Source: Branchiostoma lanceolatum
Taxonomy: Eukaryota; Chordata; Leptocardii; Amphioxiformes; Branchiostomatidae
NCBI RefSeq assembly: GCF_035083965.1
Contig: NC_089738.1
Coordinates: 14,472,734-14,536,733 of the forward strand
DNA length: 64,000 bases
Direction of reading: 5' to 3'
Shown: positions 1 through 64,000 of the stretch, piece by piece
Layout of the letters: every line of letters begins with the position of its first letter
Position numbering within the stretch: position 1 is the first letter of the stretch
The notes under the pieces: generated by a model
What the model saw: the letters and a program-made list of their open reading frames with translations, nothing else
The model's database searches: none
What the model was told of the DNA's origin: nothing
Made by a program: the position numbers and the translations under genes

Positions 1-2
1 TC

Positions 3-600
3 CTGAAGCTACCCTGCCGCCACATCTTTGCTGCACGCCGAGGGAAAGGCTTCGACGAGTTTGACGCAACACTTTGCTTCCAACGGTGGACTCGCCAATA
101 CTACCTGGACCACTGCGGCATGGCTAGACCTCAGCTTGCGGATACACTAGTGGACCAGATGAGAGATCCACCAGCATGCCTGGATGCATCACAACAAGAG
201 AAGTACAGCAAGGCTGTCCACTTAGCACAGAGGTTAGCCCTGGCAGCTGCACGCCTTCCTCATCACGACTTTGTACAGGCCGTGTCTTGTTTGGAGACGG
301 TCGCTTCAGCGTGGGAGAGGCAAGAGCAAGTGATAGTCGCATCTATGGACCCCACTCCTCAGATTCAGAACGGTAAATGCCTAAAATGACACTTTCATTT
401 ACTGTAAACTCATTTACTTTTGCTGTGGATGCACCGGAACAAATTGATAAAATACAAATTTATGTTGCAAGATACTACATGACTGTGCTTGTGTTTCACT
501 TGTAGGGACGTACACCAGTCTATCGAGTATGAGTGTCCAAGAGGCCAGGGTGGATGAGGACAGCTGTCAGCCCCCAAGGAAGAAAATCTGCCAAGATTGA
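3..600 (+). CDS. SWIM zinc-finger protein, C-terminal two exons (ZSWIM3/MULE-transposase-like)
   Basis: The 5' part lies outside the window. The reading frame is open from base 3 to a donor at 373 (exon 3-372). It resumes after an acceptor ending at 505 (exon 506-600, TGA at 598-600), and the split Gly codon joins in frame. The first residues (LKLPCRHIFAARR) match the C-x-H second half of a SWIM zinc-binding motif, followed by a basic/aromatic segment (FQRWTRQYYLDHC) typical of ZSWIM1/3-like, MULE-transposase-derived proteins. The rest is helical and polar, and ends in a basic PPRKK patch. SWIM domains bind DNA or protein, but the function here is unknown. It could be a domesticated host gene or a remnant of a MULE element. 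The intact intron and the downstream AATAAA favour an expressed gene. Confidence 0.6.
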
Positions 601-752
601 AGAATCCTCCAATTTAACATGTGACCACAGTCATTACACCAGCAACACATTCCCTTATTATCATTGTTCAAACCTCCCTTGGGCATAAGCTTTGTATGTA
701 CTTGTAGAACCAAAGGGGTTTTAATCAGATAAACCTCCTTGGTGTTTTTGAA

Positions 753-758
753 TAAAAG
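753..758 (+). promoter_or_regulatory. Poly(A) signal AATAAA of the SWIM gene
   Basis: Canonical AATAAA about 150 nt after the stop codon of the SWIM zinc-finger gene, a normal 3'UTR distance. Confidence 0.5.
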
Positions 759-1840
759 AGCTATAGAAAGTCAATGAAACATTTTCATGATCATTTTGCT
801 TGTTTTTGTCTTGTTCTCATCATCAAAAGCATCTAGCAAAAGGTCTATGTTATGATGATACCTCTCAGCACAAAAGAAAGAACATAGAGAGATTTTATTT
901 CAGTGATCCAGGAGGCTTTGGTCTTCCTTTTCATTAAAAAAAAAACTAAGAGAAAAACTTTGATGTCCTGGATGAAAAGGTAAAATGTTTTAATTTACTT
1001 TGTGACATTTTGTTAAAATACAAAAGTTATAATTTAGCATATTGTATGTGATCAGACACTAGTAGTTGGTGTAAACAATAAATTGAATAATGCTTTCTTT
1101 TTCATACAATAAAAAGAATTTCACACCTTCCCCATTTCTAAAGATGGTACAATAGCCCAGGTGAAACATTAGCATTGACAATGGGCACACTGTTGACAGA
1201 CACAATAGATATCACCATGACAACTGGCTCATTTCAAACACTAAAAGTTTGGGTGTAAGTTTAGAAGCAACTCAGGCTTTCAGACTTTTCAAACATGTCT
1301 ACATCACTTTGTACTCCACAAAAAGTATAATTTTCAAAATTAAAGAAATGCAGTGAATACTTAGTACATGTACTGTGAACATATATTGCCTAACTGGAAA
1401 GAAACTTGAAAAAGTAGGGGAAGGAAAAGTAATGTCTACAAAGTCACTGTTTTGGTCATTTTTCTACATCATAAGTTGAATATACCTTGTTAGTTTTATT
1501 ACACTACAAGTTGTAGTACAATGTGATATACAAAGTATGAAATTTTATATGACTTTGTTTTCTTCAATAATTTGTGAGAACAACTTGGACTACATGAAAA
1601 TATGGGGGCTTCGCATGACTTGCTTTTACGCTGTTAACCATTATGCTATGAAGGTTAAAAATGACGCAAACCTGTTGAAAATTAACTATCAAATGTCATT
1701 TACCTGATTGGAGATTTAAAATTCAGAATACTTGCAGTTTTGAAGCCAAAATAAGAATACCTACCTATAGCATATGCAAATCCGAATGCAGATCTGATGC
1801 ATATTCATATCTTATACTTAGCACAAATCATTAAACTCAC
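759..1840. other. AT-rich stretch with no recognised gene
   Basis: I see no conserved coding exon on either strand. If the RNF168-like gene continues leftward, this is its intron, and the SWIM gene would lie within or beyond that intron on the other strand. Confidence 0.4.
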
Positions 1841-2353
1841 CTTAATGTCATTGTCCTTGAACTCACACAATAAAATGATGTCACACACTTTACCGTGTTG
1901 ATTCTGCCAAAGAAGGAGGCGTGTACAGGCCTGTTTCTTGACAATTTTGAGGTGCAAAATATCAGGAAATCTGAGACTTAAAAACACACATCTTGTCTCA
2001 CCTTCGTCGCTCAGATCGTCCTGGGTATCATTCTCCTCGCCCCGGAGTCTTCTCTCGCACTTTTCCGGGTAAAACCGCTGAATCTGTGCCCATCTCTCCC
2101 TGTTGACAAGCGTGTGTTCCCGCGCGTTCCTTCGGGCCCAACTCGAGATCCGCAGCCGACACATCGGACAGACGAAGTTTGCCTCGCCGTTCTGGACGTT
2201 CTCCTGGAAGCACGGCATGCACAGCTCGTGTGAACACGGCATGGTGACCGGCTCCACCAGGATCTCCATACATATCGGACATATCACCTCAGACAAGGCG
2301 GGTTTCTGTGAATAATCCACAGTTTGGGACGACTTTTTCCTCGGTGGCGCCAT
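1841..2353 (-). CDS. RNF168: RNF168/RNF169-like RING E3 ubiquitin ligase, first exon
   Basis: The ATG is at 2353 on the minus strand. Residues about 24-64 form a C3HC4 RING (CPICMEI, MPCSHELCMPCF, CPMCRLR). It is followed by SSWARR, LVNRERWAQIQRFYPEKC and an acidic segment, the same order as the RING plus following helix of vertebrate RNF168. That enzyme ubiquitylates H2A at DNA double-strand breaks. The exon end is ambiguous. A GTGAGA donor would end it at 2002, after about 117 codons. The frame stays open to a stronger GTGAGT donor that ends it at 1841, phase 0. The last 54 residues of the longer version look unlike RNF168, so I favour 2002-2353. Later exons are not visible in the window. 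The gene is transcribed divergently from PCID2. Confidence 0.75.
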
Positions 2354-2638
2354 TTTTTTCGTGAAAGAAAATCAAACTCTCGCCCAACTCTCGCGCTGGA
2401 GGAGATCTCGCGAGACCATTGTGAGGGTCACAAGGAGTTTTAGAACGCTTGCATATGCATTATCTTCAATAATACGGTTAAATGTGACCATTATTAGACA
2501 GCTACTACATCAATTCGTCCTAATAGAATAAACAAGATGAAACATGGGATGTTAACTTTTACAAATAATGTCATTTTTATGTGTATGTGTCACCAATTTG
2601 ACAGAAATGTTACATACAGAGTCCCAAAATAGGAAAAC
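2354..2638. promoter_or_regulatory. Shared bidirectional promoter of the RNF168-like gene and PCID2
   Basis: Only 285 bp separate the two start codons. The RNF168-proximal half is CpG-rich and contains the perfect palindrome TCTCGCGAGA at 2406-2415, with a CTCTCGCG half-site just before it. This CGCG element is known to drive housekeeping, often bidirectional, promoters and is bound by BANP in mammals. No TATA box is evident. Its activity here is inferred. Confidence 0.6.
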
Positions 2639-9662
<7,024 letters not shown>

Positions 9663-9684
9663 ATGGACATGTCATCACAAGGAG

Positions 9685-9735
9685 CATGGTCAAACCATGG
9701 ACATTTCTCTGAACATGGTCAAACCATGGACATTT
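9685..9735 (+). repeat. Tandem duplication in the PCID2 3'UTR
   Basis: The segment CATGGTCAAACCATGGACAT occurs twice with a 29-bp period, just after the PCID2 stop and just before the MITE. Each unit contains a CCATGG palindrome. Confidence 0.7.
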
Positions 9736-9743
9736 TCTGTGTA

Positions 9744-9936
9744 CAGTCAAACCCGTACTAGTGACCACCTCTCGATAAGGACCACCTGGCCAATGTGACC
9801 ACTTTTTGGTGGTCCCTTAGATAATTTTTCCCATTCACACAAGCATTAAGAATCCTGTCTATAGTGACCACCTGTCCACACAGACCAGATTTTATTGTTC
9901 CCCTAGCTGAGTGGGTTTCTTGGGCAGGATTGACTG
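9744..9936. mobile_element. MITE-like element with CAGTCAAAC ends, copy 1
   Basis: A 193-bp element starts with CAGTCAAAC after TA and ends in ATTGACTG. The interior (GACCACCT, CTGGCCAATGTGACCACT, GGTGGTCCCTTA, CACCTGTCCACA) matches the copy at 42691-42894 along its whole length. TA flanks and inverted ends suggest Tc1/mariner-type mobilisation. It lies in or just after the PCID2 3'UTR. Confidence 0.7.
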
Positions 9937-11140
9937 AAGTTATTTCATACACCTTATATGTGCCGCAGCTTACTCCGGAAGAAATCTTTTACTTTTATTG
10001 TTTTCAGTTTATTTTGCACACTACATTGGTACATATTTGGTACAATAACAAATACAATAATAGAATACTTCTGCAAAATTTCTTTCGGGACCAACGAGAC
10101 CAATTTTTGTAATTGTGTTGTCATTCACAGCTTTTATAATACATATGTACTTTAATAGACAGCAGATAAAGTTGGTGTTCAGTTAGAGAAAAGCCCTTGC
10201 TGACTCCTATAATCAGAAAGGTCAGCTTTCAGAAAAAGGAGCCAAGTCTTAGCGGGACTTTGCTGGTAAACACTTCCCTCATACGGTTACCAGGCTACTA
10301 ATGCCCACACTTGAGTTACTCAACTCCAAAACACGTACAAGTGTACAAGATCAACATGATATGGGTACAGTGTCATTTAAACACTTTTAACTGTAATATC
10401 TTTACCATTACTACAAGTCAGTAGTGATAGATCTTTAAAAGATTGAAATGCTGTTAAACTTTACACTTTTGCAGTGATTTTATTTTCAAGGGGACCTCTA
10501 TAAGGCAAATATGGGTCTCTAATGTGCATGTAATACTACAGCACTACAGAATAGTTTCAGTAAATTTGAAACATCACGAAAATGTCCTTTTCCTACCTAC
10601 CCTGAAATAAAATCACAGTGAAAGTAAGTGGGTTTGCAGTAAATCATGCATACAAGTGTTATTAAGGATTTATATACATGCATTGGTTTGATCTGTATAA
10701 ATCCGTTTCCATAAGTCATGGATAAGGTAGATTTTAAATGAAGTAAAAGGTATAGATGAAAGGTACCATCCCTCTTGATCTTTTTCTAGTGTTGACTGAT
10801 AGCATATCTTTGAAGAATAATTTTGAAGTGTCTGATTGGTTGAAAATGTTTAGTTGAATAAGTTGGACCTGTGAAAAGTTCACTAACACCCTACTTTATT
10901 CCAAGGCTTTAACAATTCACAAATAGTTGTTAACTTAGACACTTAGACGTGGTTGTAGAATGGATGGTTTAGTTCAGCACCAAGGACAGGGTATGGTCGG
11001 CAATGGGGATAGGAGAGTTTTTGTTAAGATGCTGGAGAAAGAAAGCGAAAGTGATCTCGAGCCAGTTTAGCTCAAATGAACTCAACAAACAAAAGACTGG
11101 TCATTATAGGGAAGACAGATGCTATGTGCTGTATTTACAG
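9937..11140. other. Intergenic stretch without a recognised gene
   Basis: AT-rich, with no conserved exon seen. Around 10560-10640 there is a fragment resembling the ACTGTAAAT MITE family described at 25801. Confidence 0.35.
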
Positions 11141-11325
11141 GTTCATTGTACCGCCGGGAAATTCCCCCAGCTCTCATAGACAAGTACAATAAACAGTTGA
11201 CCACGGCTAAACGTACCGTCCTAAAGCTGACCTCACAAATCAAGCGAACGCCGGCCGAATTTGTAGATCGGGCGGAGCTAGCCGAAGTTCAAAATCGCCC
11301 GAGCGTCGATCATATTTTTGACTGA
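11141..11325 (+). other. Coding-like exon of unknown origin
   Basis: A sequence with good acceptor context (TATTTACAG ending at 11140) opens a 60-codon frame to TGA at 11323-11325. It is markedly more GC-rich than its surroundings and has a plausible helical protein composition (RREIPPALIDKYNKQL, RAELAEVQNRPSVDHIFD). I recognise no family. It may be the terminal exon of an unseen gene, a captured gene fragment, or part of another element. It directly precedes LINE copy 2. Confidence 0.3.
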
Positions 11326-11333
11326 AAATCTGC

Positions 11334-12549
11334 CCATCACAAATTCGAAGGGGCTCCTTCACACCTACAACTCACACCACAGGTGGAAAGGACAAAGCAA
11401 GAGATGACATCATACACATGCTGCAAAACATCTCAGACAACAGACTACCGACAACAGTCGTCTTCACAGACGGCTCTGCCCTGGGAAATCCAGGCCCCAC
11501 CGGCAGTGCTGCTGTCATTTACGAACAATGGGGAAGCACTGAACCCTTTGCAGTGCGTAAACCAGTGGCAAGCAGATCCAACAACTACGAAGGGGAGCTG
11601 GAAGGTCTTCACCTAGCCATAGAAACACTCTCCAGACGACCATCTACCGCTAATCATGTCCTCATCCTATGTGACTGCAAGGCTGCAATAGAATCAGTCA
11701 CAGGTATACAGCAAGTCACTGCATACAACAACCTTGTACATAGCATCAGAAACAAGCTACGCTCCCTCCATCTACAAGGACACACAATACAGTTCACATG
11801 GTGTCCCGGTCACATGGGCATACCCGGCAACGAGATTGCAGACAAAGAGGCAAAGTTAGCAGCAGCTGAAGCTGCTAACACCCAGATGAACGCATCATGG
11901 ACAAGACAACAGGCCACGAAACACATTGAAACTCAAGCACTCATGAGATGGGACCGAAGAACAAAGCTGAACACAAAAAGCGAATACATGCAGAAGATAG
12001 CCATGAACATGAAGAAGAAAGGAAAAGCACTTGGAAAGAGACGCACACAAATCAACATCAACCGAATAGTCAGTGGCCACACAAAACTCAATGCCTACCA
12101 AAACTGGAAGAACCCTGAGACGTCTCCAAACTGCCCTAACTGCGACGCCCCGGAGACTACCAACCACTTCCTGTACCACTGCGCCCGCTATGAAAGGGAA
12201 AGACACCAAATGCTGCAGGAGATCGAAAGCACATACGAGACCTACGGCACGCCAGCGGAGAACAGACACACGGACATCGTCACTCTAGCTGGAATGAGAG
12301 AAGACCTCACTGACGTAATCAACACACAGATGTAACGTTACAGAACATTCTCCCAGTACATCGAGAGCACTCGCAGATTCGACGTGCTCAACTGAAACAC
12401 ATCCAGCAACACGCTACCTCAAGTCACCAAGTGCTTAAAACCTAGCGAGAAATCAACAAGAACTGAAACCTAGCGACCAGCACAGCACCTGGAGACCATG
12501 TCTAACGAAGTAATAGACGTTAAACAAGGACAACAACAACAACAACAAA
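11334..12549 (+). mobile_element. 5'-truncated non-LTR retrotransposon (RNase H 3' end), copy 2
   Basis: Nearly identical to copy 1 from 11456 onward, with the same RNase H residues, zinc knuckle, 3'UTR and (CAA)n tail. It extends somewhat further upstream: the frame is open back to about 11334, so the exact 5' end is uncertain. A 6-bp insertion near the end of the ORF, after the codons for NTQM, introduces TAA and shortens the ORF by about 20 codons relative to copy 1. Direct orientation, about 8.6 kb from copy 1. Confidence 0.85.
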
Positions 12550-13103
12550 GTCCGTCAAACACAGCTGTCAAAGACAGTCACATGAACGTGAAATTCTTCA
12601 GATTTCACAACAAAGTATTTAAACCAGAGTTCCTTCATCAGTTGAGTTGTTGTTGATGATCATTGCTTCACGTCCATTTTCCGCTAGACGTGGTCTTTGC
12701 GTGTGACACAAGTGATGTCATTTGCGTGGTTGCAACATCGGGTCGCCAGGGTGCTTCGCTCCTAAAGAACATCCTATCCTTAGATACGACTGAGCGTCGG
12801 ACAGCACGATATGTGTATATCGATCGGTTGCATACCATTTAGCGCTTCCAAGGCTTCTGTGCTCGTTAAATACCTCGTTTGTATCACGACTGGGCTCTTG
12901 AATACCTGAAGAGTACCTTGTTTATCTCACAACCGTGGGCTGTCACCAAGGAACGCGTGTTCGAACGAACTACTTTATGACATCATTACTGATTCGAACA
13001 TCGGCAGACTGTCAGACATCTTGTGCATATGACCTTGCCGCGGTGAAACGTTCAACAAGATCGTTCTTGAAAAAGGTACGTCCGTGATATTTTCCCCGCG
13101 GAT

Positions 13104-14127
13104 ATGTTCATTCTCGCTAAATACGGCGATGGACAGTGTTCGCTGTTCAACCCCGACTGTATGGTAGTGAACCTGGTGCGGCACATGAAGGAGAAGTGTG
13201 GGTATCCGGAAGAGACTGGGCTGGACCTAGTAGATCAGAACGGGGAAACCCGGGGACTGTCCAGGTATCCACCCCGCACCAACGCCGCAAAGCTCTTCAA
13301 CGACAGGTGATCTTTTGATTTTATCATTAAATTATTCATATCATTTTATTTTTGTAACCCTGGAGTATCAACGTTGTCACGCAAAGAACCTGACACAGTC
13401 ACGAATCATCTGTATTGTAAACATTTCAAAACTATTCGTGGAATCGATTATACTTCAGTTAATCTTTTTTAATACGTATATATATTTGTACATGTATAGA
13501 TATACGCGACAACTTTTACCTCCATCGGTTCTGAATCAAGTCTTTCCTACTTGCATGTTCCTTCGCGAAATTGCTCAAGTTGAATTCCCAGTCGAAAAAT
13601 AAAAACTGACCTGAGGAAAATTCAAGTGTTCGCTACTCCGTGTCGGAAAGAAGGTCTACGGTAGCTAATTTTATCATTCTGATTTCACATCGCAATTGTA
13701 TTGAACCTGTACGTGTGTGTTGCACGACCACAGGAATGTCTACATCCTTGTGAACATAGAGCGCGCCCCGGACGGCTCGTACCGTGACGTGGTCCCCCTG
13801 ATCGAGGGCGGCGCCGAAGCGGTCCCAGAACTCCACAAGAAGATGACAGATCATCTGCAACAGCTCGAAATGCAGAGGCTAGAGGAGGTCAAGAGAGAGA
13901 ATGAACGCAGGGAGAAAGAGAGGGAGCGTCAGAGAGCATTAGAACTTATAGAAGAGGAGAGACATCACAAAAAGAAAGTCTCTATGGCATCACCGGAGAG
14001 TTTGGCCGTGGAGAAATCCACACATAAGAAAACTCCCGAAAAATCTCGCCCAACTTCTCGCATGTCTTTGGAGGGGAAGGGTACTTCCAAAGTCAACATC
14101 AGCAGAGGCCGGGGCCGGAAACATTGA
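13104..14127 (+). CDS. CXorf65/C22orf15-like family protein, two exons
   Basis: Exon 1 is 13104-13306 and exon 2 is 13734-14127, joined through a split Arg codon to give 198 residues. The N-terminus (MFILAKYGDGQCSLFNPDC, then VVNLVRHMKEKCG) is a ubiquitin-like beta-grasp fold as in vertebrate CXorf65 and C22orf15. RNVYILVNIERAPDG is the second conserved block. Residues about 108-155 are a charged helix (EEVKRENERREKERERQRAL), probably coiled coil. The tail is basic and disordered (RGRGRKH). Function is unknown in the family. The ATG is preceded by a CpG-rich 5' region of about 500 bp. Orientation is convergent with SPRYD7. Confidence 0.75.
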
Positions 14128-14794
14128 CTCTCCCATTTAGGGTATTGGTTTGCACTTCATTTTCAAATCTGTTCTACAACTGTTTGGACAACCCACCATG
14201 AACGTTACTCAGAGTGTAGTTAGGAAAGTCAAAGCCGTTTTCCAGATTCGTACTCGGTTTCCAATACGACCAACCATGTCAATGTGTGGCATTGTAGATA
14301 TGAATACTAAACTTATACTGTTAAGTCTTAAGGTTTAAAGTCCTTGGAGGCAGCAGCATGAATGATATACCTGTTCATTAAAATGGAATGCAAAAGAAAT
14401 AGATAACCTAGCGTTTCGATCACAATTTGTCGTATGTCTTGTTTAATTGTAGGTCATGGATTATTACGTTACATGTCTATTCATCACTTCTTGTCACTCC
14501 TCTGTGAACATGACTATCATATGGAAAACTGACAAAGACACGGATCAAAAGCAATACCTCCCCGTCAATTAGTAGGCTCTCTCATTGACCCCGTGACTTG
14601 GAACGTCTGTCAGTTGTCACACCAGGTTGATAAGTTACTAAATCTGCCAGCTTTGAACTTCATATTCTGTCACTCAAGCAACTTCCCTTATTCTAGGACC
14701 TTTTTAACCTTCCTTTCCTGTCAGTCTGTGCTGAGACCATTTCCTGTAACTCTGTGGCGAGATGTGCCTAGCATATGGAAATAACAGTGGAAAC

Positions 14795-14823
14795 TCACAC
14801 ACACGCGCACACACACACACACA
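14795..14823. repeat. CA microsatellite
   Basis: Dinucleotide (CA)n with CG interruptions, in the probable 3'UTR of the CXorf65-like gene. Confidence 0.85.
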
Positions 14824-14866
14824 GTCAAGGCAAATGGACCTCGAAAATGATACATGTACATGGAGT

Positions 14867-14872
14867 AATAAA
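14867..14872 (+). promoter_or_regulatory. Candidate poly(A) signal of the CXorf65-like gene
   Basis: AATAAA about 740 nt after the stop codon. It is the first canonical plus-strand signal I noticed. A further one lies near 15057. Confidence 0.35.
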
Positions 14873-17405
14873 GTCACACAACACAGGTTTGTACTGTTGG
14901 TTTGTATGCTTGAGTAACACACCGATTACATGGGCTTTTACAATGGAATACAAAAGCTACATACATAACATACAAGGCTGCAATTTCACATTCCTTAAAA
15001 AATGGGGCTACTCTATTTGAAAAGTTCAGGCGTGCCAGTCAAGAAGACTTAAGGAGAATAAATCATAGCTGAGTTTTGAACAACAAATGAATAGATGTTA
15101 ATTAGAATAAAGGAGGAGGCAGGTAACATTTTTGCCCTCCTACCCCCTTAACTTTAGAAATAGAATAGCCCAGGATTTTATGGCGAGTATAACAACACAA
15201 AACTTAGTCTGTACAATGATACACATGGTACAGAAATGATTTCATGCTCGAGAATGCGGTGAGATGTGTACATGAAAACAATATCCAAAACTTTTGCTGT
15301 AAACAAACTTTTCACATTGCAGAAGGTTCAGCAAATGCTACTCTTCCTAAATCATCTTGGTGATAAATTGTAGTGTACATTTAAAGGAAAAAATCCCTAT
15401 CTACTGACACTCATTTTTTCATGACTGTATTCAGAAACACAACATTGATTTTCCGAGGCCTTAGACATTACAGCTATCAATAGTACTAGTATGATGACAT
15501 TGAACCACTGTGAAATAACACCTAGGTTACATTCAATGTTACTCTGTACATGACTGTTAATACCTTTGGCTATTAAGCACTTGGCAAATGTCTAAATATT
15601 ACAGTCACTTTCTACATCATACCGGCAATGATATCTGCATAGTAGAATTATCACAAAAATATCTCATTTCTTCATTAATGTTCAGTGTTAGCAACATATC
15701 ATTTTTCAAGTCTGCACATTCAACGTACTGCGACAAGTAGAGCTGATACTAGCACTACACACTTTTCCATACTATTTCTATGGATCTGGTTATGAATAAT
15801 TTTACTAAAAAGTTCAGCTGCAATGCAAAAAAAGCTTTTATGATTATAATCTGATTGTAAGTCGCTAGAATATACAAAAATGACCAAAAACCATTGAAGG
15901 AAAGTCAGATACAAAGGATTTTAGGTGAACTAAACTGTTGTAAGCACTGCCTGACATGAGATCTGAATGGTGACTGTATTGTCGTTATTACTCTCATTTT
16001 CAACCTTGGAAAAAATCACTGAATCTTCATACAGTTTATATTTCAACCATACAAAAACTGCACATAACCTAACAAACCCTTTTGGACCATTCCATTAATC
16101 TATTTATCAAATTTCCACAGCTACAAGTTGCACTGGAGTGAAAGCCATACTGATTTGATTACATGGATGACATCCTCTGAGCATCAACTATTTTAAGATT
16201 TATGGTATCAAATGATGTGACCAGACCCTAAACCTACAACGAAAAAATGCACCATCTGACCTCATACAATTACATCTCTTGTTCATTATCATTCTGATAC
16301 AAAAATTCAATAATTCTGTCAAAGAATCCAATTTCACATCTCTCAGCATTATCCAAGAAAACGACAGAAATGATTTATAGGTTTATACAAAATGTCAAGG
16401 AGGCCTCCAACACATCATAATTAAGGCATTGCATACGTATAATACTGCAACCTACACCTCGCCTTATCAAATATAATACATATGTAGTTGAAAGCAATTA
16501 TTAAATGGCATATCTAAGTTCCCTTATGACAAAATACAAGTTTATCAATGAAAAAGGCAACAAAATACTAAATCTTAACACCAATTCCCTGCCTTAGCCA
16601 AGTATGTTAACATAGCCCTACTACAAAGCATACTTTTGTAGTTATTCTAAGATTACTTATTTTACATGTACTCCTTAATTCGTCACTGACACACTTTCAA
16701 AAATATTCTAGCTATAACTGTACATCATTTGCTCCTAGAGGGTCTCTTGTATTACTTTAATTTTGTTATTTGTACACCAGCTGGCTTTGTTAAATGTTAG
16801 TACACCACATTATGACTTACTTTCGTAAGAAAACCAGTGTTTTGTCCTTTGGTTTCATGCTTAGGAGTTAAGAACTAAATTTCCTGTAACTCTATAACTT
16901 TTGCAGCAGTCAACAAGCTAACTTTAGTTGTTCACATTGATGTATATTGATATATAAAGTCAGGGTATCTCACTAAACTGTGCCTTATTGCACCAAATCA
17001 ATGCAGAAACTTTTTGCCAATTTTCCCTTGCGACAAATTGGTGCCGAATGTCTTTTGCAAGTTGCCGCCATTAGGTGTAGTCCTGTGAGATACCTGCTTC
17101 AAGTTGCGTGTGCACTTGCACCAAATCATTCATATTAAGAAACACTGCATAATGATGACTTTGAACTATGAATTACATACACCTTTTTTACGTACAGCTT
17201 CTACATTTTAATGTCTAGCCAGTAAAATCTTCTATATCTAAAATAACTAAATTCTTTGCAGTGTTGAAAAAGAGCAATTTGAATTCATCACTCGCTAAAT
17301 GAACACATTTTGCTGCAGTTGAAAGAAACATCTTGCAGCGTGACATATCGTTGTGGTTGTCCAGTACTCTACATCGTACAAATATAAAAAGGATGTGACG
17401 TTTCT
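14873..17405. other. Convergent intergenic region, no recognised gene
   Basis: AT-rich sequence between the 3' ends of the CXorf65-like gene and SPRYD7, with no conserved exon on either strand. A minus-strand ATTAAA (plus TTTAAT at 17207-17212), about 200 nt after the SPRYD7 stop, is a candidate end of that transcript. Confidence 0.4.
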
Positions 17406-20170
17406 TCAGAGTAGCGACTGCTCGAACATGATTCCCTCGAAGCCCTCTGGCGCCGTGTGGTAAAACTGTGAGAACTGTGTGTCTAGGATGGCACTCTCAT
17501 CAACTGCGGTGAGACATAAAAAAGAAAACAGTTACTGTAAATTCTTTCATTTTTGTGGGGACTAAATTTCATGGTTGGAGGGGAAAGGAGGTCTCTGCTG
17601 TGCTTTCAGTTTGTGGTTCAAACAGTGGAAATACATGTATTAAGATTGTAGATCTAATTGTGGAAAAGCAAAACAATTGATAATCAATTTTCATTTTGTT
17701 CATACAAAATGTATTTCCACAACCTTTCCTTTCTATACTTAATTTTTCTTATGTAAACGTAACTTAATGACTTAAACAAGTGACCATGAAATACTCAATT
17801 CTTAATTACAACTGAAATCATGTGACTCACCATAGAAGACAGGGAAGACTGTGCCTCTGATGCCCGTGACAGTGCAGGGTAACTGTGCCCCATTCCTATA
17901 GAAGTTCATTTCTATGTGGTCATATGAAACACCCTGGAGAAGATACAAAATAGGCCATTCAAAACATTGGCATGTCAGCATTTTGCTACACGATTTATCT
18001 GCATCATTTATACATTGTAAATTTTGCAGTTTTGTCAGGTTAGTATGTAACAAAGTTCTTTGTACACAACCAAAGAGTTAATACCAATGTTTTGGTGACT
18101 GTCTATCGCCTTCCTCAGAGCATTACTGACTGGTTTTACTTCAGACTGCAGCTAGGTGTCAGTGCTGCAGTGTGATAAACATCGTCCCAAACGTGACTGA
18201 CTTCATCACTTGAACATTGATACTATTCTATCATACCTGATATAAAACAGTTTTTGGGGAAGGAACTTCAAGAGAATAACATAGTAAGGAAGAAGAAATG
18301 GCTTGTATGTCCAGACTCACAATGACGTCCCCCTCCTCCACATATTGGGTGAGTTTGTGGATCATCTCTCCGTCATGGAAGACTGTCCCATCAGACCTCA
18401 GTACCCAGCTGTCCTTGTCCAACCCCAGAGGTACTGAGTTCAGGTTACTCTTCCTGGTGGCCAGGCCAACACCCCAGATACCTGCAATACAACACTGTTA
18501 CTTGTTTCACTGTTTCTAAAATCCTGAAAATGTGAAAAGATTGTTTTAATTAAAAACCTACAAAATTTTGGGAAAATTTTGTTTTCCAGTATAAATTCTG
18601 AAACAAGTTGATAAAACATTGTAGGAATATTTTCTATTTTGTTCCAAAGCAATAAAAAACTGCACTAAAAAAACTATTACTTACAACTTGTTGTATTAAT
18701 GCTCTTACATTTTGTCATTCAGTCATCCACATAAAAACCTAGGATTTACCATGAAACTAAAATCGTATGGCGAAAAAGTTTGACTTTGAGCAATTTGACT
18801 TCACAAAAAAAGGTTTCATTTTGAGAAATTTGACATCACAACATCACATTACAATTACAGACAGAAGCTTTCTTTATCCCCATTGGAACTCACCTGTTGA
18901 CTGAACCTTGATCTCAAAGTAGGCTTTGTCCTGGACTATAGGTGCGTTAGCCAGGGCCGCACCTGTACCACAGATTCTCCTGCAGCTCTTTACGATAACA
19001 ACATCTGTTCCTGTTGAAAGAAATAGTCAAGTTAACTTCTTTGACTTCATGATTTATTGATAAAAATGTGCCTCAAGCGCATAGATGACTACATGTACAA
19101 GTTGACTACATGTACATGTACATGTACAAGTAGTAATGTACAAGTATGATGTAGTTATATTGAACCAAGTAAATTTGGGCATGGCTATTGCTCCTATCAA
19201 TAGTACAAAGAAAACTCTTATGGACAGGACACACAGTAATGGTAAAACAAAACAATCGGGGCACTACCTCAACGCGTAGTACGGTTGACCTACCAAACTT
19301 GCATGTGGAAGGTCGTGGGTTCAATCCCCAGTCATTTCAATATTTTTTCATAACAAACATTTACCTTTTCACACCATTTTTCAGAATTAGGGTTAGGAAT
19401 TTTCACAAGCCTTATCAAAGGAACATCCTGTCAAGACAATAGTCAAGTGCCCAAAAATAACATCCTGTTAAAAGTTCCAAAACATTCTTATTGATAGGAC
19501 AGAAATATCTGGTCAATAGCCTTGGTGTTCAACTTTTATAAATGAACTGGAAAACATACCTAGTTTCCCATGTGATGATGATGATTCCTCAAGATGTAAA
19601 CAATTTACTGTACTGGTAACACTATATCAGCCGAATTTCCAAAAACATTGTCACTTTGCCAAGACTATGGCGTTACCGTATATCATGTTGTTTACTGTTT
19701 ACAACTCTAATGCACAAATGGTCGTGACCACAGGACTTTGGGTCAAGCTACTAGTATACTCAAGACAAATACAAGTATTTTTTAATGACAACCAATATTT
19801 CAATCTAGAAATTTTCCAGCATGGTAAGCTAGACAGGACATAGTTAAGAATAAAGGTTTTTGACACAATTTCTGCAGCAAATTTCGACATTTCGTGGCAA
19901 AAAAGGACAGTCCAACAATGATGTCATCATATCAAAACTGCCCTGCTTCGAGGAAGCAGAGAAAGGGGGAGGGGTCGCCAAAGCTTTGAACTTTCAGATA
20001 GTACCTAACGTCAGCATTACGGACAACCGAACGAGGATAAGACGTCAGGATTTTTCCTTACCCATGTGTCCAGTGTCCAGTTGAACTGTAGGCAGTTCTT
20101 TCAGCGGGACGTGGTTAAAACCACCCGCAGACCCCCAACAGCAGCGGAAGCAGCAAAAACACGCCGCCAT
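17406..20170 (-). CDS. SPRYD7: SPRY domain-containing protein 7
   Basis: Five minus-strand exons join in frame: 20170-20062, 19010-18894, 18481-18321, 17933-17831, 17503-17406. They total 588 nt, or 195 residues plus stop, matching vertebrate SPRYD7 in length. The N-terminus is a short cysteine-rich patch (MAACFCCFRCCC), possibly acylated and membrane-directing. The SPRY core follows: PLKELPTVQLDTGHMG, CRRICGTGAALANAP, YFEIKVQSTGIWGVGLATR, SDGTVFHDGE, EEGDVI, GVSYDHIEMNFYRNG, GIRGTVFPVFY and the tail YHTAPEGFEGIMFEQ. SPRY folds bind short peptides. The cellular role of SPRYD7 is not well defined. The AAAATGGCGGC around the start codon is a YY1-type element. Divergent from the selenoprotein gene. 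Confidence 0.95.
17533..17640 (+). mobile_element. Fragment of the ACTGTAAAT MITE-like family
   Basis: Begins TACTGTAAATTC and continues with the family-specific GGGGAAAGGAGG and a TTTCAGTTTGTGGTTCAAAC block, as in the full copies at 25801 and 26858. Located in SPRYD7 intron 4. Confidence 0.6.
19091..19135. repeat. ACATGT-rich microsatellite
   Basis: Repeated TACATG/ACATGT units with GTACAAG variants in SPRYD7 intron 1. Self-complementary. Confidence 0.6.
19253..19335 (+). mobile_element. tRNA-derived SINE head, partial
   Basis: Contains an A-box-like GCGTAGTACGGTTGA and a B-box-like GGGTTCAATCCCC about 50 bp apart, the internal Pol III promoter layout of tRNA-derived SINEs. No clear body or tail. 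Confidence 0.45.
19385..19512 (-). repeat. Minisatellite-like repeat (GACAGGATGTTCCT family), inverted copy
   Basis: Read on the minus strand it has GGGCACTTGACTATTG, GACAGGATGTTCC, GATAAGGC and CCTAACCC, the same words in similar order as the plus-strand array at 21157-21350. Confidence 0.6.
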
Positions 20171-20970
20171 TTTTCTTTTAGAGGTACTGAAGGAGGTTAC
20201 TGTGCACAAGCATATATCCGTTTGACGATTATTTTATGCAACAAATCGGTACACAATGCACATAACACTACTGTATATATTGTGTATGAAAATTCGTTCC
20301 AGGCTTTACCATTACAATTTCCAGGGTTTGACAAATGAGTGTAGTACACTGTACTTTGGTGTCCAGGAATGACACATACAGACCCTTCCTCAAAGCACTG
20401 TAATCTTGTACCGCCACAAAACGGGTATAAGTTGATATATCCATCAAAATTCCACTTTCTGTGTTGATTGAACAATACTACCTACTTTTGTACTTCAAAA
20501 TATACTTAATCAATAATAATTGGTTGGAAAATTAAAACAATAGTCGCAGTTGCATCGCTAACCTAAATAAAAGACAATCAACTTTTTACGCTTGGTTGCA
20601 GTTTTGCACCTGTCAGCTATCCCGCCAGATGGCTGATGGGCAATTTAGACTATTCTATACTGTTAAAAGGGGGGTTCCTGAAAAACTTGACACAAAATAA
20701 CACGCTTGAACCTTAATAAAAGTAATTTTCCCCATTCTAATTAGATTTAGCATATATAATGTTTAGATGTTTTATCTCTATTATATATTTTCAAAACGTG
20801 ATTAAAACTTGTGACCACCTTGTTTCGTTGCAAAATATTTGAGTGGAAGAGTCCAGAATGTTAGGTCAACGTACGTGAGGTCATAGTTGCAAAAAGTTGC
20901 AAGTTGTGCAAGGACATTTTGCATCATTTGGGCTCGAGTTTTGCAGCTGCCGCGGAGGTTTAGCGGCAGG
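20171..20970. promoter_or_regulatory. Divergent intergenic region between SPRYD7 and the selenoprotein gene
   Basis: 800 bp between opposite start codons. Both ends are GC-rich and the middle is AT-rich. A YY1-type AAAATGGCGGC overlaps the SPRYD7 start. I see no coding exon. Shared regulation is possible but not shown. Confidence 0.4.
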
Positions 20971-23900
20971 ATGGCGTCCGGAGGGGGAGAAAAGCCCCTC
21001 ATGAACATAGACGTGGTCTCAGACGTGATGTGACCCTGGTGTTGGGTCGGCAAGAGGAAGCTAGAGGTAGGAAGTTTCTCTACAAGATAGCTCAACCAAC
21101 TTTGACAAAGTTTTGGGGGGCGTTCCTTCGTATCTAGGACCTGGACCATTTGGCAAGGCCGTCAATTGATAGGATGTTCCTGTCAATAACTGTTTTAGGC
21201 ACTATTGACAGGATGTACCTAGTTCCTGTCAAGAAGAGGGTTTTTTAGGCACTATGGACAGGATGTTCCTGTCAATAAGAATTTGTTAGCACTATTGACT
21301 TAGGTTCCTTCGATAAGGCCTCATGATCCTGTCAACCCTAACCTTGGCGGCCCTCAAGAATCTATCGTTAATCATTTTCAGTCTTCCTAAATTTACTGAG
21401 CGTTCATGACGCTATGATGATGTCATCATAGCGGGGAATTAAATCACGCGAGACCACGAGAGCCAACGAGAACTGGCCCGGTGACGTCACGCAGTAAGCA
21501 GAGAAAATCCTGAGCCGACACGAACGTTCGGGGTTTTCGAGCCGGGGATCGGGCTTCTAACGCCGTGCCGATAGCGGACAAGCACTCACACATGGGCAAC
21601 ACTCAACACCACGAAAGCGAAATACAGCCGCAAGGTAAGAAGCTAACTAGCGGGCTTACCAGAAAGTCACACGATAGAGTTGTCAGAGAAGTTGCATGGT
21701 CACACGAGTTTGTATTCTCAGCTACCGCAGCCGTTACACATGAGAACTTGACCATAGATCAACTTGTCGCCGGGGAAATGGCAATCATCTTGAGCCAACA
21801 AACCAATCACATGGAGAGCACAAACAGGGGGCACATTCTGCGCGGGTTGATGCTAGACTTACCCACCTACACATTCGCTGGAATTAAGAACTTTTATAAA
21901 GTCTTGTTCATACACGTGGAGCATGGTATGCTGCTCATTGATTCAAGCAGCACCCTGTCTGAAGTCAACAAGCTCAAAGAAGATCACCTTCGCCGACCCA
22001 CATGTGACTCAAGGACAAGCAATGTAATGCAGGATGATGCAACGTCTGCAGGACAGAGTGGACATCGACGAAGCACATACTACTGCTCAAGATTTCAAGC
22101 AAACACCTGCCAGTTCACTGCAGATCACGTGGCGGCATCTGGCATCCTACACATACATGCATGCAAGTACTGCGCACGTTTGCGGCCAGATGTGAATGCT
22201 GATCACCCAGCCAAGAATTGTCCACACAAGAGAGGAAGAGATGACAACCACTTTGCTGCTCGCGACAACCTCGCTTGACTAACACCGGGTTGCAGTCCAG
22301 GCGCAACCACTCTGGCGACGACATTGACCGGACATACGAGTACAAACTTTATCCATTTTCCGGAACTCTTAACCCACAAACTCTCCACAAGCACAATAAA
22401 GAGCATTCGCAATTCCTTACCTGCTCCGAAGCCCTCTCCCCAGATAACGACGGCGAGCAGTCACCTTCCACCACCTGTCGCGGAGCAGCACCCCAGAGCC
22501 GCCGACCCTGTGGTCAACGGCGACCAGTTATGCGTGACCTCCTACCCTCAAGCCCTCTCTCATGGAAACGACGGCGAGCACTCATACGCTCTGAAGCCCT
22601 CATCGAGAAAGACGGCAAGCAGGCACGTGGGGAATCCAACTCCGACGCCCTCTCTATGCGCGACCTCCTACCCTCAAGCCCTCTCTCATGGAAACGACGG
22701 CGAGCACTCATATGCTCTGAAGCCCTCATCGAGAAAGACGGCAAGCAGGCACGTTGGGAATCCAACTCCGACGCCCTCTCTACTCCCGCCCGTCGTGAAC
22801 CCACCAACACATGCGGCAAGTACGACAACAAGTTCACGGTTTCAAGAGACCATACCGATATACTCAACACATGTGAATAACGGTCAACAGGATTTATGTT
22901 CCTTACGCGAAGCCGTTCATCCTCTATGCGTGACCTCCTACCCTCAAGCCCTCTCTCATGGAAACGACGGCGAGCACTCATACGCTCTGAAGCCATCATC
23001 GAGAAAGACGGCACGTGGGGAATTCAACTCCGACGCCCTCTCTACTACCGCCCGTAGCGAACCCACCAACACACGCGGCAAGTACGACAACAAGTTCACG
23101 GTTTCAAGAGACCATACCGATATACTCAACACACGTGAATAACGGTCAACAGGATTTATGTTCCTTACACGAAGCCGTTCATCCTCTATGCGTGACCTCC
23201 TACCCTCAAGCCCTCTCTCATGGAAACGACTGCGAGCACTCATACGCTCTGAAGCCCTCATCGAGAAAGACGGCAAGCAGGCACGTGGGGAATCCAACTC
23301 CGACGCCCTCTCTACTCCCGCCCGTCGTGAACCCACCAACACATGCGGCAAGTACGACAACAAGTTCACGGTTTCAAGAGACCATACCGATATACTCAAC
23401 ACACGTGAATAATGGTCAACAGGATTTATGTTCCTTACACGAAGCCGTTCATTCAAGCTCGCCACGACTTTGCGCTCTCCGCGTACCACATCCCGGGAGC
23501 GAACAACAGGTTGGCAGATGCTCTGAGCCACTGGCACACAAACCCGAGTTACCAGCGTCAGTTCTACACCGAAACTGCAGAGGAGACCTGGACAAACATA
23601 CGAGTCCAGCCAGCGCGGTTCGAGTTTACACACACCTGGTGAGCTCCGCATGATCTTCAGACACACGCAGATGAACTAGACACATGAGCATAACCTTGAC
23701 ACATGTAGATGACCTCGCCCACAACATTAAATCATCCCTAACACGATGCCTGCCTTTACTCACTACAGGTCACGCCTGGCACGTCCTTGAACGGGATACA
23801 CTCCGAACCCAACAGCAAGCATTCGCGGCTTCCACACGGGCCAACCATCAAACTCAATTCAGAGCATACCTGGCCTTTTGCCAATTCTTCAGCAAGGCTC

Positions 23901-26900
23901 CCATTCCGGCCTCGGCCCACCTTCTGGCTTGCTACGCTCAGTTCCTGAGTCGCTCGCTAAAATCACCTGACACAATTGCACACTACCTCTCAGCAGTGAA
24001 GCTGCTGCATCACTTCCATGGGCACTATCAGTTCAACCTCCAACAGTTCGAGTTACAACAAACTCTGAGAGGGTTGAAAAAGACATTGCGTCATCGACCT
24101 AAAGTTCATCACCCAATCACACCAGAGTTTCTCAAGCAGGCTCGATATTTTCTTCGACTGAATGAACCGAAAGATGCCACCACGTGGACTATCTTATTGA
24201 TCGGTTTCTTCGCGTACCTACGAAAGTCAAACTTAGTTCCCACCTCGGCCAACCGCTTCGACAAAGACAAGCACCTACAACGCCGGGATATCCTGCACAC
24301 AGAGGAAGGCCTCCTCATCCACATCACATGGTCAAAAACCATTCAAGCCAACGAGAGGGATCTCATCGTTCCCATTCTCGCGGTTCCTGGATCGCCCCTC
24401 TGCCCCGTTGCAGCATATGCCAATATGCTACACCTGTGTCCGGCAGCACAAGATGCGCCAGCATTCATCTTACCACCAACTGCACGACAAGGATGCCGGC
24501 CAATGACAGCCTCCATGCTCAACAAAGAACTAGCTCGGTTGGTTAGCAGTGTCGGCCTACCTAAGGGCTACCACACCCTCCACGATCTACGAAGAGGAGG
24601 ATATACGTTGGCTTTCGAAGCCGGGGTGCCCCGCGAGTTACGCAAGCACCACGGGGATTGGCGATCAGACGCAGACTTGCTATATCTCCGGCCGTCCGTG
24701 GAACAAGGCCTACGCGTGCCAGCAGCCATGCGTCGTCTCATCCTTCAACGGACCTGAGATTTGCCTGCACACGGGGAAACTACACCCTTCCACACCATTT
24801 CGGACTCTTTTGGCTCCTTCGGTTTGGCCGTTGACACCGTACCTCTCATGAACAATGTCAGTCTTGAGTTGGAACTTGGATTAAAGACGGTGTCAAATGC
24901 CACAAAGAGCCCGTGTTTCTTGTGTGTTGTTAATTATGACGCTATGATGATGTCATCATAGCGGGGAATTAAATCACGCGAGACCACGAGAGCCAACGAG
25001 AACTGGCCCGGTGACGTCACGCAGTAAGCAGAGAAAATCCTGAGCCGACACGAACGTTCTACCACCACCAACCCCGGCATCGGGCTCTAGAACTTTAACT
25101 TGAAGTTGTTACTCAATTTCTTTATGTTCGTTTGCACTATTTAGAGTAGCCCAGTAGTATAGTAGAATAATTCACTTTTGTACAGCCAACAAGTGGCTAG
25201 TGTGGAGCAGCGCTGTTACGCTTTTTATGCTCTCTGAAACTTTTACGCCTCGCTAGAGAATTCTCGGCGTCCCGTCAGTAATCTGCTAGTACAAAGGGGG
25301 ACATTGCGTACGAAAATTTTATTGTTCTTAGATCCACACAGCTTCGGCTTTTTTATACTTTCTTATTCCGTCACACTGTCGTTTGTCTTATCGCACAAGT
25401 TTTATGTCACGAACCTTTTTTTTTTTTCTGTAAAGTAGTTCGTTGGATTGCCTAGTCTAGGCGTTGACCTTTATACCCTAGCTAGGCCGTTGACACCGTA
25501 CCTCTCATGAACAATGTCAGTCTTGAGTTGGAACTTGGATTAAAGACGGTGTCAAATGCCACAAAGAGCCCGTGTTTCTTGTGTGTTGTTAATTCAGGAT
25601 CCCCCCATGCGGACCCTCAGAAAGCACCCCCCCCCCCCCCCGTAACTTACCCATGTCTTTTCTGTGTTGTACATGTAGGAAGCCATGCGGATGTGTAAGG
25701 AAAAGTACACCTTTCATGTCAGCTGGCAGCCCTACCTCCTTCGACCCAACATGCCTCCAGATGGGATGGAGAAACCTCCTCAGTACAAAGGGTAAGGAGC
25801 TACTGTAAAGCTGTTTATTTTTTGCTGTGACTCAGTTTCGCAGTAGGATAGGAAAGGTGGTTTTCTGGAGTTAAGTTTGCAGTTCAAACAATATCAATTC
25901 TGCAGTGTAGTAAAGAAAATGGAAATGCATATTCATAAAACCACTACAAATGTTTAACGTTACAGATTTACAGTAACTTTTAAGTATTCTTGTTGGATTA
26001 GGAAGTCCTTTCTTTTAACCTCCTTGTTCAAAGTTTTAATAAAAGAAAGCACAAAAAAAGCACAAATGTAGCTTGTTTTGTGATGAAATATTTTACCACA
26101 CATGCTCAATGTTTATACATAATGTTGAATACTGATGTAAAAACCCTAAAGATGTAACTTGCTGATGTTTTACTGTACAATAAATTTTTGTACCATTATT
26201 TCTTACTCTTTTTATTAACGCACCAGGGTGAGCGACCATCTGAAGGCAGCAGGTCAGTCCGTGGGGATCGACTTCACAGGGAAGTGCCCTCGTTTTCCCA
26301 ACACCATCCAGGCGCACTGTCTCCTAGAGCATGCTGGGAATGTACCGGATGGAGGGAAGACCCAGGACAAGCTGGCGGAAGTTCTCTTCAGGGTCTGTTT
26401 GTTTGTTTGTTTGTTTGTTTGTTTGTTTGTTTGTTTGTTTCTCCTGCCATAAGGAGAAAGGAGTATTGAAATGGAAAATTATGATTGGCTTATAGATGCC
26501 TTTTTTATTCCTCTTGAAAAAAGTCTCATTCTGTGTCCAGGATTCTTAAGTTTGTCAAGTGTAATTGAGTAAACATAACTAGAGAGGCTCATCACCAAGA
26601 ACTGCAAAAATGATACCGCCACAGACATTTGGAGACTGACGGTACTTCTCCTTGTCATTGCCAGGCCTACTTCACAGACGGCATGCACCCCTCTGGTTAC
26701 AACCTGGTGGAGCTGGCTAAGGAGGTGGGGATGAGCCAGGAGGAGGTGGAACCGGTCATCACCAGTCAGGAGAACCAGACAGCCGTCTTCAACAAGGCCG
26801 GGCAGTACATGAAGGATGGCGTCACAGGTCATTTGTGTCTCATTGTTAAAACGGAGTTACTTTAAATTCATTTATTTTCGCTGGGATGTAAGTTTTCGCT

Positions 26901-27600
26901 TGGATGTAAGTTTTCAGCAGAAGGGGAAAGGAGGTTTTCAAACTATTTCACGCTTGTAACAATCTTTTTCGTATTGTAGTGATGCATTGGAAATGCATAT
27001 TCCCAGTGTCATGAAATGTCTTAGTATAAAATCACTGCAACATTTCAAGATTTACAGGAGTTAAAAGTAAACTTAAGCTAAAATCCTTTCCACACCGTAT
27101 GGTTTTACTGGGCAGTGCACATCTTTATTTCTATAGCCCTTGGGCTACACAAGCTATGAAAGGACAAAAGCAGGCCCAGTTCTTAGGACAGAATATACCT
27201 TAGACAAAACATTAAATCAGTTGCACACCCATATATTTGGAAACATGTAACATATTTATTTAATACTCAATTCAGGTACAGTTGCTCTATTGGAATATGC
27301 AGAACAGCTGTTAGACATTCAAAAATAGAAGTTCAAAAAGTTAGATATGCAAAACCTCACATACATATCTAGGAAGCCCTGATCAATCATTTTGCTTTTG
27401 TTGAGTTACACAGAGGCCTAGCCAAGATACTGGTTGTAAATCATTGTTATCTTTTCTTGCTAGGCGTGCCGTTTTTCTACATCAACGGCCGACCAGCCTT
27501 CTCCGGCGCCCAGGACCCCGGCAACTTTGTCTACTGTTTCCAGAAGGCAGCGGAGAAGTTTCCTGCTGGAAAGGGCGGGGCCAGTCAGAGCTCCATGTGA
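20971..27600 (+). CDS. DsbA/FrnE-like thioredoxin-fold selenoprotein (UPWC active site)
   Basis: Five exons join in frame: 20971-21066, 25679-25791, 26227-26392, 26665-26827, 27464-27600. This gives 224 residues counting one in-frame TGA at codon 21. Around the TGA the text reads IDVVSDVM-TGA-PWCWVGKRKLE, the beta1/active-site/alpha1 block of FrnE-type DsbA oxidoreductases. The TGA replaces the first (nucleophilic) Cys of CPWC. Later family marks are a helical insert (HVSWQPYLLRP, GQSVGIDFTG, EVLFRAYFTDG) and the cis-proline loop GVPFFYINGRPAFSGAQD. Start: ATG in good context (GGATGG). A SECIS-like hairpin in the 3'UTR supports selenocysteine insertion. Expected role: thiol/selenol disulfide exchange. 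There is no signal peptide, so cytosolic or organellar. Intron 1 holds a Ngaro element. The terminal ATG-TGA might also be recoded, which would add six residues before the next TGA. Confidence 0.88.
21031..21033 (+). other. In-frame TGA, predicted selenocysteine codon
   Basis: TGA occupies the exact position of the nucleophilic Cys in the CPWC motif. The frame is uninterrupted and conserved before and after it, which argues against an intron or frameshift. A Cys-to-Sec exchange is a single-base change from TGT or TGC. Confidence 0.85.
21157..21350 (+). repeat. Minisatellite-like array (GACAGGATGTTCCT family)
   Basis: Three diverged units of about 60 bp, each with AGGATGTTCCTGTCAATAA-like and TTAGGCACTATTGACA-like words, ending in GATAAGGCCTCATGATCCTG and CCCTAACC. 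Sits in intron 1 of the selenoprotein gene, just after exon 1. Confidence 0.65.
21406..21529 (+). repeat. Ngaro split direct repeat A1
   Basis: 124 bp, matching A2 at 24936-25059. It begins with ATGAC and the inverted repeat GCTATGATGA-TG-TCATCATAGC (21411-21432), a likely recombinase core site, followed by CGCGAGACC and GGTGACGTCAC. Confidence 0.9.
21592..22278 (+). CDS. Ngaro gag-like protein with Cys/His-rich C-terminus
   Basis: The ORF has its first ATG at 21592 and is open upstream to 21565. The central part is helical (THENLTIDQLVAGEMAIILSQQ, GHILRGLMLDLPTYTFAGIKNF). The C-terminal 70 residues are rich in Cys and His (YYCSRFQANTC, HIHACKYCARLR, HPAKNCPHKRGRD), a layout of DIRS/Ngaro gag-like proteins thought to bind nucleic acid. 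No frame break is seen. It probably packages the element RNA. Confidence 0.7.
   Translation: MGNTQHHESEIQPQGKKLTSGLTRKSHDRVVREVAWSHEFVFSATAAVTHENLTIDQLVAGEMAIILSQQTNHMESTNRGHILRGLMLDLPTYTFAGIKNFYKVLFIHVEHGMLLIDSSSTLSEVNKLKEDHLRRPTCDSRTSNVMQDDATSAGQSGHRRSTYYCSRFQANTCQFTADHVAASGILHIHACKYCARLRPDVNADHPAKNCPHKRGRDDNHFAARDNLA
22529..23450 (+). repeat. Tandem array inside the Ngaro element, unit about 262-269 bp
   Basis: The word ATGCGTGACCTCCTACCCTC (or close variants) recurs at about 22529, 22656, 22925 and 23187, giving one partial unit of about 128 bp and three units of about 262-269 bp. Each full unit runs through ACGACGGCGAGCACTCAT, GAAAGACGGCAAGC, GGTTTCAAGAGACCATACCG and TGTTCCTTAC..GAAGCCGTTCATCC. 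Units are highly similar. Several frames on both strands stay open through the array because the units lack stops in them, so the long ORFs here are probably not genes. The array occupies the position of the reverse transcriptase. Confidence 0.85.
23430..23642 (+). pseudogene. Remnant of the Ngaro RT/RNase H polyprotein C-terminus
   Basis: After the last array unit, the frame reads a segment with RHDFALSAYHIPGANNRLADALSHWH. This matches the RNase H end of DIRS-group polyproteins (A-x-H-x-PG-x-N-x-x-AD-x-LS). The upstream RT palm and most of RNase H are missing, so it is a truncated pseudogene. Confidence 0.75.
23684..24757 (+). CDS. Ngaro tyrosine recombinase
   Basis: A 357-residue ORF from ATG. 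The N-terminal helical core-binding domain (residues about 45-140, ending LKKTLRHRPKVHHPI) is followed by the catalytic domain. The signature residues are visible: Arg near 180 (FFAYLRKSNLV), His-x-x-Arg near 300-303 (HDLRRGGYT), His in KHHGDW near 323, and the likely nucleophile Tyr near 334 (DLLYLRP). It catalyses integration of the circular cDNA by strand exchange at the repeat junction. No frame damage is seen, so it may be functional. Confidence 0.88.
   Translation: MSITLTHVDDLAHNIKSSLTRCLPLLTTGHAWHVLERDTLRTQQQAFAASTRANHQTQFRAYLAFCQFFSKAPIPASAHLLACYAQFLSRSLKSPDTIAHYLSAVKLLHHFHGHYQFNLQQFELQQTLRGLKKTLRHRPKVHHPITPEFLKQARYFLRLNEPKDATTWTILLIGFFAYLRKSNLVPTSANRFDKDKHLQRRDILHTEEGLLIHITWSKTIQANERDLIVPILAVPGSPLCPVAAYANMLHLCPAAQDAPAFILPPTARQGCRPMTASMLNKELARLVSSVGLPKGYHTLHDLRRGGYTLAFEAGVPRELRKHHGDWRSDADLLYLRPSVEQGLRVPAAMRRLILQRT
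24826..24935 (+). repeat. Ngaro split direct repeat B1
   Basis: 110 bp, appearing identical to B2 at 25485-25594 (GGCCGTTGACACCGTACCTC to GTGTGTTGTTAATT). Directly abuts A2, forming the B-A junction expected for a circular intermediate. Confidence 0.9.
24936..25059 (+). repeat. Ngaro split direct repeat A2
   Basis: 124 bp, appearing identical to A1 and including the 10-bp inverted repeat with TG spacer. Abuts B1 without a gap. Confidence 0.9.
25485..25594 (+). repeat. Ngaro split direct repeat B2 and right end
   Basis: 110 bp, appearing identical to B1. Host intron sequence (CAGGATCC) resumes immediately after. Left and right flanks show no target-site duplication, as expected for tyrosine-recombinase elements. 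Confidence 0.88.
25627..25641 (+). repeat. Poly(C) tract of 15
   Basis: Homopolymer C run in intron 1, about 40 bp upstream of the exon 2 acceptor of the selenoprotein gene. Confidence 0.9.
25801..25974 (+). mobile_element. ACTGTAAAT MITE-like element, full copy
   Basis: Starts TACTGTAAAG and ends GATTTACAGTA, forming imperfect inverted termini. The internal blocks TTTGCTGTGACT, GGAAAGGTGG, AGTTTGCAGTTCAAAC and GGAAATGCATATTC are shared with the other family members. Selenoprotein gene intron 2. Confidence 0.7.
26397..26440 (+). repeat. GTTT tetranucleotide microsatellite at a splice donor
   Basis: Eleven GTTT units begin four bases after the exon 3 donor of the selenoprotein gene. The donor (GTCTGT) is weak, and every unit offers another GT. 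Confidence 0.9.
26858..27058 (+). mobile_element. ACTGTAAAT MITE-like element, second copy
   Basis: Starts TACTTTAAATTCATTTATTT and ends AAGATTTACAG, with the family blocks GGGGAAAGGAGG, GGAAATGCATATTCC and TCATGAAAT. A small internal duplication (GGGATGTAAGTTTTCGCT then TGGATGTAAGTTTTC) is present. Selenoprotein gene intron 4. Confidence 0.7.
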
Positions 27601-27774
27601 ACTAAGAAATCTACCTGACTACCCTAAAACAAGGAGGTCTTAAACCTCCTTGAGCAAGCATTGCAGACATAGTGATTTTAAAAGAGCACTGAAGATGAAC
27701 ACCCTCTAGCAAGCTAATTGTGAACTGCAGTTAGTTCACACTGTCATTATTTCAGCAGACATCATAAGGTAGGG

Positions 27775-28135
27775 CTCGAAATTCATTTTGGGAATAGGCG
27801 CACTGTTGCATCTATCTAACCTGAAAATTCAGGTGCACAGAAAAACAATTTAGTGCACAACATCATGAATGTCAGCAAATCATCAGCTTGAATCTCAAAT
27901 TTCATAGCTAGCTGAGCTTTGTGGTACAACAAAGGTTTATTATCATTTCTGACACTCAAGTGTCAAGAATACGCTGTATAACAGTGTACAATAGGTATCC
28001 TTTAGGTACATAACCCCACACAAATAACTAGGTGCACCAGTGCCTAACCAGTGCACCCTCAGTCATGAATTAGGTGCACAGCATCAATTTTGGGCACACA
28101 AAAGTGTTTATGCACCCAGTGTTTTGAGGCCTGGT
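27775..28135. repeat. Dispersed GGTGCAC-rich repeat in the selenoprotein 3'UTR
   Basis: Starts with GGGCTCGAAATTC and contains several GTGCAC words (AGGTGCACCAGTGC, AGTGCACCCTC, GGTGCACAGC). Related sequence occurs at 61405-61510 (GGGCTCAAAATAC, GGGTGCACTGGTGCACCTAG). It appears to have lengthened the distance between stop codon and SECIS. Confidence 0.5.
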
Positions 28136-28430
28136 AAACTTAATTGATATCACAATCTGTTGGGAAGGACATGTTGCACTTGTTCTGACAATCCTGATTC
28201 TTTCATTGCAGTCAAAGTTTTTCTTTCCTATGCAAGTTGAAATTGCAGTATAGTGGTCATTGCAAAATCAATGCAGATGGACTAAACTTTTCAAATGTTA
28301 ACTGTATCAAAATTCAACCAATCAATGGCTTTTAATGTGTAAATAAGAATGCATTTGATTGGTGGGAGATATGGTGCCTTTGGTAAAGTGACCAGTGGAT
28401 GTGCTTGAGACATGAACTCTCGGCTGCCCC

Positions 28431-28498
28431 TGCCAATGCTACATGATGGCACTGGGCCCAACTGAATGCTCAGTGCCTGATATACTCTGCATTGCATG
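28431..28498 (+). promoter_or_regulatory. SECIS element, form 1-like
   Basis: Foldable hairpin in the order required of eukaryotic SECIS elements. Stem I is CAATGC (28434-28439) pairing with GCATTG (28489-28494). An internal loop follows. The 5' quartet strand ATGAT (28443-28447) faces TGAT (28478-28481). Stem II has 10 pairs (28448-28457 with 28468-28477, one G-U). The 10-nt apical loop CCAACTGAAT has AA at 28460-28461. Twelve bases separate the quartet from the AA. This structure recruits SBP2 and eEFSec to decode UGA as selenocysteine. It lies about 830 nt after the stop at 27600 and just before a poly(A) signal. Confidence 0.87.
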
Positions 28499-28524
28499 GA
28501 GGCTTTTTGAAGCTTGAGAAAAGG

Positions 28525-28530
28525 AATAAA
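28525..28530 (+). promoter_or_regulatory. Poly(A) signal of the selenoprotein gene
   Basis: Canonical AATAAA about 30 nt after the SECIS hairpin, which places the SECIS inside a 3'UTR of roughly 950 nt. Confidence 0.65.
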
Positions 28531-28549
28531 ATGTCTCAAAACTGTTGTT

Positions 28550-30413
28550 ACCCCACGGTGTCATTTTTACTATCTTAAAATATTGTGAACAGATACATTC
28601 ATCTGTCTTTTCTTATTCTTTCTCATAAGTATTCATTTTAGATTACAGAAACTAAAATAAAGTTCTGTATATCATTTTCAGTGATAGTATTATTCAATTA
28701 ACATTCACATGTGTTCTGTAAGTTTTATCATTTGTAAAACCTTCCTGGCCACTTAGATTTTCTTACTGAAGGCAACTTGTTTTCCCAACTTCTTTTTGCA
28801 CGCTCGTATTAGTTTGGAGAGTCCAGAGGATGTCATCCATATACATGTAATCAAACCATGGCAGTAAGGCCTAGATCCTTTCTAGGTCTAAACGATAAAA
28901 AAATTCCATGACGCAAACTCTTATGTACCAAGTCTGGATCATTTCACTTGTTTATTTTATCTAACACCGTTTTGTGTGTAATCGCTCCGTGTCGGATTTC
29001 CTTTCCGCCATGTTTTGACGCCATGTTTGTATGTAAGTACCAGTGTCTCCGCGCATGGCCAACTCCGCTTGAATAGAAACCTCTAAAAGCATCAATAGAT
29101 GACGTCTAGAGCATTACCGGGCGCTCCACAATACGTTCAATGCTCGGGAAGTTTTCTAAACAGTTCCTCAAGGCTAAAAGAAGTTGTTGTTTTTGTCAAT
29201 CTTTGTTTATTACAGAGTAGAGCTGCATTCCATTGTACCCTTTGAGCTCAGTCAAATGCGTGTCAAACGTCACGGCCTGCATGGCACATTTTTGCGTATA
29301 CATGTATTCAAGTCCATATGAGTTGCGTATTGAAATTCACGCAAGTTGCTATCTATGTCATTTTATTTTGTCAAAGGAAGTCGCAAGTATATTATATTGT
29401 ATTTATTTATTAGTTTGGCATGAACACGTTGTTACATGAACAGCCAGGGTTGCCCAACGAGCGAATGACTATATATATATTTTATAGTATCATAACCTCC
29501 ATTTCAATAAGGCTCGTTGCATGATATGTAAACCTTGCGATGTTCCATTGAAAGTTGGAGCGCTAACGTTTACGAAGCTAGTACTTAATTCTGTGTGGTC
29601 TTTTTGTAAGTTTGATATACGTCATCATAGTATAAAGTAACAAAATACAGGGTCAGAATGTAATGTTAGTGGGGAGTAAACATTGCCAAAGGTTTAAGAA
29701 ATAAACCAAGGTTTTCGTGGATGATATGTAGTTACTATTGCTAACGTAGCCATCTGCAATGTAGATCCAAATGCAATTTTTGGCTTTCACATATCTGTCA
29801 AAGATATAGCGACATGTTTTTGATACGGGGACCAGGGATTTGCAGTATTTGAAGTTGAGTCATGTGCCAAATATAGCTCCTGTTTTCGCCTAGCGAGTAC
29901 CAAAATGGGGTTTGTATAAACGCGAGCTTGTTTCACCAATGCAAAAATATAGATGGAGGTTCTCTATTTATCCAACACTTCCTTTCTACTCGCCTAGCTA
30001 CTAATACGTCAGCGGGGTTGACTTTTGTGTGACATCAAACACGATTCCCGACCACTCGCTGACCCGTGCCGCCCTGTCAGAACCGTATTTACTAACCCGT
30101 ACTTCCTACCAGTCAGCTGTCGCTGGTTGCGGGTTGAAATGTTCAAACTGTCCCGTCGCGCTAGACCGTAAATGTGTGTTGTCTTTTTTACCGACTTGTG
30201 CAAACTTTTCTTGTCATGGTTTAACCATTGACGTGGGAGTAGAGGTCATCAGATAACTCGGGTGTCCATTTCCGAGTTTTCCCGCGCCAGACTCAGACGT
30301 CAGCGGGTACACCCTACTTTATACCAGCGTATTTACAAACTACAAATGACGGCAATCGGACTTTGAAACGTTTAACAGTGACCCGGCAAGCCGGTGAACT
30401 TGCCCCCAACAAC
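28550..30413. other. Intergenic and upstream region of the GEF gene
   Basis: No conserved exon recognised. AT-rich until about 29900, then more GC- and CpG-rich toward the start codon at 30414, consistent with a promoter and 5'UTR. A short TA run is at 29470-29485. Confidence 0.35.
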
Positions 30414-30596
30414 ATGGATACCATCGAAGAGGAGGTTTTGGAGGAGGATCCGAGCCCATGTTGGGAAGGCATCACGAGAAGGATTTCAGCAGATAATCTA
30501 CTCTGCCCACCGAAACCGAGATTTGAACGAAGCGGATCGCTAGAAGAAGAGAGGTTTCTCGTCTTTCCAGATCAAGAAAGTGAGGAACTACATCAG
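30414..30596 (+). CDS. Rho-GEF gene, candidate first coding exon
   Basis: The ATG at 30414 opens 61 acidic, polar codons (MDTIEEEVLEEDPSPCWEGI, RRISADNLLCPPKPRFERSG, SLEEERFLVFPDQESEEL) ending at a good donor (CAG|GTATGA), phase 0. The style (RRIS, RSGSLEE, PP-x-P) resembles the downstream disordered GEF exons. Phase 0 does not fit the big exon at 37049, which needs one carried base, but does fit the exon at 56094. It may therefore start a shorter isoform, or an unseen small exon may intervene. Assignment to this gene is inferred from position and strand. Confidence 0.6.
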
Positions 30597-32134
30597 GTAT
30601 GAATCCTCAGTTTATTCAGTTTTAATTGATGACAAATCAAACATGACTAAAATAACTAGATGAACTACTTTTTGGTCAGCAATATTTGCCAACAAGTGGC
30701 AGTGTTGTCCAAATATTGCGTTCAAAGTAGTTTTCACGCACCGCACTAGCTTGTCTTATGTTTAAGAAGGCAGGTAATTAATTGTAACTTCGAAGTTTAG
30801 AAATTGAACTCCGAAATATTCAGACGACCACAGTGGCCTAGCTGACATGAATGGTATGCGTTATAGGTGTCACCCACGTTCTTGCGTTGTCTGGTCCCTT
30901 GTTTGCGCCCCTACTCCATTTATCATGTCAAGGCTTTGTTTTCGAATCATTAGCAACCGTAAAACAAGGGCTTGTGTAGAACCAACTAGAACATTTCTTA
31001 TGACGCCTCTACGCTTGAAATACGCTTCAGTTCAGTCGTTTTCTAGTTCTGCCAGATGTCTGGTTGTTTGTGACTATTTGTCTATGGTCAGAGCGGTGCC
31101 AATGAGTCTTTGGTCACGTCTAGGCCATTCATTCACTGACACCTGTACAAAGATCATTCACAGGTCTACCAAGTCGTTTCAGGTTGCTCATATGTATACA
31201 TAGCTTTCATTCTTTGTTTTTGGAAGTAGTTACGGGTCCCAATTATATACGTCTAATATTTTGATATATTGCAGAAGTGACTTCTCTTTTACCTATGCCG
31301 CGACGCAATTAAGAATGCTGTATTGTAGGCGTTTCCGGTAGGGAAAAATAGAGTAATGCTTAAATGATTTCGTTTGAGATAATCCCTTTGCAAAAGCTTG
31401 ACTGTAGAAACGTGTTTACGTGAGGATTTGTTCATGAGATGCTTGGTTAGAACTGATGGCTTCTTCCCCTGACGCAACGTGCTGACGTCAGCCCATTCAA
31501 TGGCACCGAGACATGCTCCGAATAGGAGAATAATGAGAACTATTAAAGGTAAATCCTTTGTAAACTTCCCGAGGGGAAAAACAAATAGAAACGTACGTAG
31601 ATGTAGAATTAAATGTCAAATTACTTAGTCTGAATTTATAACAGTTCTAAACAGCGTAACGTTATAGAGATTATGCCTGATTTGATTATATATCCTCTGG
31701 ACGCCCCAAAAGTGATGGGGAAAGAGGTTAGGCAAAAATGTTTTCCGATATTCTTTTTTTTGGTGTAATTTATCTTTTTGCATATATTTGCTCATTTCAA
31801 CCATTTTCTTTGTACGATTTACAGTATGATCGCAAACGGTTTTTTTTGGAGAGGAATTTTTCAATATTTGAAGTATCTCGGATGTTGTGGTCTTTAGATG
31901 TTACGTACTGGTAATAGTCTTGCCGGTTTGTCTACCTCTCATGTCATCTCAGTCATGCATGGTTACTCTGGTTGCAGTATTACGAATCCCGCTAGGTGTG
32001 TTGATGCACCTGCGATCTGTGTCCACTCCGTCTCCGCTGTGTATACTGAGGTTCTAGATGCGATGGTAAATGCGACTAAAAGTATACAGCGTTAAACTAC
32101 AGACGCCTTGATGGCTGTTCTCTTTACATACTAA

Positions 32135-32230
32135 GAATGAATGAATGAACTTTATTGCTCTACAGTTGTACATGGTACATTGATCCATACGCCCCTAGAA
32201 GGGCCTGGTTGAGGCTAGCCTGGCAACAAT
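32135..32230. mobile_element. LINE-like 3' end fragment with GAAT microsatellite
   Basis: A (GAAT)n run is followed by ACTTTATTGCTCTACAGTTGTACATGGTACA-type sequence. This is the typical reversed tail of CR1/L2-like LINEs, in which a short tandem repeat abuts a TTTATTGC motif. No ORF. Confidence 0.45.
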
Positions 32231-35200
32231 ACTAAAGCAATCCACGTAATAATGATCTATTTTAAAAACTATGTCTACAGGAATATGGACGGAATGGTGG
32301 CTTGACATAGTGTGTTAAATGTTTTTATCTGTTATAATGCAGTCTCTGCAGTTTTGTAAAGCGCTACAAATATATTGACCGAAGAACACAGATATGGAAT
32401 CGGATGACAATACCACATTCCGTGTACTTGGTGGCTGTTCGGGTGCTTTCCTATCTAGTTGTTTGCGTTTGTTATTTTGTTATTCCACCTTTTCGGATGT
32501 TAATAACTTTGTTATGATATAGGATAGGAAGGTGTTATTATACTGCGGGCAGATCCTTCGGAAAAAGTATTATTGCTTATATCATTTTTTTCCCAGATCT
32601 TCAGGCAGATATTTCATTAATTAGACATGGAAAAAAAGCACTACGATAGTTCACGTGAATCCACGTCCACAGCAACAGTGGCTATCTTAAATAACATGTA
32701 ATTCGTGTAATATGTGACAGTAAGTTTATGTTTTGAGGCTCTGTAGGGGTTGTAGTCGTTAATTAATCACAATATATTGTGACTGTATGATGGCAGTGCA
32801 CTTCAGAACCCCTTATCACATTACCGTTGCTCGGTCCCAACCTCTCTTCCGTAAACCTCTAGAACAAAGATGTACATTGGTTGACAGATGTATGACGCAG
32901 TTCCGGTGAAGAACAAAAAGGCGGGAAATACAGGCTAGCGTCCATCTCTCAAAGAAAACCTGGATACTAATGTAGTATCCACATTTTGCTTCATTTTCAA
33001 CAAAGAACGTTTGCCACCGCCGATTTTTAGCTCGGATCTTGACAAACGTTTACCCAAGCAACAGTACAAGTGTTGAGTAAATAGTGAGAAAGCCGAGAGA
33101 CCACTTCAAGGTTCGACAAGCTAGCATCTAGGGAGTAACCGGGTTACTATATCACCTATTCACCCGGGAATATACCACTGTGATACTCGACAGGGGTCTA
33201 TCTTTTTGATTCTACTAAAGCTCAAAGCTAAGAATAACTTTTTATCATCATTGCTATGACCGTAATGTCATAATTATGGTGGTAAATTGATTTCTGTATT
33301 TTTAAAGTTATATGAAAAAGATAGCTAACTTAGTTGTATACCCCTATCTTTATTGGACTGAACTCTAAATATAGGTATTTCAAGATTATGATGAAAAATA
33401 CCCAGTTTGTTTGAAAAGGAACTTAGAGTTTGTTGTCGAATCATACTTTAAATTCACTGTACCTATAAGAAAGACTTTCTCCGACAAGATTGTGAAGAAA
33501 GATAAGTTTGCAGACGATAGTTGTTGCAAAAGCGCGAGGTCGAGAGAACATTGCAGACGACACTTTGGGCACGCACGCGCGCTGCGTCATCGTCAGCCTG
33601 GTGTTGGTCAGTTTTGGCGGGTTTCCAGACGAACAAGTTCCAACTTCCACAGGTGAGTAGCAACATTGTTTTAATGTCCTCGGTTTCCAAAATAGTCACC
33701 GTAAATCATGGGTATAAATGGACTTTCCTGTGTTTGAGCACTAGCAGAAATTGTGTTATTATCTTTAATGTATTTTGTATAAACGATTAGACCAATCATT
33801 TCCGAGAAACTTGACACATGTTCCTTGGGTATGTATACATTGTTCGCTGGGTCTGTTTGTATGTTGTAATTTTCTAGTATAGGACGAAGACCGAAAGGGT
33901 ACACTCCTAAAAAGACGTGCTAAATGGATCAAAAACACTCATAAACATTGATATCAGTGTGTCAGACCAGTCCTATATAATGTCCTTGGTCAGACCCGAC
34001 TAGACAAACGTAGGCATATTTTCGGTCGATATCTCTAGCTCTGACATACGCAAGACAAGTTACGTGCCCGGGGTTACGTCTCCAATGGCGAAGTTTTCAT
34101 ACGAATTTCATACGGATACATTTCGAAACATGTGCCCTTTTATTTTCAAGGCCTAACAATAGCGTATTTTCCCTTTGTTTTCTTTGTTATCGTCATAAAT
34201 GGCACTGAAGAAATATTGCCTTGCCTAAAATCATCCCTCGATCTAGATAAGCTCAAATTAAAGTAATTGGTGTTTGGCAACAGCGATTGAGAGATATCCA
34301 CGAGACATTTCTTTACTTAGTACAGGCCAGTAATTGCCTGTTGGAAGCAAAGTATCCTAAAGAAAACATGGTATTTTTTTTTACACAAGAAAAATCGTGG
34401 ATAAGGTTTTTAACGTGAAATTAATGCTAGTGATAGTGCTTTGAGTGTATAGCACAAAAAAATCGTCTGAAGTAGACGGCGAATAAAACAACGAAAATAT
34501 TAAAAAGACAAGGCATAGTATACACAAACATCAAGGTTCCAAAATAAACTGCTCGCGCTGTGTTATTCTACAAAATGTCATCTCGGATATGTGTTTGCTA
34601 CCGGTTCGAAAAACCTTTGAATTGAATTTCCTGTTCTTATAATCCAAAGTTAGGGTTCAGAATATTCTAGTAACAATCATAAATTGTACAGAACATAAAT
34701 CGAGAACACCACATCATTTTGACAGTACAGCGTGTGTTGGGCGGAGTTTCTGACCTCCTACCCTCTTATTCCTTTCAAGAAAACTCTGTGAGAACACTTA
34801 AGAACAGCGGGACGTCGTTAAGGGCAACACAAAAAGCTCAAAAGCAGAATTCGCCTTCGGCTCGCTCGTTCCCGTTATACACAGGGGTCACAGTTTATAT
34901 TTAGACAGTTTCTAAAGTTCGCCGTCGACGCCATTGATTACGTTCTTTACTTGACAAACACTCGGCGCATTACGGTTGTCTGGGAGACCGCAACGGCTGG
35001 GTATTCAGTTCTCGATCCTTAAAGTACTCGCCCGTATTCTTCTCAGAGGTCCCAGTCCATATTCAGACCATTCTTTGGCTTCGTAAACTAAGGGATGGTC
35101 CCCTTTGTGACAGTGTGTTTGAACACTGCACCTGTATATAGCGCCTGTAAAATTCGCCTAGCGAACGTGCCTCAAGGGTTACAATACCCAGACCTCCCCT

Positions 35201-35440
35201 AAAGATAAATGACGGGGTTGGTTGTCATAAAATCGAACTGTATCTTTACCTAACGAACGAGTTTATCACGTAAACAGAAAGGGTGTAGCCTAGAAGAGTG
35301 CCCTGTGTGATTTTACTGATAAAAGGTTTGATGTAGCCGCCGACGAAATGTTTGAAAAAATATATGTACCAGTTTGAAAAAAAAAAAGATGTTGAGAATA
35401 GCGTAAAAATCCTGTTTTCCGGTTTGGTCATTTCGTTTAT

Positions 35441-35560
35441 ACAAGTCAAGTCAAGTCAAGTTTATTGCACAACAATTGCATTAGGTACAATGTACGGCAA
35501 ATAACATAGAATATTAACAACTTCGGACTATTTATACTAGTGCACTAACCTAACAGGCCC
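35441..35560. mobile_element. LINE-like 3' end fragment with AAGTC repeat
   Basis: Four CAAGT units followed by TTTATTGCACAACAATTGCA and GGTACAATGTACGGCAAATAACAT, the same kind of reversed CR1/L2-like tail as at 32135. No ORF. Confidence 0.5.
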
Positions 35561-36049
35561 GACTACCCCACAAGTAAGCAATTAAAGAAGATAGGATTAA
35601 AGTCTGAAAACTGGTCACCAAGGCTACCAAATCGTCTATAAATGGTGAACCTTGAACAAATGTTTGGTTTTCATATGAGTTGCTCCCTTCCGGAGTGGGA
35701 GGGCATCACAGATCTGAGAGATGATACCCAGTACCGCGAAAATCAGTTACGCCACAGGTCCGGAACACCAATGTACCGTGCTTCAATAGACTTCTACTGG
35801 AGTATAACGTTAGAACTTTTCAACTTCAGTAATTTTTGTTACCAGTAAAACGTGATATTAATTTAGTATTGGAAAAAAGAATATTACACAAGTGGATGAA
35901 CGTTGAAATCCGCAACATCGTCTTTTTCCATTAGAGATCCTGTCGAAAGCATAGGTTTTTTTCTGCAAAAGGAACCTGAAGGCCAAATAAACATGCTCAC
36001 TGTTTGTTCACGTTTCTGTCATGATTAGAGACCATGGGTTACTTGACAA

Positions 36050-36118
36050 TACAGGTACAGGTACCGTACCTGTATTGTACCGTACCTGTACCGTAAACCT
36101 CAGAACCTGTACCTGATG
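36050..36118. repeat. Self-complementary ACAGGTAC repeat
   Basis: Alternating ACAGGTAC and GTACCTGT words (CAGGTACAGGTACCGTACCT, then TGTACCGTACCTGTACCG), which can fold into several alternative hairpins. Confidence 0.7.
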
Positions 36119-36719
36119 TCACGTTTCGGTACACCGTGAGTCCGTATACGGACAAGGGGGGTTCTTCAGTAATTCTTCTGCCATGCTAGTGGATGAAGTT
36201 ACGTGTGACACTGGATGCAGTAGGGATCAAATTGTTGGTTGGCCTTGACCAGTTGACCCCCGTGACCGTGAGGTCAACAACGACAACACCGTTTTAACTT
36301 ATAACGTTAAGTCACTCTGAACTAGTGGCTAGTGAAGCGCTCCCCGCAAAACTAAATTCGCGATATAATTTGTAAATGGGAGAAAAAATTGTGAGAGTCT
36401 ATTTTGATGGCCCTAATCTAAGTCATAAGTGAAAGTTAAACTGGTGTACATGAATGTTATATGGCTCCCAATACCAGCAATGCTGCATTGGCTGGCCATT
36501 ATATTGCCTTGTTGCGATTTTGATAAATAAATTGAAATAAATCTCCACTGCGGCAATGTTTGATTCTGCCTCATTTTCCCTTCAAACTAGAAAATGGTCG
36601 ACACATGAACTTGAACTTGCGTTGAAGCTGAAAAACACGATGATTCATGACAAGGAGGGTACTGTGCAAATGAAATTTGAAATAATCATTCAATCTGACT
36701 GGTAGTCACATCAAAGGGC

Positions 36720-36804
36720 CGCCGCCAGACAGCCCCGCCCACTTTACCTTTACCGGTAGCTCATGAATATTCATGAGCCAACTTGGTCGTTTGTAGAAAT
36801 AAAC
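36720..36804 (+). promoter_or_regulatory. Candidate internal promoter with 20-bp perfect palindrome
   Basis: Contains a GC-box-like CCCCGCCC near 36732, then the perfect palindrome GCTCATGAATATTCATGAGC at 36759-36778. An ATGGCGGC start follows at 36805. An alternative GEF transcript could start here. Confidence 0.4.
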
Positions 36805-36826
36805 ATGGCGGCGGCCGCATCAGCTG
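36805..36826 (+). CDS. Possible short first exon feeding the giant GEF exon
   Basis: ATGGCGGCGGCCGCATCAGC then TG encodes MAAAASA plus one base. That is the phase needed to join the exon at 37049, whose own first in-frame ATG is far downstream. The start context (AAACATGG) is good and overlaps a YY1-type AAACATGGCGGC. The donor GTTCGT is weak, so this is only a candidate. Confidence 0.3.
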
Positions 36827-37048
36827 GTTCGTATTGTTTTGCTATTTTTGCCGTTTTCTCGTTAAAGTCTCCTCAACTGATGTTTAAAAACTTAAAATGT
36901 CCGTACATATTGAGCTTTAGTTTGAAACTGTTAGCATATTTACGCTTGTTTAAGCAAGAGAAGTGGATATTTTGTCACTGACTATTTGACATTATGAAAA
37001 TGATGAGGTAATGGCGTCGAATTTGAAAACGTTTAACTGTCTCTACAG

Positions 37049-40000
37049 GCAAACGGGCCAGCCATCCCGCGTCGCCGGGTCCTACCGCCACCAAAACCCG
37101 AGTGATCGCTGCCAGTCCACGACTAGAGAAAATTCTGACAGAAAACGGCGAAGAAAACAAGACTAGAAGACAAAATCTGACCAAAGAACCGAGCGCAAAC
37201 GGTCCCGGCCGCCACCGACATGCGGACGTGACCGCCTCCCAACCGTTTTCGAAGAAGTTGTTGCTACTAACGGAGGAGCACAAGTCCCGCTCAGAAAAGA
37301 AATCCCGCTTACAGAAACTGGTCTTCGGTCGCAAAGGTAAGCAGGATATTCTTGCTAAAAAGCCAAACGGGATAGAAGTCAAGAAAATCGGCCCAGGTTC
37401 AGATAAAGTCGACGAACCCCTACCCTCTTCCGGTTTACATTCAGGGACGGATCTTGATGTAAACAAAATCGATAAAATCAGTAATGGGAAGGGACAGGTT
37501 CCTGTGGTACCCAACTCTGCCTCAGATTGTACAAAAGAGGATGGCGTGTATGTACTCCCATCTAAACAGAAAGTTTCAGTCTACACTATAGACAAAGGAG
37601 AGGAAGAGACATGTGAAAGAGTGAGCAACACAGGGCAAGATATTGAACTTCCTAGGAATAAAGACCAACACGTTAGTGAGTCAACTGTTTTCAGTGAGCC
37701 TCCAACCATCGTAATAGACTCGAATGAGGACCCAAAGCCATCTGGAAAAGCCAGGAAGGTTCTAGGATATGTTTCACCTCTACCGGTACCTAAACCGTCT
37801 TTTGGTAGAGCTGACCAATCAGAGAGGTCGGTAGACGCTGCCTTGGACGACTCCACTTGGAGTATTTCGCTCGATGACAGCACGTTTAACACCAGCAGTG
37901 TGTTTAGCAAGAGTTTTCGGGAGAAGTTCAGCACGCCTGCATCGGTGCGGAAGTTTGCACGGAGCCACTTGGCCAACATTTTTACACCTCGCAGTCATAG
38001 CAAGGCTTCAGATCGCAAGAAGCCCTCCATCGTTCATCTGCATATTCCTTCGGATGTCGACATCGGAGGGAACGACAACACTCAGAGCTACGAGACTTCT
38101 TTTGTAATCGCAGAAGCTTTGGAGAATGTCGTGCCGAAGGATATAACGAATGCTCCGCCTAAGTCAAAGAAAGGGTTGAAGTTCGATGGCAAGGCAAACA
38201 GAGAGATGGAAAACTCCGACCAAGGCAAGCAAAGTGCAGGTGCTGTCCGTCAGAAGGAGAGCACTTTAAAAGGATCAAAAGAAGAAGTGCCTGTCACACC
38301 AGCCAATAGGGTTGTTAGGTCACGACATGTAAGTACACCCACTACACCACGTTCAGCAAGGCCGACAGGTATTCCAACCCCGGTGAAGAAGCGATCGCAA
38401 TCAGGAACCCCACAAAGATCAAACACTCCAAGCACACCTGTTAAAAGGGATTCCAATCTCTTACATTCAGGTGTTAGCGACAATGCAACTACTGGTGTCA
38501 CTAAAGATAAGGATGTAACAAGTGGAAGGACCACCAGCAATGCACCTACAAGCAAGCAAGGTGCACCGAAGAAAGTGAGCAATGCACCATCCCTAAAACC
38601 TTCGCTTGCCAATGGAAAGCAAAGGACCACATCAACAAGCAAGGGTCCTAAAAATAGCCAAAGCCTCAAGCCTGTGAAGAAAGTAAGCCAGGAGTCAAGA
38701 GTTCGAAAGGAAATTGGGAAAACAAAGACTCCACAGAGCCAGAAACAACCACCTGCAAAACCACAGACAGAAAAACCAGCCACGCATGCCAGGCGTCGAC
38801 CAAGGGCAGCAAGACCCAAAACAATGGTCATCAACAGTAGAGATATAGTGGAGATACCTTTGAGCAAATCCAACTCACAGCCAGACCTAACAACAGATGG
38901 CATTGATGAAACAGATGCTGTCATTGCAAATAGCAGGCCAACAAAAGAAGAAGAAGAATCATCTAATACAAGCACAAAAGAGAACTCAGTGTTAGAGCAT
39001 CAAAAAGCCCCAAAGGTAGCTAAAAAGGATTTGCTGAAAGTCCCAGATAGAGTAACAACAAGGAGAAGCCTTGCGAGGCCGGAAAAGGGTGTAACAACAT
39101 CTGTGACAAAGAAAACTTCGTCTGAAGAGGTTGACCCAGCTGCAACTCGGAAAGCTAGCCAGCGAGCTGCCCGGAGCCTGGTCACCAATGCTAAACGACA
39201 GAGCCTCGGGGTAGGGAAAAGGCGAAGTGTTACTCCCGCGAGAGGGCCACATCAATCTCAGACTGATAGCGGAACGAAATCTACCGGTACAACCAGGAGG
39301 GCTACGCCTTCCAATGGAGGAAGGAGATCTCTTTTACCCCAACCGCAACGGCTAACTCCCTCCAACTCAAGCACTCCACCAACAAGAGTCAAGAAAAATT
39401 CAACCGATTCTTCTTCCTCAGACAGAAATGCAACAAGGGATGTTGTAACGCCACATGAAGAAAAGTCAAAGGTCAAGAAGTCGGTTGCACCAGGGAGAAG
39501 TGTTTTATCAAAAGGTCCCACACCGGTGTTGGGTAGTAACGCAAAAGGTAAACAGGAGACATCCACTTCTCGTAAAGTTAGAAACGTGGTACCGGCCAGT
39601 ACGGAGCAAGTGCTGAAAACTGCAGCAGAGGAGAAAGCAAGGAGAAGATCAGCACCTCCTACCGCTGGCACAAGACCCAAGGGACAGTCTACTACTCTTG
39701 AGACAAGAGGTAGTGTACAGAGACAGACTAGAGTAGCACAAAGGCAAACAAGAGTCACAAAACCAGACAGGGAAAGCAAGCAAGGCACAAGTGACCTACT
39801 TTCTAGCAATAGAAACAATAACACTTCAACAGGAAGACAAACTGCTGAGAAAGCAAGAATTGTTTCATCAGTGAGTTCATCAAATGACTCTATGAATGAC
39901 TCTAGTGCTGTAAAAGGCACCGATGCTGTGGTGAATGACACTGGAGAAATGCAAACAACTGTTGTGACCCATTGTACAGAAAGTGGGGCTAAGCCCCAGG

Positions 40001-42135
40001 GCATCACAGTGGATAATTTGATTACCACTAATGCAGACAATGGAGAGAGCTGTGGTCAATTAAGCCCAATTAGTGATGACCCCCTGGCAAGTAATATTGT
40101 AAGCGTGGACAACTCAATAAAAGGGAGTTCACACGAGCCATTGAAGGAACACAATGCAGAAGAATTGGCAGACAAAAGCCAGGATGTTAGCTGTACCTTG
40201 AGCGACAGCAGGACTTTTGATGCTGTGCCATCCGCAACGGAAAATGTCGCCGGATCAAAAGAGTTGTCAGTGGTGAATGCGATTATAATGGAAACATCTC
40301 CACAGACCGTGAACAATTCAGATCAAAATGAAGTTCAGCAGGCTAGTTCAATGGAAGAAAGTCCCACTGCAAATGCATACACCTTAATAAATCCTAAAGT
40401 GGATCATAGCGAAGATGTGGATGTTCCCATGAAGCTTTATGTCCCTGTAGACAATATACAGGGTGAGGAAACAACAGAGTCGAGTTCCCATGTAAGTGGA
40501 CTAAACACAGCTAAGGAGGTGGTAACCAAGCAGGAGCAACAGTCGAGTGGGATTAATACAGGCGCCGACAAAGAAGAAACAAAGTTTGTCCAGCTGAAGA
40601 TCCAAGAACACAGCGATGCAGTCATCTATGAAATGCTCGATGTGCGACTAGAAGAACAAAAAGTTGACGGACAAGTGGAGAATGAACAGAAAGAGGAAGA
40701 CGTGTCTTGCGTACAAGCTGAAAGCGACAGAGGTAACGATGTCAGAACTCGGCGCCGGGCCATCCAAGCTCCGGAATGCTTTACTTCCACCCTACAGGTG
40801 AAGCTGAAAAGTCAAGGGAATGAAAATACGCAACTAGACACCCAGGAGCAAAGTACCCAGGATTTGACCTGTAATGGTTCTTCATCAAATATAAAGCCAT
40901 TCATGGATTGGAAAAGTGATAATGAACTTCCAGAAGACGTCAGTCAGAGTTCCGGTGCTGACCAGAGCAAATATTTGCGTACAACGACGCGTAGTGGAAA
41001 AGACCAAGTCACGTGCAGTGTCGTGGAACCAAGCATGAGTGCCACACCAGATGACGCTGATACCACGGGCCCAAAGGAAGTTGGTAAACAGTTGTCAGAG
41101 GACACGATAAGTGGCGTAGATGATTTACCAAGGTCAACACGACCTTGTGACAGGGACGACGTGCTTGACGGATCGCTCTCATCACGCGGTTTGAGGCGTG
41201 CACATGGTACTTTGTCCCTCGACAAGTCCAAAGGACAAGTTAGCAACATATTTGACAGCCCAAACAACATTACAACAGCTATGGGCATGGTGTGTTTAGA
41301 CAACATGCACTCTGAATTATCATCAAAGGATGGGCGTTCCATGCCACAAAAGCTTAAAAACGATGACAACGATGAAACGACAGATGCTGAAAATATCCCA
41401 GAGGTACTGACTGTTGATCTAGCAAACACTCAAAAGTATGAAACAATGCTCAGACCAAACGATATACCACAACTGTCACAACGACTTGCAGACCATGACA
41501 CAGAGCAGGAGGCTGAACAAATACAAGAGGAAGACAACGTCAAGGCTAATTGCAAGACGTTTCTATTTTCGGAGCTTAGAAGTCCGCCGTACAATCTAAT
41601 AAAAGACCAACCCCTTCATTCGAGTTTACCCAACATAAACGGTGGTGAGGTTGAAGGGAAATTGGCAAGCAGAATGCCTTCCCACATGCCAATGAGTTCC
41701 CCGCCACCTGTACGAAGACGCAAGTCGGTCTGTTTCGCGAGCTGCCCAGCTAGTCCTACGGCAGGAGCGAAGTTGCGCCGACGGCACAGCAGCTACATCC
41801 ACCCATCCCTGATGGGCCACCTGCATCACCAGTCGCTGTCGGCGGTGGATCGCCTCTATCCAGACGGACATCTGCGGCGGACGCTGTCTCTCTCCGGCGG
41901 CCACACGCCGTCAGAGCTCTTGTCGGGACAAACTACTCCGAGCACAAGGGGCAGCCATCCCGAGCTTCACCTCAGTCCTCTGGTGAAGAGGCTACAGGAG
42001 CTTTGCGAGGAGGCTGAAATGGAAGAAGGGAAGAGGCTTCGGGAACTTTGCGAAGAAGTCCAGTGCGAAGAAGGACATCGGCTTCACAAACTGTCCGAGG
42101 AGGTCGAAATGTCTCAAGAAGAAGCATTGAATGAG
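37049..42135 (+). CDS. Rho-GEF gene (ARHGEF4/SPATA13/ARHGEF9 group), giant disordered exon
   Basis: A single open frame of about 5.09 kb runs from an acceptor (CTCTACAG at 37048) to a GTGAGA donor at 42136 and encodes about 1695 residues. Composition is low-complexity and polar: Ser/Thr-Pro-Lys-rich basic segments in the first half (RSARPTGIPTPVKKRSQSGT, NAKRQSLGVGKRRSVTP), acidic Asp/Glu/Ser-rich segments in the second, and a conserved-looking C-terminal part (PPPVRRRKSVCFASCPASPT, GHLRRTLSLSGGHTPSELL). Many R-x-x-S and S/T-P sites suggest phosphorylation, and the basic half could bind microtubules or membrane. It ends in a charged helical triple repeat. Phase 0 at the 3' end fits the exon at 56094. 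Linkage to the SH3-DH exons is inferred from phase and style. Confidence 0.75.
41986..42120 (+). repeat. Three tandem 15-residue (45-bp) charged helical repeats in the GEF
   Basis: The units 41986-42030, 42031-42075 and 42076-42120 encode KRLQELCEEAEMEEG, KRLRELCEEVQCEEG and HRLHKLSEEVEMSQE. Leu/Cys/Val spacing suggests an amphipathic helix, possibly coiled coil. Confidence 0.85.
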
Positions 42136-42690
42136 GTGAGAAATTTTGGAAATGACAAAGTAACCTCGATATTATATACTGCTAAAGCTTTAGTAAAGTC
42201 TATGAATAGTATGATGCTATTACTTGTATTTCTAGAGCAAATGGTGTGACTGTCACAAATTGTGGCTGCAATTGCTTTTGAGGTTTGTTTAATTTTTTGC
42301 TGTTCAAAAACAGTTAAAGATAAGCTCCAATGTACTTTCTTTGATCAGTAAAATATTTGAATTTCATTATTTAAAGTATAATTACAACTTTTCTAAAGTA
42401 AATGTATATGTTATCAAAAAGCAGTGGTTGGTAAGAATGAAATCACGAACAGTGCTTGTGTGAGACTGTGACTTCAGTTATGGGCGTGTATGTGTTATGA
42501 GTACACGGTAAGTTTGGAATGTTAACGGTAGTTGTAGTTTTGTGTGGGCGTTCACCTGGGAAAGGATGTCAGAGGACGGTTCAACTGTAGTCTAACTGTA
42601 GCCAAATTCAAATCCCGGGATGACCAATGTACAGAAGAGCGCATGTTTGTATCCATGGGCGCAAAGGCACTTTGTTTATGATAATCAATA

Positions 42691-42894
42691 CAGTCAAACA
42701 TACATATCTTAGTGACCGCTCCTCTACATAAGGACCCCCTGGCCAATGTGACCACTCCTAGGTGGTCCCTTACTAGTAAATAATTTTCCTTCTGACACTT
42801 GTACAAGCAAATTGAGAATCCTACATCTATGCTTCAACCACCTGTCCACATAGACCAGATTTTCCTAAGTGGTCTTCTTGGGCAGTTTTGACTG
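42691..42894. mobile_element. MITE-like element with CAGTCAAAC ends, copy 2
   Basis: 204 bp bounded by TA on both sides, beginning CAGTCAAAC and ending GTTTTGACTG (imperfect terminal inverted repeats). The interior aligns with the copy at 9744-9936 (CTGGCCAATGTGACCACT, GGTGGTCCCTTA, ACCTGTCCACA, AGACCAGATTTT). Confidence 0.75.
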
Positions 42895-44356
42895 TAATAT
42901 TCTATTTATTGACTTTAATAATGCTAATAGTGCCCAAGAGGGCATTGGATTCTTACATGTACGTAAGTTAGTGTAATAATATGTATTTATTGGGAAACAA
43001 GCATTCTCAAAGGTTATGTATTTTGACCATCTTTGAGATGAATTTTGGTGACTGCCCTTAGCCATCCTAGCTCCAGATCGCTCCTCTAACTCTAATTGCT
43101 TTTCTGCTAAATATTCAGGGAAGCAATCAGAGGAGAGAACCAGACACCAGAGGTAAATAGGATGGATACCTGGCTACACGGCCCCGAATACCTTTGATAT
43201 TTGCAGTAATAGTTTATTAATTCTTTCCATGCACACAATAACTTATATTTGTATTACCCCCTTCTTGCTACAATGACTACTTGCACCTCAAGACCACAAC
43301 CACACAGGCCTTTGCTTGTCAAGAGTAACCCCCAATTTGTTACTTGTTGAACTTGAATGGGGACATTGTTATCTTGCTATTTACCTGTGATAATACAGAC
43401 TCCTTCAGTATAAATACAATCAAAGCTGCAGTTATATTTGATATTTGCTGAAGGTGGGCCCCTTCCTTTGAATCTGATAGTCATCTTTCATATAGAACTG
43501 CCAAATTATCAGTTAGAAAATTCATGCCTTAATTCTAGTATAGAGTCTCTCTGCCTACTTTTATGAAACAAAAAGTAATAATATATAATATACTGTAGTT
43601 CTCCTGGATCCCAATTTTGAATTTGGTATGACTATCAGCATGCTACATATCCCAGCATAAAGTTGTAGAACACAATACCTTTAGATATAGAACAGATATT
43701 GTGTACGTGCATATAGGAACAGCCCCTGATAAATATAGAACGGATTATTGCTTACGTGCATTGAAGCACGTAGAGGAGAGGTAAAGTGACAACCCAAGCT
43801 AACCTGTGCAAACTTAACTTACCTGATGAAGCATTGTATACTAGACTCTTCGGGTACATGGCAAATATCACGAGACAGCAGGTCTCAACTAGAACAATGA
43901 ACATTAACTACAACATCAACAGTACTTTGAGTTTTATATAACCTTACCCTTTGATGCACTACTTAGCCAAAATGTATGTATGTTAGCCAAAATGTTTGAA
44001 CTCTTTAGTTTGAAAAGAGTAATCGATGAAGGAAGTGACAGGTTGTTTGGCTAAACGGTCATTTTCATTGGAAGACCTTTTAGTTTCAAAGCATTAAGGG
44101 TAGACTTTTGGACTTAAGTGTGTTTTAAATGTTGTTATTCATAGACGTTGTCTGTCAAATGTGGCTGGTCAGGTTTAAGTCTTGGTAAGGTTTGTAAGTT
44201 GTTGATAGGTGGGGGATTTCATCAGCCAGTCTCTACTTGAAATGAATTTGTACAGTCATGCAGATTTAAAAAAATGAGGAGCATGGCCACAAACTGAATA
44301 ATGAGAAAAGAAGTTTGAAGTGTGATTTGCAAGGTGTATTTTGTAATTTGTGGTTA

Positions 44357-44564
44357 TACTGTAAATCTTGAAATGTACATGGTACTGAGATTGATTTTTG
44401 TAGTGACCTCTTCACTGCAAATTCATGACACTGCGAAATGCATTTCCAGTGTATTACTTAAGTAGCTGTACTACAGTCGTAAAGACATGTGAACTTAGAA
44501 CACTGAAAGCTTTCTTTCCCCTTCCACTGTCAAAGTCCCCACGAAAACAAATGAATTTACAGTA
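44357..44564 (-). mobile_element. ACTGTAAAT MITE-like element, full minus-strand copy
   Basis: 208 bp from TACTGTAAATC to GAATTTACAGTA. The family blocks appear in reverse: GAAATGCATTTCC, CTTTCCCCTTCC and CGAAAACAAATGAATTTACAG. Terminal inverted repeats with TA ends. Confidence 0.75.
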
Positions 44565-44630
44565 GTAAGGGATGTATCTGATAACGACATAACTTTTTGG
44601 TATCAATATCATTATTAATATTGAAGTATG

Positions 44631-44945
44631 ACACGTGGTGTAATGGATAGAACATTCGACTGTTAACAAGGAAACCCAAGTTTGAACCTGGGCTGCCCCC
44701 AGACATGTCTGGACATGCGCCCGACGTTGTGCCCTTGGGAAAGGCACTTAACACGACTTTCCTCACTTCACTCAGGTGTAAATGGGTACCTCATCTAGGG
44801 TTAGGGACGTCCCTCGGATAGGACGTTAAATGGAGGTCCCGTGTTTGGGAAGGACCACACCCTGCGCACATAAAAGAACCCACCACACCTTTCAAAAAAA
44901 GTAGGGGCATGCCCCGGTGTGGGATGGTCCAAAACCTATAGTCCA
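44631..44945 (+). mobile_element. tRNA-derived SINE, family A
   Basis: The head has an A-box-like TGGTGTAATGGATAGAACA and a B-box-like GTTTGAACCTGG. The body carries a core seen elsewhere in the window (CCTTGGGAAAGGCACTTAAC, GTGTAAATGGGTACC). The tail is ATAAAAGAACCCACCACACC. This is a Pol III-transcribed element with no coding capacity. Confidence 0.75.
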
Positions 44946-46196
44946 ATGACCACACAAACATGACAAAGGGATAAATATGTATAAAACTAATGCTGCCATG
45001 GAAGAGATTTGCAAGTTCTTTGACTGTAGTTTTGTTGACAATTTATTGGTATTTATTTGCTCCAACACATTTTCTGGATACATGTACCTTTGGTGCTAAC
45101 TTTGGCCAGTGTGGCCATTCCTAAATGTCACTGCACAGTACCAGTAGTTTACTGAATTTCTTAATGCTTGTACATTGTTATTCTAAGTTCATGTTTGCGT
45201 GTTTGACAAGTTCCAATGCAGTCTCATGGTTTCTGTGTACCTCAAACAACCAAAATATGAGTCCACAATATGACTAGATTGCCATGTAGTCTTGAACACT
45301 ACTTAACTTTCATTTGTATCTATATCTTTAGAGCTGGTAATGGTATAAACGCCCTTTGGCGTAACATACCAGCTTCGCAGGCATGTAGCATGGCAACAGG
45401 TGGTTATATTACACTGAACAACCTGTCTCACACAACTTCTTGCACGTTTAGCTGCAAGCGCTGAAAGCTATGGAGTTTGGATACGTACTCACACAGTCAC
45501 TGTACTTGGTGACATTACGAGTTTCCATTCTACCATAGTTCAAGGGAGAAACAAATTTTTGAACACCTCCATTCTGGGTTGATAACCCAAGATTAACTAG
45601 GTGTGTGGTAGTTGTAGGTATGATAATCTCTTGGGTTTTTTTTTCTGTGCTAGTATTAGATACTGTAACAGTACTTTAAATTTGTAGTTGAACACAAGTC
45701 AATTCTAAGGCAGCTCTAATCATTTAACGCTAATTGTTTTATATCCGGACTAGATCGATTCTTATGCTCACACTGTCACTTGGTAGATCAAACTTTTAAA
45801 GGAATTTCTTTGATCTGTATGACACTTATGTTGATGAATGGTGAGAAAGAATGTTACTTTTGATTGAGGGAATTTTCTGAGCTTAGGGGATTACCCAAAC
45901 TCCAAGGAATGTCTTATGAAAAGTTGAAATAATCAAATCCTCTACGACTACGAGATACTAATTGAGTTATCACTTACCTAAAACATAAGAGGAATTTGCA
46001 CATTAGTTTATAGACAGCACAGAATGGTTGTGTTCCAAAATTTCCATTGTTTCAAAAAAATGATGTCAGAACGCAATATATTTTGACGTCCTTGGAAGCA
46101 CCACAATTTGACATTTGATTTTGAGCAACGATAACTCTAAAAGTACAATTCAAACAATCCCAAGGCCACTGGGAGGAAAGTCCACAACCAAATTTT

Positions 46197-46345
46197 ATAC
46201 TAAGGCACACCAATTTAATTTCTTGGTTAACAGATTTTTATTTTCAAAAAAGCCTTCTGTTTTCATGTTGTTGTTTTTTGAAAAATTTTTTGGGGGAAAA
46301 TAAAAATCTGTTAACCAAGAAACTAAATCGGTGTGGCCTAAGACC
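46197..46345. mobile_element. Fold-back element with about 45-bp inverted arms
   Basis: The left arm CTAAGGCACACCAATTTAAT..TCTTGGTTAACAG..TTTTTATTTTC is repeated in inverse at the right (AAAATAAAAATCTGTTAACC then AAGAAAC..GGTGTGGCCTAAG). Arms are nearly complementary over about 45 bp with a short AT-rich loop, so a stable hairpin is expected. No ORF. Probably a MITE. Confidence 0.8.
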
Positions 46346-49084
46346 TATCTAGAAGTTTTTGAATGTTTTTTTTTTAAAGATCTTTATGTTTGTGCCTTAT
46401 GCAGTAGGCAATTGCCAGAAAAAATAAGTGATTAAACTTTGGAACAGATCTGGGCTCAGATTCAGATCCGGGAGCTATTTTAAGGATTCCCAATTGTGTG
46501 AATTTTTGTAGGCCTAGGTTCATAACTATTGGTACAGCAATGGGAATGCTGGAGTAGTTAAAATGTTTCCATGTAAATGGTTGTCAAGCTAATTAGCTAT
46601 TGGGAAGGCCAATTGAAAACAAAACACCTGAGGTAGTGCAAAAAGTTTTTCTGTTGTGTGCATAATTCATCCCTGAAAAAGTCAATTTCTGCATTTATTA
46701 TATTTTAATCCATCATAGTTTTGAGTTTTAAGTGCTTGATGTTTTGCTTAATAGATTAGAACAACAGTAACCCAAGCATATACCCAAAAACTACATTTTG
46801 TATTTGACCTATAAATTGTCAAGTAGGCTTACATGTAGGAATTCTATGCAAATGTAGATGCTGAGGTTAACAATGGATCAATGGTTCAATTATGCTCTGG
46901 ATTTGTTGTGTTGCCTATATATATATATCAATTTCTATCACTGCATGTAGATTTGAGTTATTTTCCATTTTACCTCACGGGGATAGAATTTTTCGAGAAT
47001 TAGTATATATCTGTCAACGTCTACACAAATATCTTACAATGGGAGTGCTCATGTTTGATTGCTTGAACTTGGCAAGTTGGTTTGTTTCTCTACAAGTCAT
47101 TTAGATTGATGGTACGATGGAATGTGGTCGTTCTTGGCTGCTGTAGAGTTGGTATGTTGATATGATTGTGATGAAGTGGGTTTCATTGTTGTGTTCATGA
47201 CTTCAGCCAAGATAAAGGAGCGTAAATCGGTTGCAAGGAGAATACAGCATTGCTGTGGAAAGTCACCTGTGACTTCTGTGATTTTATAATAGCGCAATCA
47301 ACGCAAGTTGTCAAGGAGGGTATATTTTCATGAGTATTTTTTTTGGTTGGCCTGTTGGTTGGTAAATAGAATAACTGCATTAAACTTTCTGTAGACTGAT
47401 CCTGACTGCCCAGCACAAGTATCATTTTAACCAGTGATACCGTAGCATGGCAATTAGTAGTTTAATCAATAAGAGAACGCCTGCATATCTGTCTAATATT
47501 TTAGATATCTATGTTTTATTTTACATTTTTACAGAGCTGGGGTATTGCCTTAGTTGGTAGCCTGGGCAAAGGTTGGTGCAAAAGAGGCGACCCCTAGCAG
47601 TACATTGTATAACTGCACTTCTAACCATCATCAACATAACTGTACTTCAGATCGTTGAACCAAGGAGGTGTAATGGATATGAAAAAACTTTTATACTGTT
47701 TTTGATGAAACAGTTGCACCGTGATACCCTCATTTCTAAGTAGATGGTTTGGTTCCATACATTTGATGAACTGTGCAATTTTATTCAATGGAATTGTTAC
47801 AAACCGTGACTGTGAGGATTGGATTTTCACATTCTCAGTCCTAGATTTTTACGCCCCTTCTAAAAGTAATTGACCAAATCCTTTTATTCTGCCTCACAAA
47901 AGATTTTGATCCCGATTGGGTTACAAAAACAACAGAAGATTAACACAAGCTGTTTAACTAATTGGCATTTAATGGGGCTTGTCCCCTCCTAGTGGGGGTC
48001 CTAAGTGAAGCCACATTAGGCACATTTACTTGACCCATATGCTTGCTTGCCCCATATATCAAGTATTGAAGTACAGTATGGCAAAAAGGTATTTATAAGA
48101 GTGCTGATATTTATGCAGATAACAGTGACACATTTTTCTTGCGAAATATTGAAAGGTACTAATATCAACTACATGTACTTGTTATTCCGAAAAGGCTAAG
48201 AGAATACTAAAGAATGTGTATCTTAATGTGGAGACAAAATTTGTTGGTTCAAATAACTTCAACTGTACGACAGGGTCATTTGGTAAGGCAAGACTATCCA
48301 AGAGACTCTAAATGTCTAGAAAAGAAAACACGGCTTTGACTCGGAAAGTTTGAGAAAACCCTAAACTATGATGTGCTACCCTCAGTCAATGCCTTTGGCA
48401 AGGGTCAAGTGTGGTGAATGCTTGTTTTCCAGTCTTGTCTTACAGGCTTTCAAGGTATTTACAAAATGTAGTTTAGGGTGACTATCAATATGGCTAATTT
48501 GCAAAAAAGAAAAGATATTCTAACCTCTAGGAGGTAACCTAACAATACCCAAGGACGTCTATATAATAGTATATTATGTGGTTGTAATACCCAAGTGCAG
48601 ATCAACTTTGTTATCGTTGTGGATTAGTTGCAGGTTTTGAGTGGTGGAGGGACAATATCCTTTTGGTCGTTGGTAGTACTTTTACCAGTGATACAGCATT
48701 AGTGGCGTAAGCCTCTGTCGGCATTGCGTCAAGCAGAAACGATAGTACAGGGTATGGACTTTACTGTATTCAAACATTTAAGTACGTATTCACACATGTA
48801 CGTCATGCATGTATACTACATTTAGTACTTAATGCAGAGTCATCCAGGAGTCTTTCCCATTCAGAAGTTAGCTACCATCAGTGTGCCTGTTGGTAAGTTT
48901 TGACTTAAAGTTACTTTTGCCGTTTTTTCTGGGAAGGCCTACTTGTCTCATTTCGTTTTGCTTCTGACAGTATTATTAGTCGGCAATTTTGTAATAAAAA
49001 GGAGTTTCAAGATATCTTGATCAATAGCAAAATTGATAACCATCAAATTCATTGCCAAGTGTTGTCTAGAGCAGAACTGAATGC

Positions 49085-49315
49085 AGCTTTGATTTTTTTC
49101 CATCCGGCTCATTGTTTGGTAGCTCATGTTATTGATTTTCGTTGTTGAATCCGTCTTTATGAAAATACATACATCAGTCTCATGTGATCAAGTTCAGATT
49201 TTTTTTGGGATGAACTGGGCGAATTTTTTGTCCATCTCAACAAGCAAAATTTCTGTCCCGGGACAGAGGGACAGGTTCTGAAGACAGTCTATCTAGAGGG
49301 AGCAAGAATTACTTC
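49085..49315. repeat. Dispersed repeat, copy 1 of a pair
   Basis: Shares ordered words with 55490-55705: TTTTTTTCCATC..CTCATT, TTGTTGAATC/TGTTAAATC, GATGAACTGGGCGAATTT, GTCC..CC..CGAGCAAAATTT and a closing CCC..GGGACAG/GGACTGG. Consistent with two old copies of one interspersed element. Confidence 0.5.
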
Positions 49316-49844
49316 TGGCAATGCTTGTAAAAGTCACTCACTATTTGATATGATCAGGTGACTTAAGTTTTTATTTTGAACTTCTAAGCAACTAATCATT
49401 ACAGATATGCTCCCTTTTAGTTTGGGACTGCCTGGTTGAAGTATTTACATACTCATGCAGATTTTCACTCTGTTCTAAATTTAGACTAAAGTGGAGTAGA
49501 AAATATTTGGAATTGCGATGAAAAGTTATGACCTCTGATTTCTATATATATATAGTATATGTGCTACCGTCTTGTGATTAAACGTGACCCCTGTACTGGA
49601 GTGTATTGTCAGTCTGTGCTATCACCTTAGATGTTGTGAAGATTTTTACAAGCTCCAATCCAATGCTATCAACATAGCTCAAAACACCTGTTACAACTCA
49701 CAGGTGTGAATTACTGCCCTTCTTCAAACGCTTGACTTTAATGGACAAATTTGAAGCAAACAAACTGCTTAGGGGGTATTTTGCTCAGAAACTGTCTTTG
49801 TCATCACGCACGTTCATAGATTAGAATGCGTTCAAACAAACCGT

Positions 49845-49994
49845 TTTTACACCTGGGTGGAGTGAGGAAAGTCGTGTTAAGTACCTTTCCCATTAGTACA
49901 CAATGTCTTGCCAGGAACCCCAGGAATTTAACCCGTGACCCCTCGAGAATCGAAGCAATGACCATTCAGTCATTCAAGGCCCACGGCACTGAAA
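49845..49994 (-). mobile_element. tRNA-derived SINE, family A, antisense partial copy
   Basis: On the minus strand the body GGGAAAGGTACTTAACACGA then CTTTCCTCACTCCACCCAGG matches the copy at 44631. It is preceded by a tRNA-like head with a B-box-like GGGTTAAATTCC. Confidence 0.65.
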
Positions 49995-50586
49995 TCCGAA
50001 TTAAAAGTAAACATCATCGCATCTGGTTTTAGCACTTATTTTAGCAGTGCGTGTTGAAACATGTAGTAAACGTGCTTAACATGTATATGTTTCTTTATTC
50101 ACACTCCCCTCTTTTGTCATTAAGTTTGAGGACCCTTAAAGACCCAATTTCACCACTTCAGTCCTAATGAATTTCTCCACACAGGGCAGTGATTGGTTCT
50201 TTACCACATTTCTCTTTTTACAATAATCAGCATTTGTGGGCTTAGGCTGAGAATGATGTTAAAGGATACTGTTACAATGTTTTCTTCTCTATTCTGTCAC
50301 GTATTCAAACAGTTGTGGTATGCCTTTTATTTGTAAAGCTGTAAATCTCTGGTATAGAAGAAGTTTACTCGTAACTTTTACTACGGTTATTTCTTAAGTA
50401 TACAAGGCTGCACCTTGCTGAAACCACATTGTAAAGCCTTGAATTTGCTCCATGTTGAGTTGTGGTTGTTTGGCTTAAGGCCACTGCACTTAGTTTACCG
50501 TTGCTGTATCGAAGAAATTGTAGTTACAGTAGGTTGTTGCTGTCTTCTTCCAAACAAATTTAACAGTAAATGTCTACTTATTATTA

Positions 50587-50607
50587 CCCCCCCCCCCCCC
50601 CCCCCCC
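50587..50607 (+). repeat. Poly(C) tract of 21
   Basis: Uninterrupted C homopolymer in the large GEF intron. Length is likely to vary between alleles or assemblies. Confidence 0.9.
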
Positions 50608-53600
50608 TTAGCTCCCTTAGCAGGCTTCTGTCCTGAGTTGTTTTTTTGTTTGTTTATCACTGGACAAACACCTTGTCAACACTTATAGTATAATTTTGAC
50701 ATCATAAAAATACTGTCTTAGGACCATTTCCCAAGGTAAAAACAACACATTATTTAATCGTGGGCATTGGCCTATCATGTATACCCCACCCACCCCACCA
50801 TAATCTCTGGTTTACAACGGTGATGCTGATATTACTGGTTGTTAAGGTACCTCAATTTTTTTTTTCTAAATTCATTACATGCAGCGCATAGGAGGTAGAT
50901 ACGATCAAAAGTGACGAAGATTGGTTTCTAAACGAAATTAGTGCTTCAGAACATCAAACCAAGAGAAAATGTGTCTACTACTATTAGTACTACATGTAGG
51001 TTGATTGCTTAGGATATCTATTCATAGTGACCAGGTACCATTGATCTATCAGCTCTAGCACAACAAAATACAATGATTTATGAAAACACAGGCTAAAATG
51101 GTAGACTGTGTCTAGGACTATTGTGTGTAGATAAGGTACATGTAGTTAACTAGTTATGTAATAGTCAAATGTCTCACGAGATTATCATATATTACAATCA
51201 AAGGGGTTATATATTTTCCTGATTATGTAATCGTGGTGAAAGAAATTACATGATAGTAAAAACACGATATTGCTGAAATTACCAATCGTGCATGTCTGCT
51301 TAATAGATAGTGTTCTGAACTTCTGATAATTACTGTATTATATTATTCTCAATGATTGCACCACCGTTACTAAGGGCTTATCTATATATGGTAAACATAG
51401 TTTAGTTGAATTTGAATTCTTGGGCTGGAGTCTGGAATTGGATTTCTTCTCGGTAATGGTATAGCTGCTCATTACGGCGTCTTTCCCACCAGCCCTAGCA
51501 ACTGTGATTACCATCTCTCCTAGCTAACACAAGAAAGGTCTGGGCCCAGTCATGTTTAGGTTTTGAAGTCAGATTCCTTCAGCCCTAAGGCAGGCAGGGT
51601 CAAGCATTGTTGCACAGATTTAACAGGGACACTGCTCGATAGGATGTGGTCTTGTGGAGGGAACCATTGCCAAGATCTTTTGGGGTATGAAATTAAAAGT
51701 TACGATTTTTATCTTTACTGATTACGCATACTGGTGTCACTATAGAATATCAAACAATCCTCCCTAGAGGCTAATGATGTAGAGAATTAACGTAAAATTA
51801 GATGGTTTTGTGAAACTGCTACAAGGGTGAGTTGTGGAAAATCTTAAGTTGACTTTCCTTCCCATGATTATGTGGCATGATCCCCATGCGATAAGGGGGC
51901 TACTTTTGAAGACCTTAAACTGTTTACATAGCGGATAACGGACCAGAATTAGACTTAAGTCAATTACGAAAATTGAAAACAAGTAAGAGCAGCTAGATGC
52001 CGACAGATGGCGAAAACACACGTGCTGCGATGATGCGTTCCTTCAGCGTCGAGCACTGCCTGTACGGTTACTCGATAATGCGCCCAGAAGCAAAGGTATT
52101 TGCGCTTTGTAAACTTTCGCATGTCGGGTCAAGTATTTTTCGTATGATTTACTGATATAACGGTAACAGTGTTACAGTGTTGAACACTTTCAGTCAAGAT
52201 ACCGTATGCTTAGCTTGCATTTGGGTGCTAGGGATCTCTTGGTCAAGAATGGAAATCTGTCTTTGCAGTTTTGGTGTTGGGCAGGTTATGCCAGGCATTC
52301 AGGTACATGTACAATGTTATACTCAGTACATAATGTAACTGTTGAAGAGATGTGGGTTTAGATCGTATTGGTACGATTTTATTACAATGTAGAATTATAT
52401 ATACAGTAGGTGAGGTTGTGACAAATAGCTTTTATTCATTTAATACTTCAGAAATATTGCAGTTTATTTTCAAATAGCCTCATTGTCACAGTGGTACAGT
52501 CGAATGGCCCATTAGGAACAGCTTTAATGTGCAGCCTGTTATTAATGACACTGTTATAGGAGAGAACTTTGTTTAGAAAAGTGTTTACTTTTTTAGCAAA
52601 AATTGCTACTTCTTCCAAAACGGTACCATGAAGTGAAAGAATTAAAACACTAGATCCCAGGTAACAGTTCTCTATTCATTTTTATGTTATCGGAAAGATC
52701 GGTAGACTTCGGAAACCATCTTGGGACATACCGACCTGGTCTGCAGTAACGGCAATTAAGTCTGACACTTTGATTTAAAAATGGTAAAACGAGACCTTAT
52801 CACTTCCCGCTTAATCTTACCGCTGTTTGACAATGTCACGATGAAGGGCGTTGAGGTATTAGCCGTACAAATCAACGACACTCGACTATGTGGAGGTTGT
52901 TTCCCAGTGATTAGACAAGTTCATACTTTTATGTTGTTTTTATTCTATCTGTCAAAAATAATGCAGCAAGCAAATCTGAGAACTACGTCATCACATTGAT
53001 GTGGCCTCGTGAAGTGATATTTACATTTTAACGTAGACAAACAGGAGGATAGACTAGAAACACTAGAAACATTCTCCTTATTTGTTTTCTGTCCAGTATA
53101 AGTAGTGTTGTCGTAGAAACACAGTGTTGAAGTTTGCCATGTGACCTTTAAGGCACTGTCATAAATGATGTGTTGTAACAATATGGTCAGCAGGACAGCA
53201 CACTGAGCCTGTATGCACATTAGATTTGTCCTAACGATTAGCAGTGTAATAGATTACCACAGTTTTGCCATGTTGAAACTGGTGCAGCGCTTCTTGTGGG
53301 TTTGCTTGTTGCTGTGCATGTCGAGTGTGCTGGTCGTTCGGTGGGTGCTGGACAGCATAGTCACAGAGGTCAGCAGACTCATACAAGTAAGTAGCAATAC
53401 ACAGTGATTTACGGGAGGTACAGTACATGTACATGTATAACACACAAGCTTCAGAGGCAGACAGTAGCTTGGTAAGATAATTTGGATGACTAATGTCAGA
53501 CCTAAGCTCTGTATGTCTGTCTCTAAACTTTCTTTTGACCTTCTCCCTGTTACCTGTAACTCTGTAACCAATAGGGAATTGGGTGCCAAACTGCTACTTC

Positions 53601-54186
53601 AGACTCAATCAGAGTGCTAAAGGTTAAAGTAGCCAGGACATTGCAGTAGGAAAAGACAAATTTTATCTGTTAACCATTAGCATAGCAGTTTCTTTGCACC
53701 ACAATATACTGAAACCTGTTCCTTGCTGGCCGATGGAGGTAGTTGGTCTGCCACAATGTTTGTTCATCATTAATCCGAGCCTCCATTTTTCCCTCTCTTT
53801 CCTGCAGACTTACACTTTTTCAGTTGTATGAAGAAAGACAGGTATTTAGATTAAGTTTTGTAAAGGTTTAGATCTACCAGCAAAACCCCCCTGACAGATG
53901 CAATGAGCTCACAGTCACAGGGGTATTGCTCGTACGTACAATGTCCTGTCCTTAGAATAACATAGGTCAGGTGAGTCACAACGTCTTGACCGTCAGGTCG
54001 AAACACAGACAGGGGGATTGATGACCAGAGTGACTGCCCCCCATGATACCAAACACCCTTCCTTAGACTAACATAAGCTTCATGCCCTGTCACCATCAAT
54101 TCTGCTTGCTTGCAAATAGCTACCAGTTCTACGTACGTGATCAAGTTAGCGTATAACTGCAGAAACCAGGTTTGTCATGTAGTGAT

Positions 54187-54365
54187 ACCTTGGCCAAGAA
54201 GGTAATGTTTTTGGTGTCGTTTGTCTGTGTTTGTGTGTGTGTGTGGACAGCATAACTTGAGAAGTTGTTTGATCCGTTTCATATTTGGGATAGGGTTCGA
54301 TAAAACGAAGGTCAAGTTTGATAATGGGCCTCCAAGCAGCTTTTTGCAGTTCTGCAGCTGAACTC
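54187..54365 (+). repeat. Dispersed GTTTTTGGT/GTTTGTGTG repeat
   Basis: Motif order: AAGAAGGTAATGTTTTTGGT, a (GT)-rich stretch, GCATAACTTGAGAAGTTG, ATTTGGGAT, AAGGTCAAG and GGGCC. The same order occurs at 59790-60000 and 62865-63050. The 5' part alone occurs at 7215-7345, about 60757 and at the right edge (63935-64000). Confidence 0.55.
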
Positions 54366-55489
54366 CTGATATGATTTATACAAACGAGGGCATATTTTTG
54401 GATAATCAATGATAAAATTCATAATACTTAAGTTGTAAAGGTTAACATCATTTAGCGAAGGTATGAGGTCATGGAATTAATTTTTGGTTTCTGCCCCTGA
54501 TTAACCTATCCTGTAGATACGTACAAAAATTATCCAATGATCATATTCATAAACCAGTGAAGAATATAATTCTCACTGTAGCCCACCATATTCCCGATTT
54601 TCTGATATATTACAATTATATGATATATATTATATGATTATATATCCTGAGGATTTCTGATTATATCGGAAGTTAATAACTCGATGAGGATTTCCTCAAA
54701 TGAAAAGACTCGTGAAAAAATTATATGCTTCCTGTCCCACCCCCTTGAAGTATTCTTGATTAAAGAACTGTCAATTTGTCTTGCTTAGTTTCCTGTCATA
54801 AATTTCATTTTCATTATCATCCAAGCTTGATTGCAGCGTTCCTTGGTCGATCAAATTGAATGAACTTAACTTAAGTGAGTTAAAGAACATCTATTTCCTA
54901 ATTTTTCGTTGTACACAACCCTTTAATTCTTTTTACATTTTTTTGAGTCAAAGATTTAGTTCTTCCTTTCCAATCGCAACATAGTCTTACCTACTAATAC
55001 ATGTATGATTGTGGTTCAGTTCTTGCTATTTTTACTGCGTTGTTTGTGGGTGGAGTCCTTGCCTTATCTGAGGTGGTTGAAGTATTACATGGGTCCCCAT
55101 GGTTTCCTGTGGCCTTCTGGCTACCTGTGTGTGGCCAAACCTACTTTATACTACCACAGAGTTAATCATTACTCCTACTTTATTAGCACAAGTTGACACT
55201 ACCAGGCCGTGTAGTCTGTAGAGTAAAGAAAACAGACCCCAATTTCAACTTAGATCTGTCTGGAGAGCGTAAAGTCTACCACATAAACACCTGGTGAAAG
55301 TGCAGTGTTGGTGCTATTATAGATTTTTTTTCAGAAAAGTAGTATTGTGTTGAATGTGATTATCGATAACTACTATCTTTTGACAGACTGGGTTATCATT
55401 GTTTGTTTTCAAAAATAGAATGTTGGAATAGAAACAACGCTCTCTCAATGCCTTGCTTCTCAGAAAGCTACAATTCCACTGTAGACTTG

Positions 55490-55705
55490 CAAAGCTGTCT
55501 CCAGGTTATTTTTTTTCCATCTCATTCATTGTTAGGGAGCCCATTTTGTTTATTTTCGCTGTTAAATCTTTCACTTTATGCTTGCAAAAATACAAATTTC
55601 ACGTCATGAAGATTTTTTGGACAGACTGGGTGAAATTTGTGTCCGTCCCAGCGAGCAAATTTCCATCCCAGGACTGGGGGGAAGGGTCCTGGAAACAGCC
55701 CTGTT
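55490..55705. repeat. Dispersed repeat, copy 2 of a pair
   Basis: Counterpart of 49085-49315 (TTTTTTTTCCATCTCATTCA, GATTTTTTGGACAGACTGGG, GTCCGTCCCAGCGAGCAAAT). Confidence 0.5.
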
Positions 55706-56093
55706 TCTCAGTAAACGTCTACAATGTAGCTTGCTTCACAAGCACAGGAAACAGCTTTATGTTTGCTAAATCATACTGATTTATTTCCTTAATCCCTGAT
55801 AAGGTTCAGCTTAAAAAGGAAGTAATACTGTTACTTTCTTTTGTTACTTTAGTTCCTGATTAAATGTACCAGCCCCGGATCAAAGACTTTCGCACATCTC
55901 GACACTCTCACTAGGTTTCCTCGACAATAGCTAATCATGCACATGTAGCGTCACCATTGTCAACAACACTTGTTTGTTTGTTAATGATTATCCAAAGCTA
56001 CGTCAACACCTGGCACGGCGCTCAATGACCGATCTGTAGCACCTGTACCTATACGTGCTCCAACATTGTTTGCCATTTTTCCCGCCCTTGCAG

Positions 56094-57659
56094 GCTCCCA
56101 CGGGCTTGAATGGTCGTCCGTCTACCGAGGATGACAGGAAGAATGGGGTGCTGCACTCCGCAAACAGGCCTGGCTCCGAAGACAAACGATTAAGCAAAGG
56201 GGCGTTAACAACCGAAGGGCAGCCGAGGGCCAGTCACCATGATACATCGCTCCTTTTACCACTTCCGTTGACATCATCCTCACAACAAGAACCCAACAGG
56301 ACCAGCCGACAGAACAACAGCACGAGAAAAAGGGTCTCTACTTCTGACGTGCCAAACTTTGCGAACGCCAGACCGACCACGCTGACCAAGTCAGCTTCAG
56401 ACCCTGCGTTTGTTGTGGACGGCAAACAGCAGAAATATGTCATCGAAATCCACCTGTCCCCGACGCAAGAAGTTGTAGCAGAAGATCAAAAGGTGACAAC
56501 AGAATCTGTAGAAGACGAACCCGAGAGCGTCTTTCTTGAAGGAGGCAATCCCTCTGTAGTTTTGACTTCCCCAGAAAAAAGACAGCGGAATCCTTTCACC
56601 AGGAGTCAAAGTTTGCCTGTGTCTCCCATAATAAACATTGTCCCTTGTGGTGACATGCACGACAAGTCTGACCTACCTTCCAACATGGCAGAAGTAGAAG
56701 ACGCAGATGACGACTGGACGCGCGTGGTTCCAAGGGTCCTGCAGAAGTCTGACAGCATCGCAGTTCCTCAGAGTAGCAACAGCGGCCCTTTCCGCCGCTT
56801 GTCACGTTCGCGTACAGATAGCATGTCGGAAGCCTTAACCGATGAAGGTCGGATTGAGATGGCAGACAAGGAGGAGTTAAGACGTCTTGATATCGACAAA
56901 GATCGGGAAGTCATCCACGACATAGCCTATTTTCTTGAGACGCAAAATGAGAAACCAAATAGCTTGCCACCAGACTCCATTCTTGTCGCTGGGCCCTATA
57001 AGATTCAGAAGTTGGAGGCGGAGTCTCAGAGTCTACCCTCGTCACCCATGTCAAGTCGTAGGGTGGGAAGACATTCTCTAAGAAGTCTCCCAGTATCTCC
57101 CCATCCCGAGAATCAACCTGAAAGATCTCGGTCGAGCACCGATTCCTTAGACGAGCAACCAAGAACAAACTTTCTCGTCACCCCTGTCCAACCTGTAAGG
57201 CCGGTCACTCCAAAACCTTACAAGAAACCAGTGTCGTCTTCCCCTAGCTCTTCTTCAAGTCACCTCTCTGTGAATAGCCCCCCTCCCGCGCGACCTGTCA
57301 CCCCTAAGCCTCACAGCAGACCTTCATCTAGTTCTTTGCAAAGTTTGAGTCCGAAGTCATCATTGCTTGACATTCCGCAAGAAGACTCGCTGGTAATGAG
57401 ACCCATAAGTCCAAAGTTTGCGACGATTACAGAAACTACAGACGTTAAAGCGCCACAAGCCAGGCTCTCCGCAGAGCCTCAGTCCACAGGGTCTCCCCAA
57501 CTTGCGAGAAGTAGGAGTAGGAAGACAGCTCTGTCTGCGAAACAGAACCACGTGCTGATGAGGATTTCGGCAGCAGGGAGCGAGGATAGCGGCCTCGGGG
57601 ATAGCCAATCACAGCTCAACTTGGCTGTTCCGTCATCAGAAGACAAGTCCTTGCAAAAG
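56094..57659 (+). CDS. Rho-GEF gene, second large disordered exon
   Basis: 1566 nt from an acceptor (TTGCAG at 56093) to a donor (AAG|GTGTGT) encode 522 residues, phase 0 at both ends. The sequence is Ser/Pro-rich with repeated S-x-S-x-P and proline motifs (TRSQSLPVSPIINIVP, SQSLPSSPMSSRR, RSLPVSPHPE, RPVTPKPYKKP, RPVTPKPHSRP). It also has a short ordered-looking helix (EELRRLDIDKDREVIHDIAY). The RPVTPKP repeats could bind SH3 domains, possibly the protein's own SH3 in an autoinhibited state; this is inference. It ends GSEDSGLGDSQSQLNLAVPS. Confidence 0.82.
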
Positions 57660-58404
57660 GTGTGTTCTTTATAGACATAGCTTGAGAAATTAGTCCACTC
57701 TACACTCTATATATAGACATTGTCATTGTGTTCATTTGTTGTCATATTTTCTAGATATGACACTGCTGTTTTCTAGAATGCATTCTTCCTTCTTGTAACT
57801 ATTATGATGTTGACTGTTCCCTGTTCACTCACATGTAAAAGAAATATCCATTTCAATCTTAACATTTTGGATGGTCCTGTTTACAAATAAACAAACTCAC
57901 AAAGTATATGGTGTAATATACTCTTCCTATATAGCAGAGGTAAATATTAACTTGTTATCTTATCATTTAGGTAGGCATTTAGGTCATCCCTTTGCTTGAT
58001 CAATGAAGATAACATTCAACTGAAGTTAATATTCTGTAGCAAGTTTTATATCAAATTGTATTAAAGAAACACCATGTTAAGCATTGGTAAATGCATATAT
58101 GGCTATCTTAAGCTTTTTCACACTGATCTGATCTAAGGTTGGATAGAAACTGAGGAATACTTTGGGATAGAAATGTTGTCTATTCAAAGTATTTTATTTT
58201 TTACTCTGTTGTGCTGCAATGGGAACTAACTTCCTTATGTAAAACCCAGGAATAACAGTCCACCAGTTACTGTATATGCCTGTGAGGCTGTTCCCAGTTG
58301 AGCTTTCAGGACATCCATTGCTACATAATTTGTAACATATTGAGGGGCCTCTAATTACTAACATTTAGTAATTATGAAATATTGTTTCTCTTTATAAAAC
58401 TCAG

Positions 58405-58686
58405 GATGCTCCAACCGTACATGCCAGTGAAGATGTCGTCAGATACAGACGGGCAACAAAACAGCGACGGCGCAGACCGAAGAGCGATCTCGGCTCCTGG
58501 GTTCAAAAAGCTCCCACAAAATCTCGCCGACCCTTGACCATCCACGGAACCCCCCACCAGGAAAGCATTGAGGAGAACGGACACTCAGATGAGGATGGCA
58601 CAGATGGGAAGAGTTTGGATAAACTGACGTCTTTAAGAGAGGCTATCAACCTCTTTACGGCAGACAGTCCTAGACTGAACAGAAGG
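58405..58686 (+). CDS. Rho-GEF gene, internal exon with basic patch
   Basis: 282 nt, phase 0 both ends, 94 residues. Starts DAPTVHASEDVVRYRRATKQ with a strongly basic RRRRPKS cluster and ends KLTSLREAINLFTADSPRLN. Acceptor AACTCAG and donor GG|GTAAGT. The basic cluster could be a nuclear or membrane localisation motif. Confidence 0.8.
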
Positions 58687-59634
58687 GTAAGTACTTAATG
58701 TATCTTTAACTTACCAGCATTTTTTTGTAGCTGTGCAATTTAAGGACCACAGGAAGAATAGCTGCATTCATATTCTAAGCTAATTGTGGATCCAAAATAA
58801 AGTCAAGTCTTGTAGATGTACTTTTAAAAAGGTGCATTTGGGGTTTGCATGCTCAGTTTTGAACTGAAGACCTACACACAATTATTGACATGTCATGGTT
58901 CAGAAACCTGCACAGTCATTATGATAATCATGATGCTGTACGTGTGTAGATTCATTCATTTTTGCCGTGACTTAGATTAGCAGTAGAAGGGCAAAGAAAG
59001 TTCGTGGCTGAACCAATTCAGTAGTGCAGTAGACATTGGAAACTTGTTTGCTGTGTCATGAATTTGCAGTGAAGAGGTCACTGCGAAAAGATTTAAGATA
59101 TTTGGCTTGATTTTGGACAAGATGAAAACTTGGGAATCTTTTTTTTAAAGATTATGACTGAGGCTGCCACAGTACAATTCATGAACATTGTGGTTTGTAA
59201 CCAGGGGATACACGGATCTTGGTCTATGTTTCACTCTGAGCTGTTCAACCTTTGTACTGTTGTTATGTGCGCTCTGCAAACATAGGCACAACGTTAGACG
59301 GCTAAATGTAATCAATGGCTAGGAAAATGTTGTTCTAGCAAAGTCTATGCTGCAGTGCTGGCACCCAAATGTACATTTATTTGAATTAAGTTATTGATTC
59401 TTAGCAATTTTGTAATTTCTAGTACTGTAAATTGTAAATGCATTTAAGTTTGCATGGTTTTTATTTTGTGCTGAGGCGAAAATGGAGTGTTTACGGTGGT
59501 TTTAAGATTGTTGGTTTCATTATTGCATGTTATATGTATCATCACTCGAGAAGTAAAATATATAATTTGATATTTTCTATCATTTTATGATATAACATAA
59601 ATCAAAAGTATATCTCTGTCTTCCTACCTTTCAG

Positions 59635-59685
59635 AATACTGTGCACAACATGCTTGGGTCACCCAAACATCCAGGCAATGCACAC
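59635..59685 (+). CDS. Rho-GEF gene, 17-codon exon (probably alternative)
   Basis: 51 nt between CTTTCAG and GTTAGT, phase 0 both ends, encoding NTVHNMLGSPKHPGNAH. The open frame and phase symmetry mean it can be included or skipped without a frameshift. Small size makes it less certain. Confidence 0.5.
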
Positions 59686-59789
59686 GTTAGTACCAACTTG
59701 TCTGATGTTCATTGTGCCTTACACTAATTATATAAGGTTCCTCATTGTAAAATCTTAGGCATCTAGTTTTTACTACAATGTAGAAAGTT

Positions 59790-60000
59790 TCACCTTTGCC
59801 AAGAAGATGCATATGTTTTTGGAACTGTGTGTCTGCTTGTGTGTTTTGCGTGTGTTCGTGAAAAGCATAACTTCAGAAGTTGCAGATAGATCCTAATGAT
59901 ATTTGGTATACAAAAATTATGTACTAGGTGCTGGGAAAATTTAGAAAATGAAGAAATGATTAGATTATGGGCCACCTAGTGTCTTTCTAAGGTACTGCTG
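59790..60000 (+). repeat. Dispersed GTTTTTGGT/GTTTGTGTG repeat, copy
   Basis: CCAAGAAGATGCATATGTTT..TGTGTGT, GCATAACTTCAGAAGTTGCA, AATGATATTTGGTATAC, GGGCCACC: same order as 54187-54365 and 62865-63050. Confidence 0.55.
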
Positions 60001-60173
60001 CAGTAGAATCTTCTGCTTTGATATCACAATGTTCTGGACATGCTATGGTCGTTTTTGAATCATGGTAGATAGCTCTTGTGTTTTAGCTGATCGCTAAGAA
60101 TGCTATTATTGAATACTAGAAGACATTAATTATAATAAGGAACTCTTTTTTTCAACTTTTATTTTGTTTGCAG

Positions 60174-60342
60174 AAAATGTCTGGAGTGAGCCTAGCTATA
60201 AAAGAAGAGTCGACCACGCCAAGAGTTTACATGAGGACAGTCAGTGCATACAGCCCTCCAATGGGGACTCCGGCACTCAAACGCTCCCGTAGCACGCCCT
60301 GCAGTCTAGATAGGGCCGGGAGGAGAAGAATACATTCCATAG
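60174..60342 (+). CDS. Rho-GEF gene, internal exon with SINE-duplicated donor
   Basis: 169 nt after TTTGCAG, encoding KMSGVSLAIKEESTTPRVYM through SLDRAGRRRIHSI plus one base, phase 1. Ser/Pro-rich (YSPPMGTPALKRSRSTP). The donor AG|GTATTT lies inside a 13-bp target duplication of a SINE, so a second identical donor exists at 60642. Joins the exon at 60973 in frame. Confidence 0.78.
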
Positions 60343-60653
60343 GTATTTACTCACTTAAAGTTAAAAGTTAAAGTGGTCCCATGCATCGAAGATGCGTAGG
60401 GGGGCGCCCATCTCCCATTCGAAGCCCTTGGGCCACACAAGTGCAAGTCACTACAGCAGGGGGCTGGTCCGCTGGTAGTGGTGTGTGTGTTTAACTTACA
60501 TACTCCTTCCCAAATGCTGAGTGCTAAGCAGAGAAAGTAATATGTACCATTTTTAGAGTCTTTGGTATGACCCGGCCGGGGTTCGAACTCACGACCTACC
60601 GTATGCAAGGCGAACACTCTACCAATTAGGCCATTGCACCGGTATTTACTCAC
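60342..60653 (-). mobile_element. tRNA-derived SINE, family B, inserted at a splice donor
   Basis: The minus-strand head is at right, with an A-box-like TGGCCTAATTGGTAGAGTG and a B-box-like GTTCGAACCCC. The body and a TTTAAC-type tail end near 60355. It is flanked by a perfect 13-bp duplication GGTATTTACTCAC at 60342-60354 and 60641-60653. The first copy spans the last exon base and the donor. Confidence 0.88.
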
Positions 60654-60972
60654 AGTCTCCTACATAAGGTTGCCAAGGCTTTTGAAATCTGCCTTAAAAG
60701 CTTTTTGCTAGGGATTTGTGTAATACTAGAATGTAACTTTTAGGAGATTCACCTTTGATGGGGGAACTGTTTTTTATTGTATTTGTGTGTTTGCACCTAC
60801 ATTGTACGTTCTCAAGATATTTGATGGGTTTGTATGGGGAGCGGAGCTTGGGGAGCAGACTAGAGCTAAGAAGGCTGGACTCCAGGCTACTGAGATCTTC
60901 AATTTCTTGTTTAGAATGTCTTTGGAATAAAGCTTCCTTTGACCAACATCTTTCATTCCGTTTCGCTGTCAG

Positions 60973-61139
60973 CTGACAAAGGGACAGGCACGCCACGATC
61001 CTCAACAGTCTCGGTCGAGCTGAGTTCCCCGTCGTCTGACTCGGAGGGTGAGAATGAAGCGACAAGCGTGCCGTCCTCGCCAGCCGTCAACCGTCGGTCG
61101 AGTTTCACCGGGATCCCACCTGGTCAGGACATTGATGAG
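60973..61139 (+). CDS. Rho-GEF gene, internal exon before the SH3
   Basis: 167 nt from TGTCAG to GAG|GTAAAA. It completes the split Ala codon and encodes DKGTGTPRSSTVSVELSSPS, acidic SDSEGENEATS, then NRRSSFTGIPPGQDIDE, ending in phase 0. IPPGQDIDE leads directly to the SH3 exon, a linker comparable to the region before the SH3 in Asef-family GEFs. Confidence 0.8.
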
Positions 61140-62479
61140 GTAAAAATATATTCAGTTGAAAGGTCATTCGTGTTTGTAGAACTCATTCTGAATTCAAAGT
61201 TGAACTGTAATTGCCAACGCAAAAATTGGGCTCACCCAAATTTTCGACAGACCAGCTCCAGTCTTTGTCTCTCCTTGACCATTACAATTTACAAAGTGTG
61301 TTAGCAATTTGCAGTTCAGCTTTGATTCAGGTTAAAAACATTGTGTCAAAATGGTTCTGGTGGCATCTAAAGACACAATATTACTAAGTTGCTTGTATTG
61401 GATACCAGGGCTCAAAATACTGGGTCATGTGCATTTTGTGCACCCAAAAGCTGTGTACCTTATTTTTGACTGTGGGTGCACTGGTGCACCTAGATATTTT
61501 TGTAGGTCTGCTTACGTAAATGTAGTCTTGAGCAAGTCTTGGAATGGTCACTGTGGTTTTATTCATCTCCACTGTTAATTCAAGACACAGCAAATATGCA
61601 TTTCCAATGTATCACTACAGTAACTGCAAACTGTTTTCACTGCAAACTTAAAACATCGTGAAAATGAATGAACTCACAGTACAGCAAGACTTCAGAAATC
61701 CTGTATGATGTTGATGCCAATCTCTTAAACTTTTGAAGTACATTTTCCAATTTGCTACTGTAAAAGTAACCTCATAATACTGTTACTGTACTTTCTAGAA
61801 AATGAAATTTTAGGTTTGATTGATGTGGGATTTTTCAGATGTTCTATTTCGTTGCCATAGAATCTGATACAATTAGGTCAATTTAATATCCTCTCCCTTG
61901 TAATCAGATTCAGACATCATATAGTGAATATATCGTTTCGAGCCGAATCCTTATTATATTTTTTTCTGTGATGACATCAAAAACATCAATGTTTTACTTT
62001 TGTTGTGGTTGTTTTGTTCGATAAATGATTAGATACTTTGAAGGAGGGACAAATTCAATGGTGGTGTTTTTTGACATCTAATATGTATGTATGTTTGTAT
62101 AACATACATTGCACAATCTGTTGAATAAGAGGAATGTTCTAGTATATGTAAATTTTGTTTTTCCTTCTTTGCATTATGTAAGTGTTATTTTACAAAAATG
62201 ATGACTTTTCAACACAGAATAAAGTTTGTATCTTTTACAAACTTGAAAACTAACAGAATTTTTAGACAGTTTATACCTTTCACCTGCAAAATCTTTGGTC
62301 ATTGGTTGTTGAAATACAGTAGAGCAGCCATGAGCCTGTGATGTCCTGTCCCCAAAATCTTCTCCACTTAAATGTGTGGGGTTTGTTTGTTTCTTTGTTT
62401 TGCGTCATAGTATCCAGGAAACCACCTTCTGGCATATCACACTTAGTTTTTGTACTCTAAAGGACCAAACTGATTGGCT

Positions 62480-62690
62480 TGATTTCACCATGTCACACAC
62501 CTCCTTGATGATCCCCTATTCTTTTCGATAAGAGTGGTGGGTTCTTTATGATGCTCTGTATGTGGCGCTCTTTAAACATGGAAGCTCCAAACAGACACAA
62601 CCTTTGTGGCCTGCTAGTGATTCGAACCCAGAACCTTAAGTTCTAATCTAAGTCAACAATCCAATTGCAAGACCACCTTTACACTTGCTT
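62480..62690 (-). mobile_element. tRNA-derived SINE, family A-like, antisense and diverged
   Basis: The minus strand has a B-box-like GGTTCTGGGTTCGAATC. The tail word CATAAAGAACCCACCACTC, followed by an AAAAGAATAGGGG-type sequence, is shared with the tail of the 44631 copy. Confidence 0.5.
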
Positions 62691-62864
62691 ACTCACTCCA
62701 TCAAGTTTGCTCAGAATCTTCCCCTGACTAGTTTTCTCCAAAACTCTCTGTCGTCTATTTGCGCTGCATGTAGTTGGTGTAGGTCCATACCGCTGCCAGC
62801 TTCAAGTTGTTAAAATCTTTCTTTAAACGTTGATTATCTCCATGAAAATATCTCCATGAAAAAG

Positions 62865-63050
62865 GCTTTTTCATGGAGATACTGTTTTGCGTGCGTTTGC
62901 GTGTTTGTGTGTATGTTTGTGTCACCCGATGCTTAAAGTCAGCATAACTGTAGAACATGTAGATGGATTGTAATGATATTTAGTATGTGGGTAGGTGTTG
63001 GGAGGAGAAAGGTCAAGGTCGATTTTGGGCCCCTTGGTATGTGTCACTGG
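62865..63050 (+). repeat. Dispersed GTTTGTGTG repeat directly before the SH3 exon
   Basis: GT-rich start, GCATAACTGTAGAACATGTA, AATGATATTTAGTATGTGGG, AAGGTCAAGGTCGATTTTGG and GGCCCC match the family at 54187 and 59790. It ends about 30 bp before the exon acceptor. A small hairpin (TCTCCATGAAAAAG / CTTTTTCATGGAGA) lies just before it at about 62849-62879. Confidence 0.6.
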
Positions 63051-63079
63051 AACTGCAATGGCGTATTTTTCTTTTACAG

Positions 63080-63262
63080 ATGTTTGAAGACGAGGATGAG
63101 GTGACGTACGCAGAGGCCCTGTGGGACCATGTGACGATGGACCCCGACGAGCTGGCCTTCAGAGCCGGGGAGGTGATAGAAGTGACGGATCTGAACGACA
63201 AGGACTGGTGGTGGGGCTGTATCGAGGACAGGGAAGGATGGTTTCCCGCTGCGTTCGTCAGG
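63080..63262 (+). CDS. Rho-GEF gene, SH3 domain exon
   Basis: 183 nt, phase 0 both ends, 61 residues forming a complete SH3 domain. It has [20 protein letters not shown] (ALYDY-equivalent and RT loop), [20 protein letters not shown] (n-Src loop and binding Trp) and [12 protein letters not shown] (distal strand and SPxYV-equivalent). The pattern matches the SH3 of ARHGEF9 (collybistin), ARHGEF4 (Asef) and SPATA13 (Asef2), where it regulates the DH domain by intramolecular contact. Acceptor TTTTACAG, donor AGG|GTATTT. Confidence 0.93.
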
Positions 63263-63725
63263 GTATTTATCTATCGTTCATTTTATAGACCCCCATCCCC
63301 TCAGGGTTGGATGAGTTTTTAAAAATCATTGCCTCTATAAGGCGAGTAGATAGTAGAAAATCTATTAGCCTGAATCATATTTTCACTGGCCAGAAATTTA
63401 AATGATATTGTTATGCTTGCATATCATTAACCATACCCAGGTATTTAGAGATCGGCAAATGTTCACAGGTCCCTCAGCTGCATCAAATTTGATGAGGAAG
63501 ATTTTCAGGTGAAAAATACGCTGTGAAGACTTTTTGATTCAGCGACCTTCAGACGATCAACAAATACGTCCGATACTTGTCAACTGTGTGCAGGGCGTTG
63601 AAGTGTGTTGGGTTCTTTTACATTTGATGCCCTGATGCTGTATAAAAATATACTGTACCATAAATCAGAATAATTTCTATTCTAACCTGTTTTAATTTCA
63701 TAATGTGTATTTGACTTGTTTCTAG

Positions 63726-63911
63726 TTGAGAGTTAACCAGGAGGACACAGTGGAAGACTATGTTGCCAAGATGAGGCAGGGGACCAGTGTTAATCTGCGC
63801 AGGTACAGCGTGAGCTTCAGTCAGAACAAGGACCAGATGAGAAGCAACGTGGTCAACGAGATCCTCAGTACGGAGAGGGACTACATCGGCCACTTGAGAG
63901 ACATCATTGAG
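63726..63911 (+). CDS. Rho-GEF gene, SH3-DH linker and start of DH domain
   Basis: 186 nt, phase 0 both ends. LRVNQEDTVEDYVAK is the characteristic post-SH3 sequence of the group. QNKDQMRSNVVNEILSTERDYIGHLRDIIE is the first DH helix (CR1) that contacts Cdc42/Rac-type GTPases. The remaining DH and the PH domain lie beyond the window, so the gene is truncated by the right edge. The group activates Cdc42 and/or Rac1 at the plasma membrane. In vertebrates it acts downstream of APC (Asef) or with gephyrin (collybistin). Confidence 0.93.
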
Positions 63912-64000
63912 GTAGATATTTGTTTGTTACATCCGGGAAGGAGGTTTACCTTCAACGGAGGTACTGCTTTTGGTTTTGTATGTGTGTTTGCAACTATAAT

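Follow-up and report, generated by a model that had tools for sequence, protein, structure and literature searches.

The stretch of DNA analysed here (the window, 64,000 nucleotides) carries at 20971-27600, on the forward strand, a gene that a splice model resolves into five exons separated by GT-AG introns, with the reading frame kept throughout. Exon boundaries were set by eye from frame and splice signals, and all five exons were recovered when the spliced protein was compared with the window by tblastn. No second copy of the gene was significant in the window, the three remaining tblastn hits having E values of 1.9, 4.6 and 5.7. The spliced exons comprise 675 bases and encode 224 residues, with a single internal TGA and a terminal TGA. 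The translation of exon 1 reads MASGGGEKPLMNIDVVSDVM, followed by the internal TGA and by PWCWVGKRKLE; this TGA, at residue 21, is the sole stop within the 224-residue reading. Upstream of the ATG the frame is closed, the nearest in-frame stop being a TAG at 20884. A preliminary description of this DNA had reported the exon 1 block with its in-frame TGA and four more in-frame exons including the sequence GVPFFYING; the block was found as described, and the exons all join through GT-AG boundaries. The coordinates of these features, and of those discussed below in the 3' region, are collected in Table 1.

Table 1 Features of the candidate selenoprotein gene and its 3' region (positions in the window)
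Feature	Position	Strand	Basis
Exon 1: start codon, U-P-W-C active site (if TGA is read as Sec)	20971..21066	+	donor GT at 21067
TGA predicted to be read as Sec, residue 21, nucleophilic Cys position	21031..21033	+	alignments with bacterial and PDB relatives
Exon 2	25679..25791	+	GT-AG boundaries, in frame; tblastn
Exon 3	26227..26392	+	GT-AG boundaries, in frame; tblastn
Exon 4	26665..26827	+	GT-AG boundaries, in frame; tblastn
Exon 5: GVPFF loop, terminal TGA stop	27464..27600	+	acceptor AG, in frame; tblastn
SECIS-like core: ATGAT, 10-bp helix, loop with unpaired AA, TGAT; lower helix flanking	28443..28481	+	fold, pattern scan
AATAAA, possible polyadenylation signal	28525..28530	+	3' of SECIS-like element

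Intron 1 (21067-25678) consists mostly of one mobile element, at 21406-25594, which has split direct repeats: A1 (21406-21529) is repeated as A2 (24936-25059), and B1 (24826-24935) as B2 (25485-25594), each pair being 100% identical. By eye, we take the frame at 21514-22278 to be gag-like and that at 23675-24757 to be tyrosine-recombinase-like; neither frame gave a Pfam match, and no full reverse-transcriptase frame was seen between them among the open frames listed. From its split repeats and these two frames the element looks like an Ngaro/DIRS-type retroelement, and we judge it to be young because its repeats are identical. Inside it, 22526-23452 holds four copies of a 269-base unit; measured against the reference copy, the other three show 62%, 74% and 97% identity.

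The spliced protein matches the Pfam family DSBA (PF01323) over residues 13-203 with an E value of 9.7e-31 and a score of 107.5 bits (cut-off 25.6), and gives a weak match to Thioredoxin_4 (6.1e-5). No NCBIfam family reached its cut-off, the two hits both lying far below theirs. A search of PDB matched four sequences: the top ones are named FrnE protein (E about 1e-23), and the others are SCO1869, a putative DsbA oxidoreductase (3e-12), and VP2116, an uncharacterised protein (1.5e-4). In all four, the TGA is aligned with the leading Cys of CxxC. The window protein resembles the FrnE of PDB entries 5cnw and 5cp1, which we take to be that of Deinococcus radiodurans, in its DSBA-type sequence, in the alignment of UPWC with CPWC and in the GVPFF loop; it differs in that FrnE has Cys where the window protein would have Sec. 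The sequence GVPFFYING in exon 5 aligns both with the GVPFF of FrnE and with VPxF in all five bacterial relatives of a separate alignment, and this VPxF loop is presumably the cis-Pro loop. A C-terminal CXXXXC is absent from the translation of the window protein, whereas D. radiodurans FrnE has one; the motif occurs in many FrnE members, not all (PMC8945050), and it appears optional for the subfamily because the FrnE proteins of D. maricopensis and S. roseofulvus also lack it (PMC8945050).

The bacterial relatives came from collections of prokaryotes, viruses and plasmids. Pattern matches numbered 23 in prokaryotic genome contigs, one of them a relative; among plasmids 786 records had a match, and four relatives were taken from among the matches listed; the pattern search of viral contigs gave no relative. 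The five aligned rows are two annotated genes (L003, L005) and three match stretches. Their active-site motifs are CPWC or CPFC, and the column of the TGA is Cys in 5/5, a count that says nothing about how frequent Sec forms are in bacteria because the queries had Cys at this position and the first pattern contained it. The relatives aligned here are bacterial, and conservation of the TGA among animals is taken from published papers. If the TGA encodes Sec, the active site near the N terminus is UPWC. As expected of a selenoprotein gene, the in-frame TGA occupies the position of a redox-active Cys, and the coding sequence is conserved on either side of it. The preliminary description had placed the TGA exactly on the nucleophilic Cys and had proposed aligning the five-exon translation with FrnE/DsbA proteins; in the alignments with the four PDB sequences and the five bacterial relatives, the TGA falls in the Cys column.

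A SECIS was sought downstream of the stop. Rfam reported none, either across the whole window at the gathering score or within 27400-29400 up to an E value of 10, where three other families appeared far below their cut-offs; folding and pattern scans were therefore applied instead. A scan of the 64 kb with a SECIS pattern, on both strands, gave as its only match the SECIS-like core of Table 1, a well-formed element of eukaryotic type, and a more permissive scan of the 1000 bases immediately past the stop again gave this element alone. Its ATGAT and TGAT form the two sides of a non-standard quartet, and its helix of 10 base pairs includes one G-U pair. The 80 bases at 28425-28504 fold with -33 kcal/mol; shuffled sequences average -22.49 (sd 3.2), which gives a z of -3.28, and none of 200 shuffles was as stable. 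Sixty shuffled whole windows averaged 0.45 pattern hits of 8 pairs or more and gave four hits in total of 10 or more; none of 2000 shuffled versions of the 1.8 kb 3' of the stop contained a pattern match of 10 pairs. The SECIS shuffle counts are post hoc, since the pattern was written once the candidate had been spotted by eye. Given the AATAAA that follows it, the element would fall within the 3'UTR; a second AATAAA lies at 28656. The fold and our own pattern point to a SECIS element, and its placement in the 3'UTR would follow from an extent marked by the AATAAA. The downstream SECIS-like hairpin that the preliminary description named without coordinates is most likely this element. ARAGORN found no tRNA genes in the window.

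The TGA could be read in another way, as the result of a nonsense mutation or a sequencing error that turned TGT or TGC into TGA, the gene being otherwise a normal Cys-FrnE. TGA differs from either Cys codon by one base, and the aligned bacterial relatives do carry Cys. However, of 224 positions the stop hits precisely that of the nucleophile, all other codons are open, and a suitably placed SECIS-like element follows downstream. In addition, the published B. floridae gene has both a Sec TGA and a SECIS (PMC2874816). We consider a mutation or error highly improbable, and our assessment agrees with the earlier claim that Sec is likelier than a nonsense mutation, on the grounds of the TGA on the nucleophile, the open codons and the element downstream.

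A DsbA/FrnE selenoprotein gene of the amphioxus type is already known, having been reported in 2010; the present observation is real and not new. That paper, Jiang et al. 2010 (PMC2874816), describes Sec-containing DsbA proteins from three animals, Ciona intestinalis, C. savignyi and Branchiostoma floridae. The ORF of the B. floridae gene was assembled from ESTs, which did not extend to the SECIS, and SECISearch found an AA-type SECIS in the genome downstream of the DsbA ORF (PMC2874816). By description, the window gene is like this gene in belonging to the DsbA family and in having predicted Sec for the upstream Cys of CxxC, its codon in the first exon and an AA-motif SECIS-like element past the ORF. 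It is likewise similar to the genes of both Ciona species, animal genes with a SECIS in which Sec replaces the upstream active-site Cys; the Ciona SECIS is of form II with an extra minihelix, and that of C. savignyi has CC for AA (PMC2874816). According to Jiang et al. 2012, B. floridae has one DsbA selenoprotein and 40 selenoproteins overall, and Sec-DsbA is widespread among marine invertebrates, two of the six species studied having Cys forms (PMC3473315). FrnE (DsbA) is among the selenoprotein families in SelenoDB 2.0, whose main text mentions neither amphioxus nor Branchiostoma (PMC3965025). For Archaeplastida, one study records Sec-FrnE from Mamiellophyceae and from M. viride (PMC6627142).

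The earlier annotation of the B. floridae gene, BRAFLDRAFT_120127, mistook exon 1, which carries the Sec codon, for 5'UTR, lacked the last exon and ended instead with two long exons to which the authors knew of no similar EST or protein (PMC2874816). Misannotation of this kind, with translation started after the TGA and the active site missed, is what had been predicted for the window gene. The old model lends itself to a second alternative, in which exon 1 really is 5'UTR and translation begins 3' of the TGA, at the first Met in exon 2; leaky scanning could yield such a product. Against this, the active-site motif and its flanks align with FrnE relatives, a similarity that nothing would maintain in a UTR, and the resulting protein would be shortened and devoid of the catalytic motif. 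We give this alternative very little credence. Further along the forward strand, at 37027-42249, lies an uninterrupted frame of 1740 codons that gave no Pfam match up to E 0.001; it is possibly a giant exon of a neighbouring gene, and, as a guess, it could correspond to the long exons in BRAFLDRAFT_120127.

The locus is almost certainly an intact animal gene for an FrnE-type DsbA thiol oxidoreductase with Sec as the nucleophile, produced by SECIS-directed recoding of UGA. Insertion of Sec at the TGA appears by far the best reading of the sequence, since domain, TGA site, open exons and SECIS-like element are concordant, and a DsbA/FrnE-like selenoprotein, as originally proposed, is the best-supported identity of the product. 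In eukaryotic Sec insertion, a SECIS directs SBP2, eEFSec and tRNA-Sec to a UGA codon. Gene structure, family, TGA position and SECIS-like fold were read directly from the window, and from these we infer transcription, recoding, redox chemistry and location of the protein as follows. The SECIS in the 3'UTR of the transcript would recruit SBP2, eEFSec and tRNA-Sec, the standard eukaryotic machinery, and ribosomes would insert Sec at codon 21, a UGA, and stop at the terminal TGA in exon 5. Selenocysteine would thereby take the place of the nucleophilic Cys of CPWC, giving U21-P-W-C24, and in the enzyme, which is probably cytosolic, the selenolate would attack disulfides and C24 would resolve, as in Cys-FrnE.

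If the window comes from another Branchiostoma, the gene would be an ortholog of the known B. floridae Sec-DsbA. It is conceivable, if somewhat doubtful, that the window does represent a Branchiostoma other than B. floridae, and hence an independent ortholog in which the TGA and a SECIS have been retained and a recent retroelement insertion in intron 1 is tolerated. The locus confirms published work and adds no new kind of system. It is an example of a gene that standard annotation got wrong, as described for B. floridae (PMC2874816), and it offers a clean example of a selenoprotein family, Sec-DsbA, that two papers report as missing from vertebrates (PMC2874816, PMC3473315).
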